Positions 1-64,000 of a DNA stretch of 64,000 bases are shown here, piece after piece. Numbering within the stretch: the stretch's first letter is position 1; every line of letters starts with the position of its first letter. The DNA comes from Turneriella parva DSM 21527 (lineage in GTDB: Bacteria > Spirochaetota > Leptospiria > Turneriellales > Turneriellaceae), in assembly GCF_000266885.1 (NCBI RefSeq), contig NC_018020.1, positions 682,001-746,000 of the forward strand, in the 5' to 3' direction. Position numbers and translations under genes: made by a program. The notes beneath the pieces are model-generated. The model had not been told where the DNA came from, did no database searches, and saw only the letters and a list, made by a program, of their open reading frames with translations.

Positions 1-274
1 CTTTGCTCGAGCGGATCTTTTCTACCTTTTCAACCGTGGGGGCATACAGGGGAAAAATACGCTCAACGCCCACGTCAAAGCTCACGCGGCGCACGGTGAA
101 GGTCTTGCCTGCACCCTGGTTCTGAATGGCGATCACGAGGCCTTCGTAGATCTGAATACGCTCTTTCGCGCCTTCTTTGATTTTATAGTGTACTTTGACC
201 GTATCGCCGACTGAAAAGTCGACCGGGCGGTTCACCACGTCGTAGTGGAGTTTCTGGAGAATCTGATTCAGCAT
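1..274 (-). CDS. rplS: 50S ribosomal protein L19, 3' end beyond the window
   Basis: The reverse strand reads from an ATG at 274 through 91 codons to the window edge without a stop. The product begins MLNQILQKLHYD and contains the L19 hallmarks: the RPVDFSVGDTVKVHYKIKEG segment and the later FTVRRVSFDVGVERIFPLY segment. L19 sits at the 30S-50S interface of the ribosome. L19 is usually about 115 residues, so roughly 20-25 residues lie outside the window. No typical trmD/rplS partner is visible on this side. Identification is secure from family knowledge; the start is the first in-frame ATG and matches the usual N-terminus. Confidence 0.95.
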   Translation of the reverse strand, partial: MLNQILQKLHYDVVNRPVDFSVGDTVKVHYKIKEGAKERIQIYEGLVIAIQNQGAGKTFTVRRVSFDVGVERIFPLYAPTVEKVEKIRSSK

Positions 275-335
275 CCGTCTTTGTTAAGGGTTGAGACAGG
301 GCGTCAACGCTTGTTGAACTCAATGGCGGCATGTC

Positions 336-1265
336 TCAGATGGTCGTTATTGGGGTAGCGCACGCGGCCATCTGATTTCGACCCCGCTCTTTTGCGCAGT
401 ACAGCCAATGGTCTGCGGCGGCCACAGCCGTCTGCAGATCGTCATCGGGACTGCATTGGTTCACCCCAAAACTCATGGTTACGGTAAGCCCCCCGGCCGA
501 AACGGGCTCGGTGGCCACAGAAAGGCGCAGCCGTTCGGCCAATCGCATGGCCGCCGCAAGATCAGTTTCGGGCAGAATTACCAGAAATTCTTCACCGCCC
601 CACCTACCGGCAAAATCTGCGATGCGCTTGGCCCCATTCATACGGGCGGCAACGGTGCGTAACACCTGATCACCCATGTTATGACCGAAACGGTCATTCA
701 CTTGTTTAAAGTGGTCTATATCACCGATGATGAGGCTCAGGGGCCGTTCATACCGCCGGGCTATATGCAATTGCCGGCGCAATTCTGCCTCTATCCGCCT
801 GCGGTTGGCAAGGCCTGTCAAAATGTCTGTGGTCGCCTGCCGCTTCAGTGCCCGGTGCATTCGTATCTTTTCTGTCACGTCAGTATAGACCCACACATGA
901 CCACGGTAATCTGATGCGATGAATATGGGATAATAATGTCTCTCAAGCCAGCGCCCATCTTTTAGAGAAAATACTTCTCACTTAACAGGCCGCTTTTCGG
1001 CGAGGCGGGTCTCAATGCTCTGCAGGAATATTTCGGGTTCAACAAAAGCCTCTTTCGCGGCTGAGGCTGAAACTTCGCAGGGAATACTTGCGAACTCAGT
1101 CGCCGATAGACCAATGTTGAAAAGGTTTAGGAATGCCTGATTGACGAAACTGACCTGCCGGTTTTCGTCTTCCAGTAGAATTGCGAGGTGCAGCTGATCG
1201 AGCAAGCCTGTGAACCGGTGCTGACCAAGGCGCAGGTTAGCAAGTAATAAGCTGTCTGATTCCAT
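336..1265 (-). pseudogene. PAS-GGDEF diguanylate cyclase interrupted by an in-frame TGA
   Basis: One continuous reading frame of 310 codons runs from ATG 1265 to the stop at 336, broken only by a TGA at 978-980 (codon 96). Before the TGA lies a PAS domain (MESDSLLLANLRLG to LAEKRPVK). After it the frame continues directly with the PAS end (EVFSLKDGRWLERHYYPIF) and then a GGDEF domain with active-site RWGGEEF, an RIAD inhibitory-site motif five residues before it, and TDILTGLANRR. A diguanylate cyclase makes cyclic di-GMP. A GTG at 896 could restart translation of the GGDEF half. Either a nonsense mutation, a sequencing error or readthrough; the sequence alone does not decide. Confidence 0.85.
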
Positions 1266-1380
1266 ATGAATGATTGGACGACTTTTCGTCTGCGTTAACG
1301 ACACGAACGGCGCAGAATAGCGCGGCCCCGGCGCTGACCAACGCGGCGGGCTAGAGCATGGGTATGTATGAATCAAACTG

Positions 1381-1400
1381 GCTATGGATTTTCTATGCTA
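1381..1400. repeat. GCTATGGATTTTCTATGC palindromic element, copy 1
   Basis: GCTATGGATTTTCTATGCTA lies between the PAS-GGDEF gene and the end of the SDR gene, with the last bases touching the SDR stop. It matches the consensus GCTATGGATTTTCATRGC seen at 12931, 19584, 45813, 46682 and 48441. Confidence 0.6.
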
Positions 1401-2300
1401 GCGCAGCAACCCAGGCTCTTCAGCGAATATCTCACGCAGGGCATCGACAAACGGACGGTTTTGAAATCCTAAATCATGCGCGGCTTTTTCGCTGCTGATT
1501 TTGATACCGAGGCCCACGGGTATCTTGAAGACCCGCGCACCTTTGCCCGAGGCCTCGTGCCACGCCGACAAAAAATCGGCGAAATCACGCGTGTCGCCGC
1601 TGGTGTTATAAGCCTGCCCGATTGCCTTTTCGCTTTCGAGCGAAGCAACGACTGCATCGGCGACGTCGCCTGCGTAAACAAGCGGCCAGCCGATCGCTGG
1701 CAGGGGCAGAAAAGGCAGCTTCATCGCCAGTTTGAAGTAAGGCATAATATTCTCATCGCGCGCGCCATAGACTCCCGATGGGCGCAGCGTCGTTAGGCCA
1801 ATGCCGTACTGCGTCGCGAGCCGCCACGCGAGCTCTTCGCTCAGTTGCTTCGTCGCGCGGTACGCGCCGCCTTCGCGCTTTTCACCGTTCAGCTGCTCTG
1901 ACGTTTCGTTAATTTCATACGCGAGCGTAAACTTGTAGAGCCCAATCGTGCTGATATGCACCGCGCGCCTGATGTTATGCTTCTGCATTGCGTTGAAAAC
2001 ATTTTCGGTGCCGGTTTTGTTGGGCAGATAATTCGATTCCCAATCGAGGTTCGTGAGTCGATAGAGCGCCGCGTTTGAGACGACTGCATCGGCGCCGACA
2101 AATGCGTCGGCAAGCGAACGCGCATCGGCGAGATCGGCCCGGCGAAATGTGACACCCTCGCGGGTCAAGAATGCCGCTTTATCAGGATTTCTCACAACCC
2201 CAACGACATTCGCACCGCGCGCGAGCAGAGCGCGGCAAATATACGCGCCAATCATGCCCGACGCGCCGGTGACGGCAATTGTCTTGTCTTTGAGTACCAT
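1398..2300 (-). CDS. NAD(P)-dependent epimerase/dehydratase (extended SDR)
   Basis: A 300-residue extended short-chain dehydrogenase/reductase. The Rossmann dinucleotide motif GASGMIGAY is at residues 12-20, DLADARSLADAF follows as the acidic adenine-side segment, the STIGLY strand is near residue 120, and YRATK near 148 supplies the catalytic Tyr and Lys. It is likely a cytoplasmic oxidoreductase acting on a hydroxyl or keto group of a lipid, sugar or sterol-like substrate; the substrate cannot be read from sequence. It is the third gene of a minus-strand operon after the ThDP enzyme and acyl-CoA synthetase (53 bp gap), so a role in processing acyl-CoA-derived aldehydes or hydroxy acids is plausible. 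Confidence 0.85.
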   Translation of the reverse strand: MVLKDKTIAVTGASGMIGAYICRALLARGANVVGVVRNPDKAAFLTREGVTFRRADLADARSLADAFVGADAVVSNAALYRLTNLDWESNYLPNKTGTENVFNAMQKHNIRRAVHISTIGLYKFTLAYEINETSEQLNGEKREGGAYRATKQLSEELAWRLATQYGIGLTTLRPSGVYGARDENIMPYFKLAMKLPFLPLPAIGWPLVYAGDVADAVVASLESEKAIGQAYNTSGDTRDFADFLSAWHEASGKGARVFKIPVGLGIKISSEKAAHDLGFQNRPFVDALREIFAEEPGLLR

Positions 2301-2353
2301 ACGCTACCTGACGGTGCAGCCGAGAGCGTGGCGAGCAGAAAACGATTCGCGCG

Positions 2354-4033
2354 CTATGGCACGTCGTGGCGCAGTTCTTTTCGTAAGATTTTCCCCACCG
2401 GGCTTTTAGGCATTGAATCTTTGAACACGTATTGCCGGGGCACCTTGTACTGAATCAGTTTATCAGCGAGATATACCCTGATTTCTTCACCGCTCGCCTG
2501 CATGCCTGGCTTGATCACAACAAATGCCCGGCCCACTTCGCCCAGATAGTCATCTTTCACACCCACGACGCAGGCTTCGAGCACTGCCGGGTGATGGTAG
2601 AGCACCTCTTCGATTTCGGCGGGGTATACGTTGTAGCCGCCGGTGATGATCAGGTCTTTCTTGCGATCGACTATACTGAAATAGCCGTCTTCGTCCATGC
2701 GACCGATGTCACCCGTGTAGAGCCAGCCGTCTTGAATTGTCGCGGCCGTTGCTTCGGGGTTTTGCCAATAACCGCTCATGAGGTCGGGGCTTAGCAGAAT
2801 TATTTCTCCCTCTTTATCGGGCGGCAAAAGTTCGCCGGTCTTTTGGTCGATGATCGCCATGAGCGTGTCGGGCCAGGGAAGGCCAATCGACCTCTCTTTT
2901 TTGACACCATAAAGGGGGTTCGCACACTTGGCTGTGACCGATTCGGTGAGACCATAACCTTCGATCAGCGTGCCGCCGGTTTTTTCTTTGAAGGCAATTT
3001 TGAGCGCTTCGGGCACCGGGGCCGCGCCGACGAAACAGGCGCGCAGATTTGCCTTTCTGAGTTTGGCGAAATTCTTATGGTTCAGCATCGCGTTGTACAT
3101 CGTCGGTACACCCGCAAAAACAGTGATGCCATCTTTTTCGAAATGGCGTATTGCCTGCGCTTCGTCCCATCTGGGCATGAGAACCATTTTTCCGCCTGAG
3201 CTAAGCGAGAGGTTGAGACCAATGCTGATACCAAACCCGTGAAAAAATGGCAGCACGCAGAGGCCGATATCGTTTTTGCTCAAATCACCCCAGGTGCGCG
3301 CCTGCGTCATGTTGACGACCATCGCGTGGTGAGAGAGCACAACGCCTTTTGAAACGCCCGTTGTGCCGCCGGTATAGATCATCACCGCGGTATCAGAGCC
3401 GGCAATCTGAACGGCTTCAGCTGAGCGATGCCGGTACTCGCGCAGCACGCCGGCGAATGTGCTGAGGTTCGCGCGCGTGAAATCGGGCAGCGGCTTGCCC
3501 AGGGACTTTTTCTTCAGGCGAAAGAGCATACTCTTGGGAAAAGGCAGGTATTCACTGACATCAGCCGCCACCGCTGGCGTATCAGGATGTTGCTGCAACA
3601 GCTGCGACACTTTATCATAGAGCAGGTCGAGAAAGACCACCAGCTTAGCGCCCGAGTTTTTAAATTTGTATTCGGCTTCAGTCGGCGTGTCGAGCGGGCT
3701 TGCCGGCACCGCCACAGCACCCCGTTTCAGAATCGCATAGTAGACGATCACAAAATGGGGACTATTCGGCAGCATGAGAAACACCCGGTCACCCTTGTTT
3801 ACCCCCTGCTCTGCGAGGTAAGCCGCAAAGGAGCTTGCAGAAGCCTCGATCTGTCCGTAGCGTAACGATTTGCCAATAAACTGCAGCGCAACGCGGTGCG
3901 CATTCTCGGCACAGCTCTGCGCAAAAAGTTCTGGCAGCGTCTCTTTCGGGTACGTGAGGCTGTGCGGCACATGTTTGTCGTAGTGTTTAAGCCAGGGTTT
4001 TGGAATTTTGTCGGGGTCTGGTTTTATTGTCAT
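2354..4033 (-). CDS. Long-chain fatty-acid--CoA ligase (AMP-binding enzyme)
   Basis: A 559-residue ANL-superfamily enzyme that activates a carboxylic acid with ATP to the acyl-adenylate and then the CoA thioester. Motifs: P-loop MIYTGGTTGVSKG near residue 217, GYGLTES near 360, TGDIGRMDEDGYF near 440, IVDRKKDLIITGGYNVYPAEIE, and the C-terminal catalytic lysine in SPVGKILRKELR. Length is typical of a medium/long-chain acyl-CoA synthetase. It starts 21 bp after the stop of the ILVBL-like gene, so the two are almost certainly cotranscribed. The pairing suggests activation of 2-hydroxy or chain-shortened fatty acids for the lyase upstream; exact chain length is unknown. Confidence 0.92.
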   Translation of the reverse strand: MTIKPDPDKIPKPWLKHYDKHVPHSLTYPKETLPELFAQSCAENAHRVALQFIGKSLRYGQIEASASSFAAYLAEQGVNKGDRVFLMLPNSPHFVIVYYAILKRGAVAVPASPLDTPTEAEYKFKNSGAKLVVFLDLLYDKVSQLLQQHPDTPAVAADVSEYLPFPKSMLFRLKKKSLGKPLPDFTRANLSTFAGVLREYRHRSAEAVQIAGSDTAVMIYTGGTTGVSKGVVLSHHAMVVNMTQARTWGDLSKNDIGLCVLPFFHGFGISIGLNLSLSSGGKMVLMPRWDEAQAIRHFEKDGITVFAGVPTMYNAMLNHKNFAKLRKANLRACFVGAAPVPEALKIAFKEKTGGTLIEGYGLTESVTAKCANPLYGVKKERSIGLPWPDTLMAIIDQKTGELLPPDKEGEIILLSPDLMSGYWQNPEATAATIQDGWLYTGDIGRMDEDGYFSIVDRKKDLIITGGYNVYPAEIEEVLYHHPAVLEACVVGVKDDYLGEVGRAFVVIKPGMQASGEEIRVYLADKLIQYKVPRQYVFKDSMPKSPVGKILRKELRHDVP

Positions 4034-4054
4034 GTTCCTCCTGCCGCTTCGCCG

Positions 4055-5794
4055 CTACATGGATATAGATCCTTTCCTGAATTCGCTGCGCCCAATCAGC
4101 ACGTTAAGAATAAACGGCTGCTTCTTCGCGAGGCTTTTCTTGAGCGCTGCAAGACCGGTCTTGATCTGCGCGGGCTTTGAAATCGTCATGCCCGCGCCGC
4201 CGAAGGTTTTGCTGATCTCTTCGTAGTGTGAATAGTTCAGCATGCAGGCGACGTCGTCTTTTAAGAACTCGATCTGATCGCGGTAGATCTGTGTCCAGCA
4301 GGCGTCGTTACCGATGATTGCGCCGACGGGCAGCTTGTGGCGCACGAATGTGTCAAACTCCATAATGCTATAACCCGCCGAACCGTCGCCATACAGAATC
4401 ACGACATCGTAGTCGGGCCGCGCGACTTTTGCGCCAAGCGCGAAACCAGCGCCGACACCGAGGGTGCCGAAGACACCGGGGTCAAGCCACGTGAGCGGCC
4501 CGCCGGGGCGCAGTGCGTAAGCGCCGGTTGCGACAAAATCGCCACCATCAGCAATGAGGATTGTCTTCTTCGCGAGAACCGGCGCAGCTTTGAGAAAAAA
4601 ATCCACCGGGTTGATGAACTTCATTTTTTGCTGTGCTGACTTTGTGATCTCTGCCTCGCGCGCTTTCTCGCGTTCGGCGAGCGTGTTTTTCCAACCGATA
4701 AGGCGCTGAGCGTCGGCTCTGATACCTTTTTCGCGCAGCTTGATGAGCAGCGTGCCGGCATCGACGCGCGCGGCGATATCGGGCCGTTTGTTTTTCTTCA
4801 GGTCGTGCCGATCGAGATTCACGTTGATCTGAAATGCGCGTCGGTTGATGTGCGCACCGTAGTTAAGCCTGAAATCTGCCGGTACGCCCAGAAGAATCAC
4901 CAGATCACATTCACGCAACGCCTCTTTGCGCTTTTGCTTGAACTGCAGCGGATTTTTTTCACCCAAAAGCCCGCGCGCCATGCCCGAAAGGTACACAGGA
5001 ACCCCGAGGTGCTCAAGCGCATCACGCACGCGGGTTGCCTCACGAGCGTCACGCAGCACCTGGCTGCCCGCGAGTACGAGCGGGCGTTCAGCTTTGGCGA
5101 GCGCGCGCTCGATTTTGCTGAGCAGGTTGTCAGAAATAAAATGCGGCTGGTTTTCAGTCGGTTGCGGAATCGTGACACTCTTCGCGGCGCCAAAAAGGCG
5201 TGCGACATGAAACTTCAGGTAGCTGCGAGTGAGTTTCGCCACAAGACTCTTGCCCTTAGGTGCAGCTTCAGCGTACCACTCGCGCACAATTTTTTCTTCA
5301 TAAAGCAAATCGACCGGAATCTCGACAAAGACAGGGCCAGGCACGCCACCCGCAGCAACGGCGAAAGCTTTCGTGAGAGTCGGCGCAATCTGTTTCAGGC
5401 GATTCACGCGAAACGCGCGCTTCACATTCGATTTAATGAGTTTAATCTGGTCGATGTCTTGCAGCGAGCCCCTGCCTCTGAGCGCTGTCGCCGTCGCGCC
5501 CCCAATCAAAACTACAGGCGACTGTGCCATGAGCGCGTTGCGCATTGCGGTGATCGTGTTGGTGACTCCCGGCCCAGCCGTAACGACAGCCACACCGGGA
5601 ACACCCCTGAGGCGCGCCCACGCGTCGGCAGCAAAAACCGCGTTCACCTCGTGGCGTGTGTCGACGACGCGAATGCCCCGCCTTTTGCTTTCAACCAGAA
5701 TCGGCGACACATGGCCACCGATCAGGGTGAAGAGAGCATCTACCTTGTGCGCGGCAATCACCCTTGCCGCTATTTCTGCACCATTCATGCGCAC
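4055..5794 (-). CDS. ThDP-dependent 2-hydroxyacyl-CoA lyase-like protein (ILVBL/HACL2 type)
   Basis: A 579-residue thiamine-diphosphate enzyme. The catalytic Glu lies in [14 protein letters not shown] (about residue 50), the central domain has the [11 protein letters not shown] segment, and the ThDP motif runs from GDGSAGYS to the GNDACW segment. It resembles animal ILVBL (HACL2) more than anabolic acetolactate synthase: [41 protein letters not shown] and the terminal [14 protein letters not shown] are recalled as near-identical there. Known HACL enzymes cleave 2-hydroxyacyl-CoA to a shortened aldehyde and formyl-CoA. First gene of an operon with an acyl-CoA synthetase and an SDR. The start is GTG 5794 or ATG 5788; neither has a strong Shine-Dalgarno. 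No small regulatory ilvN-like subunit is present. Confidence 0.85.
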
Positions 5795-5876
5795 GGCTGC
5801 CAGCTGCGCCTAACCCCGTCAACTAAATAGATATGAAGGTCTTTATTTCTGAATATAGCAAAGCAGTTTTCGCCCG

Positions 5877-5893
5877 GCAGGTATGTCACCTGC
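5877..5893. terminator. Short hairpin after the HxlR gene
   Basis: GCAGGT-atgtc-ACCTGC, a 6-bp stem with a 5-nt loop immediately beyond the stop of the HxlR gene. There is no T tract, so it is only terminator-like. Confidence 0.3.
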
Positions 5894-5894
5894 T

Positions 5895-6314
5895 TCAGGC
5901 TTTGGGCAGCCCCTGCTTCACGCCGTCATGTTTCATCATGGCGATGCCCCAATTGCGCAGGGTTTCGATAATGGGTATTGCAGTCTTGCCGAGCGCCGTG
6001 AGTTCGTACTCTACCTTAGGCGGTATCACTTCGTAGACAATGCGCTTAAGCAGTTGGTCTTTTTCGAGCTCTTTGAGCTGCGTTGACAGCATCTTGTGCG
6101 TGATGCCGTCGAGGCTTGTTTTCAGTTCACCGTAGCGTTTTTTCTGCTCTCTGAGGCGCCAGAGAATCGGCATTTTCCATTTACCGCCGATTTTGCCCAA
6201 TGCATACTCAACAGGGTTATTATACGTTTTTCCATCTTGAACGAACTTGGGCACAAGGTTAAGCTGGTCGGCAGAGATGCGGCGACAAGGGGATATATAA
6301 CGAAATTGCGTCAT
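5895..6314 (-). CDS. HxlR-family winged-helix transcriptional regulator
   Basis: A 139-residue protein whose core from residue 31 (NNPVEYALGKIGGKWKMPIL) to the end matches HxlR/HypR repressors: RYGELKTSLDGITHKMLSTQ is the recognition region and PPKVEYELTALG the wing. These dimeric regulators often sense electrophiles or redox stress through an N-terminal Cys just before PVE; here that position is Asn, and the only early Cys is in SPCRRIS. The gene is divergent from the PfpI-like lipoprotein with 75 bp between starts, so it probably controls that gene and itself. The N-terminal 28 residues are longer than usual; a later start cannot be excluded. Confidence 0.9.
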   Translation of the reverse strand: MTQFRYISPCRRISADQLNLVPKFVQDGKTYNNPVEYALGKIGGKWKMPILWRLREQKKRYGELKTSLDGITHKMLSTQLKELEKDQLLKRIVYEVIPPKVEYELTALGKTAIPIIETLRNWGIAMMKHDGVKQGLPKA

Positions 6315-6328
6315 ACTTACTTTTTGGA

Positions 6329-6336
6329 TAGTACTA
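6329..6336. promoter_or_regulatory. TAGTACTA palindrome, candidate HxlR operator
   Basis: A perfect 8-bp palindrome with a GTAC core in the AT-rich spacer between the divergent HxlR and PfpI-like genes, 15 bp from the HxlR start. HxlR-type operators are known to contain GTAC-type inverted repeats; binding here is inferred from position only. Confidence 0.4.
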
Positions 6337-6389
6337 ACTTAATAAATTATATAGCCATTTTTGTCTCACTTATATATATTCGCCTCACT

Positions 6390-7202
6390 ATGAAAATACG
6401 GACATTAGTTCTCTCAGCGCTCATGGCTATGGCAGCCTGCAAGACTACAGAAAAAATTAGCTACCAACACCCGCACGGCGCACCACCAAAGGGAAAGATA
6501 CTCATGGTCGTTGGTAGCCCGACGATTTCGCAGCAGACCAAATGGCCGATTGGCTTTTGGGCCGCCGAACTCACGCACCCAATGCACATCTTCGAACAGG
6601 CCGGCTATACGATCGACATCACCAGCACCGCAGGCGGCAAGATCGAAATGGACGCGTATTCAAACCCCACCGACAAAAGCGGCTACTCTGCGCATGACGT
6701 GATATCTCTGGGTTATCTGCAGAAGAAAGATTTTCAGGCCAAACTGGCAAACACGCGTAAGTTCACAGACGTCAAAATTTCGGACTATGCGGCGATCTTT
6801 CTCGTCGGCGGCCAATCGCCCATGTACACCTTCAAAGGCAATACCGAACTGCAGAAAACCTTCGTGGCGTTCTATGAATCAGGCAGGCCCGCCGCTGCCG
6901 TCTGCCACTCAACAACGCTATTGCTCGAAGCAAAGAAGTCTAACGGCGACCTGCTCGTAAACGGCAAAACCTGGACAGGCTTCGCCGACGCCGAAGAAAA
7001 ATATGCAGATGACTTCGTGAAAATGAAAATTCAACCTTACTGGATAGAGAGCGAAGCGCGCAAGATTTCTGACACGACGTTCAAGGTACAGCCTGCCTTT
7101 ACACCATATGCAATTATCGATGGCAACCTGGTCACGGGCCAGCAGCAGAACAGCGGCGCACTGGCAGCCGAATACGTCGTCGAGCTGCTCGATAAGAAAT
7201 AA
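6390..7202 (+). CDS. DJ-1/PfpI-type class I glutamine amidotransferase-like lipoprotein
   Basis: A 270-residue protein starting at ATG 6390, chosen because a lipoprotein signal peptide (MKIRTLVLSALMAMAAC) begins there; the open frame upstream is not signal-like and overlaps the HxlR gene. After the lipidated Cys comes a DJ-1/PfpI fold: KILMVVGSPT, AIFLVGGQSPMY, and the nucleophile elbow AAAVCHSTTLL with the reactive Cys. Relatives of the type with H adjacent to the Cys act as glyoxalases, chaperones or proteases. An envelope-anchored version is unusual. It is divergent from HxlR and followed by a DUF481 gene 6 bp after its stop, so it may be part of an electrophile-stress response. Confidence 0.82.
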   Translation: MKIRTLVLSALMAMAACKTTEKISYQHPHGAPPKGKILMVVGSPTISQQTKWPIGFWAAELTHPMHIFEQAGYTIDITSTAGGKIEMDAYSNPTDKSGYSAHDVISLGYLQKKDFQAKLANTRKFTDVKISDYAAIFLVGGQSPMYTFKGNTELQKTFVAFYESGRPAAAVCHSTTLLLEAKKSNGDLLVNGKTWTGFADAEEKYADDFVKMKIQPYWIESEARKISDTTFKVQPAFTPYAIIDGNLVTGQQQNSGALAAEYVVELLDKK

Positions 7203-7208
7203 CAGCGC

Positions 7209-8006
7209 ATGCTGAAGCGCCTGACGCTTGCGCTTGTCGCCGCACCATTCGGTGCGGCGCTTTTTGCCAACCCAATCGACGTCTATTCGCCCGAGCTTCT
7301 GGCGAAGGTTTCAGGCACGGCGTTCGTGAATACCGGCAATGTCGAACGTATCTTGCTTCGTGGCGACGCTGCCCTGTCGCACCATAACCCGGTCTGGGCT
7401 GCTGCGACGACAAATTCGTATCTGTGGGGCACTTTCGGCGCCTTTCGTACAGAAAACGACTGGTCGAGTCGCAACCATTTTTATCTTTTTCCCGAAGCGC
7501 GGCTTTACCCATTTGCAATGCATTGGTTAGAAACAAGTTATCGCCGCAGAATTAATTTGCGTAACCAGGTGGGCGCCGGCGCAACCTGGGCGATCATCTC
7601 AGCACCGCAGACGATCCTCAAATTTTCTTTGATGCTCTCGGGCGAGGCAACCGATTACGGTGCAGAGGCAAATTTGCCCGATGGTACGCCGCAATCGACG
7701 GCAAGGCCATTGATGCGCGGTACGCCGCGGCTGTACTTTCGCCAGAATCTGGGTAGCGAGAATACGGCGCTGATTTCTGAGCTATGGTACCAGCAGGCGC
7801 TGCAAACGCAGAATGACTACCGTTGGCACTGGGAGACCGGAATCGAATGGGCACTAGGCAAGACTCTGAGCCTTAAGGCCCTGATCGTCTATCATCACGA
7901 ATCCGCGGTACCGCAGCGTGTTGTGCGCGACGACTTCGCGTTCACGTTTGGTGCCTCGGCAAAATTTGCATCAGAAAAAAACCAAACAAAAGGAGATACA
8001 AAATGA
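7209..8006 (+). CDS. DUF481-family outer-membrane beta-barrel protein
   Basis: A 265-residue secreted protein. The signal peptide is MLKRLTLALVAAPFGAALFA with cleavage before NP. The remainder has alternating beta-strands rich in aromatic residues, with LAKVSGTAFVNTGNVERI and the later DYRWHWETGIEWALGKTLSLKALIVYHH typical of DUF481/YdiY-like salt-induced outer-membrane proteins of unknown transport role. The gene overlaps the downstream reductase by ATGA and follows the PfpI-like lipoprotein by 6 bp, so all three are probably cotranscribed. A 9-bp-arm hairpin lies within the signal-peptide codons. The start has only a weak Shine-Dalgarno and relies on upstream coupling. Confidence 0.75.
   Translation: MLKRLTLALVAAPFGAALFANPIDVYSPELLAKVSGTAFVNTGNVERILLRGDAALSHHNPVWAAATTNSYLWGTFGAFRTENDWSSRNHFYLFPEARLYPFAMHWLETSYRRRINLRNQVGAGATWAIISAPQTILKFSLMLSGEATDYGAEANLPDGTPQSTARPLMRGTPRLYFRQNLGSENTALISELWYQQALQTQNDYRWHWETGIEWALGKTLSLKALIVYHHESAVPQRVVRDDFAFTFGASAKFASEKNQTKGDTK
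7238..7259 (+). repeat. Perfect 9-bp-arm hairpin in DUF481 signal-peptide codons
   Basis: CGCCGCACC-attc-GGTGCGGCG encodes the VAAPFGAA part of the signal peptide. The arms pair perfectly. Confidence 0.6.
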
Positions 8007-8620
8007 AAATCGCAATCATCGGCAGCGGCAACGTGGGGTCCGCACTCGCCGAAAAATGGAGCGCCGCAGGCCATGCCGTGGTCTTTGGCACGCGCGAACG
8101 GTCTAACTTTAAAGGCAAAGCCGCTGCGCAGCGCAGCAGCATAGCAGTGAAGACTATAGCCGAAGCGGTGAATTCTGCCGAAGTTATTCTGCTCGCAACA
8201 CCCGCGACAGCCGCTGTCGAAGTTGCGAAGTCTCTCGGCGACACGACCGGCAAGGTGATTGTCGATGCGATGAATATTGTCGGCGGCCGCGGGCCAGAGG
8301 GTTTTCGCTCAGCGGCCGCAGCGATTCTGGCCAACACGCCGTCGCGCGAAGTGGTAAAGTGCTTCAACACGACCGGCTTCAATAACATGCAAAACACAGT
8401 TTATGGCAATGAGCGCATCGACATGTTCATGGCAGGCGACAGCAAGAGTGCGAAAGAGCGGATAAGACAGCTTGCACTCGACGCCGGCTTTGCCGAGTGC
8501 TACGACGTCGGCGGCAACGACAAGTTCGAACTGATGGAACAGTTTGCGTTTTTCTGGATTAACCTCGCGATGATGCAAGGTCAGGGACGCGATATTGGTT
8601 TCAAGTTGTTAAAGAGGTAA
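8003..8620 (+). CDS. NADPH-dependent F420 reductase-type oxidoreductase
   Basis: A 205-residue Rossmann protein of the F420H2:NADP+ oxidoreductase (NADP_oxidored, FNO) superfamily. The N-terminus MKIAIIGSGNVGSALAEKW has the GxGxxG dinucleotide motif; FGTRE at the second strand gives a Thr-Arg pair that would favour the NADP phosphate. The late segment FNTTGFNNMQN is typical of the group. In bacteria without F420 such proteins act as NAD(P)-dependent reductases of unknown substrate. A strong Shine-Dalgarno AAAGGAG precedes the ATG, which overlaps the DUF481 stop. The gene is third in the operon controlled from the HxlR promoter region. Confidence 0.83.
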   Translation: MKIAIIGSGNVGSALAEKWSAAGHAVVFGTRERSNFKGKAAAQRSSIAVKTIAEAVNSAEVILLATPATAAVEVAKSLGDTTGKVIVDAMNIVGGRGPEGFRSAAAAILANTPSREVVKCFNTTGFNNMQNTVYGNERIDMFMAGDSKSAKERIRQLALDAGFAECYDVGGNDKFELMEQFAFFWINLAMMQGQGRDIGFKLLKR

Positions 8621-8633
8621 CCGCAAGGTTACC
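8616..8633. terminator. Hairpin between convergent genes
   Basis: GGTAACC-gcaa-GGTTACC is a perfect 7-bp stem that overlaps the stop of the reductase and reaches the stop of the SRPBCC gene. No U run follows on either strand; it may work as a bidirectional 3' end. Confidence 0.5.
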
Positions 8634-9063
8634 CCTCACAACGGTCTTTCAGCGCCCGGTTCATGGTGCTGTAAGACTCGGTGATGCGCTGCTGCAGCAA
8701 TGGCTCGAGCGCCTTCGCGGCAAAGCCCGAGAAATGCTCACCGTGCACAAAGCGCACCTTTTTCTCACCGGCCTCTTGAATAATGAAATAATGTTCGCCG
8801 CTCAGCACCAGGTCGAGCACCGGAATCGACGGGCCGCGCCAGCGCAGTTCACGCCCCGAAGCCACCAGCACCTCGCATGAAGGTATCGGCAGCTCAACCA
8901 TCGGCGCGGCCTTGAGCGAAAAGCTGACAGAACCGCCGACGCTCGGCGAACCTTCAATCTTGGTGATGACCGGGTTCCACGAGCCATAGCTCGCGAAGTC
9001 AGTCAGCACTTTCCAGACCGCGTCGGCAGACGCGTTGATCTCGATCTCTGTGTGTATTTCCAT
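8629..9063 (-). CDS. SRPBCC-domain protein (polyketide cyclase/START-like)
   Basis: A 144-residue single-domain START/SRPBCC protein: EIEINASADAVWKVLTDFASYGSWNP is the typical N-terminal beta1-alpha segment, and RFVHGEHFSGFAAKALEPLLQQ the C-terminal helix lining a hydrophobic pocket. Members bind lipids or act as cyclases; no catalytic residue can be assigned. The ATG at 9063 has an AAGAGGT ribosome site. It starts 10 bp after the stop of the flavin monooxygenase gene, so the two share a transcript, and the pocket may handle the monooxygenase's substrate or product. Confidence 0.85.
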   Translation of the reverse strand: MEIHTEIEINASADAVWKVLTDFASYGSWNPVITKIEGSPSVGGSVSFSLKAAPMVELPIPSCEVLVASGRELRWRGPSIPVLDLVLSGEHYFIIQEAGEKKVRFVHGEHFSGFAAKALEPLLQQRITESYSTMNRALKDRCEG

Positions 9064-9073
9064 GGGTTACCTC

Positions 9074-10750
9074 TTATGCTTCTGTAAATGTCGCGGACAG
9101 TCTTTTGTCCCCCTCCGCCTTCGGCACCTCCCCCGCGTGCGGGGGAGGCTGGGAGGGGGACAACGCCGCTGGCGTGCGGTAAGCATAATCATCCAAATCA
9201 AAAAAGTGGCTGTGCCACCAAACCTCGGCGTACGTCATCGGCCGCATAAACGGCGCGTCGCCGTGGCGGTCGAAATAGTAGCTGTTCGCCGATGCGCAGT
9301 TGTTGTTGAAAAAGACCGTGTCGCCCATGCGCCGCATAATGTCGCCGTGGTAGCGGTCGTGCGCTTCTTGTTTGGGTTCTGCCCAGGTCGCCCCGCGGCG
9401 TTTCGCTTCTGTAATCACGCGCACGAGGTGGTGCGATTGGTTCTCGACCATCTGAAACCACGAGGCACCGGTCGCTGCATATGGCCCCAGCATAATAAAC
9501 ATGTTCGGAAACTTCGGCACCGATATGCCCTCGTAGGCCTGGTAGCGCTCTTCATCGAAGAACGTACCGAGCTCTTTGCCGCCCAAACCATTCACGGGAA
9601 AAGGCGGAGTGTTACCTTTCTCAAAAGTTTTGAACCCGGTAGCGGTAATGAGCACGTCAATTTCACGAGCCTTGCCGTCTTTGGTGACGATGCTGCTCTC
9701 TGTGATCATGGCAATACCATCGGTTACGAGCTCGACGTTGTCGCGATTAAACGTCTGCAGATAGTCGTTATGAAAACTCGGGCGCTTGCAGCCGAAGCCA
9801 TAGGTCGGCGTGAGTTTCGCGCGCAGAACCGGGTCTTTCACCTGCTTCTCGAGATGCCTGAGGCAGATATTCTCAAAAAACTTTGTGATCTGCGGGTATT
9901 TCTTGTAGTTGATCACGCCGAGCACCATCACGGCTTCGGTGATCGAATTCGTCACACCGCGCAGCAGCCACTGCAAGCCAGGAACAAACTTCAGCGCGAG
10001 CTTCACCGCGCTCGCGATCTCGGCGTCGGGTTTCGGCAGAATCCAAATGGGGGTGCGCTGGTAGACGTGCAGCTCTTTCACAATCGGCGCGAGCGCCGGC
10101 ACGAGCTGCACGCTCGTCGCGCCGGTGCCGATAATGCCGACACGCTTGCCGGCGAGGTTATATGAGTGATCCCACCTTGCGGTGTGAATTTTCTTGCCTT
10201 TGAAAGATTCTATGCCTTCGATGTCAGGCAGTTTGGGTATCGTGAGCCCGCCCGTCGCGAGCACAAGGTAGCGTGACCTTAATATATCCCCACCTTTTAA
10301 AGTGGTCACCCAGACGTGCGCAGCCGGGTCAAACGTGCTCGACTCGACTTCAGCGTTAAACCGCATGTGTTCGCGCACGCCATATTTCTCGGCGCAATGG
10401 TCTGCGTACTTTTTGAGCTCCGCACCCGGCGCAAAAACCCGTGACCAGTCGGGCAGTTGCTCATAAGAAAACGAATAGGTGAACGAAGTGATGTCGACCG
10501 CGATGCCGGGGTACGTGTTGTCGCGCCAGGTGCCGCCGAGATCGCCGGCTTTTTCAAGCACAAGAAACGGAATGCCCGCCTGCTTGAGGCGCACACCCGC
10601 GCCGATGCCCGAGAAGCCCGAGCCGACGACCAGAACGTCTGTGTCAACAGCGTGGGGGTCGGCCCCGCCGACCAAAACGTCTGTGTCGATAGCATTCGCG
10701 CCTGCGGCGCGGACTGAACCCTGTGCTGTTTTTGCTGCTTTATTTTTCAT
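9074..10750 (-). CDS. Flavin-containing monooxygenase, Baeyer-Villiger type
   Basis: A 558-residue FAD/NADPH monooxygenase. The start at 10750 (MKNKAAK) is preferred for its GAGGGC ribosome site 5 nt upstream. The FAD-binding GSGFSGIGAG is near residue 44, the Baeyer-Villiger fingerprint FKGKKIHTARW near 162, and the NADPH-binding GIIGTGATSVQ near 185. Such enzymes turn ketones into esters or lactones. Two oddities: an N-terminal 14-residue tandem duplication (DTDVLVGG/DTDVLVVG) ahead of the Rossmann motif, and a C-terminal tail (SQPPPHAGEVPKAEGD) encoded by a GC-rich palindromic repeat. It is divergent from a TetR gene and coupled to an SRPBCC gene. Confidence 0.9.
   Translation of the reverse strand: MKNKAAKTAQGSVRAAGANAIDTDVLVGGADPHAVDTDVLVVGSGFSGIGAGVRLKQAGIPFLVLEKAGDLGGTWRDNTYPGIAVDITSFTYSFSYEQLPDWSRVFAPGAELKKYADHCAEKYGVREHMRFNAEVESSTFDPAAHVWVTTLKGGDILRSRYLVLATGGLTIPKLPDIEGIESFKGKKIHTARWDHSYNLAGKRVGIIGTGATSVQLVPALAPIVKELHVYQRTPIWILPKPDAEIASAVKLALKFVPGLQWLLRGVTNSITEAVMVLGVINYKKYPQITKFFENICLRHLEKQVKDPVLRAKLTPTYGFGCKRPSFHNDYLQTFNRDNVELVTDGIAMITESSIVTKDGKAREIDVLITATGFKTFEKGNTPPFPVNGLGGKELGTFFDEERYQAYEGISVPKFPNMFIMLGPYAATGASWFQMVENQSHHLVRVITEAKRRGATWAEPKQEAHDRYHGDIMRRMGDTVFFNNNCASANSYYFDRHGDAPFMRPMTYAEVWWHSHFFDLDDYAYRTPAALSPSQPPPHAGEVPKAEGDKRLSATFTEA
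9108..9162. repeat. GC-rich palindromic element inside the monooxygenase 3' end
   Basis: The centre is CCTCCCCCGC-gt-GCGGGGGAGG at 9127-9148, flanked by CCCCCTCCG and GGGAGGGGG. It is read in frame as the QPPPHAGEVP tail. The same family (CTCACCCCCT/GGGGAGGGG composition and hairpin) occurs in uvrC, feoB and at 30365. Confidence 0.7.
10636..10693. repeat. 42-bp tandem duplication at the monooxygenase N-terminus
   Basis: ACGTCTGTGTC recurs 42 bp apart (10635 and 10677) with similar flanks, so the protein carries AIDTDVLVGGADPH directly followed by AVDTDVLVVGSG. The first copy of the beta1 strand lacks the GxGxxG turn. Confidence 0.65.
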
Positions 10751-10820
10751 TTTGCCCTCACTTGTTCGGGTTGTCTTAGGCGGAGGCTTGCACGGCAGGC
10801 ACCCACCTAAGACATAAATA

Positions 10821-10836
10821 GAATGACACGTCATTC
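10821..10836. promoter_or_regulatory. Candidate TetR operator between monooxygenase and TetR genes
   Basis: GAATGAC-ac-GTCATTC, a 16-bp inverted repeat with perfect 7-bp arms, 30 bp upstream of the TetR start in the divergent spacer. The position and symmetry fit TetR autoregulation and control of the monooxygenase gene. Confidence 0.6.
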
Positions 10837-10865
10837 CGTAAACAAAAACTGCCATCGAGCAGCTA

Positions 10866-11489
10866 ATGGCCCGCCCCGAAGTCAGCAGAGAACAACGCCA
10901 GGCGAAACGCGAGGCGATTCTGGGTGCCGCCCGTGCGGTCTTTGCCGAGAAAGGCTTTCACGCGGCCGGCATCGCCGATATCGCGGCGAAACTCGACGTC
11001 GGCCATGGCACCATTTACCGCTATTTCGAAAACAAGCTCGATATATTTCTCACCTTATACGATGCGCTCAATGAGGAGCTATTGCGAATCGCGCGCGGCA
11101 CGCAGCCTGAGACGGCAACCTGTGTCGAAGACTATATCGCCGAGATGCAAAAATTCTACGCCGAGTTCGGCGGTGTCTTTTTACGCGAGATCAGCCATAT
11201 GCGCATCTTCTTTGACGAGGTTCACGCCGACCCAGAGATACGCAAGCGCTTCGATGCTTCTCAGATCGAATTTCAGAAAGCAACCGAACGATTTCTGCTG
11301 ATTGGCCGCGACAAAGGCTTCATTCGCGCCGAGCTGCACATACCGAGCGCCGCGCGTATCTTGAACGCGATGATTCTCGACGCGATGCGTGCATCGACAG
11401 AACCGGAATCGCCGGCCAATAATCTTCTTCTCATCGCGATGACGGTGATTGAAATTTTTACGAAGGGTGCCTTGGCTAAACAGGTTTAG
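10866..11489 (+). CDS. TetR/AcrR-family transcriptional regulator
   Basis: A 207-residue regulator. The N-terminal HTH is canonical: REAILGAARAVFAEKGFHAAGIADIAAKLDVGHGTIYRYFENKLDIF, with the recognition helix GTIYRYF at about residue 44. The remaining part is a helical ligand-binding domain with no recognisable ligand. It is divergently arranged with the Baeyer-Villiger-type monooxygenase and shares a palindrome with it, so it likely represses that gene and itself and responds to the ketone, steroid-like or fatty substrate. Its 3' end overlaps the convergent methyltransferase by 14 bp. Confidence 0.92.
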   Translation: MARPEVSREQRQAKREAILGAARAVFAEKGFHAAGIADIAAKLDVGHGTIYRYFENKLDIFLTLYDALNEELLRIARGTQPETATCVEDYIAEMQKFYAEFGGVFLREISHMRIFFDEVHADPEIRKRFDASQIEFQKATERFLLIGRDKGFIRAELHIPSAARILNAMILDAMRASTEPESPANNLLLIAMTVIEIFTKGALAKQV

Positions 11490-12294
11490 AACCCACCGCG
11501 ATCAGCGCACGCGAATGCAGCACTGCGGGCAGCGGCGGCAGATTCTCTTGCAGGTATGCAACGATCAGTTTACGCTTTTCAGCCCAGACATCGGCGCCAA
11601 GGTTATGCCGCATCATTTCAAGCGGCGCGCTGCCCTTCACCATCGATTCAAGAAACGTATCGGCGTTTTCGATGCGCCACTCACCGTCGAACGCCGTCAC
11701 CATGACGTGTTGAAATCCCGCGTTCGTCATTTCATTCTGAAAGAATTCTGGGTTTTCTAAGCTCAGCATATTTGTCTTGGGTTCTGGCCGTTCAGGAAAG
11801 GCAGCGCGCAGTGAACCAAACATCAGCTGCATCACGGGAGATTCTGCGACCGGCGCCCAGCTTGAAACGGCTGCGCGGCCGCCGGGTTTCAGCACTCGCA
11901 ACAGCTCTTTGAAGCCAGCCATACGATCGGGAAAGAACATCAGGCCAAACATCGAAAAGCCAAAATCAAAGGTGTTGTCGGGCAGATCAAGCGTCTGCCC
12001 ATCCATGTGGTGGATTATGATGTTCTTGGCGCGCTGCTCTGCTGCGAGGCGGCGAAAGATATCGAGCATGCCCGCTGAAAAATCAATCGCGGTGATTTCT
12101 GCCGCCGATTCGGCGAGCATCAGCGAGAGGGTGCCCGGGCCGCAGGCAATATCGACAACTTTCTTGTACGGCTCATAACCAATGAGTTCGAGCGCTTTCT
12201 GGCAATATTGCCTGAAAGCGGGAACAGTCTCACTCTGGTAGCCGCCTGCTACCAGATTCCAGGGTTCTGGATTTGCTAATGGGTTCACTGACAT
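11476..12294 (-). CDS. Class I SAM-dependent methyltransferase
   Basis: A 272-residue methyltransferase of the UbiE/COQ5-like group. The SAM-binding motif I VVDIACGPGTLSLMLAE is near residue 45, motif II FDFGFSMFGLMFFPD near 110, and GFKELLRVLKPGGRAAVSSW is the post-III strand. The N-terminal NPEPWNLVAGGYQ segment fits small-molecule methyltransferases. The methyl acceptor is unknown; the neighbourhood of a Baeyer-Villiger enzyme and a fatty-acid hydroxylase suggests a lipid or quinone substrate. Convergent overlap with the TetR gene. Confidence 0.88.
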   Translation of the reverse strand: MSVNPLANPEPWNLVAGGYQSETVPAFRQYCQKALELIGYEPYKKVVDIACGPGTLSLMLAESAAEITAIDFSAGMLDIFRRLAAEQRAKNIIIHHMDGQTLDLPDNTFDFGFSMFGLMFFPDRMAGFKELLRVLKPGGRAAVSSWAPVAESPVMQLMFGSLRAAFPERPEPKTNMLSLENPEFFQNEMTNAGFQHVMVTAFDGEWRIENADTFLESMVKGSAPLEMMRHNLGADVWAEKRKLIVAYLQENLPPLPAVLHSRALIAVGSKPV

Positions 12295-12351
12295 TACGCT
12301 TATTAATCCACCTGAGCTTCGTTACTCAAGCGTCATGCCGCGTAAATCGTA

Positions 12352-12927
12352 TCAGGCAGCGGCCGTCGCTCTCGCTGGCTCGTATTTGGGGCGCGGCACC
12401 AGCTGCCAGAGAAAATCTTTGACGGGTTTCGGCAGAGGTATACCCAACGGATTCGACTCAGGCTTACTGTGGTTTGTCAGCACGCGCGTACCCATGATGT
12501 AGTCGAACCAGGGTTTGGTTACACACCAGTTGGTGTCTTGGTTGCGGCCCATGTGGTGGTCGACATGCCACGGCAGATGCTCGCGCGCCCACTCGGGATC
12601 TTCGTGCGCCTTGCGGTGGCAATGGTAATAATTGAACGCAGAATACCAGAGTGTTGCTGTGAAGAATGGCGCGATGGGAAAAAGCGGTGAGACGATCAGG
12701 GAAACGCGCACCAGCGCTTCTATCTCGTAACGATGGCGCGCGTAGTCTTCGCCGAGCAAATGTTCATACTGCGGCTCAAAAAAATCATGGCGCCGCACCT
12801 CGCGGTGATGATCCCAGTGAAAGTGCGCGCTGCCGCTGCGACTCTTGCCATATTCGTGCAGCAGCTTGTTGTGCGCAAACCATTCAAATGCATTCGCCGC
12901 TAAAAGGCCTAGGGGTATACCGAGCAT
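12352..12927 (-). CDS. Fatty acid hydroxylase / sterol desaturase superfamily membrane protein
   Basis: A 191-residue di-iron membrane hydroxylase. Clustered histidines form the family's metal ligands: HNKLLH near residue 18, HWDHH near 37, HCHRKAH near 105 and HVDHH near 121. Hydrophobic segments at residues 1-16 and about 75-100 would anchor it in the inner membrane. The product would hydroxylate or desaturate an acyl chain or isoprenoid. The start codon lies inside the left arm of the GCATAGC...GCTATGC palindrome and lacks a clear Shine-Dalgarno. A TGACAC-gt-GTGTCA palindrome is 43 bp upstream. Start choice is therefore moderate, family assignment strong. Confidence 0.85.
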   Translation of the reverse strand: MLGIPLGLLAANAFEWFAHNKLLHEYGKSRSGSAHFHWDHHREVRRHDFFEPQYEHLLGEDYARHRYEIEALVRVSLIVSPLFPIAPFFTATLWYSAFNYYHCHRKAHEDPEWAREHLPWHVDHHMGRNQDTNWCVTKPWFDYIMGTRVLTNHSKPESNPLGIPLPKPVKDFLWQLVPRPKYEPARATAAA

Positions 12928-12951
12928 AGCTATGGATTTTCATGGCTATGC
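12924..12951. repeat. GCTATGGATTTTCATGGC palindromic element, copy 2, spanning a start codon
   Basis: GCATAGC then TATGGATTTTCATG then GCTATGC; the 7-bp outer arms are perfect inverse complements. The hydroxylase ATG (12925-12927) is in the left arm. Confidence 0.7.
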
Positions 12952-12969
12952 AGGCGGTCAAGAATTTAA

Positions 12970-12983
12970 TGACACGTGTGTCA
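12970..12983. promoter_or_regulatory. Palindrome upstream of the hydroxylase gene
   Basis: TGACAC-gt-GTGTCA. It shares the ATGACACGT core with the operator candidate at 10821, suggesting a second site for the same TetR regulator. Confidence 0.45.
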
Positions 12984-13004
12984 CAAATAACGGTGAGCGC
13001 GAAC

Positions 13005-13499
13005 TCACCTTTTGTTTTTGAGTTCAGCAGCTATTGGCGCATAGAAATTCTTGATGTCGTTTTTGTAAGCCTTGCCGAGGCTCAGCATGAATGGCGTATA
13101 GACCAGATCGCCCTGCTTGCGAAACGCCATCGAGCCACCGCAGAAGGCCGACACATTCAGATTCTTGAGGTCTTGTATCGCGACAATCTTTGTGCTGCTC
13201 CAGGTTTCTTGCAACCGGCGAAAGAACGCATCGAGGCTTTCGAGAGTCGTGTCTGGGGCGAGCAGCATACTCTGCACAACTTCAGGTATCGATTTATCAC
13301 CTAAGGTTATGGATTCCATCGTAACAGTATTTGACAGAACTGACTTCCAGAAGCCTTCTTCAACTTCTCGCCGCCCCGGTACCAGGTACAAGTTTGTACG
13401 CGTGCCGACGAATGTCGCCTTTATCTCTTCTGTCGCGGCGTCAAAACCGACGCTCACCGCAGGTGAAAAAACGTAATCTTTCAGTTTTACCACTGCCAT
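13005..13499 (-). CDS. Protein of unknown function, 164 residues
   Basis: A soluble alpha/beta protein that I do not recognise. It has no signal peptide or membrane segment. A strong ribosome site GGGAGG precedes the ATG by 6 nt, and codon use matches neighbours, so it is a real gene. Visible segments are LKDYVFSPAVSVGFD, VGTRTNLYLVPGRREVEEGFW and FCGGSMAFRKQGDLVYTPF, with one conserved-looking Cys before GG. It lies upstream of the fatty-acid hydroxylase on the same strand with the TGACAC palindrome between them, so it may or may not be cotranscribed. Confidence 0.7.
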   Translation of the reverse strand: MAVVKLKDYVFSPAVSVGFDAATEEIKATFVGTRTNLYLVPGRREVEEGFWKSVLSNTVTMESITLGDKSIPEVVQSMLLAPDTTLESLDAFFRRLQETWSSTKIVAIQDLKNLNVSAFCGGSMAFRKQGDLVYTPFMLSLGKAYKNDIKNFYAPIAAELKNKR

Positions 13500-13578
13500 T
13501 TTGGCCTCCCGTCAAGTTTATGAATTGTGCTCAGAATAACTTCAGCAAAATATGCGTCAAGACAATGTTATGTAATTA

Positions 13579-15474
13579 CTATGGCGTGTACTCATAGATG
13601 GTTGTTGTGCCCGCAGAGCCGGACAATCCACCAAAGTAGTATATTTTGCCGTTACGAGTCACTACGCCACCCAGCGACCGCGGGCTTGGAAGCGCAGTGC
13701 AACCACCGCTGCAATCAGTTTTCATATTTGTCAAAAAGTTATACTCTTCGACCAGGGTGTACTGGGTGGCAGATGCATTCTGGCCGCCAATCACATAGGC
13801 TGAGTTGCCAATGCTAACTGCGGCCAGGCCGTAGCGCGGGGTCGCAAGCACTGGGCAAGTCGAACCGCAATTTGTCCAGGTATTTCCGTTCGCGTCATAT
13901 TGGCTGACGGCATCGGTGAGGGTTGAGCCCGAGTTAATGAACCCACCGAATGCAAAAATGGTATCGCCAAAGCCGGCCGTCGCTCCCGAACTGAAGTTGT
14001 GCGAGACCGCTACCTGCGCTGCCGACCATGAATCAAGATCGGGTTCAAAGTAATGATTGTTCGTGCAGCCGAATGCGGTACCCGCATTACAATCAGTCGT
14101 CGTGCTGATACCACCCATCGCGTAGATTCTTGAACCGACTGCCGTCACCGACATATTGGCTCTGGCGAGGCTATGGCTGGTCGCTGATGTGACTGACGGC
14201 CCGGTCGGATCAAAATACCTGACATTGGCAACTCCGTTGGCAGCGCCGGCGGCTGTGCCGCCGCCGAAAACATAAACACGACCGTTGTATTCGATACCTG
14301 CGGCGTTCATGATGTTGGTCGGCCAGGTACCGCAGTTACTACCACAATTGGTGAAAGTCTCTGTCAAAAAATCAAATTCATAGATAGTGTTCGTCGCTGT
14401 GCTGCCATCGGCCGTACCACCGATGAGGTAGGCTTTATCGCCGACAACAGCTGCAGCCATTTGACCCAGCGATGCGGGCAACGTTGCTGACAAGATTCTC
14501 CAATTATTGCGGAAAGCCTTTGAGTCTGAAAGATCACCCGGCGGCATAAAGGTGTCTTGCAGCCATAAATCTCCGATCGAGTGGCTGGTGACGACGTAGA
14601 GATCGTCTGAAATAAAATCATCGGCTGAAAAAAGCAGAAAATCATTCGTTGCCGCATTGGTCACCGAAACGTTTGCGTTGCTGAGAAAGAGACCTTCGCT
14701 GAGAAGCGAAATATTCACCGAAAGCGAAGGCGCAACCGGAAAATCAAGCGTAGAGAACCAAATGCCGCTGGGGTCGGCAAAGATCATGCTGGTATTGTAA
14801 CCGGTGACAGAGCTCGGCACCCGACTGACATTTTCAGCAAAGTTTAACAGAAAATTGTTGAGCGTACCGCCGTTGTGCGCAGAGTCGACCTTTGAATAGC
14901 GTACTGTCATCGTACCGTCGCGCGAAATCATGCTGGGTATTTCAGGCCCAAAGCCCAGAAACGTGTCGGCACTGCGCGTCGAGTTGCCAATGCCGCCGAG
15001 TCCGCTGCCGATTCCGGTGAGCTGCGTGGCAGGGGTTAGTTCAAACGAATAGGTTCCCGCACCAATTTCGTAGGCGAACGCAATATCGGTGCTGAAAGGC
15101 AGCGCGCTGTAGCGTATACGTTGCGCACTGTTCAGAGGCGCGCTGCCGTTCGGGCGCACGACCACCGGGCTTTCGAACACCGGCATCTGCAGGTCATTAT
15201 TATAAGCAGTCGCCGAAACAGCAATAAAGAGGTTATGCATGCCGGCGCTGCAGCTGGCGCAATCACGGTCTGAGGCGAAAATCAGGGCCAGCTTCGAATC
15301 GGGCCTCTGTATCAGCACCGGGTTGTACTCATCGTACTCGTCGGTCGAAATGGTAGAACCGTCGGCGAGCCTTAGGCCGATGCGGGCCTTGTCGATATCG
15401 ATTTTTTCGGCGACAGGTCGGGAACAATAGGTAGACAAAAGCAGGGCAAAAAGTCCCAGGCGATTGTATTTCAT
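13579..15474 (-). CDS. Kelch-repeat lipoprotein
   Basis: A 631-residue exported protein. MKYNRLGLFALLLSTYC is a lipoprotein signal peptide with a loose spirochaete-style lipobox. Residues about 340-631 form at least five kelch blades, each with paired Gly and a Tyr/Trp pattern: DKAYLIGGTADGS, GRVYVFGGGTAAG, SRIYAMGGISTTT, DTIFAFGGFINSG, NSAYVIGGQNASA and GKIYYFGGLSGSA, giving a beta-propeller. The N-terminal half has no clear domain. Such propellers usually mediate binding; the ligand is unknown. It lies 30 bp from another propeller-like lipoprotein gene on the same strand. Confidence 0.85.
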   Translation of the reverse strand: MKYNRLGLFALLLSTYCSRPVAEKIDIDKARIGLRLADGSTISTDEYDEYNPVLIQRPDSKLALIFASDRDCASCSAGMHNLFIAVSATAYNNDLQMPVFESPVVVRPNGSAPLNSAQRIRYSALPFSTDIAFAYEIGAGTYSFELTPATQLTGIGSGLGGIGNSTRSADTFLGFGPEIPSMISRDGTMTVRYSKVDSAHNGGTLNNFLLNFAENVSRVPSSVTGYNTSMIFADPSGIWFSTLDFPVAPSLSVNISLLSEGLFLSNANVSVTNAATNDFLLFSADDFISDDLYVVTSHSIGDLWLQDTFMPPGDLSDSKAFRNNWRILSATLPASLGQMAAAVVGDKAYLIGGTADGSTATNTIYEFDFLTETFTNCGSNCGTWPTNIMNAAGIEYNGRVYVFGGGTAAGAANGVANVRYFDPTGPSVTSATSHSLARANMSVTAVGSRIYAMGGISTTTDCNAGTAFGCTNNHYFEPDLDSWSAAQVAVSHNFSSGATAGFGDTIFAFGGFINSGSTLTDAVSQYDANGNTWTNCGSTCPVLATPRYGLAAVSIGNSAYVIGGQNASATQYTLVEEYNFLTNMKTDCSGGCTALPSPRSLGGVVTRNGKIYYFGGLSGSAGTTTIYEYTP

Positions 15475-15504
15475 ATCTCAACCTAGCCGGCGCGCATTAC
15501 TCCG

Positions 15505-16620
15505 TCAATCATTTGCCTTCAGGCTGCTGCGCCACAGAACGCTGCGCAGTTCGGTTGCGCGAAAGTGTGTCAGCTGCTTGAGCTCGCCCGCGCGTGAGTC
15601 AAAAATATGCACATTCAGGCGGCACGCAATATTGCCGCCTTCGTCGACCATGCGGCAGTCATTTTCGCCCGACATGAGTATTGCGAGCGACATGCCATCG
15701 GGTGAAAAATCAAAACTCTCGACACCACCAAATCCCGACCCCGAAAAGAACCCCGGCGCCGGTAATTCGGCGAGGTCAAGCAACTGGCCCTTGCGGCCGC
15801 CGAATTCAGGCGACACCCAGATATTGCGCGGACGCAGAATGCCCTCACGGTTCTCGGCAGCAGCCACGCGCGCCGCGACCACACCCAGCGGCGAGATGCG
15901 AGCATCAAAAATATAATGGCCAGAAATTTCACCGAGCCGTTCGGGCGCAGCGGTTAAAGATTGCTTTCGCCAAAAAATCCAGCTTTGGTCTTTGCCGGTT
16001 GCATAGGCGATGCGCCCCGTACCGGCGTCTGCAGTGAGACCGGTAATGCGGTCTTTATCGTTTTGGGCTATGGTCGTTATCGGCTTCTCATGCGGGTCGA
16101 TGGCAACGATACGATTCTCTTTTTGGTACGAACCTTCGAGACAGATGAGTCGCTTCGCTGCGCCCCAGCTACAACTGCGGTACGAACCTTTGTGAACCTG
16201 TTCGGCGCCAGTTGTTACGTCGACGACGCTGATGCCCGTCGATATCTGGCAGGCAACAAAATACCGCTGCGGTGAGAGCGAACACGCGAAGTAGGATTTA
16301 TTTTTGCCATGAGCATGCGGCGCCAGCTGTGCAATTTTGCCGAGACGCGACAGGGCATACTGATCGACGATGAGCTTTGTGTCTTGATATATTTCTTTGA
16401 GCTGTGCGTTTTGAATCAGCTCAAGTTCTGTCGCTGCGCCGCTCGCCGGGTGAATCAGCACTGCGCGCGATGCACGGTGCGGTGCTTCAGCGGCGGCGAC
16501 CAGCGCAACAACACCGCTGGGCACTTCGCCGCCCGCATTCGGCAGAGCGGCAAGGTACTCGCGCCCGCGGCATGCAGAGGCTGCGAATAGAATGATCAAA
16601 GCCAGAGCCGAACGCCGCAT
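15505..16620 (-). CDS. Lipoprotein with WD40-like beta-propeller, function unknown
   Basis: A 371-residue protein with lipoprotein signal peptide MRRSALALIILFAASAC. The mature part has repeated beta strands of WD40-like/TolB-like type: KSYFACSLSPQRYFVACQ, SWGAAKRLICLEGSYQKENRIVAIDP, TGRIAYATGKDQSW, YIFDARISPLGVVAARVA, and SFDFSPDGMSLAILMSGEN, the last a typical PD40 block. It probably forms an envelope propeller used for binding rather than catalysis. It is upstream of and codirectional with the kelch lipoprotein, so they may be a pair. Confidence 0.72.
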   Translation of the reverse strand: MRRSALALIILFAASACRGREYLAALPNAGGEVPSGVVALVAAAEAPHRASRAVLIHPASGAATELELIQNAQLKEIYQDTKLIVDQYALSRLGKIAQLAPHAHGKNKSYFACSLSPQRYFVACQISTGISVVDVTTGAEQVHKGSYRSCSWGAAKRLICLEGSYQKENRIVAIDPHEKPITTIAQNDKDRITGLTADAGTGRIAYATGKDQSWIFWRKQSLTAAPERLGEISGHYIFDARISPLGVVAARVAAAENREGILRPRNIWVSPEFGGRKGQLLDLAELPAPGFFSGSGFGGVESFDFSPDGMSLAILMSGENDCRMVDEGGNIACRLNVHIFDSRAGELKQLTHFRATELRSVLWRSSLKAND

Positions 16621-16678
16621 ACACGATCATATGCCGTGCCGCATTGCGCTGGCAAGCCTGATTACGGACTCTGCCGTC

Positions 16679-17041
16679 TTAAATGATGCGCGAAACGACT
16701 TCCATGAACTGGGCAGGCTTAAAGGGCTTGGTCATCCAGCCGTTGGCGCCGGCATCTGCCCCCTTCTTGCGCATGCAGTCTTCAGATTCCGTCGTGAGCG
16801 CGAGAATTGGCACATCTTTGTTGCGCGAGCGAATCTCTCTGATAAGGCCAATGCCGTCGAGCTTGGGCATATTAATGTCGGTGACCACGAGGTCAAAACC
16901 GCTGCCAGTCGTGCTGTTGAACTTCGCCAGGGCCTCTTCGCCATCGCTCGCCAGAACAACCTGATAGTTGCCGGTTTGCAGCGTCATTTTGACCATTTGG
17001 CGCATTGTTTCTGAATCATCTACCGCGAGTACTGTTTGCAT
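16679..17041 (-). CDS. CheY-like single-domain response regulator
   Basis: A 120-residue receiver domain. The start at 17041 (MQTVLAVDDSE) is set by the GGAGGG ribosome site 6 nt upstream; a longer frame upstream lacks such a site. Acidic DD at residues 8-9, phosphoacceptor Asp in FDLVVTDINMPKLDG near residue 54, Thr in LALTTES near 84 and Lys in GWMTKPFKPAQ near 106 are all present. No output domain exists, so it acts by protein contact like CheY. No kinase is adjacent. Confidence 0.93.
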   Translation of the reverse strand: MQTVLAVDDSETMRQMVKMTLQTGNYQVVLASDGEEALAKFNSTTGSGFDLVVTDINMPKLDGIGLIREIRSRNKDVPILALTTESEDCMRKKGADAGANGWMTKPFKPAQFMEVVSRII

Positions 17042-17141
17042 TTGAACCCTCCGCAATTGGAATAAGGGTCTCTAACACGAAATTGGGCAAATGTCAATTA
17101 CCGAGACTACCCGGTCATCTTAGTAATCTTACCGATGCTCG

Positions 17142-17169
17142 CCCCTGCTGGGGGCAATTTCGGCAGGGG
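17142..17169 (+). other. Hairpin in the leader of the oxoamine synthase gene
   Basis: CCCCTGC (17142-17148) pairs with GCAGGGG (17163-17169) about 110 bp before the ATG. It could be a leader structure or end of the CheY promoter region; no known riboswitch was recognised. Confidence 0.25.
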
Positions 17170-17278
17170 TCAATCGGCTTGACGCGTTGTGCGGTGCGAA
17201 AAAAATGCCGAAAATCAGTAGAGATACGTCTAATAGTTATCCATCCGCCTTATACCTGATGGTTATTAAAGGAGCAAC

Positions 17279-18592
17279 ATGAATACAGCAGAAAACCTCG
17301 AGTCACAATACAACCAAGAGCACTTGCACAAGACGCTCGCCGACTTCGTGCTGCAGCGCCGCGAACAGCCAGACCTTTTCGCCTGGTGCAAGCCTTTCGC
17401 TGAATCGGTAGACTACCAGATCTCGATCGGCCACCACATGTACCGCCGCGTGATGCTCTCGGCCAACGCGAACCGCGTCGTTGTCGAAGACCAAAAGACC
17501 GGCAAGCCGAAAGAAATGATCATGATGGGTTCGAACTCATACCTCGGCATCAACAACCACCCAAAAGTGCGCGCAGCGGCGATCGCGGCGGCAGAAAAAT
17601 ACGGCGCGGGTGCCGGTTCTCCCCCGCACTTTTCTGGTTATTACGACGTGCACCGTGAGCTCGAAAAAAATCTGTCGGAGCTCAAAGGTACTGAAGACAC
17701 AATTCTGTATCCGTCGGGATATTCAACCAACGTCGGCGTTCTGTCTTGCTTTCTGGGCCCCAAAGACACGATCATCATCGACAAACTTGCGCACGCATCG
17801 ATTATCGACGGTGCGCTCTTGTCTGGCGCCAAGATCACAACCTTTCGCCACAACGACATGGATTCACTCGAGCGCGTGCTCATCCAGACGAAAAAAGGTC
17901 TCGGTGACCGACTCGTGGTGGTTGAAGGTGTCTATTCGATGGACGGCGACATCGCTCCCCTGAAAGACATCTACGACCTCGTGCAAAAGCACGGCGCAAA
18001 ACTGATGGTCGACGAAGCGCACTCAACGGGTGTACTCGGCAAGACCGGTAAAGGCTCACCGGAGCACTTCGACCTCGAAGGCAAAATCGACATCGTCATG
18101 GGCACTTTCTCGAAATCGCTCGGCGGTGTTGGCGGCTTTATCTCTGCCAAAAAAGAAGTCGTGCGCTACCTGCGCTTCTTCTCACGCGCATACTTCTTCG
18201 CGGCGTCACCGACCCCGATGCAGGTTGCGGCGCAGGTTGCGGCGCTTGACGTTCTGAAAAATGAACCGCAGTGGCACGCCCAACTGTGGGAGAATATCAA
18301 ATACTTTCATGCTGAACTGAAAAAGCGCGGCTTTGATATCGAGCGCACACAAACAGCTATCACGCCTGTTGTGATCGGCGATTCATTCGTGATGCGCGAG
18401 ATCACCAAGTTTCTCGATGAGCGCGGCGTGTTTGTGAACCCGGTACCATACCCGGCTGTACCCCGCAAGAAAGACCGTCTGCGACTTTCGCTCTCAGCGC
18501 TGCACACTCGCGAAGACCTCGATACGGTGATCGCGCTGCTCGACGAAGCAGAGGCAAAATACAAATTCGTCAAGAAAGAAGAACACGCTTGA
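17279..18592 (+). CDS. Alpha-oxoamine synthase family PLP enzyme (KBL/AONS/SPT-like)
   Basis: A 437-residue fold-type I PLP enzyme that would condense an amino acid with an acyl-CoA with loss of CO2. Evidence: MMGSNSYLGINNHPKV, the DEAHSTGVLGKTGKG segment with PLP-binding Asp and His, and the Schiff-base Lys in GTFSKSLGGVGG near residue 280. The usual GSRLLNG loop is replaced by GSPPHFSGYYDVHRELE. The N-terminal about 55 residues are longer than in 2-amino-3-ketobutyrate CoA ligase. No threonine dehydrogenase or biotin gene is near, so serine palmitoyltransferase-like activity is possible. AAAGGAG ribosome site supports the start; a T-rich terminator follows. Confidence 0.88.
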   Translation: MNTAENLESQYNQEHLHKTLADFVLQRREQPDLFAWCKPFAESVDYQISIGHHMYRRVMLSANANRVVVEDQKTGKPKEMIMMGSNSYLGINNHPKVRAAAIAAAEKYGAGAGSPPHFSGYYDVHRELEKNLSELKGTEDTILYPSGYSTNVGVLSCFLGPKDTIIIDKLAHASIIDGALLSGAKITTFRHNDMDSLERVLIQTKKGLGDRLVVVEGVYSMDGDIAPLKDIYDLVQKHGAKLMVDEAHSTGVLGKTGKGSPEHFDLEGKIDIVMGTFSKSLGGVGGFISAKKEVVRYLRFFSRAYFFAASPTPMQVAAQVAALDVLKNEPQWHAQLWENIKYFHAELKKRGFDIERTQTAITPVVIGDSFVMREITKFLDERGVFVNPVPYPAVPRKKDRLRLSLSALHTREDLDTVIALLDEAEAKYKFVKKEEHA

Positions 18593-18619
18593 TTATCTGG
18601 CCTGGGGCCAAATAATCAG

Positions 18620-18643
18620 AAGGCCCCGTCAGGGGCCTTTTTT
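18620..18643 (+). terminator. Intrinsic terminator
   Basis: AAGGCCCC-gtca-GGGGCCTT followed by TTTT, 28 bp after the oxoamine synthase stop. It touches the stop of the convergent coiled-coil gene and may serve both strands. One of only two classical T-tailed terminators seen here. Confidence 0.9.
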
Positions 18644-19007
18644 ACAGGCCCAGCCGTGACTCAAGACCGGCGCGGGTCGATTTGAACTCGTTGAGGTCAG
18701 ACATGAGCCCTGAAAGGTCGCTGCGCAGTGCGTCGTAAGAAATATGCATTCCCGTAGTCGTTTCGGTGGCGGCGCGGCTTTCATAGTCATGCGTCGCAGC
18801 ACGTTCGTCAAAGCGGTTTTCCTGGGCGGCTGCCAGCGCCGGCTGTGGGGCCGAGGCCGCTTCACGGTCTAAGCGGCGCTGTTTTTTGAGTTTGAGCTCC
18901 GCCTCAAGGCGATCGTTTTCAAAGGCAAGGCGGTCGAGATACGCACCGACGCGCGCCCACTCGTCGTTGCCACCCGGTTCTTGTGCTGCTGGCGCCTGAC
19001 TCTGCAT
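18642..19007 (-). CDS. Small coiled-coil protein of unknown function
   Basis: A 121-residue hydrophilic protein I do not recognise. Residues 14-50 (ARVGAYLDRLAFENDRLEAELKL) show heptad leucines and charge typical of a coiled coil, followed by a low-complexity Ala/Gln linker and a second helical stretch (LRSDLSGLMSDLNEFKSTRAGLE). There is no signal peptide. Convergent with the oxoamine synthase and divergent from the PCuAC gene (53 bp). Coding potential is judged from codon pattern and bounded position; function unknown. Confidence 0.55.
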   Translation of the reverse strand: MQSQAPAAQEPGGNDEWARVGAYLDRLAFENDRLEAELKLKKQRRLDREAASAPQPALAAAQENRFDERAATHDYESRAATETTTGMHISYDALRSDLSGLMSDLNEFKSTRAGLESRLGL

Positions 19008-19060
19008 ATTCTATTTTCGACCTGCTGCCAAAAAAGCTTGACCCTTCGAGATAAACACCG

Positions 19061-19552
19061 ATGCACTTAAGGCTCAAAGTTATGGATTCGATTCATGTCA
19101 AAAGGGGGCAGTTGGTTATCAGCCGGGTCGTCACCGCTCTTTTATTTGTCTTTCTGGGCTTTCTGCCCGCATGCAACAAACCCCAGCATGCCGAAGCGGG
19201 CCTTGCCTTTCGCGATTGGTACATTGCCACACCGATGGGCAAGGGCACCATGTCAGTTGCCTATGGCGTGATTGAAAACCAGAGTGCGGCTGAACGGCAT
19301 TTGGTTGCCGTTTCGCTTTCATGCGCCGACTCGGTCGAGATGCATGAAACCACCGCAGCGGCGGGCAGGGTGTCGATGCGGGCTCTGCCTTCAGTAGTCA
19401 TAGGCGCGAATGAGAAAGTTCGCTTTGCGCCGGCCGGCAAACATCTGATGGTATTTGGGCTGAGGCAGAACGAAGACTGCAAGATACAGTTCACTCTCGG
19501 TGCCGAGACCCCCACCTTCGCGATACCGATACGCGCCCGAGAGCTGAAGTGA
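19061..19552 (+). CDS. Copper chaperone PCu(A)C-type lipoprotein
   Basis: An up to 163-residue exported protein. A hydrophobic segment ending LFVFLGFLPAC gives a lipobox. The copper motif of the PCuAC (DUF461) family is intact: His and Met in VEMHETTAAAGRVSM and the HxM in GKHLMVFGL. Such proteins carry Cu(I) in the periplasm to the CuA site of cytochrome oxidase, working with Sco1. The gene overlaps the Sco1 gene by GTGA. The start is uncertain: ATG 19061, ATG 19082 and an internal start near 19112 after AAAGGGGG are all possible, the mature protein being the same. Confidence 0.88.
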   Translation: MHLRLKVMDSIHVKRGQLVISRVVTALLFVFLGFLPACNKPQHAEAGLAFRDWYIATPMGKGTMSVAYGVIENQSAAERHLVAVSLSCADSVEMHETTAAAGRVSMRALPSVVIGANEKVRFAPAGKHLMVFGLRQNEDCKIQFTLGAETPTFAIPIRARELK

Positions 19553-20115
19553 GCCGTTACCGCCACCTGCCCAAAATCGCGCTGCTATGGATTTTCATGG
19601 CAGGCTGCGGCGACCGTATACAATTTCAAGAGTTGCCGCTCGGCCTTGGTGCAGACACAGCTCTCGAATCGCAAGATGGCGCACGCGAACGGGTTGCCGC
19701 AGCCTTAAAACCGATCACTTTGCTTTTTTTCGGTTACACGCGCTGCCCCGACTTTTGCCCGATGACGCTGCACAAGCTGCACGCAGCCGTGGGCGACGAT
19801 GCCCAACTCAAAGACAACCTGCGCCTGATTTTCATCAGCGTCGACCCCCAGAACGACAAGCCTGCGGAGTTAAAGCGCTACCTTTCTGCTTTCAGCTATG
19901 CGCGGGGCTATACGGGCAGCGCTGAAGAGTTGCGGCAGACAGAAAAATCTTTTGGGGCATTCTCGAAACCTGCCGACAAAACCATTTCGCACTCATTGTA
20001 TCTTTATGTGCTCAACCGGCAAGGTCGGGTGATTCACCTGATTCGCAGCGATGCGCCGGTGGCAGAGTTACGCAAGGTAATGCAGCAGGCGCTTCAACAC
20101 AACCAGGGCAAATAA
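19549..20115 (+). CDS. SCO1/SenC-family copper metallochaperone lipoprotein
   Basis: A 188-residue thioredoxin-fold protein starting at GTG 19549 overlapping the PCuAC stop. ALLWIFMAGC is a lipoprotein signal, with its hydrophobic core encoded by copy 3 of the GCTATGG palindromic element. The copper-binding CxxxC is in GYTRCPDFCPMTLHKL near residue 66 and the third ligand His in TISHSLYLY near 150; FISVDPQNDKP is typical. Sco proteins deliver copper to, or reduce, the CuA centre of cytochrome c oxidase. Followed 1 bp later by a SufU-like gene. Confidence 0.92.
   Translation: MSRYRHLPKIALLWIFMAGCGDRIQFQELPLGLGADTALESQDGARERVAAALKPITLLFFGYTRCPDFCPMTLHKLHAAVGDDAQLKDNLRLIFISVDPQNDKPAELKRYLSAFSYARGYTGSAEELRQTEKSFGAFSKPADKTISHSLYLYVLNRQGRVIHLIRSDAPVAELRKVMQQALQHNQGK
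19584..19601. repeat. GCTATGGATTTTCATGGC element, copy 3, in the Sco1 signal peptide
   Basis: The 18-mer is translated as part of LLWIFMA in the Sco1-like signal peptide, in the same frame as copies at 45813 and 46682. Confidence 0.7.
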
Positions 20116-20116
20116 G

Positions 20117-20512
20117 ATGCCCACCTATTCAGATGATATTCTGCGCCTCGCAGAAGCCAACATGGTACCGCTCTTGCCGGGTGAACCCACGGTCGAGCTG
20201 GCGAACAGGCTCTGTGGCGATCGTATCATCATTGCAGCCGCTGTTCAGGTTGGCGGCGCGCTCGAAATTCATTGGCAGGCTGAGGGTTGCGCGATTCTCA
20301 AGGCCAGCGCCGCATATCTCGCGCGTACGCTGAAAGGCATCTCGCGAGAGGCAGCTCTGCAGCGGGTCAGCGAGTTCATGCGCACGTTCGAGGTTGAAGC
20401 AAAATCGACACCCGAGGGGCCACTGGCGCCAGTCTACAAGCTGCCGGCGCGATACAAATGTGCGCTTTTACCCTGGCAGGCCTGTGAAAATTTTCTGCGC
20501 GAGCGCCGCTGA
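20117..20512 (+). CDS. SufU/IscU-like iron-sulfur cluster assembly protein
   Basis: A 131-residue NifU_N-fold protein with the three SufU cysteines and the conserved Asp: NRLCGDRI near residue 33, EGCAILKASA near 58 and RYKCALLPW near 115. SufU binds zinc and accepts sulfur from SufS, or acts as a scaffold. Here it is not beside sufS/sufB but in tandem, 1 bp after the Sco1 gene, tying it to respiratory metal centres in this locus. The 3' end overlaps the convergent uvrC gene by 45 bp. Confidence 0.88.
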   Translation: MPTYSDDILRLAEANMVPLLPGEPTVELANRLCGDRIIIAAAVQVGGALEIHWQAEGCAILKASAAYLARTLKGISREAALQRVSEFMRTFEVEAKSTPEGPLAPVYKLPARYKCALLPWQACENFLRERR

Positions 20513-22432
20513 CACCTCGGCGCTGACGCCCGTTTCTTTCTTGATTTTTTTGGCGAGAGCTTCGGCAGTCATACCACCGAGGTCAGCTTTGCGCAGCGCG
20601 AGCAGAATCGCTGCCCGCTTCTTTTCGCCGATACCTTCGATACCGTCGAATACTGAGCGCAAATTGCGCTTCATGCGCAGATTGCGGTGGTAGCTCACGG
20701 CGAAACGGTGAGCCTCATCGCGGGCGCGCCGCAATATCTGCATACCCGGGCTTTCTTTATCGAAGCGCAGAATTTTTCCGTCTTCGGTGTAAATCTCTTC
20801 AAGCTTTTTGGCAAGCCCCATCATGGGTATCGTCAGACCAGCCTCAGTGCGGGCGCGCATCGCCGCGCCCAGCTGGGTGCTGCCACCATCGATGACGATC
20901 AGATCTGCTGCGGCAACTTCGCCAGTCTTCACGCGCGCGAGCCGCCGCGAGATTGCCTCGTACATCATTGCAGGGTCGTTCGCCCCTTCAACGGTCTTGA
21001 TGCGGTATTTGCGGTAACCTGACTTGTACGGCATGCCATCTCGCAGCATCACTCCGCTTGCGACGGGTTCGCTACCCTGAATATTCGAGATATCGTAGCA
21101 TTCAATCAGCTGCGGCGGCGCTTTGAGGCCCAAGAACTTCTGCAACTGCTTCAGACCGATTCGTTGGTTACGCAGATTTTCTGAAAGCAATCGTTCGCGC
21201 ATCACAAGCCGTGCGTTGTTGGTCGCCATCTGCATCAATGCCTGCGGATTGATTTCTCTGCCGCTGAGTGCCGCTGTTTCTGAAAACTCACCCAGCTGAA
21301 GCACCCGCACGCTTGCCGACAGGGCTTTACTCCACTCGCCCAGCTCAAGACCATTGGGCACAACAATGTATGCCGGCAAATCGAGCATGCCGAGATAGTA
21401 ATCTCTGAAGAACGTCTCGGCGAAATCGGCATCGGTGAGCGCACTGGCTGCCATGTCGGTCTCGGTCACTGAAAAATTTTCTTTGGCGATGAGCCTGCCG
21501 TCGCGAAACTTCAGCAGGCAAATCTGGGCAAACCGCACCTCACCCCCTGTGCTACGCTCCTCACCCTCTACTGAAGAAGAGGGGGTCAGGGGGTGAGGGC
21601 TTATGTCTTCGTCGCGCAGCGACAGCTCTGATTTGAGCGTTTCATAATCGGCTGAATAGATGCCGACAATATCGAACGCAGGAGTTACGTTTTGCATTTC
21701 AACCTGCGGGCTGAGGTTGCGCTCATTGAAGTACGCGAGAATATCACGCAGTTTTGCGGCCTCTTCGAATTTCGTTTCAGACGCCAGCAGATGCATTTTC
21801 TGCTCAACCTGCTGGCGCATTTCGGCGTCATCGCCTGAGATGAAGTCGATCGCCTGCTGCACAATTTTGCCGTAGTCTTCGCGATTGATCTTTTCAGCGC
21901 AGGGCGCAAGGCACTTCTTCAGATGGTAGTTCAAACAGGGTTTCGCAGGTTTGGCGAGCGGCAGTTTGAGAGGCCGGCGCCGCAGCGGAAACATATCGAG
22001 CGTCAGCTGAATCTTCTCGCGAGCCACCTGCGCTTTTGAAAACGGCCCAAAGTAGAGATTACCTGGCAGGCGGCGGCGAGTCAGGTAAATTCGCGGGTAG
22101 GCTTCGCTCATCGAAATGCAGATATAGGGATACTGTTTGTCATCTTTGAGCCGAACATTGTAAACCGGACGATGCTTCTTGATGAGGTTGTTCTCAAGCA
22201 GCAGCGCTTCGGTCTCGTTTTCAGTCGCAATCCACCTGATTTCGCGTGCACGCTTCATCAAGAAAGTCGTCTTGAGATCGTCTGAGGTCAGGTATTGCCG
22301 CAGGCGGGCGCGCAGCTTTTTAGCTTTGCCGACATAGAGCGGTGTCTTGCTGTCTGCGCTTTCGAACCACTGGTACACGCCGCAGCTGTCGGGCGCGTGG
22401 GCGATGCGTTCAGAAAGCGTCAGCTCTGACAT
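20468..22432 (-). CDS. uvrC: Excinuclease ABC subunit C
   Basis: A 654-residue UvrC that makes the dual incisions in nucleotide excision repair. N-terminal GIY-YIG nuclease: DSCGVYQWFESADSKTPLYVGKAKKLRARL. The UvrB-binding UVR motif is near residues 205-235 (AEMRQQVEQKMHLLASETKFEEAAKLRD), the RNase H-like endonuclease has ECYDISNIQG and VIDGG, and the C-terminus has helix-hairpin-helix FDGIEGIGEKKRAAIL. An unusual segment at about residues 278-298 (HPLTPSSSVEGEERSTGG) is a translated palindromic repeat placed in the linker between domains. The gene starts directly after the stop of the Cys-rich gene. Confidence 0.97.
   Translation of the reverse strand: MSELTLSERIAHAPDSCGVYQWFESADSKTPLYVGKAKKLRARLRQYLTSDDLKTTFLMKRAREIRWIATENETEALLLENNLIKKHRPVYNVRLKDDKQYPYICISMSEAYPRIYLTRRRLPGNLYFGPFSKAQVAREKIQLTLDMFPLRRRPLKLPLAKPAKPCLNYHLKKCLAPCAEKINREDYGKIVQQAIDFISGDDAEMRQQVEQKMHLLASETKFEEAAKLRDILAYFNERNLSPQVEMQNVTPAFDIVGIYSADYETLKSELSLRDEDISPHPLTPSSSVEGEERSTGGEVRFAQICLLKFRDGRLIAKENFSVTETDMAASALTDADFAETFFRDYYLGMLDLPAYIVVPNGLELGEWSKALSASVRVLQLGEFSETAALSGREINPQALMQMATNNARLVMRERLLSENLRNQRIGLKQLQKFLGLKAPPQLIECYDISNIQGSEPVASGVMLRDGMPYKSGYRKYRIKTVEGANDPAMMYEAISRRLARVKTGEVAAADLIVIDGGSTQLGAAMRARTEAGLTIPMMGLAKKLEEIYTEDGKILRFDKESPGMQILRRARDEAHRFAVSYHRNLRMKRNLRSVFDGIEGIGEKKRAAILLALRKADLGGMTAEALAKKIKKETGVSAEVSAALAQKIFTGLPG
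21538..21598. repeat. GC-rich palindromic element inserted in frame in uvrC
   Basis: Outer arms CCTCACCCCCTG (21538-21549) and CAGGGGGTGAGG (21587-21598) pair perfectly over 12 bp; inner bases also pair partly. 61 bp in a place where UvrC proteins lack such a segment; the frame is preserved. Confidence 0.8.
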
Positions 22433-23050
22433 TTATGCAGATTTTTTTGTGGCCTTGAGGTGTGACGGTACCAAAATCGGCAATTTAACTCCGCGTTTCG
22501 TCGCCGAGATGCGCCAGCCGCGTGAAGTTGCCTTGTAGAGGTCGAGTTCGTCGCCCTTCTTGGCGAGCATCAATGTCCAGAATTCAAAGTGTTTGTCGAT
22601 GACTCTCTGCTTGATATCTGGCAGGCGGGTCATCAGCGGGCATTTGTTGCGAAACTCCCTCATAAAGATCAGCCCCACGAGCTCACCGCTCTTGTCGAGA
22701 TAGGGCTCAAGCGGAAAAGTGCGGCAGCAGATCGAACGGTTTTCGCGTTCGCAGTGCGCAATACCTTTGCATTCGCAAAATATCAGCACTTCGGTTTCAT
22801 CTTCGCGCTTTTGTTTTTTGTCTACCTCGGTTTTGGGTTTCCAGCGGTGCCAGAGTTCGCTGCGGCGTGAGACGTATTCGAATTCTTCACGGTAGAGCAT
22901 CGGCACCGCGTTCTCGACGCTGCAACAGAGCGGTTCACCGCCGTTTTTGGGCGCGCAGAGTTTTCCACAATCATAGGGTGTGAGGCTCTCGTCGAGCAGA
23001 TCGTAAAAATGCTGCAATTCAGCTTCAGTGAATTTTTGATTTTTCTTCAT
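22433..23050 (-). CDS. Cysteine-rich protein, candidate metal-binding (YkgJ-like cluster)
   Basis: A 205-residue protein with about eleven cysteines in spaced pairs: DCGKLCAPKNGGEPLCC, FCECKGIAHC, SICCRTFPL and NKCPL. This spacing suggests zinc or iron-sulfur binding of the CxxCxxxCC (YkgJ) type. No signal peptide or membrane segment, so cytoplasmic. Its stop abuts the uvrC start and it follows a diguanylate cyclase by 17 bp, so it lies in the thrS-DGC-this-uvrC operon. Function unknown. Confidence 0.8.
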   Translation of the reverse strand: MKKNQKFTEAELQHFYDLLDESLTPYDCGKLCAPKNGGEPLCCSVENAVPMLYREEFEYVSRRSELWHRWKPKTEVDKKQKREDETEVLIFCECKGIAHCERENRSICCRTFPLEPYLDKSGELVGLIFMREFRNKCPLMTRLPDIKQRVIDKHFEFWTLMLAKKGDELDLYKATSRGWRISATKRGVKLPILVPSHLKATKKSA

Positions 23051-23067
23051 ATTACTGCCTCTCGCTT

Positions 23068-24156
23068 TCAGTCGGCGACCACGATACGATTGCGGCCACT
23101 CGTCTTGGCCTGGTAAAGAGCACGGTCGGCGCGAACAATGAAGGCGTCGAGGTGTAGTTCGCCACGATATTCGGCGACTCCCTGAGAAATCGTGTGCTTG
23201 CGACCGGTGCTGAAAGTAAAGTCGACGAGATTTTCAGACAGGCGATCGGCCACCCGCTTCGCAAGCTCGGCCGAAGCGTCGGGCAACAGCACGGCAAACT
23301 CTTCACCGCCGTAACGAATCGGAATATCTTTATCTCTCAGCTGCCCCACAAGAAACGATGAAAAGTCGCGCAGAACCTGATCGCCTGCGCTGTGCCCGAA
23401 CTCGTCGTTAATCTGCTTAAAGAAGTCAAAATCAATCAGAATCAGGCTAAAGCTGCGCCGCTTCAGCTGAAACTCTTCAACGAGCTGCGCGAATTTTTCA
23501 TCGAGCTGCCGTCTGACATAAAGGCCCGTCAACGAATCTTTGAACGACCATTGGTAATATTGGCTGTTAATGATCGCGTGGCCGAGCTGTTCGGCAAAAC
23601 TCGAGAACAGGTAGATATCATTCTGGCCAAAAATATCCAGAAACCGTCCGCCCATGAGCACAAAATCGCCCAGGCGTTTCTTGCGCACGACGATGGGGCA
23701 TACCAAAACCAGAATGCCGTCGCGCGATTCAGAATCGGCAATCTGCGGCTTGTTATCCCAAATCTGTTTCATGTTCTCAAACGAACGAATCACTGCTACA
23801 TGATTTTCAGTGAGCGTCATGAACCGTGCAGCTTTCTCTTGCGAGAGCCTGAATTCGCGAACGCGGTTCTGTTTGTTGGTCGTGAACACGAGCTGTTCAT
23901 GATTCTTATTCGCCTGGTGCAAAACGATAAAGGCTTTGTTCACCTTCGTGATCAGACGAATCTGAATAATGACATCTTCGAAAACTTCACTGAGTTTCGT
24001 CGACGAGTGCAACGATTTACCCAGCTCAAAGTAACTGAGCAGCTTCAGATTCTGCGTAATCGCCGCGAGATTTGAGCGACGCAATTCGTCGACCAGCGAG
24101 CGGCAAGGCTCGTGGTTTGGCAGATCGTGGTGGCGAATAATGTCTTTGATCTGCAT
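23068..24156 (-). CDS. GAF-GGDEF diguanylate cyclase
   Basis: A 362-residue cytoplasmic protein. Residues about 35-190 resemble a GAF sensory domain (LGKSLHSSTKLSEVFEDVII and KRLGDFVLMGGRF). Residues about 200-360 are a GGDEF domain: DSLTGLYVRRQLDEKF, DFDFFKQINDEFGHSAGDQVL, active-site RYGGEEFAVLLPD and an RDKD inhibitory-site motif before it. All residues for cyclic di-GMP synthesis and product inhibition are present. No membrane segment. It lies between thrS (22 bp) and the Cys-rich gene. Confidence 0.92.
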   Translation of the reverse strand: MQIKDIIRHHDLPNHEPCRSLVDELRRSNLAAITQNLKLLSYFELGKSLHSSTKLSEVFEDVIIQIRLITKVNKAFIVLHQANKNHEQLVFTTNKQNRVREFRLSQEKAARFMTLTENHVAVIRSFENMKQIWDNKPQIADSESRDGILVLVCPIVVRKKRLGDFVLMGGRFLDIFGQNDIYLFSSFAEQLGHAIINSQYYQWSFKDSLTGLYVRRQLDEKFAQLVEEFQLKRRSFSLILIDFDFFKQINDEFGHSAGDQVLRDFSSFLVGQLRDKDIPIRYGGEEFAVLLPDASAELAKRVADRLSENLVDFTFSTGRKHTISQGVAEYRGELHLDAFIVRADRALYQAKTSGRNRIVVAD

Positions 24157-24178
24157 GCCTTCAGAAGAACGGGCGCGG

Positions 24179-26161
24179 CTACGCGGTTTTCGTCTCCTGG
24201 GTTTTGACGATCTCGGTAATTTTTTTGGCGCGGATTTCTGACGTTAATGTCTCTAAGAACTCCGCCTGCGAATATTCACGCTGTTCACCCGAAAAATAGT
24301 TTCGTGCGTTGATATTGCCTGCCGCGACTTCTTTGTCACCAATAACAAGCATGTAAGGCACCTTCAGCTTTTCGGCGCTGCGAATGCGCTTACCCAGACT
24401 CTCTTCGGGTTCTTCGATGTGCACACGAATACCGGCTTCACGCAGGCTGGCAGCAAGTTTGGTTCCATATTCCATGTGCGCCGCGTTCACGGGCAATATG
24501 CGCACCTGCTCGGGGGCCAGCCAAGTCGGAAAAGCCCCCGCGAAATGTTCAATCAGAAAGCCGATAAAGCGCTCGTGTGTGCCGAGTGGTGACCGGTGAA
24601 TACACACGGGGCGTTTCAGCGTGCCGTCTTTGTCGACGTATTTCAGATCAAATTTCATCGGCATGAAGAGGTCGAGCTGGCAGGTAGAAGAAGTGAACTC
24701 GCGCCCGATGGAACTCTTAATCTGAAAATCCATCTTGGGGCCATAAAAGGCCGCACCGTCGTTTTCGACGATGTACTGCACACCCGACTCTTCCATCGCC
24801 TGCCGCGTCAGCGCCTCAGCTTTATCCCACATTTCGTTTTCGCCGTGGTATTTTTTGTTATTGGGATTTCGCAGCGACAGCACCATGTGGTAGTCGGTGA
24901 TATTGAGCGCCTGGTAATAATACTCGTGTAACTTAATGACGGCTTTGAATTCTTCGACTGCCTGCTCTTCGGTACAATAGATATGCGCATCGTTCATCTG
25001 CATTGCGCGCACACGCATTAGGCCCATGAGTGCGCCCGAATCTTCGTAGCGGTGGCAGGTACCATATTCCGCGAGGCGCAGCGGCAGCTCGCGATAGCTG
25101 CGCGGGCGGTGGCCGAAGATCGTGTGGTGAAACGGACAGTTCATCGGCTTGATGTAATAGTTCTCGTTATCCATCTGCATCGGCGGAAACATGCTATCCA
25201 TATAGTGCGGCAGGTGCTCGCTGGTAAAAAAGAGATTTTCTTTCGTCAGCACCGGGGTCGTGACGCGCTGGTAGCCGTTCTTCGCCTCGGTCTCTTTCGC
25301 CCAGTTTTCGAGCTCGTCTTTAATGATGTTACCGCGCGGCAGCCAGAGAATGAGCCCCGGACCGATATCTTCGCTGGTGGTGTAGAGTTCGAGTTCGGTA
25401 CCGAGCTTACGGTGGTCACGCTTCTTCGCTTCTTCGACCCGTTTGAAATGTTCTGCCAAAAGTTTCTTATCGGGAAAACTCACCGCGTAAATGCGCTGCA
25501 GCATCTGGTTCTCGGCATTGCCGCCAAGGTATGCGCCTGCAACCGTCGTGAGTTTAAACACACCGAGCTTACCCGTGGCGGGCACATGCGGCCCACGGCA
25601 GAGGTCGGCAAATTCGCCCTGCTCGTAGATGCTGATCTCTTTGTCGGCAGGCAGCTTTTCGATAATACCGACTTTGAGATGCTCGCCCATGGCGCGAAAT
25701 TTTTCGACCGCAGCCGATCGTTCCATTACAGAACGCACAACCTTATGGTTCTCGCGCGTGACTTTTTGTATTTCTGCCTCGATCTTTTCAAAATCGGCTT
25801 CGGTGATCTTGTCTTCGAGTAAGACATCGTAAAAGAAGAAACCCGGCCCATTCTTCACCACCGGCCCGTCTTCGAGCTGAATATGCGGATAAATACGTTT
25901 CAGCGCCTGTGCCAGAGTGTGCGCGCTCGAATGCCAGAAGATTTCTTTGCCGGCTTCGTCGTCAAACGTCAGCGGACGAGCAGAGATTTGCCCGCTGGTT
26001 GCTACCACCGCCAGTGGCCTGCTCAGGTCATAGCTGACCTTGTCGACTTCAATGCCCAGAGCGGTCTTGCGGTAAGTGGGTGCGAGCTGCTCGACAACTT
26101 CGGCAAAAGTCGTCTCGCTTGTGAAATCCCCACTTTGATCGCCGATCTGAACTTTCACCAT
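24179..26161 (-). CDS. thrS: Threonine--tRNA ligase
   Basis: A class II synthetase of 660 residues from ATG 26161. TGS domain MVKVQIGDQSG, the editing domain with HSSAHTLAQALKRIYP and DLCRGPHVPATGK, catalytic core with MNCPFHHTIFGHRPRSYRELPLRL and CIHRSPLGTHERFIGFLIEHFAG, and an anticodon-binding C-terminus (VRILPVNAAHMEYG). It charges tRNA-Thr and clears Ser-tRNA-Thr. An upstream in-frame ATG at 26191 would add MLRQDSAQVA, but those bases are a CTTCGACA-type repeat, so the later start is preferred. Confidence 0.96.
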   Translation of the reverse strand: MVKVQIGDQSGDFTSETTFAEVVEQLAPTYRKTALGIEVDKVSYDLSRPLAVVATSGQISARPLTFDDEAGKEIFWHSSAHTLAQALKRIYPHIQLEDGPVVKNGPGFFFYDVLLEDKITEADFEKIEAEIQKVTRENHKVVRSVMERSAAVEKFRAMGEHLKVGIIEKLPADKEISIYEQGEFADLCRGPHVPATGKLGVFKLTTVAGAYLGGNAENQMLQRIYAVSFPDKKLLAEHFKRVEEAKKRDHRKLGTELELYTTSEDIGPGLILWLPRGNIIKDELENWAKETEAKNGYQRVTTPVLTKENLFFTSEHLPHYMDSMFPPMQMDNENYYIKPMNCPFHHTIFGHRPRSYRELPLRLAEYGTCHRYEDSGALMGLMRVRAMQMNDAHIYCTEEQAVEEFKAVIKLHEYYYQALNITDYHMVLSLRNPNNKKYHGENEMWDKAEALTRQAMEESGVQYIVENDGAAFYGPKMDFQIKSSIGREFTSSTCQLDLFMPMKFDLKYVDKDGTLKRPVCIHRSPLGTHERFIGFLIEHFAGAFPTWLAPEQVRILPVNAAHMEYGTKLAASLREAGIRVHIEEPEESLGKRIRSAEKLKVPYMLVIGDKEVAAGNINARNYFSGEQREYSQAEFLETLTSEIRAKKITEIVKTQETKTA

Positions 26162-26172
26162 TGCCACTTGTG

Positions 26173-26190
26173 CTGAGTCTTGTCGAAGCA
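26173..26190. repeat. CTGAGTCTTGTCGAAGCA repeat at the thrS start
   Basis: Degenerate copy of the CTGAGCCTGTCGAAGG sequence also found twice at 35549-35586 and, as CGGTTCGACAAGCTCACCG, at 36103. Confidence 0.45.
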
Positions 26191-26225
26191 TGGTGCAGGC
26201 CGAACAAATCAGACAGGGGATAAAG

Positions 26226-27611
26226 TTATTTCAACGCGCCGCGCAGCCCTGACAGGTAATCCTGAATCTCAGGGTCGTTATCTTTTGTCAGCTGCCAGAA
26301 AGAAAACCCGGCGATGCGGCTCTTTTGCAGCAGCGCCATCTTTTCTGAGAAAGCAACTTTGTCCATGTAGAAGGCTACCCGCTGGCAGCCCCCCGATTTG
26401 TACCACAGTGTCGGGTCTTCGTAAATTTTGTCTTCGTGTATTTCGCGAAACTTCGTGAGGTTGCGCCACGACTTTGCGCCCTTCTCGGTATCGAGAATTT
26501 TACCAATGTCGGTCGGCTGCACGCGCTTATGCACACCGCCTTTGATGCGCACCACGTCGTTGTAATAGACTGCTTTGACCGGCGCCTTGCAGTTGAGCCC
26601 CCAGTCATAACCATAGGTCGGTATCGCCATGTAGAGCTTCTCGCGCGGTATTTTGTCGCCGGCGTATTCGATAATCTCTTCGAGCCACGCGCCAGGCGCC
26701 TGCGGCCCCGGCCCGGGGTTGCGGTATTTGCGGGGATGCAGTTCGTACGCCATGATCTTTACCATGTCTGCATGCTTGCCGAGAAAAGTATAGTCATGCG
26801 TCAGCGGCCCGCGCCAGTTCTCGCGAAAATCAAGATCGATGGCTTGCTTGAGCCCGCCGCATTTTTTCTTTTTCACGGTTTCACTGTCGATGGGCGTCTT
26901 CGGGTGCACGGCGACTGACAGCAACTTGCCGCGCGCCTTGAGCTCGCCCGATAGTTTCACGATAAACTCTTCGAATTTTTCTTTTTTGCTGCACGACATG
27001 CCTTCGTAGTCGATGTCGATGCCATCGTAACCGTAGGTCTCAACCTCTTTGACGATGATACCGATGTGCTTGTCGCGTATGTCGGTTCGGCCGCCGAGAC
27101 CGATCGCTTCGTTGATTTTTTCACCTGGGTTCTCCCAGCGAAAAATAGTGGGGATTATTTTCAGATTGGGATTCTTCGCCCTCAGCGCCGCCACGCGCTC
27201 CAGTTTCTGCGTATGTCCCCAGCTCGAGACCAGCTCGCCGTTGTTATTGTGCCGGCCCTTGAGAGAATAGATAAATGGGTGCAACTGATCATAAAGATGC
27301 GCATACTGCAGCATCACATTGTAGTCGAATGACCAGCTTGAAGCCTTGAGCGGCCCTGTTGGCCCCGTGTCTTCGGCGGGCTTCTTTGCATCAACCCCCG
27401 GCGCCTTCTCAATATGCACCTGCGGGTTACTGTGGGCCTGGCGCAAAGCAAGCGGCACGCCAATGAGTAAAGCGACGGCAAGCCCCGAAAGGCCGAGAAA
27501 CAGTTTTTTCTTTCGCGCAAGCGGATTGTTTTCTGTACTTTCAGGCACCTCGCTTTGCTCAGCCTCGGCGACTGGCTCTGCTTCGGGTTTTTGCACTTGT
27601 TTCTTCTTCAC
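26226..27611 (-). CDS. Membrane-anchored glycoside hydrolase family 18 protein
   Basis: A 461-residue protein. A cytoplasmic Gln/Glu-rich N-terminus precedes one transmembrane segment (KLFLGLSGLAVALLIGVPLAL, residues 35-56), then a periplasmic linker and a GH18 TIM barrel. The catalytic DxxDxDxE motif is intact in YGYDGIDIDYEG near residue 215; LSVAVHPKTP, VKIMAYELHP and MAIPTYGYDW are further barrel strands, and GFSFWQLTKDND the last. GH18 enzymes cleave chitin or, in bacterial envelope members, peptidoglycan or related glycans. Envelope localisation and lack of a chitin-binding domain favour a cell-wall role. 34 bp from thrS upstream region. Confidence 0.9.
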   Translation of the reverse strand: MKKKQVQKPEAEPVAEAEQSEVPESTENNPLARKKKLFLGLSGLAVALLIGVPLALRQAHSNPQVHIEKAPGVDAKKPAEDTGPTGPLKASSWSFDYNVMLQYAHLYDQLHPFIYSLKGRHNNNGELVSSWGHTQKLERVAALRAKNPNLKIIPTIFRWENPGEKINEAIGLGGRTDIRDKHIGIIVKEVETYGYDGIDIDYEGMSCSKKEKFEEFIVKLSGELKARGKLLSVAVHPKTPIDSETVKKKKCGGLKQAIDLDFRENWRGPLTHDYTFLGKHADMVKIMAYELHPRKYRNPGPGPQAPGAWLEEIIEYAGDKIPREKLYMAIPTYGYDWGLNCKAPVKAVYYNDVVRIKGGVHKRVQPTDIGKILDTEKGAKSWRNLTKFREIHEDKIYEDPTLWYKSGGCQRVAFYMDKVAFSEKMALLQKSRIAGFSFWQLTKDNDPEIQDYLSGLRGALK

Positions 27612-27713
27612 TGAAGTATCCTTTAGAAATCTATCGGCAAGAAAGGTGAATGAGACTACCTGAAAACTAATTCATGGTTGCAATTTTGACTCTGCTCTGC
27701 ACTTTGAAAGCGG

Positions 27714-28034
27714 GTGAAAGCAAGCAAGTCTAAGGCGCCGAATGCCCGCGAACTGCCGGTTCACGGCTTCACTTTTCTGACCAACCACTCGCATGTGCTG
27801 ATCTCGCTGGCGGCAAATCCCGGTATTACTTTGCGCGAAGTCGCGCTCAAGGTCGGCATTACCGAACGTGCCGTTCTGGCGATTGTCAAAGATCTGCACG
27901 AAGCGGGCGTGCTGGCGATTGCGAAAAATGGCCGGCGAAATACGTACCGTATCAACCGCCAGGTGCACCTGCGGCACCCGATCGAACAGCACAAGACCGT
28001 CGGCAATCTGCTCGCCGGTATTCTCGATTCTTAA
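27714..28034 (+). CDS. Winged-helix DNA-binding protein
   Basis: A 106-residue protein starting at GTG 27714. [54 protein letters not shown] is a full winged helix-turn-helix with recognition helix [12 protein letters not shown] and a basic wing, of the MarR/ArsR-like helix-turn-helix class. There is no sensor domain. It stands alone, divergent from the GH18 gene and convergent with the cyclase gene. Target unknown; a weak Shine-Dalgarno makes the exact start uncertain. Confidence 0.8.
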
Positions 28035-28035
28035 G

Positions 28036-28085
28036 GCCTATCTCAGTAGATCGAGACGCGTAGCCAGAAGGCCACTGAGATAGGC
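28036..28085. terminator. 12-bp inverted repeat between convergent genes
   Basis: GCCTATCTCAGT (28036-28047) and ACTGAGATAGGC (28074-28085) are perfect complements, filling the whole gap between the winged-helix gene and the cyclase gene. Likely a shared transcript end; no T tract. Confidence 0.6.
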
Positions 28086-28086
28086 G

Positions 28087-29385
28087 TTAAATTGCGCGCG
28101 CGAGATACGTGCGCATCTTACCGATACCCTTTATCTCAATTTCACCGCGATCGACATATTCTGCCGCGTCGCCTAGCGCTTCGCGTGTTGAGCCTGTGAT
28201 GTGAATTTCGCCGGCGACACCCGAAGATTCCATGCGGCTTGCGGTGTTCACGGTATCGCCCCAAAGGTCATAGATAAATTTGTTCTGCCCAATCACCCCC
28301 GCGACCACAGGCCCCGAAGCTATACCGATGCGAAGCCGCAGTTTTTCGGGTACCGCCGCGTTTTCTTCTTCTAAGATCCTCATCATGCCCAATGCCATGT
28401 TGAAGCAGCGTTCGGCGTGATTGTCGACTGCGTGCGGCAACCCCGCACCGACCATGTACGCGTCGCCGATCGTTTTGATTTTTTCAAGACCGAGCGCCTG
28501 CGCGAGGGCATCGAACAGGCTGAAGATGCGGTTGAGTAATGCCACAAGCTCATGCGGATTCATGCGGCGAGACAGACTCGTAAAACCTTCGATATCGGCG
28601 AACAGCACCGAGACATTATCGAAATAATCGGCGATCGTGCGCTCTCCCGAAAGAAGCCGGTTCGCGACAGTTTCTGGAAGCATGTTCAAGAGCAAAGCTT
28701 CAGACTTCTTCTTCTCTTCGCCGAGCTGGCGGCTCTGCTCTTCGATTGTGCGGCTCTGCATAAATTCGATGCGCGCGTTCTGTTCGAAGAAAAATACCGA
28801 CACCAGACCGGCGGTATTGACGAACGCAATAATGGCAATGCCGAACACCGCATCGTTGAGCGGCAGGGGCCTGCCGAACACGAGATAGGCGATGTACTGG
28901 CCGATCACCAGCGTCGACGCTATAACCGCAAAGAAAGTACGCAGCCGCAGCATCGCAAAGGTGTAGATGATGATACAGATCACCAATCCATAACCGTACT
29001 TGATGTAAAACTCGTCGGGCGAAAGGTGCATCAGTAAGATCGCGCACGTATTGCTGAATACATTGGCAGAAACGAGCACCCACTGCAGATAAAAGAAACG
29101 CCGCAGCATCGGAATCACGATCGCCGCCATCAGGTGCGTCGGAAAAATAAAGCCGTAAATGAATCGCCAGGTGCGTTCAAACATCTCGGGTTGAATGAGG
29201 TAGGCAATGACACCGAGTACGGCATAGCCGAACGTGCCGAAAGCAAAACCCCAGCGCGCCTGCCGGGCTGCTTTTTCATTGTTGTCGTGAATAAAACGGT
29301 GCTCGAGTGTACGGTCGTCAAAACTGGGGTAAAGGTAGCTGCGAAACTTCACAGGCGAAGTTTTTAAAGAGAGGGCGGTTGGCAA
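28087..29385 (-). CDS. Membrane-bound class III adenylate/guanylate cyclase
   Basis: A 432-residue protein. Six hydrophobic segments span residues about 38-195, ending with FVNTAGLVSVFFFEQN; a linker helix (EEQSRQLGEEKKKSEALLLNMLP) joins a class III cyclase domain. The metal-binding Asp residues lie in SVLFADIEGFTSLS and TIGDAYMVGAG, and the transition-state Asn/Arg segment is in LWGDTVNTASRMES. It makes cAMP (or cGMP) in response to a membrane signal. Architecture is common in Leptospiraceae. Alone in its transcription unit. Confidence 0.93.
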   Translation of the reverse strand: MPTALSLKTSPVKFRSYLYPSFDDRTLEHRFIHDNNEKAARQARWGFAFGTFGYAVLGVIAYLIQPEMFERTWRFIYGFIFPTHLMAAIVIPMLRRFFYLQWVLVSANVFSNTCAILLMHLSPDEFYIKYGYGLVICIIIYTFAMLRLRTFFAVIASTLVIGQYIAYLVFGRPLPLNDAVFGIAIIAFVNTAGLVSVFFFEQNARIEFMQSRTIEEQSRQLGEEKKKSEALLLNMLPETVANRLLSGERTIADYFDNVSVLFADIEGFTSLSRRMNPHELVALLNRIFSLFDALAQALGLEKIKTIGDAYMVGAGLPHAVDNHAERCFNMALGMMRILEEENAAVPEKLRLRIGIASGPVVAGVIGQNKFIYDLWGDTVNTASRMESSGVAGEIHITGSTREALGDAAEYVDRGEIEIKGIGKMRTYLARAI

Positions 29386-29409
29386 GCGGGTGACGGATTG
29401 TCGTTTTAT

Positions 29410-29445
29410 GCGTTTGGCTTTGGGCCTACGCCCAAAGCCAAACGC
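29410..29445. terminator. Perfect 16-bp-arm hairpin at the vapC stop
   Basis: GCGTTTGGCTTTGGGC (29410-29425), loop ctac, then its exact inverse complement (29430-29445). The last base is shared with the PIN-toxin stop codon. No T tract. Confidence 0.7.
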
Positions 29446-29852
29446 TAAATTACTCTTAGATCATGCGCCCTTGCAACCAGAGCCAACTCATCGTCGAAAG
29501 TCGCCAGATGAAGAACTTCGTTTTCAACTTCGCGAATTTTTAAAGCGGTCGCCAGATGCAGCGCGTCGAGCGTACCGACTGGTAAAAAGAACGGTTCTGC
29601 TGCACGGCTGACAATGTCAGAACTCAGATCGAGCATGTTCACCTGATCGAGGTATTGCTGCAGCTGCTGGCCGATGCTGACGTAGCTTTCATCACTGATC
29701 AGCCGACGCTGGTGGTGTCGGTCAAGTGTTCTGCGGCATTCAACATTCAAGAGCAGGCTCGAATAGACTTCGGCGCCTGGGGGCAAGGCTGCAACAGTCG
29801 ATTGCCGCAACATGACTCTAAGCAGCCACGAGCTGTCGATATAGACTTTCAT
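29445..29852 (-). CDS. vapC: VapC-family PIN-domain toxin
   Basis: A 135-residue PIN-domain ribonuclease. Acidic active-site residues: Asp in MKVYIDSSWLL (residue 6), Glu in LLNVECRRTL (about 39), Asp in GTLDALHLATALKI (about 96) and Asp in LATFDDELALVA (about 118). VapC toxins cleave tRNA or rRNA. The gene overlaps the antitoxin gene by 4 bp, the usual arrangement with antitoxin first. A long perfect hairpin begins at its stop. Confidence 0.92.
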   Translation of the reverse strand: MKVYIDSSWLLRVMLRQSTVAALPPGAEVYSSLLLNVECRRTLDRHHQRRLISDESYVSIGQQLQQYLDQVNMLDLSSDIVSRAAEPFFLPVGTLDALHLATALKIREVENEVLHLATFDDELALVARAHDLRVI

Positions 29853-30100
29853 ATACGCTCTTTGCGCCGGTCTTCAAGAAGCAGATCAACCGGGTCAAAA
29901 TCGACTTCAATGACAGGTTTCAAGAAGCGAAAGGGCGCTTTTGCCCTTGAGTAGAATTTCAACGTCGCTTTCGCTTCGATGGGCATGAGGCGCGCCACCG
30001 GCACATCGCGCTGAACGATCTCAACCCCCCCGGTCTTCTTCAGCTTCTTAATCTCGGCCGAGAGGTGTGTTTTTAGCTTCGAAATGGTTATCGTCTGCAT
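29849..30100 (-). CDS. Phd/YefM-family antitoxin
   Basis: An 83-residue antitoxin. The N-terminal MQTITISKLKTHLSAEIKKLKKTGGVEIVQRDVPVARLMP is the Phd/YefM DNA-binding and dimer fold; the C-terminal tail from about residue 50 (FRFLKPVIEVDFDPVDLLLEDRR) would wrap the PIN toxin. It overlaps vapC by 4 bp and has palindromes just upstream for autoregulation. Confidence 0.9.
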   Translation of the reverse strand: MQTITISKLKTHLSAEIKKLKKTGGVEIVQRDVPVARLMPIEAKATLKFYSRAKAPFRFLKPVIEVDFDPVDLLLEDRRKERI

Positions 30101-30101
30101 A

Positions 30102-30126
30102 GACTATATATAGTCATATATGGTCT
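30102..30126. promoter_or_regulatory. Toxin-antitoxin operator
   Basis: GACTATATATAGTC (30102-30115) is a perfect 14-bp palindrome 1 bp upstream of the antitoxin ATG, followed by a half site ATATATGGTC. Typical position for antitoxin autorepression. Confidence 0.6.
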
Positions 30127-30163
30127 GGTGCGTCAATTATTTATAGTCTGCAGCGGGCGCCTG

Positions 30164-30361
30164 TCAAAACGCGTGCTGCATGCTCATGGTATAATGAGCA
30201 AACTGCTCTTGCGGCTTGACCGCGCTGGTTTTCTGTTGCAGGTCGAGTGCTTTGTAGAGATCGTTGTTATAAAGACGGCTTGCTGCGGCAAACTTGCTGT
30301 CGGCGACCCCGGCGAACAAGAAAGAAGCGGCAATCGATACCCCACCGCCGACTGGCGAAGG
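30164..30361 (-). pseudogene. Possible C-terminal gene remnant next to a palindromic repeat
   Basis: The frame from 30361 to the TGA at 30164 is open for 65 codons without a normal ATG start: it begins PSPVGGGVSIAASFLFAGVAD and ends YTMSMQHAF. It looks like the end of an exported protein (Ala/Gly-rich start, then SRLYNNDLYKALDLQQK). It is cut off by a TAA next to a CTCACCCCCT palindromic repeat at 30365, as if the repeat or a deletion removed the 5' part. The remaining spacer to 30469 holds only that repeat. Low confidence. Confidence 0.3.
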
Positions 30362-30364
30362 TTA

Positions 30365-30402
30365 ACTCACCCCCTAGCCCCCTCTCTTGCAAAGAGAGGT
30401 GG
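30365..30402. repeat. GC-rich palindromic element, intergenic copy
   Basis: CTCACCCCCTAGCCCC followed by the stem CCTCTCTT-gca-AAGAGAGG (30381-30399). Same CTCACCCCCT start as the uvrC copy. Confidence 0.6.
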
Positions 30403-30469
30403 ATTTGTGCGCCCTTTTCTTTTTTAATGACCCGCTTCGCCACCGCAATCGTGTGCCATTGGCGCGCCA

Positions 30470-31045
30470 TCAGTCCTGGTGCGCTGCTGCTGCCTGCGCG
30501 CGCGGCAGTTCGTTGAAAAAGAAATCGTCGAGCATTAAATCGACTGCCTTCTCATATTTTTCACGTTCCCAAAGGCCCGAAACTATGAGCGGCAACCAGA
30601 TCACAGCGGTCGAGCTGATGGTATAAACTTTTTTGTGTATAACAGCCTCGTTCTTTGAGTATGCTATTTCCACTTTTTGGCCATCTGGATATTCGTTGTA
30701 TACCGGTATCAAGCCAAGCGAAAAAATGGTTAGCAAGAGCTTGCCATCGAATTCGTTACGACCTATTCGCAAGAACTTAATAAGACATCTTGCAGAGGCA
30801 GCTTGCCCATTTGATTGATTGCCCAATAAAGCTCTCTTGACCAAATAATTTTCAATCGCATTTCGTAATCGTGAATCTGGCTCCAATGCCTCATCAATTT
30901 GGGTTACGCACGGCTTCGGCACGGCGTAAGTCGCTGGATACGTTGCTTGAGTGATTAACTTTACTTCATACGAGTAACAATTCAGCAATTGAGCACTGAG
31001 CATAACGAGCGTCATCGCCGAAAGTCTATGCCTACCGGATGCCAT
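30470..31045 (-). CDS. Putative lipoprotein of unknown function
   Basis: A 191-residue protein starting at ATG 31045, where a plausible lipoprotein signal begins (MASGRHRLSAMTLVMLSAQLLNC); an ATG at 31066 is also possible. After the Cys comes an unknown alpha/beta part (KPCVTQIDEALEPDSRLRNAIENYLVKRALL), then two hydrophobic strands (LLLTIFSLGLIPVYNEYP and VYTISSTAVIWLPLIVSGLW). Base composition is more AT-rich than neighbours, a hint of transfer. I recognise no family. Confidence 0.55.
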   Translation of the reverse strand: MASGRHRLSAMTLVMLSAQLLNCYSYEVKLITQATYPATYAVPKPCVTQIDEALEPDSRLRNAIENYLVKRALLGNQSNGQAASARCLIKFLRIGRNEFDGKLLLTIFSLGLIPVYNEYPDGQKVEIAYSKNEAVIHKKVYTISSTAVIWLPLIVSGLWEREKYEKAVDLMLDDFFFNELPRAQAAAAHQD

Positions 31046-31358
31046 AGTGATAATTTCGGTAGCCATTATTTGCCCGGAAGGACATATGTGCGACAGGTTG
31101 TGCGATAGCAGCGGATGCAGGCATTGAACCGAAAAAGCTCCAAAAGCCCTCCCATTTGCTCAGCGACATCTTGCGCGTGACGACCAAATTATCATGCATC
31201 ACGCTCGTTGGCTTCAGGCCGGCAACTCGTGCCAATAAACTGTCTAGCCCGTGTTGACCTAGTGTTAAGCTCCAAAACGCAGAGTTATCATCAGCCCCAA
31301 ATGCCATGCGGTCTCCGTCGGCACCCTTGCCGATTTCTTGTTGTCTGCGATCAAAACC
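31032..31358 (-). pseudogene. Unassigned reading frame, possible gene remnant
   Basis: A frame of 108 codons is open from 31358 to the stop at 31032, beginning GFDRRQQEIGKGADGDRMAFG and passing LTLGQHGLDSLLARVAGLKP and SFFGSMPASAAIAQPVAH. The first ATG is at 31307 inside it. The 3' end overlaps the start of the lipoprotein gene. It could be the tail of a larger lost protein or a small gene. No family is recognised. Confidence 0.3.
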
Positions 31359-31631
31359 TTAGCTTCCTTTTTTTCTTTTGGCGAGAATCAAGTTCTGCGC
31401 TGATAGACTTTGAGCCACATTGCCTCCGGCAAAACGATCGCTCAAATCGCTTAACACGCACACATAAATCGAGCAAACTGCCCGTAGGGTGTTGCTCAGC
31501 CGCGCCCATACCCAGCGAAAAGCGAAATCAGAATCGCGTTTGAACTACATTCGCGATGTTAGTTTTTCCGTAGGGCCAGCCGTAATAGCTTAGGGGCAGT
31601 CCTTCTGAAAATGGCAGCCGCCGGCTTGCGC
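31359..31631. other. Spacer without recognisable genes
   Basis: No convincing reading frame, RNA or repeat was seen here. It is relatively AT-rich with a T-rich stretch (CTTCCTTTTTTTC near 31365). Confidence 0.5.
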
Positions 31632-31654
31632 GTCGTTTCCCGTCGGGAAACGAC
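31632..31654. terminator. Perfect palindrome at the namZ stop
   Basis: GTCGTTTCCCG-t-CGGGAAACGAC, 11-bp arms. The last base is the first base of the stop codon (complement) of namZ. No T tract. Confidence 0.65.
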
Positions 31655-32901
31655 TAAGGATACAACAAAAACTTCTTGCGCTCTTCTTCAAAAGCCTTCA
31701 CATCGGCTTGCGTCTTCTGCACCAGAATCTCGGGCTTCTCGCCCTTGGCGATGGCGTCGATGAATGCCATGTCGCCGATACCGTTGCCAATGCGGGCCCA
31801 GTTTTTTTCGCGGTTCTTTTCGGGCAGGTTATTGTAGAGAATGCCCGCAATGGTCACCATGGTGCGCATCGGGTCGACCTTGCGCCGGTTCGTCACCACC
31901 AGCTTGAAGCCGCGGCACGTCTCTTTACTGTAAGCCGAGCGTTTGGGTTTAAACTTCGCAGGGTAGAACTTCACACCCGGCAGCTTCGCCTGGTTGAGCG
32001 CCGTGACGATTTTTTTCATGTCGAAAAACGGCGCGCCGAAAAACTGAAAAGGGTTTGTAGTGCCCCGACCGACGCTAATGTTCAAGGCTTCGAGTGAGCC
32101 TGCGAGGTGATAGCCCAAAACCGATTGCATTCCGGTGATGCTCGGGCTCGGGTTGCGCCAGGGCAGCCCTGTTTCATCATAGAAGAGGCTGTGCTTGTAA
32201 CCAGATAATTTTACGACTTCTATATCCGCACCAATTTGAAAGCGATTGTTATAGTAGTTCGCGAGTTCGCCCATCGTCATCGCGTGCGAAATCGGTATCG
32301 GGTAATAGCCGGCGAACCCGCCATGAAATTTGCTTTCGAGCACGGGCCCGTAGACGCCGAGCGGCGCCGCCATGTTCGGGCGGTCAAGAATCAGCATCTT
32401 CTTGCCCGCCGCCTTCGCTGCTTTCATGGCGAGCACCATCGTCGTGGCATAAGTATAATAGCGCAGGCCAATCTCTTGAATATCAAAGATCAACAGATCG
32501 ACGTCGGCCAGATCGGCGTTGTCGGGTGCCTTCTTGTGGCGAGTGTAGAGAGAAATCACCGGCAGCCCGGTCTTTTTGTCTTTTTCACCCGAGACATGTT
32601 CGTCGACTTCACCGCGCACACCGTGCTCGGGAGCGAAAATTTTCGCCACCTTGAATTTCGGGTGCAGCAGATCGATGATGTGCCGGCCTTTGCTGTCGAC
32701 GGCGCTGTGGTTGACAATCAGCGCCAGGCGTTTGTCTTTTAGCAACGCATCGGGCTTCTGCATCAGCATGTCGAGCCCCGTCTTGACCTTCGCGCGTTTA
32801 CCAGCGCCCTTCGCCTTGCCTTTCGCCTCAACACCGACAGCCGTAAAAAAGACGGCGACGAGTAGCAAGGTCTTCAAGCAAAATGAGGATCTATAACGCA
32901 T
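31654..32901 (-). CDS. namZ: Exo-beta-N-acetylmuramidase NamZ-like (DUF1343, GH171)
   Basis: A 415-residue secreted protein. Signal peptide MRYRSSFCLKTLLLVAVFFTAVGVEA, then a basic KGKAKGAGKRAK stretch and the DUF1343 domain: LALIVNHSAVDSKGRHIIDLL, FAPEHGVRGEVDEH, LIFDIQEIGLRYYTYATTM, LDRPNMAAPLGVYGPVLE and LPWRNPSPSITGMQSVLGY. NamZ removes terminal N-acetylmuramic acid from peptidoglycan fragments. Function in wall turnover or recycling fits the GH18 gene 5 kb away. It stands alone between repeats. Confidence 0.92.
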   Translation of the reverse strand: MRYRSSFCLKTLLLVAVFFTAVGVEAKGKAKGAGKRAKVKTGLDMLMQKPDALLKDKRLALIVNHSAVDSKGRHIIDLLHPKFKVAKIFAPEHGVRGEVDEHVSGEKDKKTGLPVISLYTRHKKAPDNADLADVDLLIFDIQEIGLRYYTYATTMVLAMKAAKAAGKKMLILDRPNMAAPLGVYGPVLESKFHGGFAGYYPIPISHAMTMGELANYYNNRFQIGADIEVVKLSGYKHSLFYDETGLPWRNPSPSITGMQSVLGYHLAGSLEALNISVGRGTTNPFQFFGAPFFDMKKIVTALNQAKLPGVKFYPAKFKPKRSAYSKETCRGFKLVVTNRRKVDPMRTMVTIAGILYNNLPEKNREKNWARIGNGIGDMAFIDAIAKGEKPEILVQKTQADVKAFEEERKKFLLYP

Positions 32902-32987
32902 ATCAAATATTATCGGCTAATTGCACTCTGCTCGCGACTCTCGTGATGCAACATACGTGCTATACTCTTTGCAATTTCTACCCATTC

Positions 32988-33060
32988 GGTCATGCCCGCG
33001 AAAGCGGGCATCTATGCCCATGCAAACTAAGGCTAGATTCCCGCTTTCGCGGGAATGACC
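32988..33060. repeat. BIME-like pair of CCCGCGAAAGCGGG repeats
   Basis: Left unit 32988-33014 and inverted right unit 33034-33060 match in 25 of 27 positions, each with a small CCCGC-gaaa-GCGGG hairpin, bounded by GGTCAT/ATGACC. Intergenic, between namZ and feoB. Confidence 0.8.
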
Positions 33061-33148
33061 GTAAGGTGCCTCTACGCACGTCGACCAAAATGAGCCCGCT
33101 GAACTTGTCTTCGGCCGACGCGGGCGTACCGTTATCCATCAGAAGTAT

Positions 33149-35224
33149 TCACCCAATCCACCGACCCGTCTGGTACACCGCAAACGACGCCGCATACGCA
33201 AGGCTCGTCAGCACCACGAATACCGTGACCGCCCACACAGTGCTGTTCAATTCACGGCGAATTGTCGCGAGCGTACTCATGCACTGCGCGCACAGCGCGA
33301 AGAATATCATGACAGAAATAGCCAGCAGCGCATCGTAAGTGGGTTTGCCGTCAGGTCTTTTTTCGGCGATGAGCTGCTTGCCGAGCACCTCGGGTGATTC
33401 ATCGGCATCGTTGACGCTGAAAATAATGCCGAGGGTCGACACGAAAACTTCGCGCGCGGGAAAAGCCGCCAGCACCGCGACCGAGATTTTCCAGTCAAAG
33501 CCGAGCGGGCGAAAGAACGGTTCTACAGCGACGCCAAAGCGTCCGAGATAGCTATCGCGCAGGTGCACAGACTGCAGTCGAGTTTGCAGCTCTTCTTCGA
33601 ATGCCTTGCGCTCGTCTGCCTTCAGGTTTGCAATGTGCGTCGGCAGATGCGTAACCTTGATGCCCTTTTCGATGGCAAACTGCATTGTCGTCAGATTGGT
33701 CAGTTTCTGGCTGTGCGGAAAATATGCGAGCGCCCAGATGACAATCGACAGCGCAAAGATGATACCGCCGACGCGCTTCAAAAAATTCATCGCGGCATCG
33801 TAAACCCGGCGCCACACATTTTGCAGACGCGGCAAATGGTATTCGGGCAGCTCGAGAATAAACGGGCTCTCGCTGGTTTTTCTGAGCACATGCCGGTTGA
33901 GCAACCACGCGAGCGGCATCGCGACGCTGATACCCACGAGATGCATCGCAAAGAGCGCGACGGCGGCCCATAAAGCGCCAAAGCGCGGCTCGATAAATGC
34001 ACCGATAAAGAGTACGTAGACTGGCAACCGCGCCGAACACGACATCAGCGGTGCAATCAGAATGGTTGCCATGCGCGCGCGGTCAGTGGGCATCACCCGC
34101 GCCGAAAGAATACCCGGCACGGCGCAAGCAAAACTTGAAAGCAGCGGTATAAATGCGCGACCGTTCAGGCCTGTCCAGCCGAGCAGTTTGTCTGACAAGA
34201 ATGCCGCGCGCGCCAGATACCCGGTCTCTTCGAGTATCGCAATAAACAGAAACAAAATCATAATCTGCGGAACAAACACCAGCACTGACCCGGCGCCGGC
34301 AATTACGCCATCGGCGATGAGCGATGCGGTCACGGGGTAGCCGGCAAGCCCTGAACGGGCAGCCTGGCCCATGCCTTTCATAAATCCGTCTATCGCGTCC
34401 ATAACCGGCTTGGCGCCGGCATAGATGCTGAAGAACATCGCGCCGATTATCAAAGTGAACGCGAGCAAACCAAAAACGCGGTGCGTCAGCAAGGCATCGA
34501 TTTTTTTCGTGGGGGAGCTCTTAACTTCTGCCTTCTGCACCGCTTTGCGCAGTATCTTATCGATCGCCGCGTAGGTTTCGTCAATATCCCCTCCCCCGAC
34601 CCCGACCCCTCCCCGCATGCGGGGAGGGGTGCCAGAGGCGGGGTGGGGACATTCACCGACGATCACTTCGACCAGCGACGCAATGTGCTGCTTCGTGGCC
34701 TGCGTCACTTCGACGACGCGAAAACCAAGCGCCTTTTCGAGTGCTTGCACATCAACGGTGTAACCGCGCCGTTTCGCGATATCGCTCATCGTCAGCACGG
34801 CAATTGCAGACACACCGGTTTCTTGAACCTGCAGACACAGGTAGAGCGAACGTTTCAGGTTGCCTGCATCGAGCACCACCACCGCGAGATCGGGCTTTTG
34901 TTCACCGCCCGCTTCGCCGTGCAAGACGCGCGAGGTGATTTCTTCGTCGGCTGATTTTGGTTTGAGGCTATACGTGCCCGGTAGGTCAATAACCTCAAAA
35001 CCTTCGTGGCCTTCTAATAATCCCGCTTTTTTTTCGACGGTGACGCCGGCATAGTTACCCGTATGCTGCCGCGCGCCACAGAGTGCGTTGAAGATCGTGG
35101 TCTTACCCGCATTGGGGTTACCGATCAATGCGACGCGAAACGATGCGGGCTGCGACGGTCGCGCGACAACCTGCGGTTGACGAGTTTGACCTGACTTTTT
35201 CTTATTTGATTTTGCGCGCAGCAT
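33149..35224 (-). CDS. feoB: Ferrous iron transporter B
   Basis: A 691-residue inner-membrane Fe(II) transporter. The N-terminal G domain has G1 GNPNAGKTTIFNALCG, G3 DLPGTYSL and G4-like MSDIAKR; the membrane part includes gate motifs SFACAVPGILSAR and LAAFPAREVFVSTLG with the conserved Cys. About residues 192-212 (CPHPASGTPPRMRGGVGVGGG) are a translated palindromic repeat placed where the G domain joins the membrane part. Its start overlaps the feoA stop by 1 bp. Expected to be iron-repressed through the Fur site at 35728. Confidence 0.96.
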   Translation of the reverse strand: MLRAKSNKKKSGQTRQPQVVARPSQPASFRVALIGNPNAGKTTIFNALCGARQHTGNYAGVTVEKKAGLLEGHEGFEVIDLPGTYSLKPKSADEEITSRVLHGEAGGEQKPDLAVVVLDAGNLKRSLYLCLQVQETGVSAIAVLTMSDIAKRRGYTVDVQALEKALGFRVVEVTQATKQHIASLVEVIVGECPHPASGTPPRMRGGVGVGGGDIDETYAAIDKILRKAVQKAEVKSSPTKKIDALLTHRVFGLLAFTLIIGAMFFSIYAGAKPVMDAIDGFMKGMGQAARSGLAGYPVTASLIADGVIAGAGSVLVFVPQIMILFLFIAILEETGYLARAAFLSDKLLGWTGLNGRAFIPLLSSFACAVPGILSARVMPTDRARMATILIAPLMSCSARLPVYVLFIGAFIEPRFGALWAAVALFAMHLVGISVAMPLAWLLNRHVLRKTSESPFILELPEYHLPRLQNVWRRVYDAAMNFLKRVGGIIFALSIVIWALAYFPHSQKLTNLTTMQFAIEKGIKVTHLPTHIANLKADERKAFEEELQTRLQSVHLRDSYLGRFGVAVEPFFRPLGFDWKISVAVLAAFPAREVFVSTLGIIFSVNDADESPEVLGKQLIAEKRPDGKPTYDALLAISVMIFFALCAQCMSTLATIRRELNSTVWAVTVFVVLTSLAYAASFAVYQTGRWIG
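34588..34648. repeat. GC-rich palindromic element inserted in frame in feoB
   Basis: The core 34606-34629 is a perfect 24-bp palindrome with half CCCCTCCCCGCA. The flanks CTCCCCCGACCCCGA and GGCGGGGTGGGG also pair loosely. The frame of feoB is kept. Confidence 0.8.
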
Positions 35225-35472
35225 TAGGCGACCGTGATTCCCGCGAGATCGGCGCGCCTGACAATAATCGGGGCATCGAGTACCTGCAAAATAACAGGGT
35301 CGCCAAACGGGGCCAGCTTGACGAGCTGAACATGTTCGCCTTTCACCAATCCGATTTCGGCGAGGCGCTCGTTCGCGACCGGCGTCGCGACGATCGTGCC
35401 ACCTTCGCCTGGCATCAGCTCAGTCAAAAACCGCACGACGGGAAGGTTCTGCTTTTTTGGCTCACGTTTCAT
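35224..35472 (-). CDS. feoA: Ferrous iron transport protein A
   Basis: An 82-residue SH3-like cytoplasmic protein. LPVVRFLTELMPGEGGTIVATPVANERLAEIGLVKGEHVQLVKLAPFGDPVILQV is the FeoA fold, which aids FeoB. Overlaps feoB by one base (TAATG). AAAGGT ribosome site upstream. Preceded by a small Cys-containing membrane-protein gene. Confidence 0.95.
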   Translation of the reverse strand: MKREPKKQNLPVVRFLTELMPGEGGTIVATPVANERLAEIGLVKGEHVQLVKLAPFGDPVILQVLDAPIIVRRADLAGITVA

Positions 35473-35517
35473 GTTCGACCTTTAATTTAACCGTAGTCTC
35501 CGTTAAGCTTGAGCCTG

Positions 35518-35688
35518 CTATGCGACCCGTCTTCGGGTCTCTGCCTCAGAGCCTGTCGAAGGAGCCTGCCCTGAGCCTGTCGAAGGGCACTTCGCACATG
35601 CCGCTCTGCGCCGGTGAGATATATAGTTGAACACCAAATAAGCGGCAGCTAATGCCACTGCCCCGCCCGCAAACAGATAATCGACCAT
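35518..35688 (-). CDS. FeoB-associated Cys-containing small membrane protein
   Basis: A 56-residue protein from ATG 35688 to TAG 35518. One transmembrane segment (YLFAGGAVALAAAYLVFNYI), a basic stop-transfer RRRAA, and a CAKCP pair match the known FeoB-associated Cys-rich membrane proteins, whose role may be to help FeoB. The C-terminal PSTGSGQAPSTGSEAE is encoded by two CCTTCGACAGGCTC repeats, so the usual Cys-rich tail appears replaced. It is the first gene after the Fur-like site and 45 bp before feoA. Size is below normal gene-calling limits. Confidence 0.7.
   Translation of the reverse strand: MVDYLFAGGAVALAAAYLVFNYISHRRRAACAKCPSTGSGQAPSTGSEAETRRRVA
35549..35586. repeat. Tandem GAGCCTGTCGAAGG repeats
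   Basis: Two identical 14-mers at 35549 and 35573, 24 bp apart, inside the 3' end of the small membrane-protein gene. Confidence 0.7.
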
Positions 35689-35727
35689 ACTTTCAGCCCG
35701 CGTTTACCGACGCGCCGTCAAGCCAAT

Positions 35728-35742
35728 TGAGAATGATTGTCA
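35728..35742. promoter_or_regulatory. Fur box ahead of the feo operon
   Basis: TGAGAATGATTGTCA matches the 7-1-7 Fur consensus TGATAATnATTATCA in 12 of 14 positions; the symmetry extends to AATTGA/TCAATT on both sides (9 of 10 pairs over 21 bp). It is 40 bp upstream of the first feo-operon gene. Confidence 0.75.
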
Positions 35743-35760
35743 ATTAAGTTTGGGGGGATC

Positions 35761-36102
35761 CTATTCCAGCAGCAGAATCTTCAATGACTCTAGCAGTTGC
35801 CGCTGGTTCTTCGCCGACAGCACACCGCGTTGCTCGACGAAACGGCGATTGTCGATCGAGCGCACCTGATCGACCAGAATGTCAGAAGCGCGCTTCAACC
35901 CGGCAGGCTTCAGGTCGATATGCACGCGCAGTATCTCTGCTTTGGGAGCTACCTTGGTCGATATCGGGCAAACAATAGTGCTGGGATGTACCCCGTTCAG
36001 CAGGTCGGTCTGCACAACAACAACAGGCCGCTTCTTACCGGGCTCGGTACCATATCTTGGATTCAAGTCAGCAATATAAACGCCGAATTTCTCAATTCTC
36101 AC
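35761..36102 (-). CDS. mazF: MazF/PemK-family endoribonuclease toxin
   Basis: A 113-residue toxin starting at GTG 36102. FGVYIADLNPRYGTEPGKKRPVVVVQTDLLN is the MazF core with the conserved Arg, and VCPISTK carries the Ser/Thr segment; DILVDQVRSIDNRRF completes the fold. MazF cleaves mRNA at short motifs. It lies 12 bp after the antitoxin stop; that gap and stop are formed by a CGGTTCGACAAGCTCACCG repeat. Confidence 0.93.
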   Translation of the reverse strand: MRIEKFGVYIADLNPRYGTEPGKKRPVVVVQTDLLNGVHPSTIVCPISTKVAPKAEILRVHIDLKPAGLKRASDILVDQVRSIDNRRFVEQRGVLSAKNQRQLLESLKILLLE

Positions 36103-36121
36103 GGTTCGACAAGCTCACCGC
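36103..36121. repeat. TTCGACAAGCTCA repeat at the toxin-antitoxin junction
   Basis: CGGTTCGACAAGCTCACCG covers the antitoxin stop (36115-36117) and ends at the mazF GTG. Confidence 0.45.
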
Positions 36122-36351
36122 GGCGTGCCATCAACGATCATTTCAAGCTCTTTGAGCATGGCCAACGAATCTGCGGCGACGAGTTTTGACTCAACCGCCA
36201 ACTTCTCTCTCAGCTCGCGCCTACGCTCCAGTGCGTTATAGGCCCTTATGGCTTCGTTGATGTATGCATTGCGCGAAATCTTGCGCCGTTTCACAAAATG
36301 CTCCGCATCTTGTAAGATATCGTCTTCAACCTTGAGAGACATGGCTTGCAT
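36115..36351 (-). CDS. Ribbon-helix-helix antitoxin of the mazF pair
   Basis: A 78-residue protein. MSLKVEDDILQDAEHFVKRRKISRNAYINEAIRAYNALE is a ribbon-helix-helix DNA-binding fold, the rest (ELREKLAVESKLVAADSLAMLKELE) a helical toxin-binding tail. A start at ATG 36342 (MSLKV) is also possible. An inverted repeat sits directly upstream. Confidence 0.88.
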   Translation of the reverse strand: MQAMSLKVEDDILQDAEHFVKRRKISRNAYINEAIRAYNALERRRELREKLAVESKLVAADSLAMLKELEMIVDGTPR

Positions 36352-36352
36352 G

Positions 36353-36371
36353 GTATCACCTTTAGTGACAC
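36353..36371. promoter_or_regulatory. mazEF-type operator
   Basis: GTATCAC-cttta-GTGACAC, arms matching in 6 of 7 positions, starts 1 bp before the antitoxin start codon. Suits autorepression by the RHH antitoxin. Confidence 0.5.
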
Positions 36372-36460
36372 TTTAATAATATCTAAAAGCCTCGTCAAGA
36401 TAATTTGCATGGCTTTCATGGGACACTGCGGCCTCATCGCAAACAAAACCTGCCCTCTGC

Positions 36461-36531
36461 GTCATGCCCGCGAAGGCGGGCATCTATAATCATTTGTGCG
36501 GCGACCAGATTCCCGCTTTCGCGGGAATGAC
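36461..36531. repeat. BIME-like pair of CCCGCGAAAGCGGG repeats, second copy
   Basis: Left unit GTCATGCCCGCGAAGGCGGG... (36461-36486) and inverted right unit (36506-36531), the same family as 32988-33060. Confidence 0.8.
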
Positions 36532-36571
36532 ATATGAGCCGAAGACTCGCCCAATCGCTGTGGTATTGAAT

Positions 36572-38311
36572 TCAGAACACACTCTCCAAAAACCTACCCA
36601 TGCGCTTCTTACCGAGCGCTGGGGCTGGCTTACCGTTCACAATCGCTGCCTGGCCCGCAATAAAGACGTGCCGCGCGGCCGCGCCTTCATTCACGATGCG
36701 GTCAAATTTGAAGCCTTTGCTCCACGGCATGAGCTTCACTTTTTCGAGTGAGTCGTCGAGGCGCTTCGGGTCAATCACGACCACGTCGGCCTGCGCACCG
36801 GGTTTGAGAACTCCCGCGTCGAGGCCAAACCAGCCGGCGAGCTCACCCGTGAGCCGCCATACCGCTTTTTCAACAGGCATGATCGGTTTGCCCAAAAGCT
36901 CCGCATCACGCACCTGCTTGAGCATGCGCAGCGGAAAATTGTAGAACGCCATGTTCCTGAGATGGGCGCCCGAATCAGCAAAGCTCATGAGCGTCGCCGG
37001 GTTCTGCATGATCTCGGCGACCTTCTCGGGCCGGTGGTTCGCGAGGCAGGTATGCCAGCGAATGCCGCGGTCGTAGGTGAGCAAAAGGTCGAGAAACGTA
37101 TCGATGACATCTTGGCCGCGTGCCGCGGCGACGTCGGCGAAACTCTTGCCGATGAGCGCTTTGTCGGGGCAGCTTAAGATCGTCGTGTCAGACAAATCGC
37201 GGTGCCAGACTTTCGGCGCGAGCTTGCGCAGCATGTCCTTCTTAAACCGGTGGCGAAATGATTTGTCTTCCAGCAGCGCGTGGCGCTTTTCGAGATTTTT
37301 CGCGGCGTCGCGTATTTTCTGCCCGGCGAAAAACTCTTCAAAGAGCACGGAATCCCAGCCATCGTAATAGAGGTCGAACGGTACCGGTGGCGATTGCCAG
37401 CGGTAGTTGCCGCGAAAGACCTTGTTCGCGAGCCACGACACCAGCTGCGCCAGCTGCAAGACGTACGGGTCGGCCTTGAGATCCATCATCGTGATCACGG
37501 TCGTGCGCAGCGGCTCGCGCACAATGCCCCCACTCGCGAGCGCCATGCCAAGCACGTTGACGCGCGTGATCAGGTTCGGTGCGGATTGATGGATGCGGTG
37601 GCGACGGCGCAACAGTTCGAGCAGCGGCTTTTTTTCAGCGCGGCGCGCATAATAACTCGGCAGCGACGCCGACCACTCGCGCTCGCCGTCGAGGCGGTCC
37701 CACGGGTTAGTCATGCAGCTCATACCCAGAAAGCCGGCATCAAGCGCTTCGGCGAGCAGCGTCTCCATCTGTTTCTGTTCAGCCGGCGTGGGGCGTTCGC
37801 CCGTGACCGAACGGTGCAGCCCCATCGCGCGGGCGCGCAGGTCACTGTGGCCCATGAAGCTCGCTACGTTGGGGCCAATCGGGTGCTTATCGATCCACTT
37901 GCGGTAGCCGAGCGGCGAATCCCATTTCTTAATCTTCTTTAATAAGGGCAGAACCACTTCGCGCGGCACCGCCTCGACACGCGTGAACATATCGGCACAG
38001 TCTTCGGGGCTCGAAGCCACAAAACTCACCGAGCAGCTGCCCACCACCACGCTCGTCACACCGTGCCGCACCGATTCGGTTAGTCCCGGTGACAGCGCAA
38101 GCTCCGCGTCGTAATGCGTGTGGGTATCGAGAAAACCCGGCGTGACCCACATGCCTTTGGCATCGATGCGTTTCGCATTTGCAGCCTTGATGCTGCCACG
38201 GGGGGCAATCGCGGCAATTTTGCCGTTTTCGATGAGGACATCCGATGCGCTCGGTTGTGCCCCGGTACCATCGTAGACAGTACCATTTTGGATCAGCAGA
38301 CGTGCAGCCAT
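36572..38311 (-). CDS. Amidohydrolase, N-acyl-D-amino-acid deacylase family
   Basis: A 579-residue metal-dependent hydrolase. The HxH metal motif is in TPGFLDTHTHYDAELAL near residue 63, the conserved Cys follows in VVVGSCSVSFV near 92, SFMGHSDLR near 157, and the final metal Asp in SFADSGAHLRNM near 448. Beta-sandwich segments frame the barrel at both ends (LLIQNGTVYDGTGA and DVVVIDPKRL). Family members remove acyl groups from D-amino acids or related amides. No operon partner; divergent from a barrel protein gene. Confidence 0.87.
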   Translation of the reverse strand: MAARLLIQNGTVYDGTGAQPSASDVLIENGKIAAIAPRGSIKAANAKRIDAKGMWVTPGFLDTHTHYDAELALSPGLTESVRHGVTSVVVGSCSVSFVASSPEDCADMFTRVEAVPREVVLPLLKKIKKWDSPLGYRKWIDKHPIGPNVASFMGHSDLRARAMGLHRSVTGERPTPAEQKQMETLLAEALDAGFLGMSCMTNPWDRLDGEREWSASLPSYYARRAEKKPLLELLRRRHRIHQSAPNLITRVNVLGMALASGGIVREPLRTTVITMMDLKADPYVLQLAQLVSWLANKVFRGNYRWQSPPVPFDLYYDGWDSVLFEEFFAGQKIRDAAKNLEKRHALLEDKSFRHRFKKDMLRKLAPKVWHRDLSDTTILSCPDKALIGKSFADVAAARGQDVIDTFLDLLLTYDRGIRWHTCLANHRPEKVAEIMQNPATLMSFADSGAHLRNMAFYNFPLRMLKQVRDAELLGKPIMPVEKAVWRLTGELAGWFGLDAGVLKPGAQADVVVIDPKRLDDSLEKVKLMPWSKGFKFDRIVNEGAAARHVFIAGQAAIVNGKPAPALGKKRMGRFLESVF

Positions 38312-38401
38312 GGCTCATGCCCGCAACGTAGCCGATTTGGCGTCAACCGCCATTTTGAAATCAAGTGCTTTTCAATCGGCGATCAGAAACGTGAATGGTC
38401 T

Positions 38402-38989
38402 GTGATTTCGCGAAACATTTTTCGCCTGCTAATCCTCTGCATTTTGGTGCCCACGGCAATCTCAGCTGAAGCTGTCTTTCTCAAGCTGGGCTACGGCGGC
38501 ATCTGGCAGTTCTATGAAGAACCACTGCCTGCATCCACTCCACTTTCATCGGGGGCATCTGCATCAACGGGTCAAAAGGCAAACGCCGTTGGACAGGGAG
38601 ACCGGTTCGCACTCGGTTTTGATCTGAAACTCACAAAGCAGCACGCGTTCTCAGGTGCATTGGAGACCGATCTCGCGTTTACCCACCGCTCGCTTGCCCT
38701 GGGTGGTCTGGCCTACAAGTGGTTTCCCTTCGATTGGTACAATGCACCGTTTGTCGGAGCCGGTATCGATTATTTCGGCATCTCGCTCGGTACAGCAAAT
38801 GTTGTCGATCGTTTCGGACTGCACCTTGCCTACGGTTTGAATATCCAGTTTCCCGAGAATATCTACCTGATTGTCGATTTCAAGAATGTGTTCTTCGACG
38901 CTGTTTCCAATCAAGTGGGCACTGAAAGGTATACGCATTTTCTTATTTTGACAGCTTCATTTGCCTATCGGATACCCGTTGGCGACTAA
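38402..38989 (+). CDS. Predicted outer-membrane beta-barrel protein
   Basis: A 195-residue exported protein. The GTG at 38402 is chosen because a signal peptide (ISRNIFRLLILCILVPTAISAEA) starts there; no strong ribosome site is visible. The mature part alternates strands with terminal aromatics: VFLKLGYGGIWQFYE, LGGLAYKWFPFDWYNAPFVGAGIDYFGI, FGLHLAYGLNIQFPENIYLIVDFKNVFF and THFLILTASFAYRIPVGD, the last a typical C-terminal strand. Function unknown. Open frame upstream to 38114 lies over the amidohydrolase and is not part of the gene. Confidence 0.65.
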   Translation: MISRNIFRLLILCILVPTAISAEAVFLKLGYGGIWQFYEEPLPASTPLSSGASASTGQKANAVGQGDRFALGFDLKLTKQHAFSGALETDLAFTHRSLALGGLAYKWFPFDWYNAPFVGAGIDYFGISLGTANVVDRFGLHLAYGLNIQFPENIYLIVDFKNVFFDAVSNQVGTERYTHFLILTASFAYRIPVGD

Positions 38990-39039
38990 TCTCTGCCCCT
39001 GCGGTGCGGCTTCGGCTAGATGCCTTTAGCGAGCCCTGT

Positions 39040-39060
39040 AAAGGACATGCATCCTTTTTT
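39040..39060 (+). terminator. T-tailed hairpin after the barrel protein gene
   Basis: AAAGGA-catgca-TCCTTT followed by TTT, 50 bp after the barrel stop. A weak intrinsic terminator. Confidence 0.5.
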
Positions 39061-39098
39061 ACTGTGCGCGCTGAATTGCGCAGCTGATTTTTCCCGCC

Positions 39099-40115
39099 AT
39101 GAAAGCCCATGTGCTCGAAAACAGTTTTGGCATTGAGAACATTAGCTTGCGCGAGCGCGAGGTGGCGGATCTAGATTCGCATGAAATCCGCATCGCGATG
39201 AAGGCGGTATCGCTCAACTTTCGCGACTACCTGATGGTCACCGGCAATTATAACCCCAAACTCAAACTGCCCATGGTACCGCTCTCTGACGGCGCGGGCG
39301 AAGTTGTCGCGGTCGGCAAGTCGGTCACGCGCTTCAAGGTCGGCGACCGTGTGATGCCGACCTTCTCACAGAACTGGATTGCGAAGCGCCCGGTAAGCGA
39401 CGATTTACGTAAGAGCACGCTCGGCGGCCCGCTCGACGGTACTGCCTGCGAGATCATGCAGGTACCCGAATGGGCGGCGGTCGAGATTCCCGAGGGACTC
39501 AGCTACGCCGAAGCGGCGACGCTGCCATGCGCTGCGCTCACTGCCTGGTCGTCGCTTGTGACGATGAACCAAGCGAAGCCAGGCGAATACGTGGTGGTGC
39601 TCGGCACCGGCGGCGTTTCGATCTTCGCGCTGCAGTTTGCCAAAATGCTCGGCTGCAAAGTTATAGCAACTTCGAGCTCCGACGACAAACTAAAGAAGGC
39701 CGAAGAGCTCGGCGCCGACTACGTCATTAACTACAAAGAAAAACCCGACTGGGCAAAAGAGGTGCGCAAGATTACGAAGATGCAGGGCGCCGACCACATC
39801 ATCGAAGTGGGCGGTGCCGGCACGCTCGAGCAGTCCATTCGCGCGGTGCGCATGGACGGAGTCATCAATCTCATCGGTATTCTCGCCGGTTCGTCGAAAG
39901 AGCTCAACCTGCTGCCGATTCTGATGCAGAACGTGCGCATGCAGGGCATTCTCGTCGGTGGCCGCGAGGCATTCGAAGACATGTGCCGCGCGGTTACGGC
40001 GAATGGACTCAAACCCGCAATTGATAAGACGTTTGGTTTTGCCGAATTGCAGGATTCGATACGGTACCTCAAGAGCGGCAGCCATTTTGGAAAGGTTGTA
40101 GTCGAGGTGGGGTAG
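39099..40115 (+). CDS. Zinc-independent MDR alcohol dehydrogenase / quinone oxidoreductase-like
   Basis: A 338-residue medium-chain dehydrogenase/reductase. The GroES-like N-terminus has SLNFRDYLMVTGNYNPK and VPLSDGAGEVVAVG with no catalytic Cys-His zinc set, and the Rossmann part has VVVLGTGGVSIFALQFAK near residue 165 followed by CKVIATSSSDDK, favouring NADPH. This fits quinone oxidoreductase or crotonyl-CoA/aldehyde reductase-like enzymes. A lone gene with a 36-bp perfect palindrome 5 bp after its stop. Confidence 0.9.
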   Translation: MKAHVLENSFGIENISLREREVADLDSHEIRIAMKAVSLNFRDYLMVTGNYNPKLKLPMVPLSDGAGEVVAVGKSVTRFKVGDRVMPTFSQNWIAKRPVSDDLRKSTLGGPLDGTACEIMQVPEWAAVEIPEGLSYAEAATLPCAALTAWSSLVTMNQAKPGEYVVVLGTGGVSIFALQFAKMLGCKVIATSSSDDKLKKAEELGADYVINYKEKPDWAKEVRKITKMQGADHIIEVGGAGTLEQSIRAVRMDGVINLIGILAGSSKELNLLPILMQNVRMQGILVGGREAFEDMCRAVTANGLKPAIDKTFGFAELQDSIRYLKSGSHFGKVVVEVG

Positions 40116-40120
40116 AGAAT

Positions 40121-40156
40121 TCATTTGCCCCCGAATTAATTCGGGGGCAAATGAAA
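40121..40156. repeat. Perfect 36-bp palindrome, copy A
   Basis: Half site TTCATTTGCCCCCGAATT followed by its exact inverse complement. It begins 5 bp after the dehydrogenase stop. The following about 40 bp (GGCTATCAATCCCAAGAAG...) are also similar to the sequence after copy B. Confidence 0.85.
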
Positions 40157-40231
40157 GGCTATCAATCCCAAGAAGAACTTGACCGACAGTGGCAACCGGC
40201 TGCGCATTGCAGAATCAGTGGCAATAATCAA

Positions 40232-40480
40232 ATGCAATTGGAATTACGAATCGCGATTTTGGCCTTAACCGTTTTTCTCTCAGCCTGCCTTACGTCGCGA
40301 AATCCAACGACTTATGGGGTGAATCTTAGCCCAGTACCGGTGCGAAAAGAAAAGGTCGAAAAGGCTTGCCATGGGCAAACCCAGACTGGCGGGCAAGTCC
40401 AAGCGAGTCTCGAAGAGTGCCAACGAAAACTCTTAGGAAACGATTATTACGAGGGGCTGAAATTAGGCACGGAACGGTAA
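40232..40480 (+). CDS. Small lipoprotein of unknown function
   Basis: An 82-residue protein from ATG 40232. MQLELRIAILALTVFLSAC is a good lipoprotein signal. The mature part TSRNPTTYGVNLSPVPVRKEKVEKACHGQ has two further Cys (ACHGQ and LEECQRK). No family recognised. It lies between two related palindromes (40121 and 40495); the open frame extending back into the first palindrome is rejected as the start. Confidence 0.6.
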   Translation: MQLELRIAILALTVFLSACLTSRNPTTYGVNLSPVPVRKEKVEKACHGQTQTGGQVQASLEECQRKLLGNDYYEGLKLGTER

Positions 40481-40494
40481 TGGCAAAGCCGAAT

Positions 40495-40530
40495 TTCCAT
40501 TGCCCCCGAATTAATTCGGGGGCAATGGAA
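40495..40530. repeat. Perfect 36-bp palindrome, copy B
   Basis: Half site TTCCATTGCCCCCGAATT followed by its exact inverse complement. Relative to copy A the outer arms differ (CATT/CCAT) but remain perfectly paired. It is 14 bp after the small lipoprotein stop. Confidence 0.85.
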
Positions 40531-40608
40531 GGGATTATCAACCCCAAGAAAAACTTGACCCGTCGTAACCTTCTGCACCGCATCGTCCTACCTGCTAGAG
40601 GAAAGTAA

Positions 40609-42933
40609 ATGCAAAAAATCCGCCTGATTGTACCGATTATCTTCGCAACCCTGCTCGCCGCCTGCGGCGGCGGAGGTAGCGCATCGGGTGCTGCAGCGGA
40701 CCCGGGCGGCGGTTCGGGTCAGACCGGTGACACGACAGCTCCTACTGTGGGTGCTGCAATTTCTTTTAGTGGGATCTCAGACACTACTATCACTGTCTCG
40801 TGGGGGGCGGCATCGGACGCCGGGACTGCGACGGCAAATCTACAGTACCGTCTGGTGCGCGCTGCGAGTGCAGCCGAAATTGACACCATTGCAAAAGTAG
40901 ACGATGCAGCCGCAGGTGTCACCGTCATTGACAACTATACAGCTGCACTCACGTCACGCAATGTCACTGGTCTTGCTGCTAGCACGACGTATTTTTTTGC
41001 CGTAGTGGTCCGCGATGCAGTCGGCAATAAGGCGATCTACACCCCTGCGAGCGCGACGACCTCAGTTGCAGGCACCACCGCCTCACCAGTCTTCAACCCT
41101 GCACCTGGCACCTTCGGCACGGCACCTAACCTGCAGATGACTTCGTCGACCAGCGGTGCTGTCATCTGTTATACATCGAATGGCGCAACCCCCGTCTGCA
41201 ATGGTGCAAAAACCGGTTGTACGACCGGTATACTCTATTCTTCGGCAATTTCAGTCGCGGCAACCGCGACTTACAAAGCCATCGCGTGCAAGACCGGTAA
41301 TACGGATTCATCTGAAACCAGCGGGCTCTACACCATCGACACAACTGCACCGACTGTCGCTTCGACGACGCCAGCAGACAGCGCAACCGGCATTTCAACG
41401 GGCAGCACAATCGCCGTTACCTTTTCTGAAGCGATGACACCTTCGACGCTTAAGGCAGCCACGACGACGAGCTGTCTCACCGATTCACCGACAGTTCAGG
41501 TCTCGACCAATAACTTTGCGAACTGTATACCAATGACCTCGGCAACGCTCTCGACAAGCGACAATATTACGTTCACCATGACACCCGCGTCGGCGCTCAG
41601 CACTTTTACGGTTTACAAGATTCGCGTGACAACTGGCGCGCAAGATGTAGTAGGCAATGCCATCGCAGCACAGTATACATCCCCCAATGGTTTTACGACT
41701 GCACTCGCTGGCGCATTGACAATCAACAGCCTCACACCTGCATCGGGTACGTACAGCACAGCGCAGGCAGCTGCAGCAACCACGACGGAAACCGGCGCAT
41801 CGATCTGCTATACGACAAACGGTGTCGACCCGACAGCAGGTACTCCGGGCACATGCGACACTTCGTTCGTGAATGAGGGCCAGACGATTGCAATCGGCAC
41901 GACCCTCACGCTAAAGGTGCTCGCGACAAAGGCCGGTCACACGAATTCTGCGGTAGCGACGCGCAACTACACCATCACCCCGGCTGTGACCGGAACCTTG
42001 CCGGCAAACGGCGATACGGGTGCCGACCCTGCGGGGACTATAACCATTGGCTTTAGTAAGACGATGAACCGTACGAGCTTCAGCTTCAATGCTACAGCCG
42101 GTGCATGCTCTGGCAATATTCAGGTTTCGGCGGATAACTTCACCAATTGTATCGGCTTCACAATACCAGCCGGCAACGCCTCGTCATTCGTATTGACGCC
42201 TGCAGCTACGCTCGCAAGCGCCACGACGTATAAAGTGAAGGTCACGACGGGCGCACAAGACACGTCGGGTAACGCCGCGACAGCCTTTGAGCATGCAACA
42301 GGCTTCACGACGCGGTATTACCGTACCGAGTCTATCGACGGCACGAACAACTTTGTGGCGGGTGAGACTTTTGCGACCACTCAAGGAGTAGCTGGTGATG
42401 TATACGTAACCGCAGATTCGACGTACTTGTATGTCGGCGTGCGACACACCGACATTCAGGCTTCAGGTGCAGGCGCGGGCAATAAGTTTGCCTACATTTT
42501 GTTTGCCACCGATCTGAATGATGCGAACGGTCTAAACACTTCAAGCGATAGTAAGGCCAAATTTGGTGCTGCTTCGAAAATGCGCTGGCACTGGAAAACC
42601 CGCATCGACGGTGCTAACTACACAGAATACCAGCAAGCGAACGGAACCAACTGGTCTACCACCTGGAATGATAATAAGAACGACTGGCGGGCAGCCGGAT
42701 ATGTCGAAGCGCGCATACTCTTGACGGAATTTGGCGGCACGGCACCCAGTGCCATCAAGATAGCGGCATATATTGTTGACTACAACGGCGACAGCGGTAA
42801 CGGCTGGGTCTATAATTTGTTGTCAGGCGCTACTGAGGGTTCGGGCAGCGTCGCGCGCGATCTGGTGAAATACATCGACTACAATCGCACGTTGTCGACC
42901 ACACCGAACGCGACCGCGACCGGCAACTTTTAA
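40609..42933 (+). CDS. Multidomain surface lipoprotein (FN3, chitobiase-C and Ig-like repeats, CBM9-like end)
   Basis: A 774-residue protein. MQKIRLIVPIIFATLLAAC is a lipoprotein signal, followed by a Gly/Ser linker. Domains by eye: FN3 at about 45-150 (TITVSWGAASDAG, LAASTTYFFAVVVRD), CHB_HEX_C-like at 155-240 and 375-460 (ICYTSNGATPVC, ICYTTNGVDPTAG), Big_5-like Ig domains at 245-355 and 460-555 (IAVTFSEAMTPSTL, ITIGFSKTMNRTSF), and a C-terminal DOMON/CBM9-like beta domain (GDVYVTADSTYLYVGVRHTD, YVEARILLTEFGG). No catalytic domain. Probably a surface binding protein; it precedes the alpha-glucan locus. Confidence 0.8.
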   Translation: MQKIRLIVPIIFATLLAACGGGGSASGAAADPGGGSGQTGDTTAPTVGAAISFSGISDTTITVSWGAASDAGTATANLQYRLVRAASAAEIDTIAKVDDAAAGVTVIDNYTAALTSRNVTGLAASTTYFFAVVVRDAVGNKAIYTPASATTSVAGTTASPVFNPAPGTFGTAPNLQMTSSTSGAVICYTSNGATPVCNGAKTGCTTGILYSSAISVAATATYKAIACKTGNTDSSETSGLYTIDTTAPTVASTTPADSATGISTGSTIAVTFSEAMTPSTLKAATTTSCLTDSPTVQVSTNNFANCIPMTSATLSTSDNITFTMTPASALSTFTVYKIRVTTGAQDVVGNAIAAQYTSPNGFTTALAGALTINSLTPASGTYSTAQAAAATTTETGASICYTTNGVDPTAGTPGTCDTSFVNEGQTIAIGTTLTLKVLATKAGHTNSAVATRNYTITPAVTGTLPANGDTGADPAGTITIGFSKTMNRTSFSFNATAGACSGNIQVSADNFTNCIGFTIPAGNASSFVLTPAATLASATTYKVKVTTGAQDTSGNAATAFEHATGFTTRYYRTESIDGTNNFVAGETFATTQGVAGDVYVTADSTYLYVGVRHTDIQASGAGAGNKFAYILFATDLNDANGLNTSSDSKAKFGAASKMRWHWKTRIDGANYTEYQQANGTNWSTTWNDNKNDWRAAGYVEARILLTEFGGTAPSAIKIAAYIVDYNGDSGNGWVYNLLSGATEGSGSVARDLVKYIDYNRTLSTTPNATATGNF

Positions 42934-42956
42934 TTCGCAGGGCGAATATGCCACTC

Positions 42957-42982
42957 GTCGTGCCCGCGAAAGCGGGCGTCTA
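42957..42982. repeat. Single CCCGCGAAAGCGGG repeat unit
   Basis: GTCGTGCCCGCGAAAGCGGG followed by CGTCTA, one half of the BIME-like pair at 32988 and 36461, in the gap before the ABC ATPase gene. Confidence 0.6.
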
Positions 42983-43077
42983 CAACCGTTTGAGCTTTCG
43001 CTACATTCACGCAGCGACCGCGCAGCCGCTAACAAAAACAATCGACGTAGGCCGATCGCTTCTGAATGCTGTGCTGA

Positions 43078-44187
43078 ATGGCTGCGGTAAAATTCGATCA
43101 GGTCTATAAAATCTACCCCAATGGCTATGTGGGTGTAGAAGACTTTAACCTCGATATCGCGAGCGGCGAATTTGTCATTTTTGTCGGGCCTTCGGGTTGC
43201 GGCAAATCGACGACGATGCGTATGGTCGCAGGTCTCGAATCGATCAGCCGCGGCAGCATCAGCATCGGCGACCGCATTGTTAACGAGGTAAATCCCCGTG
43301 ATCGTGATATCGCCATGGTGTTTCAGGATTATGCGCTCTACCCGCACATGTCGGTGCGCGAAAACCTGAGTTTGGGATTACGACTGCGCAAAACCCCAGG
43401 CGCCGAGATCGAGGCACGCACGCAGGCGGCGGCGAAAGTTTTGGGTCTTGAGCAGTACATGGACCGCAAACCGCGCGAGCTCTCGGGCGGCCAGCGCCAG
43501 CGAGTGGCACTTGGCCGCGCGATTGTGCGCAGGCCCAAAGTGTTTCTGTTCGACGAACCGCTCTCGAACCTTGACCCGAAACTGCGAACCGGCATGCGCG
43601 TCGAAATCAAGCGCCTGCACCGGCAGCTTGCGTCGACGATGATCTATGTAACGCACGACCAGCTTGAGGCGATGACACTCGGCGACCGCATCGTGGTGAT
43701 CAACCAGGGCAAAATTCAGCAGGTGGGTAAACCAATCGATGTCTACAATAAGCCACAAAACCTTTTTACCGCGGGTTTTATCGGCAGCCCTCCCATGAAC
43801 TTTTTTGAACTCACCCTTTACCACGAGGGCGAGCAGCTATTGCTCAAGAACGACGTGTTTAGTCTGTCTCTTTCTGCATCGCACGCACTTGCGGCGCCGC
43901 TGCTGAAAAGTTTTGCGGGTGCGCCGAAACTCACGGCCGGCATTCGCGCCGAGCATTTGAAAATTGCGCGGGCTGGCACCACCAAACCTTCTATACACGC
44001 TCTTGTCGAAGTCGTTGAGCCGGCCGCGCCAGAGGTATTTTTGTATCTCAAAAGCGGCAATGCGTCGTTCGTGATGCGCGACGACACTGTGCTCGAGCCG
44101 CTGGTGCAGGCGGGCGAGACGCTCGGCGTGTATGCCGAGCCCGAGAATATCCATTTTTTTGATGGCAATGGCGTGAGGCTGGCATAA
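43078..44187 (+). CDS. Carbohydrate ABC importer ATP-binding protein (MalK/UgpC type)
   Basis: A 369-residue ATPase. Walker [10 protein letters not shown] near residue 38, Q-loop [14 protein letters not shown], signature [14 protein letters not shown] near 134, Walker [14 protein letters not shown] and H-loop [12 protein letters not shown]. Residues from 235 are a TOBE/MalK-type regulatory domain ([13 protein letters not shown]). Powers import of a sugar across the inner membrane with the permeases at 44.9-46.6 kb. First gene of the glucan locus; a toxin-antitoxin pair separates it from the permeases. Confidence 0.95.
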
Positions 44188-44208
44188 AATAGTCTGAGTG
44201 AGGCGAAT

Positions 44209-44505
44209 ATGAAAAAAAAGATCAAGGTCGCGAATACTCAAGCTATGCCAAAAGTTTCAGATTCGATGAAACCCTATAGCGTTATCAAGAACAAGAACAG
44301 TAAACCCGTCTTCGTTCTGGTCCCTTACGAGGTTTGGCAAGAATCGAAGCAAAAATTGGGGTCTCGGTCAACGAGAAAAATTTCGACCGGCGAACCGCCG
44401 AAAAGAAGCGTCAAAAGTAATCCTTGGGTAGATTTCGCAGGCTCGCTGGAGGTTCGCGAAGACGGCCTCGAGTTCCAAAAGCGTCTCCGAAGCGAATGGT
44501 CGTGA
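44209..44505 (+). CDS. Antitoxin-like partner of the PIN toxin
   Basis: A 98-residue basic protein. PYSVIKNKNSKPVFVLVPYEVWQESKQ resembles the beta-strand core of Phd/YefM-type antitoxins, with a hydrophilic C-terminal tail (NPWVDFAGSLEVREDGLEFQKRLRSEW). It overlaps the PIN gene by GTGA. It lies inside the ABC-importer operon. Family assignment is by similarity of pattern and context. Confidence 0.7.
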   Translation: MKKKIKVANTQAMPKVSDSMKPYSVIKNKNSKPVFVLVPYEVWQESKQKLGSRSTRKISTGEPPKRSVKSNPWVDFAGSLEVREDGLEFQKRLRSEWS

Positions 44506-44873
44506 ATAACCTCAAAGACACGAACATTGCGATCTACCAGCTTCAGAACCGACTCGTCAACCAGCTGTCTGAGGGCAGATATTTTCTTTCGGTCATATCT
44601 GAAATTGAGCTGCTTGCATATCCCGGCCTCACGAAAACTGAGGAGCAAAATATCAAGATGCTGCTGAAGACTCTCGATATCGTACCCCTGAGTGAAGCTG
44701 TGAAAAGCGAGACGATTGCGATTAAACGGAAGCATCAGTTGAAACTACCAGATGCGATAATCGTCGCCACCGCAAAGGTGCATAAGTGCCTGCTGCTTAC
44801 GAATGATGAGCATATTGCAAGACAGAATATTGTAGAGACTCGTGCTTGTGCCGTAAAGAAACCAGGTAGATGA
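44502..44873 (+). CDS. PIN-domain (VapC-like) toxin
   Basis: A 123-residue PIN protein from GTG 44502; ATG 44496 is an alternative. DTNIAIYQLQNRLVNQL holds the first acidic residue, SVISEIELLAYPGL the Glu, LKLPDAIIVATAKVHKCLLLTND the third and fourth Asp. VapC-type RNase. It overlaps the antitoxin upstream by 4 bp and the permease gene downstream by 4 bp (ATGA), so it is translationally joined to a transporter gene. Confidence 0.85.
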   Translation: MNNLKDTNIAIYQLQNRLVNQLSEGRYFLSVISEIELLAYPGLTKTEEQNIKMLLKTLDIVPLSEAVKSETIAIKRKHQLKLPDAIIVATAKVHKCLLLTNDEHIARQNIVETRACAVKKPGR

Positions 44874-45802
44874 AGAGTAACTTCGCTTATCCAATGCGAT
44901 TGCATAAAGTGACGCCCTACCTCTGGCTCACGCCCTTTCTCGCGGTATTCGGCGTCTTTCTCGCTTACCCGATGATATATTCATTTATTATCAGTCTCAA
45001 AAAGGTTACGTGGCAGACAAATTTCTATAACGTCTTTTCTGACATGCAGTGGGTGGGCTTTGCCAACTACAGCGAACTCATCGGCCGCGCCGACTTCTGG
45101 TGGTCGCTCATCGCAACCTTCATCTACATGCTGCTGACGATTCCGCTCGGCATATTTCTCTCTTTACTGCTCGCAACGCTGCTCAGTGAAAACCTTCCCG
45201 GCAGCCGCTTCTTTCGTTCGGCGCTGTTTCTGCCCAATATTCTCGACATGCTGGTCATCGGCCTCGTGTGGAAGCTCATCTATTCGCCCGACGGCCTGCT
45301 CGACACCGCGTTTATGAAAGTGGGGATTCAGTACTTTCATGCAAAAGGCTTTCTGGGTGACGCGCATACTGCGCTCGCGGCGGTCGCGATTGCCATGGTC
45401 TTCAAGGGCTGTGGTTTTGGCATGGTGCTTTTCATGACTGCGATGAAAAATATCTCGCCGAATATCTTTGAAGCCGCAGACCTCGACGGCATGACCTGGT
45501 GGCAGAAGTTTCGTTACATTCGGGTGCCACTCGTGAAGCCCGTAATTCTGTTTCTGACTGTTACGGGAATTCTAGGGTGCCTGAATGCCTTTACAGAGTT
45601 CTATATCATGACCGAGGGAAATCCGGTTACTTTGTTTGCGAATGAAACCGTCGGCGCCACCCGCGTTTCGGGTTATCTTCTTTATACACGCTTCACCGAG
45701 ATGAACTATGGCTCGGCTGCCGCGATGTCTTACTTCTTGCTGATTTTCGCGCTCGTTGTCTCTTATTTGAACTGGCGTTTTCTGCGGGAGAAAGCGGCGT
45801 GA
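44870..45802 (+). CDS. Carbohydrate ABC importer permease (MalF/UgpA type)
   Basis: A 310-residue inner-membrane permease with six helices. PYLWLTPFLAVFGVFLAYPMIYSFIISL is helix 1; the EAA loop, contacting the ATPase, is EAADLDGMTWWQKFRYIRVPLVKPVI near residue 200. The start is ATG 44870 (overlapping the PIN toxin stop) or ATG 44894 (MRLHKVTPY). Works with the adjoining permease, ATPase and binding protein. Confidence 0.93.
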   Translation: MKSNFAYPMRLHKVTPYLWLTPFLAVFGVFLAYPMIYSFIISLKKVTWQTNFYNVFSDMQWVGFANYSELIGRADFWWSLIATFIYMLLTIPLGIFLSLLLATLLSENLPGSRFFRSALFLPNILDMLVIGLVWKLIYSPDGLLDTAFMKVGIQYFHAKGFLGDAHTALAAVAIAMVFKGCGFGMVLFMTAMKNISPNIFEAADLDGMTWWQKFRYIRVPLVKPVILFLTVTGILGCLNAFTEFYIMTEGNPVTLFANETVGATRVSGYLLYTRFTEMNYGSAAAMSYFLLIFALVVSYLNWRFLREKAA

Positions 45803-46626
45803 AGAGAATTTTGCTATGGATTTCCATAGCCGCACTCGCAGCGTTCGCGCTGCTGCCGCTCTTCTGGATGGTCATCACCGCGCTCAAAAAAGAGGGCATG
45901 GGGCTGAGCACACAGGTTCTGCCTACCGGCGGCTTTTCAGAACTCTACACGTTCAAAAACTTCACCGCCATTCTGGGCGACCCTGATTTTCCGTTTTTTC
46001 GCTTTTTGCTGAACAGTACCGTCGTCGCCGGATCAACCGCACTCATTTCAACGACGATCTGCTTCATGTCGGCGTATGCATTCGCGCGCAAGACTTTTCC
46101 CGGTAAAGAGCTCGTTTATGGTCTGCTCATGGCGTCGATGATGGTGCCCGGCATGATTTTCATGGTGCCGCAGTTTGCGCTTATCGCCGAATTCGGCTGG
46201 ATGAACAGCTGGCAGGCGCTGGTGATACCCCACACGGCAAACGTCTTTGGCATTTTTTTGCTCAGGCAGTCGGTGGAGCGCATACCCAAATCGCTCTTTG
46301 AGGCAGCCGAAGTCGACGGCGCGAGTGATTGGCAAACGATGCGGCTCGTCGTCGTGCCGCTCGTGTCGCCAGTGCTCTTGACTCTGGTGCTGCTTACCTT
46401 TCTCGGCCAGTGGTCAAACTTTCTGTGGCAGCTGATCGTGAACACACCCGACTCAAACTGGATTACACTACCGGTGGGCATTTCCCTTTTCAAAGGCCAG
46501 TATTCCATTGCGTGGGAGAAGATGATGGCGGCATCGGTGATTTCTGTGCTGCCTGTGCTGCTGCTGTTCTTATTTTTGCAGCGTTATATCATCAGCGGGT
46601 TAACGCAAGGTGGGGTGAAGGAGTGA
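45799..46626 (+). CDS. Carbohydrate ABC importer permease (MalG/UgpE type)
   Basis: A 275-residue six-helix permease from GTG 45799, overlapping the previous gene by 4 bp. LLWISIAALAAFALLPLFWMVITAL is helix 1, whose first residues are encoded by copy 4 of the GCTATGG palindrome. EAA loop: EAAEVDGASDWQTMRLVVVPLVSPVLL near residue 168. Second half of the membrane channel of the sugar importer. Confidence 0.93.
   Translation: MKRILLWISIAALAAFALLPLFWMVITALKKEGMGLSTQVLPTGGFSELYTFKNFTAILGDPDFPFFRFLLNSTVVAGSTALISTTICFMSAYAFARKTFPGKELVYGLLMASMMVPGMIFMVPQFALIAEFGWMNSWQALVIPHTANVFGIFLLRQSVERIPKSLFEAAEVDGASDWQTMRLVVVPLVSPVLLTLVLLTFLGQWSNFLWQLIVNTPDSNWITLPVGISLFKGQYSIAWEKMMAASVISVLPVLLLFLFLQRYIISGLTQGGVKE
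45813..45830. repeat. GCTATGGATTTCCATAGC element, copy 4, in a permease start
   Basis: A perfect palindrome over the outer arms (GCTATGG/CCATAGC), read as LWISIA in the first membrane helix. Confidence 0.75.
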
Positions 46627-46641
46627 CCGCAAAGATATTCT

Positions 46642-46675
46642 CCATTTGCCCCCGAATTAATTCGGGGGCAAATGG
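46642..46675. repeat. Perfect 34-bp palindrome, copy C
   Basis: Half site CCATTTGCCCCCGAATT followed by its exact inverse complement. It fills the gap between the permease stop and the binding-protein ATG, ending 1 bp before that ATG, so it covers the expected ribosome site. Confidence 0.85.
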
Positions 46676-46676
46676 A

Positions 46677-47918
46677 ATGCTGCTATGGATTTCCTTTGCA
46701 GCAATTATTTTGTCTGCCATAACGTGCGGGCAACGGCCCAGGTCACAGAGTAACGGCCCCCGCACTCTCACCCTCTGGCATTCTTACAATAATGAAGAAA
46801 CTCGTGTCTTTAACGAGCTGCTCTCCGACTACCAAAAACAAAACCCGCACATCAAGATCATTGCCGAGCGCGTACCCTTCGACGGCCTGCTGCCGAAACT
46901 CACATCGGCGGCCATTGCGCACCGCACGCCCGACATTGCGCGGGTAGACATTGGCCACATACCCCGGCTGGCGTGGGGTAAGGCGATTGAACCGCTCGAC
47001 CTTTACGGTGCTGAAAAACTTACGCAGGGCATGCACCGCATTGCGAAACCCGTGGCTTCGGTAACTATGCCGGGCAAAACGGCCAGTGAAATATTTGCGA
47101 TACCCGACCAGCTCACAACGGTTGCACTCTACTATAACAAAGACCTCATGGCTGCTGCGGCTGTGCAGATACCGCGAACACTCGGTGAATTACGCGCTAT
47201 CGGCAAAAAGTTTTCAGCACGGGGAAAATCCTCAAAAGCGCTCGCGATTAACTCGTCGCTGTGGTGGATTATGCCGTGGCTGTTCTTGCACGATGCGCAG
47301 GTGCTCTCGCCGCAGCTCGACAAGTGCCTTCTGGGGTCTGGCGAAGCGGTCGCGACGCTGGAATATTTGCGCGAGCTCTACACCGAAGGTGTCGAGGCCG
47401 GAGCGTGGCTTTCGGGCGCGATCAACCCCGATCAGGGTTTTATGACCGGGCGTTACGCGATGATTCTGTCGGGCCCGTGGAACCTGCAGACGTTCAGCAA
47501 GATTAATTTCGGCCTGAGTCTCGTGCCGGGCAATGGCAAACTTCGTTCGGCATCGAATATCGGCGGCTCGGCAATGGTTGTCTTCGCCGCCTCACGCGAA
47601 AAACAAGAATCTTACCGGCTGCTCGAATATTTGGTGTCAGAGCCCGTGCAAATAAAATGGATTCAGGGTACGGGCCAGCTAAGCGTGAACCCTGCGGCGA
47701 ACCGCGCGATGGCGGCATTGTTTTCGAAAGAACTTAAAGTCTTTCTCGAGCAGCTCGACTACGCAGGTGCGCGGCCCGCACTTCCCGGCTATGACGCACT
47801 CGAAAGCATTGTGGCGCCCTACCTCTACGCTGCGCTCGACGGGTCGCTCACCAGCCGCGAGGCGTTGAAGCGCGCGTGTACCGATGTCGAGAAGAATTTG
47901 CTCATACCCAATAGGTGA
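46677..47918 (+). CDS. Sugar ABC importer substrate-binding lipoprotein
   Basis: A 413-residue binding protein. The start ATG 46677 gives a lipoprotein signal MLLWISFAAIILSAITC, its first residues coming from palindrome copy 5. The mature protein is SBP family 1 (maltose-binding-like): LTLWHSYNNEETRVFNELLSDYQKQNP, DIARVDIGHIPRLAWG, LYYNKDL and YAMILSGPWNLQTF. Envelope-anchored receptor that feeds the permease pair. No usual Shine-Dalgarno is visible because a 34-bp palindrome precedes the ATG. Confidence 0.9.
   Translation: MLLWISFAAIILSAITCGQRPRSQSNGPRTLTLWHSYNNEETRVFNELLSDYQKQNPHIKIIAERVPFDGLLPKLTSAAIAHRTPDIARVDIGHIPRLAWGKAIEPLDLYGAEKLTQGMHRIAKPVASVTMPGKTASEIFAIPDQLTTVALYYNKDLMAAAAVQIPRTLGELRAIGKKFSARGKSSKALAINSSLWWIMPWLFLHDAQVLSPQLDKCLLGSGEAVATLEYLRELYTEGVEAGAWLSGAINPDQGFMTGRYAMILSGPWNLQTFSKINFGLSLVPGNGKLRSASNIGGSAMVVFAASREKQESYRLLEYLVSEPVQIKWIQGTGQLSVNPAANRAMAALFSKELKVFLEQLDYAGARPALPGYDALESIVAPYLYAALDGSLTSREALKRACTDVEKNLLIPNR
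46682..46699. repeat. GCTATGGATTTCCTTTGC element, copy 5, in a binding-protein signal peptide
   Basis: Read as LWISFA in the signal peptide, in the same frame as copies 3 and 4; the right arm is degenerate. Confidence 0.6.
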
Positions 47919-47941
47919 ACGCCAAGCAGAGCTGAAAGATT

Positions 47942-48178
47942 ATGCCAACTGTACTGCGAATACGAAGCTTTCGATTCCACTTTTATTCGAACGAGGGCAT
48001 CGAACCGGCTCACATTCACGTTGACACGCCCGATGGCGAATGCAAGTTCTGGCTGAATCCCGTAGAATTGGCTCGCGCCGGTGGGTTGCCGCCGCGAGTA
48101 TTGCGGGAAATACAGAGTCTTATTTTGGAGAATGAAAGGTTCTTATTGGAGAAATTTCATGAGTACCACGGCAGATAA
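47942..48178 (+). CDS. DUF4160 protein
   Basis: A 78-residue protein: MPTVLRIRSFRFHFYSNEGIEPAHIHVDTPDGECKFWL has the DUF4160 hallmark (HFYSNE...HIHV). Family proteins pair with DUF2442 proteins and are thought to form toxin-antitoxin-like modules; biochemical role is unproven. It overlaps the next gene by 20 bp and sits inside the glucan locus. Confidence 0.88.
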   Translation: MPTVLRIRSFRFHFYSNEGIEPAHIHVDTPDGECKFWLNPVELARAGGLPPRVLREIQSLILENERFLLEKFHEYHGR

Positions 48179-48422
48179 AGTCACAAAAGAGAAGGAAACA
48201 GTCGCTGTTGCCGTTAGAGCAGAGGGGCGTACTATTATCGTAGAACTGTATGACGGTCGCACGGTCAGCTTTCCCGCTGATCGATATAAGATTCTACACA
48301 AAGCTAAAGACCACGAACTGAAAGCAGTGACGTTGCGAGCTGGCGGCACCGCTTTGCGTTGGGAGAATCTGGACGAAGACCTTACCGTCGAGGGCATTGT
48401 GGCTGGAAGATTTCAGCTGTAG
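48159..48422 (+). CDS. DUF2442 protein
   Basis: An 87-residue protein from ATG 48159 with a TTGGAG ribosome site. TIIVELYDGRTVSFPADRYKILHKA and ALRWENLDEDLTVEGIVAG are the DUF2442 pattern. It overlaps the DUF4160 gene, forming a typical two-gene pair inserted between the ABC importer and the amylase genes. Confidence 0.88.
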   Translation: MSTTADKVTKEKETVAVAVRAEGRTIIVELYDGRTVSFPADRYKILHKAKDHELKAVTLRAGGTALRWENLDEDLTVEGIVAGRFQL

Positions 48423-48438
48423 ATTATGTCACATCTCG

Positions 48439-48460
48439 CAGCTATGGAATTTCATAGCTG
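48439..48460. repeat. CAGCTATGGAATTTCATAGCTG element, copy 6
   Basis: Eight-base arms CAGCTATG/CATAGCTG are perfect with a GAATTT centre. It lies in the gap before the pullulanase-like gene. Confidence 0.7.
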
Positions 48461-48540
48461 TGCGCCGCGCGTGGCACAATGCTACCAACCCCTACAAACT
48501 ATTTACTTTACTTGCTGATCGCGCGCCTAGACTGACGCCC

Positions 48541-51045
48541 ATGCGGCGCGGTGTCGAACTTCTCTTTGCATCGGCATTCGCGCTCGCCGCGGCTGCCTGC
48601 AACAGTGAACAAAAACAACGCCAGTATATTCCGGTAATCGACCTGACCGACGCAGAGGGTAACGTCATCGACACTCCCTGCACTAACCCGCAGTCGCCGA
48701 ACGCGTACGCGCAACCGACAGCGGCTGAGTGGCCGACGATTCGCGACGTGAAAATGGGCGCCGTTTACGATGGCACGAATATCACCTTCAGATTTTTCGC
48801 TCCTACCGCGCAGCAGGTCGAAGTTGTTCTATACGACAACGCGGCACAGAGCCTCTTCAGCCCGAATGCAGTCGTGCCGATGACGCGTGACGGTGTCGGC
48901 AATGCAGGCTTCGGCGTGTGGAGCTCAGCCGCGTTGACAGTTGCCGACGCGCGCCCGGTCTCGGTTGCAGGCGCGGGCAGGTATTATTACCGTTACCGCA
49001 TCAACTGCATGCAGAATTATGAAAACAAGACGATCGCTGACCGCGATCGCTATATCACCGACCCTTACGCGCTGGCGAGCGCCGGCTCGCACGGCCATGG
49101 CATCATCATCGACACCCAGTGGACCGTGAATAATGTCTTTAGCGGCTGGGCAAATGCCACAGACGGAGTGACCTCAGACATCGGCGGCGCCAACTGGTTT
49201 GGCACCGCCCGGCCGCCGACATCGCAATACATCGTATACGAAACGCACCTCGACGACATGAGCGGCGGTGCATCGTGCCTGCAGGCGCATGCCGGCAGCA
49301 CGTGCAAGACAAACCTGCAGAACTATTACACGGGCAATGCGGCTTTTATGACGGCAATCGGCGCAACTGGCGCCGATAATCTTTCGGGCAAATACGCGGG
49401 TTTCGAGGCGATGGCCACTCACCTGTCGTCAACGCTCGGTGCCAATGCAGTGCACCTGATGCCACTGCACGAATCTTCGAACGACAACAAAGACAACCCC
49501 GAGAGCTACAGCTGGGGCTACCTGCCCTCACTATTCTTCGCGCCAGAATCGTCTTATTCTTCATACTGCACGCGCGCCAACGCCAACGACACCTGCACGT
49601 ACGCCGACGCACGCGCGGGCTATCAGGTGCTTGAACTCAAGCGCCTGATAAAGAAGCTGCACTCTCAGGGTATTGCCGTGATTCTCGATGTGGTTTTGAA
49701 CCACACCTCGAATGCATTCAACTATCTGTACCAGGCAGACCCTTATGGCCGTTATTATTTTCGCACGAACGGGCTTAACTGGTCGAATATCGGCACGGGT
49801 AACCAGATCTTCGACGACCGCAACCAGCGGCCATTCGCATACAAGATGGTTATGGACAACATCAAATACTGGGTGAAGCATTTTCACGTCGACGGATTTC
49901 GATTCGATCTGGCCGTCGGCACCGCTGAACAAACGCTGCGCGACATACAGAACATGGTCAACGACGCCAACCAGCCGGGAGTCTGGACAACGACGACGCC
50001 ACCTTCGGCGACACAATCGAGCCTCATTATGGACAGCGAATTTGTTCGCACATCGGCTGCTGAAACCTATGCCACCGACGGCAACACCCGTGACAACTTC
50101 AACAATGTCATCAAGTTACCCAATTTCATGACGGGTGAAAACTGGCTCGGCGCGCAGCGCCACGGTTTTATGGTACAGAGCACATGGACATCACCCGATT
50201 TTGCTGCTCAGCGCACCGCCGACTACCGGGGTTTCTCGCAGTGGAACGACTACTTTCGCGAATCTCTGAAAAAGTTTATTCAAGGTAACACCGACACGCT
50301 GTACACGACGCGCAGCAAGACCGCGATGTATTTCAGCAAGAGCCGCGACGACGGCGTCTGGCAGGGCATCTCGAACCATCCGCCTGACACGCTGAACTAT
50401 ATCGAAAGCCACGACGAAGAGACCGTCGCGCGCGCGGTGCTCGATTCAAAGTCGAAATCGGCAATCGGCAGCGTGCTGCTTCTGACGGCACACGGCATAC
50501 CGATGCTGTACGAGGGGCAGGAGTTCATGCGCAACCGCCAGATTCAAGACCAAAGCAAGACAGGTAACAACCTCGACTGGCAGCTCGCGACAACAAACGC
50601 CGATATGCTTGCATTTGTCGCTACGCTCGTCAAGCTGCGCAGGTCCTGCCCGGCGCTGCGCTACGCATCTGACCCGACGAACACGTTTTCAAATTTCGAC
50701 ACGACGACACCCAACCAGACGATCTCGTTCTTCACGCGCAGCGGCACGAGCTGTTCGGGTTTCACGGGCACAGACGCAGGCTTCATCAACGCCAAATCAG
50801 AGTTTCGTATTCTCGCGAACATGACGGGTGGCGCGCAGAACTTCGTCGTTGAAACGGGTGGCGCATCTTGGCGCGCGGTCGCAGCGGCGACAGGCGGTAA
50901 CGACAACACGAACTGTTCAGACCAGGCAGCGGCGACATTGCGCTTTGCGAATGGCACCGGAACGAACCTCATCAGCGGCTGGGGACCAACGACAAATAAC
51001 TGGAGCCTGCCGTGCTACAGCGCGGTGGTGTTGGTGAAACAATGA
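48541..51045 (+). CDS. Lipoprotein GH13 alpha-glucan debranching enzyme (pullulanase-like)
   Basis: An 834-residue protein from ATG 48541. Signal MRRGVELLFASAFALAAAAC is lipoprotein-type. A CBM48-like domain (ITFRFFAPTAQQVEVVLYDN) is followed by the GH13 barrel: region I DVVLNHTS near residue 383, region II GFRFDLAVG with nucleophile Asp near 455, acid Glu in MTGENWLG near 532, region IV YIESHDEE near 622; YSWGYLPSLFFAPE matches the pullulanase YNWGYDP motif. Cleaves alpha-1,6 branches, probably at the cell surface. Overlaps the next gene by ATGA. Cys pairs (SYCTRANANDTCTY) suit an extracellular protein. Confidence 0.88.
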   Translation: MRRGVELLFASAFALAAAACNSEQKQRQYIPVIDLTDAEGNVIDTPCTNPQSPNAYAQPTAAEWPTIRDVKMGAVYDGTNITFRFFAPTAQQVEVVLYDNAAQSLFSPNAVVPMTRDGVGNAGFGVWSSAALTVADARPVSVAGAGRYYYRYRINCMQNYENKTIADRDRYITDPYALASAGSHGHGIIIDTQWTVNNVFSGWANATDGVTSDIGGANWFGTARPPTSQYIVYETHLDDMSGGASCLQAHAGSTCKTNLQNYYTGNAAFMTAIGATGADNLSGKYAGFEAMATHLSSTLGANAVHLMPLHESSNDNKDNPESYSWGYLPSLFFAPESSYSSYCTRANANDTCTYADARAGYQVLELKRLIKKLHSQGIAVILDVVLNHTSNAFNYLYQADPYGRYYFRTNGLNWSNIGTGNQIFDDRNQRPFAYKMVMDNIKYWVKHFHVDGFRFDLAVGTAEQTLRDIQNMVNDANQPGVWTTTTPPSATQSSLIMDSEFVRTSAAETYATDGNTRDNFNNVIKLPNFMTGENWLGAQRHGFMVQSTWTSPDFAAQRTADYRGFSQWNDYFRESLKKFIQGNTDTLYTTRSKTAMYFSKSRDDGVWQGISNHPPDTLNYIESHDEETVARAVLDSKSKSAIGSVLLLTAHGIPMLYEGQEFMRNRQIQDQSKTGNNLDWQLATTNADMLAFVATLVKLRRSCPALRYASDPTNTFSNFDTTTPNQTISFFTRSGTSCSGFTGTDAGFINAKSEFRILANMTGGAQNFVVETGGASWRAVAAATGGNDNTNCSDQAAATLRFANGTGTNLISGWGPTTNNWSLPCYSAVVLVKQ

Positions 51046-53648
51046 AAAAACATGATCGACAACAAACAATATGCACAGCGCTGCTGTGCATATTATTTGT
51101 TGCAAAATGCGCCGGGCCCAAGTCAGACTTCTACCGCATGTACGACGCCGAGCCGCATGCGCCGTCGTTTAATACGACGCAGATCAAGAACATGGAAGTC
51201 ATGGGCCCAAAGATCGTCGACGGCGGGGTCAGCTTCACCCTCTATTCTGAACGCGCGACACGCGTGCACCTGTTGATCTTCGAAGACCCCGAAAGCAAAT
51301 ATCCTGTGCAGGAATTTCAAATGTCGCGCTTCGGCAACGTCTGGTCGGTTTTTGTGAACGGCGTCGGCCATGGTACTTATTATGGCTACCGCGCCTGGGG
51401 GCCAAACTTCGATTATCACCCTTCATGGTACCCCGGCACGCTTTATGGTTTCAAATCAGACTTCGACAACCAGGGTAATCGCTTTAACCCCAACAAACTC
51501 TTGCTCGACCCATATGCAAAGGCCGTGCACCGCAAGCATGACTGGACAAAGGGTATGGCCGCCTCGGGCCCTTACCGCCACGAAGACACGACTGCCGCCG
51601 CGGGAAAAGGTATCGTGCTGCGTGACAACAACTACAGCTGGAGCGGCGACGAACAGTCGTACTGGTCGCGTAAACAGAGCACGGCCAATCGCCGCGCGCG
51701 TAATTCGATAATCTTCTACGAGGTACATCCTAAAGGTATTTCTGCTGCTTCATTACCGGGAATTCCCGGTCTTGCAAATGATTACCGCGCGCGGTTTCCC
51801 GGTACGTTTCGCGGCACGGGCGAACTTGCGCCTTATCTCGCAGACTTAGGCATTACAGCGGTTGAGTTTCTACCCGTGCACGAGGCCGGTGGCGACGGCG
51901 GCTACTGGAAATACTGGACGCTCAACTTTTTCGCGCCTGAGTTCACGTATGCATACCGACCTGAAAAGGGTTCGCAGGTGAATGAGTTCAGGCAGATGGT
52001 CGAACAGTTTCACAAATATAATATCGAAGTCATCATCGACGTCGTTTACAACCACACCGGCGAGGGTGGTCTGTGGCGCGAGAAGGTGCCGCTCATCGAG
52101 GGCAATGTGCCGACGAACCCGAACGACCCTTCGAACTTTTGGGGTTATGACCCGGCAGAAACCGCAACGATTCTTTCGTATCGCGGCATCGATAACTACA
52201 GCTACTATGCGCTCACTGGCCCCAACAAAGAATTTTATTACGACCACACCGGCACCGGTAACATGGTACGCACCGGCAGCCCGCCCGTGCGCCGCATGGT
52301 GATCGACAGCCTGCGCTACTGGGTCGAGCAGATGCACATCGACGGGTTTCGCTTCGACCTCAGCGAGGTGCTCGAAAAAAAAGACGGACAGGCAACCAAC
52401 AACTGGAACGGTTACAGCTACTGGAAAGAATGGGGCGCCGACAGCACCTCGGGCATTGCGGCGACGCGCAAGAACATGTCAGCCTCGATGTGGATTGTCA
52501 ACGACCCGGTTCTGCAACGCTATGACACGCGGCTCATCGCCGAGCCATGGTCGATTGGCGGCTATCGCTTCGGCGACCACCCTAAGGCCTATTGTTATGG
52601 CGCCGACGGCCAGCACTACGCGGGCTATGAAACGGGCTGTGCGAGTCAGGACACCACCTACACCACGGGTTATGCCTGGTATGAATGGTCAGATCTTTTC
52701 AAGCGCGTCTCACGCCGCATCATCAACAACGACGACTACCGCTTCAACGGCGATTCGCCGGTTGATTTCGGTGGCGCGCTCACCGGCAGCGCCGCGAAGT
52801 TCAATGAGAGTTTCGACGGTCGCCAACCATACCACAATATCAACAAGATCACCGCGCACGACGGTTTCACGATGTACGACCTGTTGAGCTATAACCAGAA
52901 ACGCAATGGCATTGGCCCGCTGAACCCACTCGGTACCGACCCGTATTCGGGCGACGACGGCAGCAACTATTCGCGCGACTGGGGATTCAACGAGAACCTG
53001 AAGCGGCAAAACTTTCGCAACCTCATCACCCTGCTCATGGTAGCGAACGGCACACCGATGCTCTTGGGTGGCGACGAATGGATGCGCACACAATTCGGTA
53101 ACAACAACGCCTACAGCACAGGTTCAGACAACCAGTACAACTGGTACCGCTGGGGTGTGTGGGTATCAGACCCCTATGCGTACCGCATGTACGACTTTAC
53201 ACGCAAGATGATACGCTTTCGCAAAGATAACCTGTGGGCGTTCGCGAAGACGACTTACCCCGGCATGAATGATCTCAGCTGGCACGACATCGGCGCATCA
53301 CCCAATAACTGCGACGCAAGCCTTGCCGGCACGGCCGCATGGGGCGGCACCGACAAGGTGATCGCGCTCTGTTACAAGAACCCGCCAACCGGCAAGACTG
53401 AAATTTACATCGCTTTCAACCTGGGTGGCACGACGACGCACAATATAAACCTGCCGACCGGCACCTGGAACGTCGTCGTCGACACACAATACTACTTTGA
53501 AGGATTTCATGCGAACCTAAGCGGTAACTACTGCGCCAATAGTTCAGACTCAACGTTTAACCCGGCGGCGCCAAAATGCAACGCGAGCACTGTGACAGGC
53601 ACATACTCGCTGCCGCCGCGCAGTGTGTTAATTTTACAGAAGCAATAA
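51042..53648 (+). CDS. Lipoprotein isoamylase/GlgX-like debranching enzyme
   Basis: An 868-residue protein from ATG 51042 (ATGA overlap). The signal QQTICTALLCILFVAKC is lipoprotein-like and its codons form a 20-bp-arm hairpin. CBM48-like start VSFTLYSERATRVHLLIFED, then GH13 regions DVVYNHTGEGG near residue 333, GFRFDLSEVLE near 433, LIAEPWS near 498 and TAHDGFTMYD near 604, the pattern of isoamylase/GlgX. Normal GlgX is cytoplasmic, so this exported lipoprotein form is unusual. Several Cys in the tail (NNCDASL, GNYCANSS, APKCNAS) fit an extracellular protein. Confidence 0.88.
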   Translation: MKKHDRQQTICTALLCILFVAKCAGPKSDFYRMYDAEPHAPSFNTTQIKNMEVMGPKIVDGGVSFTLYSERATRVHLLIFEDPESKYPVQEFQMSRFGNVWSVFVNGVGHGTYYGYRAWGPNFDYHPSWYPGTLYGFKSDFDNQGNRFNPNKLLLDPYAKAVHRKHDWTKGMAASGPYRHEDTTAAAGKGIVLRDNNYSWSGDEQSYWSRKQSTANRRARNSIIFYEVHPKGISAASLPGIPGLANDYRARFPGTFRGTGELAPYLADLGITAVEFLPVHEAGGDGGYWKYWTLNFFAPEFTYAYRPEKGSQVNEFRQMVEQFHKYNIEVIIDVVYNHTGEGGLWREKVPLIEGNVPTNPNDPSNFWGYDPAETATILSYRGIDNYSYYALTGPNKEFYYDHTGTGNMVRTGSPPVRRMVIDSLRYWVEQMHIDGFRFDLSEVLEKKDGQATNNWNGYSYWKEWGADSTSGIAATRKNMSASMWIVNDPVLQRYDTRLIAEPWSIGGYRFGDHPKAYCYGADGQHYAGYETGCASQDTTYTTGYAWYEWSDLFKRVSRRIINNDDYRFNGDSPVDFGGALTGSAAKFNESFDGRQPYHNINKITAHDGFTMYDLLSYNQKRNGIGPLNPLGTDPYSGDDGSNYSRDWGFNENLKRQNFRNLITLLMVANGTPMLLGGDEWMRTQFGNNNAYSTGSDNQYNWYRWGVWVSDPYAYRMYDFTRKMIRFRKDNLWAFAKTTYPGMNDLSWHDIGASPNNCDASLAGTAAWGGTDKVIALCYKNPPTGKTEIYIAFNLGGTTTHNINLPTGTWNVVVDTQYYFEGFHANLSGNYCANSSDSTFNPAAPKCNASTVTGTYSLPPRSVLILQKQ
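51060..51102 (+). repeat. Hairpin with 20-bp arms in the isoamylase signal-peptide codons
   Basis: Left arm 51060-51079 (CAACAAACAATATGCACAGC), loop gct, right arm 51083-51102; 19 of 20 positions pair. It encodes QQTICTALLCILFVA. Confidence 0.85.
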
Positions 53649-53661
53649 GCGAATCTCTTCG

Positions 53662-56073
53662 ATGAAATTGCAGACGGCTCAGAAACTTCTATTCATCGTC
53701 GCCGCCATACCCACCTTCTGGCTGTGGGCACAGGGCAACGCTGACAAGATCAGACTCAATCGCCCGGCTGCGCCCGCAAGTTTCAACGCGGCGAAAGAAG
53801 AGTCCACCGAAGCAGCGGCTAAGGCAGATGCGGCCGCGGCGACCGCTGTCAAGACAGAAGACGCTACCGACCTTGAAGAAAAGAAGAGCGGCTTTAAAAT
53901 TCCGAAGCCGTTTTTCTTTAACATGTACTTTCGCGCCAGCGCGCAAGATGACTTTGGTTATAACTCCCCCACACTCGGCTGGTCGCCGTTTTATGGCCGA
54001 CTCATGAACGAGACACCGTGGCTCATGGCCGACTTTGGCTACCATGTCGTGCGACCCGAAACACCGGGAGCGCCGCGCGCGACGCTCTTCATGCGAATCG
54101 AAGGCGGCAGCTTTCGCGGTTATGATAAAGGCCAGGGTTCGCTCGGCAATTTTAACATCAACCACATCTGGGTTGAAACGGAGAATGTGCTCGCGAAAAC
54201 TCTCGTGACGCAGACGGGCAACCTGTGGTACAACATGGGCTACATCGGTATCTTCGACAATTTTACCTCGCAGGTTTTCTATGACACGATCGGCTTTCGC
54301 GCGGGCCAACGCACCAAGTGGTTTGAATATTTCGCCGGCGTCGGCGATTCGGGCTGGTCGATCTACCGCAACCGCAGCTACGACGGCTGGCAAGGCCACC
54401 AGTACGCAGTGATACCGACAGTGGGCGGTCTCGTGAAACTGAATCTTTACGAGATGCAGGCGCTGAAGAGTTTCAGCAACAAGTTTATGCCCAAGTGGCA
54501 ACTCGGCACCACCTTTCAGATGATGTGGGAGAGAGAAAGCGAGACGAACCGCGGCGCCCCCAACCAAACGCCGTCTGTCGCCTATGCCGATGTGATGCGC
54601 GGTGAAGCGTTCAAAAAGTTTATGCTCGAGAATCCCGGCAATTCAGACTTTTTTCCCTGGGCGCAGTCGACCGGTGCAAACTACTGGCGCGGCACGCTGT
54701 GGACTGGTTTTGGCGGCCCCGAGTTTGGCCCGCTCAAAATTTATTGGAACGATCTCAGCGTTCGCTTTGAGAAAAAAGCGCCGCAGATCGCGGTACGCGA
54801 AACGTACGACAACGAAAGCAAAGACATTTATATATCCTCATTTACCGATGAACGCTACGAGTTCACACTCTATGACGAAATTCAGATTCGCCTGCTGCCG
54901 AATCACTTCGACCTGAACGCGGGTTTTGCGTTCGGCAAAAGCTGGGATAACGACAACCGCATTCGTCCCGACGACCACAACAGCACGCGCTATTCGGTTG
55001 TCGTTCGCCCGATGTGGTACATCACCGAACACCTGCACTACCTGCTTGAGCTCGTCTATTCGCGCGAAAAATCGACCATCGGTAACCGCTACCGCGAACA
55101 CTTCAACTCGATCAAGTCGAACACCGGCGGCATACCCGACGTCGATGGTCTCGAATGGGGCGACACCGACACAAAACACACATACCAGATCAAAACCGGT
55201 TTCACGATTAACCCTGCAGGGCGCGGCATCTATTCGCGCCCGGTGATTCGCCTGCTCTATGGCGTGCAGCATTCAAACGTTCAGGGTGCGTTCGGCAACA
55301 GTTTTGAAGAGAGCCTTAACCGCCGCAACCAGTTCAACCTCAACCGCGACATTCACTGGCACCACATGGTGCGCGTCGAATTCGAACACTGGTTCTCAGT
55401 CAGCGGATGGGAAGAAGGCTACATGCCCCCCATGGCGCAGCAGACCGAACGCCTGTCGCAGGTTCATAAAGGTGAGGATATCGACCCTTCTAAACCAAAG
55501 CGCTACGACATCTTCACGACTCTGTGGGGCGGTTGGGCGCTGCAGGTGGGGCCAATGACCACGGGGCTTGCCGACAGGTACGTGAACGACGCCGATGGCT
55601 GCCTCGGCCTCACGAGCCGGCAGTGCGTGATCAACTATTCTACCGGTGGGGTCAGCGGTGGCGGCCACGTGACAGCGCGTTCGGGTGATATTGCGTATAC
55701 CGGCGGCATGTGGTTCTTACCGGTCTACCAGTTCACAGTCGACCGCACGACCGGTAACACCGAAAGCAGCCTCAACTTCTTTGCTGTGACCGCCGGCGTG
55801 CGCTATTACCTGCCGTTCGTGCCCGAGTCTCTGAAGGGCATTTTTGTCGGCGGCGAGCTCGGCTATGGCATTCCGTTGCTGCAATACAGCGTGCGCGGCA
55901 GCCCGAAATCGGTCGATCTGGGTACATACGTGATTGTCACGGGTAACCTCGGCTACCAGTACAGACTCTCGGAGAAAATCAGCTTCGAAGCCGCAGCACG
56001 GTTTGTTTTTATGCCGACGTCGCCGGTGAGCCTCGCGATTATACCCACAGTCGGCGCCAGCTACCATCTATGA
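53662..56073 (+). CDS. Large outer-membrane beta-barrel protein, candidate glucan porin
   Basis: An 803-residue protein. Signal MKLQTAQKLLFIVAAIPTFWLWAQG, then an Ala/Glu-rich helical stretch (residues 45-75, reminiscent of the N-terminal coiled coil of some sugar porins), then a long barrel region with strands such as FFFNMYFRASAQDDFGYN, HIWVETENVLAKTLVTQTGNLWYNMGY, HYLLELVYSREKS and the final ISFEAAARFVFMPTSPVSLAIIPTVGASYHL. No clear family is recognised; LamB-like passage of maltodextrins is inferred from place. Its stop overlaps glgA by ATGA, and it follows the two lipoprotein amylases by 13 bp. Confidence 0.65.
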   Translation: MKLQTAQKLLFIVAAIPTFWLWAQGNADKIRLNRPAAPASFNAAKEESTEAAAKADAAAATAVKTEDATDLEEKKSGFKIPKPFFFNMYFRASAQDDFGYNSPTLGWSPFYGRLMNETPWLMADFGYHVVRPETPGAPRATLFMRIEGGSFRGYDKGQGSLGNFNINHIWVETENVLAKTLVTQTGNLWYNMGYIGIFDNFTSQVFYDTIGFRAGQRTKWFEYFAGVGDSGWSIYRNRSYDGWQGHQYAVIPTVGGLVKLNLYEMQALKSFSNKFMPKWQLGTTFQMMWERESETNRGAPNQTPSVAYADVMRGEAFKKFMLENPGNSDFFPWAQSTGANYWRGTLWTGFGGPEFGPLKIYWNDLSVRFEKKAPQIAVRETYDNESKDIYISSFTDERYEFTLYDEIQIRLLPNHFDLNAGFAFGKSWDNDNRIRPDDHNSTRYSVVVRPMWYITEHLHYLLELVYSREKSTIGNRYREHFNSIKSNTGGIPDVDGLEWGDTDTKHTYQIKTGFTINPAGRGIYSRPVIRLLYGVQHSNVQGAFGNSFEESLNRRNQFNLNRDIHWHHMVRVEFEHWFSVSGWEEGYMPPMAQQTERLSQVHKGEDIDPSKPKRYDIFTTLWGGWALQVGPMTTGLADRYVNDADGCLGLTSRQCVINYSTGGVSGGGHVTARSGDIAYTGGMWFLPVYQFTVDRTTGNTESSLNFFAVTAGVRYYLPFVPESLKGIFVGGELGYGIPLLQYSVRGSPKSVDLGTYVIVTGNLGYQYRLSEKISFEAAARFVFMPTSPVSLAIIPTVGASYHL

Positions 56074-57716
56074 ACATCATTGAAATCAGCAGCGAATGTT
56101 CGGGCCTTGCACAGCGCGGCGGCCTCGGCAGCGTCATCTGGGGAATCAGCGATGCGTTTCGCAAGGGCGGCCATCGCGTGACGATCATTTTGCCTTATTA
56201 CGCCGAGATTCACCACGAGGTACATCTCTATACGACACTCTCGTGTTCGTATGGCGGTGAAGAACTGTCGGTATCGGTGTTTGAAACGCTGCATTTCGGC
56301 ATTCGTGTTCTTCTGGTACACAGCGACCGATTCTTTCGCGGCGAATATTCTGATGTGTACATCGACAGCGGCCGTTTGCGGCGCGGTTATTTCGAAGACG
56401 ACGCGAAACGCTTTGCCTTTTTCTCGCTCGCGGCGTGCAAACTTTTGCAGCATCTGCAGAAGAAAGAACGTATCGACGTGATACACTGCCACGACTGGCA
56501 CACGGGCCTCGTGCCATTACTCATCAAGGTACACCCGGGGCTGCAAAACCTGCAAGATATCTATCGTCTTTTTACTGTGCATAACCTCGAGTACCAGGGC
56601 ACGAGGCCATTCGCCAAATTTAGTGTGCGCAACGATGGCATCCATGCCAGCGCGCACCCCGGTTCATCCGTGAACCATGGCAATCTCCAGGGGTTTCTCG
56701 ACTGGTACCCCGATCTGGCCGGCATCGAGATGGAACTCTTCGCCCCTTACCTCGACCGCCATGCCGACATCGCCTGTATCAACCCGATGCGCGCAGCGCT
56801 GCATTCAGCAGACCGCGTTTCGACCGTATCACCCACTTACGCCGAAGAGATTTGCCGACCCGATTCGCACGAGACTGATTTTCTGGGCGGCCGTGGCCTC
56901 GAAGACGATTTCAGCGAGCTCGCGAGGCTGGGGCGCCTGAGTGGTATCGCGAACGGAATTGATATTGATTTCTATGACCCAAGGGCTCTACCGCTGCCAT
57001 ACACTCCTGAGAATCATGAAGAGGGTTGCAGAGCAAATCGGGCCGCTCTCTTCGATGAAATGCCCGCCATAATCGACGCGATGCTCGAAACCGAAGCTCT
57101 GATCAGCGGCACAGAGATGGCTCTGCGGCAAAAGTTGCAGGCTCTGAACCGCGATGCATTTATCGAACGGCCGCTGCTCGTCGCTGTCACGCGGCTCACA
57201 GGCCAGAAAATTCAACAGTTTCTCGAGTCGGCCTCAGGCAACCAGCTATTGCAGCACTTTGCCAACGAAAAATTACACCTGGTGTTTCTCGGTAAAGGCG
57301 ATCTGCTGCCGCGCCTCGTTGAAGAAACGAGCGCCGCGCCGAACATTCTGCTCTTCGGCGGTTTCGATGACAACCTCGAGAAGCGGCTTTTCGCATCTGC
57401 CGACTTTATGCTGATGCCCTCTGAATTTGAACCCTGCGGCACCAGCCAAATGAAGGCCATGCGCTATGGCTGCCTGCCGATCGCCGCCGCAGTGGGAGGT
57501 CTCAAAGACACGATTCGGCACGGCTACAATGGCTTCTTGTACACGGGCCATGACCGCAAAAGCAAAGCCGAGGCGTTTCTGAGTGAAATCCACGCTGCGC
57601 TTAAAATGATCACCAACGATAGAAAGACTTTCTTGCAGCTACAGCAAAATGCCATGCTCACCGACTTTTCGTGGACAGAGGCCGCAGCGGCCTACCTCGC
57701 ACTGATGCAACCGTGA
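56070..57716 (+). CDS. glgA: Glycogen synthase (GT5)
   Basis: A 548-residue glycosyltransferase that elongates alpha-1,4-glucan from ADP-glucose (or UDP-glucose). GT5 features: N-terminal IIEISSECSGLAQRGGLGSVIWG, CHDWHTGLVPLLIK, VHNLEYQG, LVAVTRLTGQKIQQFLE and the C-terminal EFEPCGTSQMKAMRYGCLPIAAAVGGLKDT. The usual KxGGL Lys that binds the nucleotide sugar (Lys-15 in E. coli GlgA) is here Gln (QRGGL). Overlaps the porin gene and GlgX gene by 4 bp on both sides. No glgB or glgC in this window. Confidence 0.92.
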   Translation: MNIIEISSECSGLAQRGGLGSVIWGISDAFRKGGHRVTIILPYYAEIHHEVHLYTTLSCSYGGEELSVSVFETLHFGIRVLLVHSDRFFRGEYSDVYIDSGRLRRGYFEDDAKRFAFFSLAACKLLQHLQKKERIDVIHCHDWHTGLVPLLIKVHPGLQNLQDIYRLFTVHNLEYQGTRPFAKFSVRNDGIHASAHPGSSVNHGNLQGFLDWYPDLAGIEMELFAPYLDRHADIACINPMRAALHSADRVSTVSPTYAEEICRPDSHETDFLGGRGLEDDFSELARLGRLSGIANGIDIDFYDPRALPLPYTPENHEEGCRANRAALFDEMPAIIDAMLETEALISGTEMALRQKLQALNRDAFIERPLLVAVTRLTGQKIQQFLESASGNQLLQHFANEKLHLVFLGKGDLLPRLVEETSAAPNILLFGGFDDNLEKRLFASADFMLMPSEFEPCGTSQMKAMRYGCLPIAAAVGGLKDTIRHGYNGFLYTGHDRKSKAEAFLSEIHAALKMITNDRKTFLQLQQNAMLTDFSWTEAAAAYLALMQP

Positions 57717-59536
57717 CAACACAGCCGGGTAACGCATCGCCGCTGGGGCCCAGCGCCCACGGCAACGGGTATAATTTCGCGGTTTATGTCGACGGCGCGA
57801 CACAGGTGAACCTCTGTCTTTACTCAAGGTCAGGCGAACTCTTGCACACGCTACCGATGCAGCGCAGCGAATCGGTGTGGCACCTGACAATCATCGGCGG
57901 CGCACCTGACCTCATTTATTGCTTCGAAGTTGAGCGCGCAGAAATAAAACAGCAGCTCTGTGACCCGTTTGCAAAGAATCTGAACCTTCTGGCTGAGTGG
58001 CGCAAACGCAAGGCCTGGCCTGCGCCCGTCGCCGCCCCGGCAAATGCCGTGTTCGACTGGTCAGACGACAGGCGCCCGATGATCGCACTGCCCGATATGG
58101 TGATCTACGAAGCGCACGTCAAAGGCCTTACAATTGAATTACCCGGCATACCCGAAGCGGAGCGCGGGCGCTACCGGGGTGCCGCACACGCTGCCGTGAT
58201 CTCACACCTCAAGCGACTCGGCGTCACGACGCTCGAACTTCTGCCGGTTCACGCGAAGACAGAAGATGCTTTTCTGCTCGCGAAAGGACTCACCAACTAC
58301 TGGGGCTATAACACGCTGAACTATTTCTCTCCCGAAAGCGAATATGCAACCGACGACGCCGTGACCGAATTCAAGACCATGGTAAAGGCGCTGCACGCTG
58401 CCGGTATTGAGGTGATTCTCGACGTGGTCTATAATCATACCGGCGAAGGCCCACAGAGCGCGCCGGCCGTCAGCTACCGCGGCCTCGCCGATTCTACCTA
58501 TTACACCACCGATGAAAACGGCGCATACCTCGACTACACGCACTGCGGCAACTCGCTGAACACAGACGAGACGCTGGTGCGGCTGCTTATTCATGAGAGC
58601 CTGCGCTATTGGGCAGACGAAATGCATGTAGACGGATTTCGATTCGATCTGGCGCCGACGCTGTTCAGAAAACGCGATATCGTCACGTTCGACCATGAGC
58701 TGCACCACATGATCGTGAATGACCCGGTGCTCAGTTCACTCAAGCTCATCGTTGAGCCCTGGGACTTAGGCCCCGACGGCTACCAGCGCGGGCGTTTTCC
58801 GCAGCCATACCTCGAATGGAACGATGTCTTTCGCGATGCGTCGCGCCAATTCTGGAAAGGCGAGAGGCCGGCAGCTGAATTGGCGGCATTGATGGTGCAC
58901 CGTGGCAGGCCCGTCATCAACTTCGTCACCTGCCACGACGGTTTCACGCTGCTCGATCTGGTCAGCTACGAACAAAAACGCAACGTCGCCAACGGCGAAG
59001 ACAACCGCGATGGGTCAAACCACAACCACAGTTTCAATTGCGGCATTGAAGGCGAAACGCCTGACGTGCAGATTCGCGCCCGGCGAAAGAAACTGCGCAA
59101 GAACCTGCTCGCAACACTCATCTTCTCGCAAGATATTCCGATGCTGCTCGCCGGCGACGAGATGGGTAACACGCAGTTCGGTAACAACAACGCCTATTGC
59201 CAGGACAACGAAATTTCGTGGCTCAAATGGGCAAATCGCGAAGAAGACATGATCGAATTCGTCGCCGAATGCCTGAGGCTGCGCAGGCAATTGCACAAGG
59301 CCACGCACCCCGCCGTGATCGAAGCACCCGCGAATGCCGCACGCGCCTTCGGTATCTGGTTCGACCGTTATTGCCTGCTCATGAACTCGGCGAGTGAAAA
59401 TGTGCTCTTTTCAGTGCCCGGCAGCGCGATGCGAGAAGTTTTGCATACCGGCAGACAGATTCATCATGAAACAGTCAGCGACATCTACCTGCTGACCGCA
59501 CAATCGGTGGTGTTGCTCTTGCGCAACGAGAATTAA
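57713..59536 (+). CDS. glgX: Glycogen debranching enzyme (cytoplasmic)
   Basis: A 607-residue GH13 enzyme from GTG 57713, overlapping glgA by GTGA. No signal peptide. CBM48-like GYNFAVYVDGATQVNLCLYS, then region I DVVYNHTGEGP near 236, nucleophile in GFRFDLAPTL near 306, acid Glu in LIVEPWDLGPDGYQ near 345 and TCHDGFTLLDLV near 406. Hydrolyses alpha-1,6 branches of glycogen after phosphorylase. It is the last gene of the locus and paralogous to the exported copy at 51042. Confidence 0.93.
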   Translation: MTTQPGNASPLGPSAHGNGYNFAVYVDGATQVNLCLYSRSGELLHTLPMQRSESVWHLTIIGGAPDLIYCFEVERAEIKQQLCDPFAKNLNLLAEWRKRKAWPAPVAAPANAVFDWSDDRRPMIALPDMVIYEAHVKGLTIELPGIPEAERGRYRGAAHAAVISHLKRLGVTTLELLPVHAKTEDAFLLAKGLTNYWGYNTLNYFSPESEYATDDAVTEFKTMVKALHAAGIEVILDVVYNHTGEGPQSAPAVSYRGLADSTYYTTDENGAYLDYTHCGNSLNTDETLVRLLIHESLRYWADEMHVDGFRFDLAPTLFRKRDIVTFDHELHHMIVNDPVLSSLKLIVEPWDLGPDGYQRGRFPQPYLEWNDVFRDASRQFWKGERPAAELAALMVHRGRPVINFVTCHDGFTLLDLVSYEQKRNVANGEDNRDGSNHNHSFNCGIEGETPDVQIRARRKKLRKNLLATLIFSQDIPMLLAGDEMGNTQFGNNNAYCQDNEISWLKWANREEDMIEFVAECLRLRRQLHKATHPAVIEAPANAARAFGIWFDRYCLLMNSASENVLFSVPGSAMREVLHTGRQIHHETVSDIYLLTAQSVVLLLRNEN

Positions 59537-59600
59537 AAGCCCGCTCTTGTTTTTGGACGACGGGTAATCGCAGAATTAGATTTAGCACAGTATTTGCAAC

Positions 59601-61781
59601 ATGAACGACAACACGCTTCCCGAAAATCCACTTTTTAACCAGGGCGAACTTCCCGATTTTTCTGCGATTCAGGCCGAACACGTCGTGCCTGCGGTGCGCG
59701 AGGCGATCAGAGTCGGTAGAGAAAAGCTCAAGACCCTTGAACAGCTGCAAAACCCGACATGGCAGGCGTTTGTACTGCCGTTACGCGACATCTCGCGCCG
59801 GCTCGACCGTATCTGGGGCACGGTCGGCCACCTGTTAGGCGTCAAAAACTCCGATGCGCTGCGAGCGGCGCACGAAGAAGTGCAGCCCGAGGTCGTCGAG
59901 TTTCAATTGTCGATCGGGCAGAACCCTGCGCTTTTCAAGAGCTGGCAAGCGCTGCAGGCGGCAGGCCCCAAAGAAATCACCACTGCTGCAAGAAAACGCA
60001 TCGTCGAAGCCGCGATTCGAGATGCCAGACTTTCGGGTGTTGCGCTCGAAGGCGAAAAACAGAAACGCTTCAATGAAATACAGCGTGATCTGGCGGCGCT
60101 CGCCACGAAATTCTCGAATGCAGTGCTCGACGCGACCAAAGCCTTTCAGATCGTTCTGACAAAACCTGAAGAAATCGCCGGGCTGCCGCAGAGCTGGCTT
60201 GCCGGCGCTGCGCATGCAGCGCAGGCAAAGGGACATGCGGGGGCCACTGCAGAAAACGGGCCATGGCTTGTGACACTTGACTATCCTTCTTATTACCCTG
60301 TGCTGCAACACGCACAAAACCGCGCGCTGCGCGAACAGGTTTACCGTGCGAGCGTAACGCGGGCGAGCTCAGAAAAATTAAACAATTGGCCGGTGATCGA
60401 TGAGATTTTGCGGCTGCGGCATGAAAACGCGCAGATTCTGGGTTTTGCGAATTATGCCCAGGTCTCGCTTGCCGCAAAAATGGCCCCCGAGACGAAAAAC
60501 GTGCGCGAAATGATTGTAAACCTCGGCAAAGTCGCGAAGCCGCAGGCGCAGAACGAATTCGTCAGGCTCACCGAATACGCGAAGCAAAAAGGCCATGAGG
60601 ATTCACTGCAGTTATGGGACATCGCATTCTACAGCGAGCGTCGCCGTGAAGAGCTGTACAGTTTTACCGACGAAGAACTGCGGCCTTACTTTCCGTTACC
60701 CAAAGTTTTGTCGGGCATGTTTGACTTAGCCGAAAAACTTTTCACCGTCAAAATTGCAGCAGCCCCCACACAGCCCAAGGTCTGGCACCGCGACGTGCAA
60801 TATTTCGACGTGTATGACACGACCGCCAAGAAGATTGCCGGCTTTTTTCTTGACCCTTACGCCCGCTCGGGAGAAAAACGCGGCGGCGCCTGGATGGATG
60901 TCTGCCGCCAGCGCGAAGCTACAGAAGAGAGCCTGGTTCTGCCAGTGGCGTATCTCGTCTGCAACGGAACTCCGCCTGTGGGCGAAAAACCTTCACTGAT
61001 GACATTTACAGAAGTGGAGACGCTCTTTCACGAATTCGGCCATGGGCTGCAGCACATGCTGACCACTGTCGACGAATACGAAGCATCAGGCATTTCGAAT
61101 GTCGAGTGGGATGCCGTCGAACTACCTTCGCAGTTCATGGAAAACTGGGTGTACGAGCGCAGCGTCATCGACCAGATTTCGGGTCACGTTGAAACCGGCG
61201 AGCCCCTGCCGCAACCCCTCTTCGAAAAAATCATCGCCGCGAAAAACTACATGGCCGGCTCAATTCTGTTACGCCAGCTCTATTTCTCATTGCTCGATCT
61301 TGAATTGCACGAAGTACATGGAGGTACGCTGGTCGGCGTAGCCAAGGATGGCGGCAAGCCGACTGAAGTACATGGAGGTACGCTGGTCGGCGTAGCCACG
61401 GAGGGCGGCAAGCCGACTGAAGTACATGGAGAAACAGTACGCGACGTGCAGCGCCGCATCGCCGCCGAGTACACCGTGATACCGCCTTTGCCAGAAGATG
61501 CATTTCTCTGCTCTTTCTCGCACATTTTTGCCGGCGGCTACGCTGCCGGCTATTACAGTTACAAATGGGCAGAAGTCTTGAGCGCCGACGCATTCGCGGC
61601 ATTTGAAGAGGCAGGGTTAAACGACGATGGCGCGATACGTGAACTCGGCAGGCGATACCGCGAGACCGTGCTCGCGCGCGGCGGCTCTGAACATCCGCTT
61701 GAAGTGTATCGGGCGTTCAGAGGGCGCGATGCAACGATCGACGCGCTGCTCAGGCATAACGGGTTGATTCAGGCGGCGTGA
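59601..61781 (+). CDS. prlC: M3-family oligopeptidase (PrlC-like)
   Basis: A 726-residue cytoplasmic zinc metallopeptidase. The HExxH motif is in LFHEFGHGLQHML near residue 477 with the third ligand Glu about 27 residues on. FLDPYARSGEKRGGAWMD and GYAAGYYSYKWAEVLSADAF are M3A signatures. It degrades short peptides. An unusual stretch at about residues 571-606 is a tandem duplication (EVHGGTLVGVAKDGGKPT twice, then EVHGET), placed between two otherwise continuous conserved helices. The 3' end overlaps the convergent DHFR-like gene by 32 bp. Confidence 0.93.
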   Translation: MNDNTLPENPLFNQGELPDFSAIQAEHVVPAVREAIRVGREKLKTLEQLQNPTWQAFVLPLRDISRRLDRIWGTVGHLLGVKNSDALRAAHEEVQPEVVEFQLSIGQNPALFKSWQALQAAGPKEITTAARKRIVEAAIRDARLSGVALEGEKQKRFNEIQRDLAALATKFSNAVLDATKAFQIVLTKPEEIAGLPQSWLAGAAHAAQAKGHAGATAENGPWLVTLDYPSYYPVLQHAQNRALREQVYRASVTRASSEKLNNWPVIDEILRLRHENAQILGFANYAQVSLAAKMAPETKNVREMIVNLGKVAKPQAQNEFVRLTEYAKQKGHEDSLQLWDIAFYSERRREELYSFTDEELRPYFPLPKVLSGMFDLAEKLFTVKIAAAPTQPKVWHRDVQYFDVYDTTAKKIAGFFLDPYARSGEKRGGAWMDVCRQREATEESLVLPVAYLVCNGTPPVGEKPSLMTFTEVETLFHEFGHGLQHMLTTVDEYEASGISNVEWDAVELPSQFMENWVYERSVIDQISGHVETGEPLPQPLFEKIIAAKNYMAGSILLRQLYFSLLDLELHEVHGGTLVGVAKDGGKPTEVHGGTLVGVATEGGKPTEVHGETVRDVQRRIAAEYTVIPPLPEDAFLCSFSHIFAGGYAAGYYSYKWAEVLSADAFAAFEEAGLNDDGAIRELGRRYRETVLARGGSEHPLEVYRAFRGRDATIDALLRHNGLIQAA
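61311..61418. repeat. Two 54-bp tandem repeats inserted in frame in prlC
   Basis: Units 61311-61364 and 61365-61418 begin GAAGTACATGGA and encode EVHGGTLVGVA(KD/TE)GGKPT; they differ at three positions near the middle. The first 11 bases recur after the second unit, where the normal gene resumes with EVHGET. Confidence 0.85.
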
Positions 61782-62295
61782 ACCAGGTGCTCTGAACAAA
61801 ACCATTGGCGAACGCGTGAGATTTCGAATGCTGCAGATGCACGCTAGCATTCAGCTCTGCAAAGAGCGGTAATCCGCTGCCCAGCAGAATAGGTATGCGC
61901 GTGATCGTGATTTCGTACACGAGACCGTCGCTCAGAAAGCTCTGTATGGTTTTGCCGCCGTCGACATAGACTTTTTTCACACCCTCGGCTTCGAGCCGTC
62001 GCAGCAGAGCCGAAGGGTCTTCAGACGATAATTCTGCGCCCGGCTGCGAAATGCTTTGTAAAGAACGGCTCAGCACCACTACGCGCTTACCGGTGAATGG
62101 CCAGGCCTCAAATTCAAGTACCTTCTCATATGTATTTCTGCCCATGACGATGCAGTCGACATCGGCCATGAACTGCGAATAGCCGAAATCTTCGCCTTGT
62201 ATGGCATATCGGGGGTCGTGCAACCAGGCGACGTCGCCGTCTTTCTGCGCAATGAATCCATCGACACTCACCGCTATATATACTGCTGCTTTCAT
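61750..62295 (-). CDS. Dihydrofolate reductase family protein (RibD C-terminal-like)
   Basis: A 181-residue protein. MKAAVYIAVSVDGFIAQKDGDVAWL is the typical start; MGRNTYEKVLEFEAWPFTGKRVVVLSRS the NADPH-binding part, and VKKVYVDGGKTIQSFLSDGLVYEITITRIPILLGSGLPLF the C-terminal half. Such proteins (YwjB/YyaP-like) are NADPH reductases with unknown substrate. Divergent from a TetR gene with paired palindromes between. Confidence 0.92.
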   Translation of the reverse strand: MKAAVYIAVSVDGFIAQKDGDVAWLHDPRYAIQGEDFGYSQFMADVDCIVMGRNTYEKVLEFEAWPFTGKRVVVLSRSLQSISQPGAELSSEDPSALLRRLEAEGVKKVYVDGGKTIQSFLSDGLVYEITITRIPILLGSGLPLFAELNASVHLQHSKSHAFANGFVQSTWFTPPESTRYA

Positions 62296-62310
62296 TTGTC
62301 CATAAGTTAC

Positions 62311-62350
62311 TCTATGCTGTAGAAGCTGGCAAATAATTCTACAATGTAGA
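62311..62350. promoter_or_regulatory. Paired TetR operators
   Basis: TCTATGCTGTAGA (62311-62323) and TCTACAATGTAGA (62338-62350, perfect 6-1-6 palindrome), 27 bp apart, in the spacer between the DHFR-like and TetR genes. Confidence 0.6.
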
Positions 62351-62399
62351 TTTATGAATTTGCTTTACCCGCCCGCCGTCTGCCTTGAGATGCGCCTGC

Positions 62400-62966
62400 A
62401 TGGGGCAGAAAAAGTCAGGTCGGCCGCTGGCCGCAAAACTGGATAGTGCGAAAATCTTGCGCAGCGCCCTGGCACTCTGCGCGAAATCGGGGGTTGCGGG
62501 CATGACATTGCGGGCACTTGCCCGGCAGCTGAAGGTTGACCCGATGGCCATTTACCATTACTTTCCCGACCGCACTGCCATACTTTCGGCCGCGCTCGCC
62601 CACGCGTACCGCAGCCTGGCGGCAGATTACAGACCGATTGGCAATGCGACGCATGATGTAACGTATTTACTCGAAAGTTATTGCGCGATTTCGGGCAAGT
62701 ATGTCGAGCTGATGATCTATCTCATGGGCCAGCGAGACCATTCACTGCTGCCGCTAGAAAATTTTAACAGGCATCTGCTCGAAGCGATCGGGCGCCAATG
62801 CGAAAATGCTGACGAGGCCTTATTTCTGCGCGACGTACTGATCGATTACACGCATGGTTACGTGATTGCAGCGCGGTACTTTACAAGGCGCGAGCTGCTT
62901 TCTGCAAATCAGAACTATCGAAAAGCGGTAGGTTTACTCCTTGCCGGTCAAAAGAAAGTCTTTTAG
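62400..62966 (+). CDS. TetR/AcrR-family regulator (TetR-class HTH)
   Basis: A 188-residue regulator from ATG 62400 (an ATG at 62385 is also possible). The HTH is SAKILRSALALCAKSGVAGMTLRALARQLKVDPMAIYHYFPDRTAIL, close to TetR itself in the DPMAIYHYF recognition helix. C-terminal helical domain with unknown ligand. Divergent from the DHFR-like reductase gene; operators between suggest it represses that gene. Its 3' end overlaps the next minus-strand gene by 33 bp. Confidence 0.92.
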   Translation: MGQKKSGRPLAAKLDSAKILRSALALCAKSGVAGMTLRALARQLKVDPMAIYHYFPDRTAILSAALAHAYRSLAADYRPIGNATHDVTYLLESYCAISGKYVELMIYLMGQRDHSLLPLENFNRHLLEAIGRQCENADEALFLRDVLIDYTHGYVIAARYFTRRELLSANQNYRKAVGLLLAGQKKVF

Positions 62967-63551
62967 TCTGTTTGTCTTCGCATCAAAAATCATGATTAAC
63001 CTGCGATTGTATGCAATCGCCCGCCGATCTTTCAGTTGGTATGAGTCATAATACGAGAACTGAACCCTGTCGTTGGCTTTGAATTGCAGTATAGGCAAGA
63101 ATTCAGTATCCACCAATTGCGAGGGCATTACCGATCTTCCCGAGGTTTGACCTATTGTACGCCGTGCTTCTGCCTCAGTCATTCCTATGCGCAATAAGGT
63201 CACGTCTTCATCGATAAAGCGCGTGCTATCTTCGGGGAAACCACTCGAATAGATGTAACCCAGGGCTTTACCGTCTTTGAGTTCTACACTCAATAGTCTG
63301 CTTGAAAGCGAACTGCCGGTTCTGAGAGTGTAATAGTATGTCGCGACGGTGCGGTTAAAACCTGGCTGTATGCGCTTTTGAATTTCAATCGGATCGCCGA
63401 ATGCTTCGATAAGTTGTTCCGTCGTCATGCCGGGAATTTTTTCGAAATCGTGCAAAGTACTCTCTCGTACAAAATTCTGACCAGTCGCTCTACTGCATTG
63501 GATGCAAAGAAGTGATAGCATGAAAATAATGCTGGCAAGTTCACTCTTCAT
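62934..63551 (-). CDS. Lipoprotein with BamE/SmpA-like segments
   Basis: A 205-residue exported protein. MKSELASIIFMLSLLCIQC is a lipoprotein signal. Two segments GMTTEQLIEAFGDPIEIQK and RIGMTEAEARRTIGQ have the helix-turn of SmpA/OmlA (BamE) proteins, which bind the beta-barrel assembly machinery or other lipids. A barrel-protein gene overlaps upstream by ATGA. Role unknown. Confidence 0.7.
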   Translation of the reverse strand: MKSELASIIFMLSLLCIQCSRATGQNFVRESTLHDFEKIPGMTTEQLIEAFGDPIEIQKRIQPGFNRTVATYYYTLRTGSSLSSRLLSVELKDGKALGYIYSSGFPEDSTRFIDEDVTLLRIGMTEAEARRTIGQTSGRSVMPSQLVDTEFLPILQFKANDRVQFSYYDSYQLKDRRAIAYNRRLIMIFDAKTNRLKDFLLTGKE

Positions 63552-64000
63552 AAAAACACCCCTGCGCCAATCGACATTTCAAATCTCTTGAATATTCGGT
63601 CAGAAGCAGACCCCTTATACCCGGCCTCAACCTGATTGTAGGCATAACTATAGTGCAGACCGGTGACCGCAAATACCGATGCGAAGGCTGAATACCAGGC
63701 AAACTGTACACCCATTCTCATCTGAAAGCCAAGAAAAGTCCGCAGAGTATTCTCATTTTCCCGATTCGCAAGATTAAACGAATATTCGTCCCGGGCATTG
63801 GTATAAGATACCAGCGGCCGATAACGCCCCGATGTCGGCCCTATCTGCAGGGGAAATTCGAGGTAAAAACCATGAATACGCTCAATCGGAAAACGAAAAT
63901 TGGTGCCAATGAGAACGGTATGGGTTTCCATCATCGTCTTCAGGGCACTCTCCCGAGCATAGGAATCGCCGTAACCGCCAATAGACATGCCATGGCGTAA
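63548..64000 (-). CDS. Outer-membrane protein, 5' end beyond the window
   Basis: The frame is open from the window edge to the stop at 63548. The visible 150 residues (GTNFRFPIERIHGFYLEFPLQIGP, LGFQMRMGVQFAWYSAFASVFAVTGLHYSYAYNQ, IFKRFEMSIGAGVFL) are beta-barrel-like strands; the last is a typical C-terminal barrel strand. It overlaps the lipoprotein gene by 4 bp, so they are cotranscribed. The ATG at 63988 is unlikely to be the true start since the frame stays open. Confidence 0.6.
   Translation of the reverse strand, partial: LRHGMSIGGYGDSYARESALKTMMETHTVLIGTNFRFPIERIHGFYLEFPLQIGPTSGRYRPLVSYTNARDEYSFNLANRENENTLRTFLGFQMRMGVQFAWYSAFASVFAVTGLHYSYAYNQVEAGYKGSASDRIFKRFEMSIGAGVFL

Follow-up and report, generated by a model that had tools for sequence, protein, structure and literature searches.

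A conserved one-helix CxxC protein gene ahead of feoA-feoB in Turneriella parva, with a tail encoded by a dispersed repeat

Turneriella parva is a free-living spirochaete with a genome of 4,409,302 bases in two contigs. Within the stretch of DNA analysed here (the window, 64,000 nucleotides of contig NC_018020.1 of strain DSM 21527), a putative Fur-type operator is followed on the minus strand by a small open reading frame (ORF), feoA, and feoB (Table 1). The small ORF begins with ATG and encodes 56 residues (MVDYLF...CAKCPSTGSGQAPSTGSEAETRRRVA). AlphaFold2 modelling of the 56-aa protein gives one helix, spanning residues 3-31, and assigns low confidence to most of the tail. Cys31 and Cys34, which form one CxxC, are the sole cysteines of the protein. 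An initial annotation had described a 56-residue ORF before feoA with a single helix and the motif CAKCP, and this description holds. Just upstream of the Fur site lie a PemK/MazF-like toxin gene and a 78-aa partner ORF (35761-36102 and 36115-36351, both on the minus strand); the partner has no Pfam match, and the pair is also present at the locus of the closest relative, G016.

Table 1. Features of the feo region (coordinates are those of the window)
Feature	Position	Strand	Basis
Fur-type 7-1-7 operator (predicted), TGACAATCATTCTCA on the minus strand	35728..35742	-	12/14 to TGATAATNATTATCA; one of 4 genome places
Small one-helix CxxC membrane protein gene, FeoB_associated-like	35518..35688	-	feoA-feoB synteny; dN/dS 0.07; PF12669 E 0.013
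Conserved part, codons 1-34, helix plus CxxC (Cys31, Cys34)	35587..35688	-	invariant Cys in 11 sequences; helix 3-31
Insertion of two dispersed REP-like units, encoding PSTGSGQA plus PSTGSEAETRRRVA and meeting the stop (far edge approximate)	35520..35586	-	alignment with G016; 22 genome copies
feoA	35224..35472	-	PF04023, E 1.9e-10
feoB	33149..35224	-	PF02421/PF07670/PF07664; TIGR00437, 462 bits

FeoB was searched for in 18 genomes of the order, and the FeoB_C family in 48 genomes of the class, 43 of which matched. In the organism's own family (f1), an ORF that encodes a CxxC and a single hydrophobic stretch lies directly before feoA in 11 of the 12 genomes with FeoB_C, a count that includes T. 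parva itself, so that the orthologues come from 10 relatives. The exception is G010, in which the Fur site, feoA, and feoB are present and the small gene is absent; consequently, Feo can do without the gene. In the alignment of the 11 f1 proteins, only Cys31 and Cys34 are invariant. The FeoB of G016 has 90% identity to that of T. parva, and between these two genomes codons 1-34 contain 24 base differences (4, 2, and 18 at first, second, and third positions), which alter 5 residues. The resulting dN/dS is 0.07. When the same changes were placed at random, 0 of 20000 trials were equally conservative, which shows that selection acts on the protein; these values describe the conserved part, compared with a relative that lacks the repeat, and do not bear on the function of the 56-aa form. 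The annotation had made the gene's standing depend on conservation of the frame in relatives, and the frame is indeed conserved. That the ORF is spurious might be suspected from its shortness, from a score below the PF12669 cut-off, and from the lack of any NCBIfam match to the 56-aa ORF, but this explanation is exceedingly improbable given the f1 synteny and the invariant cysteines, and it is contradicted by the codon-level selection. The small ORF before feoA is a real, conserved protein gene.

Further loci were found across the class. A profile of the f1 proteins (A1) strongly matches 11 of the 48 genomes, and weaker matches in G029, G018, G033, and G023 adjoin feoA-feoB. In a second family (f5), ten candidates were examined, all directly before feoA-feoB, and with 20 further upstream stretches added, a similar ORF is present in 18/18 testable genomes (19 have FeoB_C; the contig of G019 begins at feoB, placing it outside the count). 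The ORFs of G020 and G026 are only loosely similar and were excluded from the f5 alignment (A3). The f5 proteins are often richer in Cys, with motifs such as CSSSCGCS and CGTNCGCG, and several have three or more. Comparison of the two profiles by hhalign gives an E of 7e-14, to be read with the caution that membrane-helix profiles match easily. Eight f6 genomes have feoB with neither feoA nor the small gene detectable in the fetched stretch, and at the divergent FeoB loci of f3 and f4, no small gene was found within the stretches read.

The annotation had also called the order small gene-feoA-feoB unusual. Within the clade it is the rule, being the usual order in f1 and f5; against the literature, in which FeoB-associated Cys-rich ORFs, known chiefly from Firmicutes and Bacteroidetes, lie downstream of feoB (available text of PMC8749426), the description stands, and no account of this order was found in the accessible text of the Feo literature searched. 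For an outside comparison, 80 loci were taken from a contig scan with FeoB alignment and screened by a rough hydropathy rule. A helix-plus-Cys ORF was seen downstream of feoB at 15 of the 75 loci with >500 bp and upstream at 3 of the 74 with >700 bp, one of these three (L204) being probably spurious. The order small gene-feoA-feoB was also seen outside the class at one Holophagae and one Thermodesulfobacteriales locus. Having the small gene first is the norm in f1 and f5 and a minority order elsewhere. At four loci of the Xanthomonadales order (L220, L230, L242, and L260), a one-helix ORF with a Cys-cluster end lies downstream of feoB and is possibly of the FeoI type.

The predicted operator, TGAGAATGATTGTCA, agrees with the textbook Fur box, TGATAATNATTATCA, at 12 of 14 positions, and none of 1000 shuffles was as good. 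It lies 39 bp from the ATG, much where the annotation had placed a 7-1-7 Fur-like site about 40 bp ahead of the ORF, and has the 7-1-7 inverted repeat before an iron gene that is characteristic of Fur operators. The pattern TGANAATNATTNTCA occurs at only 4 places genome-wide, and the reversed-pattern control occurs at none. At two of the three other places, ORFs 40 bp and 14 bp away match ExbB (PF01618) and TonB (PF03544), as is expected of iron-uptake genes, and the genome encodes three FUR-family genes. Among the 29 small-gene loci, 18 show a match of 12/14 or better to the consensus TGAGAATNATTCTCA within 200 bp, where shuffles predict 0.05; this consensus was picked after seeing the loci, so that the P values lean in its favour. 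No Fur-like site was found at 4 of the 11 f1 loci (G013, G015, G011, and G009). In G010, the site lies 39 bp ahead of feoA itself; thus, elsewhere the small gene sits between the operator and feoA. Both the match and its rarity in the genome support the Fur-type control that had been suggested.

Among known proteins, those of PF12669 (FeoB_associated) come closest. This family is the commonest Pfam match of the small proteins (8/11 in f1, best 9.8e-5; 11/16 in f5, best 4.3e-8), and it exceeds its cut-off in 3 of the 48 class genomes, in all three before feoA-feoB. Like PF12669 proteins, the 56-aa protein is small, has a predicted N-terminal membrane helix with the Cys cluster right behind it, and is encoded in the same cluster as feoB. 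In contrast to them, it is encoded upstream of feoA, its tail is repeat-made, and it scores 16.1 bits (E 0.013) against a gathering cut-off of 27 bits; furthermore, it has one CxxC in place of the motif Cx3-5Cx2-3Cx6-8C reported for FeoB-associated proteins (PMC8749426, in the portion available). With cut-off and motif both unmatched, it is not filed under PF12669. The kinship with FeoB-associated Cys proteins that the annotation proposed is supported in a qualified form: the small protein is a divergent relative of PF12669, joined to it through the f5 proteins, and would function as members of that family do.

Two other small Feo components were considered. FeoC, a winged-helix protein encoded after feoB, is likewise a small third component and often contains Cys. 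However, FeoC is cytosolic (according to the accessible part of PMC9047314), whereas the small protein has a membrane helix, and FeoC identity is ruled out. FeoI of Stenotrophomonas maltophilia, as described in the same portion of that source, is a feo operon product with one predicted inner-membrane helix, features that the small protein shares. Unlike the small gene, feoI comes last (feoA-feoB-feoI), and FeoI is predicted to be N-in/C-out, whereas the charges of the small protein suggest C-in.

The tail, PSTGSGQAPSTGSE, consists of a palindromic repeat that is dispersed in the genome and stands here in two copies directly behind CAKC, with a 14-mer occurring twice in the tail DNA, 24 bp apart. 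The repeat core, CCTTCGACARGCTC, has 22 exact copies in the genome (reversed control, 0) and 0-9 copies in six other genomes of the genus. Its usual intergenic form, CACCCTTCGACARGCTCAGGGTGAC, is a hairpin, CACCCT-TCGACARGCTC-AGGGTG, and the copy in the small ORF keeps the stem pairing (GCCCT...AGGGC; single-strand fold z -2.71). The tail DNA has the dispersed copies, palindromic stem, and in-frame position in a gene that mark REP and palindromic elements. REPs are further marked by a GTAG or CGTC tag and by a cognate RAYT gene with the repeat on either side; of the three Y1_Tnp genes in the genome, none has a repeat copy within 1.5 kb, by the patterns used. A third variant of the repeat (GGTTCGACAAGCTCACC, 36101-36117) lies at the junction of the toxin and its partner, overlapping the stop of the 78-aa ORF. 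Another palindromic pair (32989-33059 and 36461-36531; GTCATGCCCGCGAA..., ...ATTCCCGCTTTCGCGGGAATGAC) flanks the feo region, and we take it to resemble the CGTC-type REPs.

Alignment with G016 indicates what the insertion changed. The two sequences diverge right behind the second Cys, after which T. parva has 114 bases to the feoA ATG versus 23 in G016, and 22 residues behind the CxxC versus 7 (GDAHQHP). A repeat-encoded tail had been claimed for this ORF and is confirmed; that it replaced a Cys-rich tail is not, since the f1 relatives have one conserved CxxC followed by tails that are short and variable and have no other conserved Cys, and such a replacement is ruled out. Rather, the comparison indicates that the repeat extended an already short and variable tail. 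The added length and the loss of the overlap with feoA could also be taken to mean that the insertion damaged the protein and that the gene is on its way out in T. parva. This is quite unlikely; the helix and CxxC are intact, tail length varies in all relatives, and no fewer than five further conserved genes of the genome tolerate the repeat. The stop in G016, which shares one base with the aligned feoA ATG, would fit an ORF whose main purpose is translational coupling to feoA and whose peptide is of secondary importance. Such a leader role is very unlikely, because selection acts at the protein level, the helix and Cys pair are conserved across two families, and in T. parva the coupling is broken by 45 bp with feoA still intact. 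A protein whose tail was lengthened remains the preferred reading.

Several other copies of the repeat lie inside long ORFs of the genome, and it is found in frame in MetG, MnmG, ProS, Lpd, and a FabG-like gene. The best solved homologues were compared for these 5 genes out of 22 exact sites (L039 and L058, which are long ORFs with an in-frame repeat, and L040 lay outside the comparison), and in 5/5 (methionyl-tRNA synthetase, MnmG, prolyl-tRNA synthetase, dihydrolipoyl dehydrogenase, and the FabG-like reductase) the repeat corresponds to a gap in the homologue. In prolyl-tRNA synthetase it falls between two aligned parts, and the FabG-like gene (L050:1054-1887, L049) has two in-frame copies, of which only the second aligns as a gap. 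The MetG insert (L060; relatives L272-L277) is absent in 4 of the 5 relatives found, and at that position MetG of G013 has an insert of its own, which is read in a different frame (PSTGSGQ, where T. parva has LRQAQG). For MnmG (L048; relatives L282-L286), G013 has a repeat-derived stretch at the same place, G014 and G015 have none, and G017 has another insertion. In both genes, the repeats of T. parva and G013 occupy one loop, are read in different frames, and look like independent insertions at one spot. The repeat landed in the small gene as it did in several essential genes of the genome. This kind of element is not new. Intragenic REPs and Rickettsia palindromic elements are known from earlier work (PMC3733652, available text), and as here, they are short palindromes in frame in conserved genes that add residues, also at C-termini. 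The present repeat differs from them in its core, CCTTCGACARGCTC, pieces of which are absent from the accessible main text of that paper, and a literature search with this core returned unrelated papers only.

With the existence of the gene established, a mechanism can be inferred. In the favoured model, which is moderately well supported and draws on sequence features, the small gene opens a Fur-repressed operon and encodes a membrane partner of FeoB that has a cytosolic two-thiol site for Fe(II) binding or redox sensing and a dispensable tail. At low iron, Fur would leave the putative operator and the operon would be transcribed. The first gene, given its conserved frame, predicted helix, and Cys pair, would yield a single-pass membrane protein. 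Because HRRR follows the helix, the positive-inside rule places the CxxC in the cytosol, so that the N-terminus is probably outside and the HRRR...CAKC end inside. The helix may pack on the membrane domain of FeoB, and two thiols near the cytosolic exit could then hold Fe(II) briefly or respond to the thiol redox state, tuning FeoB. Since the tail varies among relatives, it would be dispensable past the CxxC, and a REP-like insertion that took the protein from ~41 to 56 residues may have been harmless. FeoI provides a precedent for a one-helix Feo partner, as it interacts with the membrane region of FeoB in a two-hybrid test (PMC9047314, accessible portion). The same protein suggests another explanation, in which the helix by itself modulates substrate use at the membrane domain of FeoB and the Cys pair is structural or redox-active rather than an iron site. 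FeoI is dispensable for the use of FeSO4 and needed for ferric citrate (same portion of PMC9047314), and the four Xanthomonadales-order loci would also fit; however, in 11 sequences nothing but the two cysteines is invariant, which favours a thiol function and makes this explanation rather unlikely.

A wider and more tentative proposal can be made for Feo in this clade. The first-translated, Fur-controlled microprotein might be a standing subunit of FeoB that hands on or senses Fe(II); in T. parva, a mobile in-frame palindromic repeat would have been incorporated into this subunit, just as it has been into a number of housekeeping enzymes, where in some cases it reached one and the same loop independently in different species. 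For FeoB-associated Cys-rich ORFs, translation into a functional peptide was posed as an unanswered question (available text of PMC8749426). Codon-level selection, together with synteny in two families, constitutes direct evidence that such ORFs encode protein, and the two-Cys form offers a minimal version for probing the role of the thiols. In addition, the repeat marks where a small protein tolerates extension, in a genome in which several essential enzymes have repeat-made loops.
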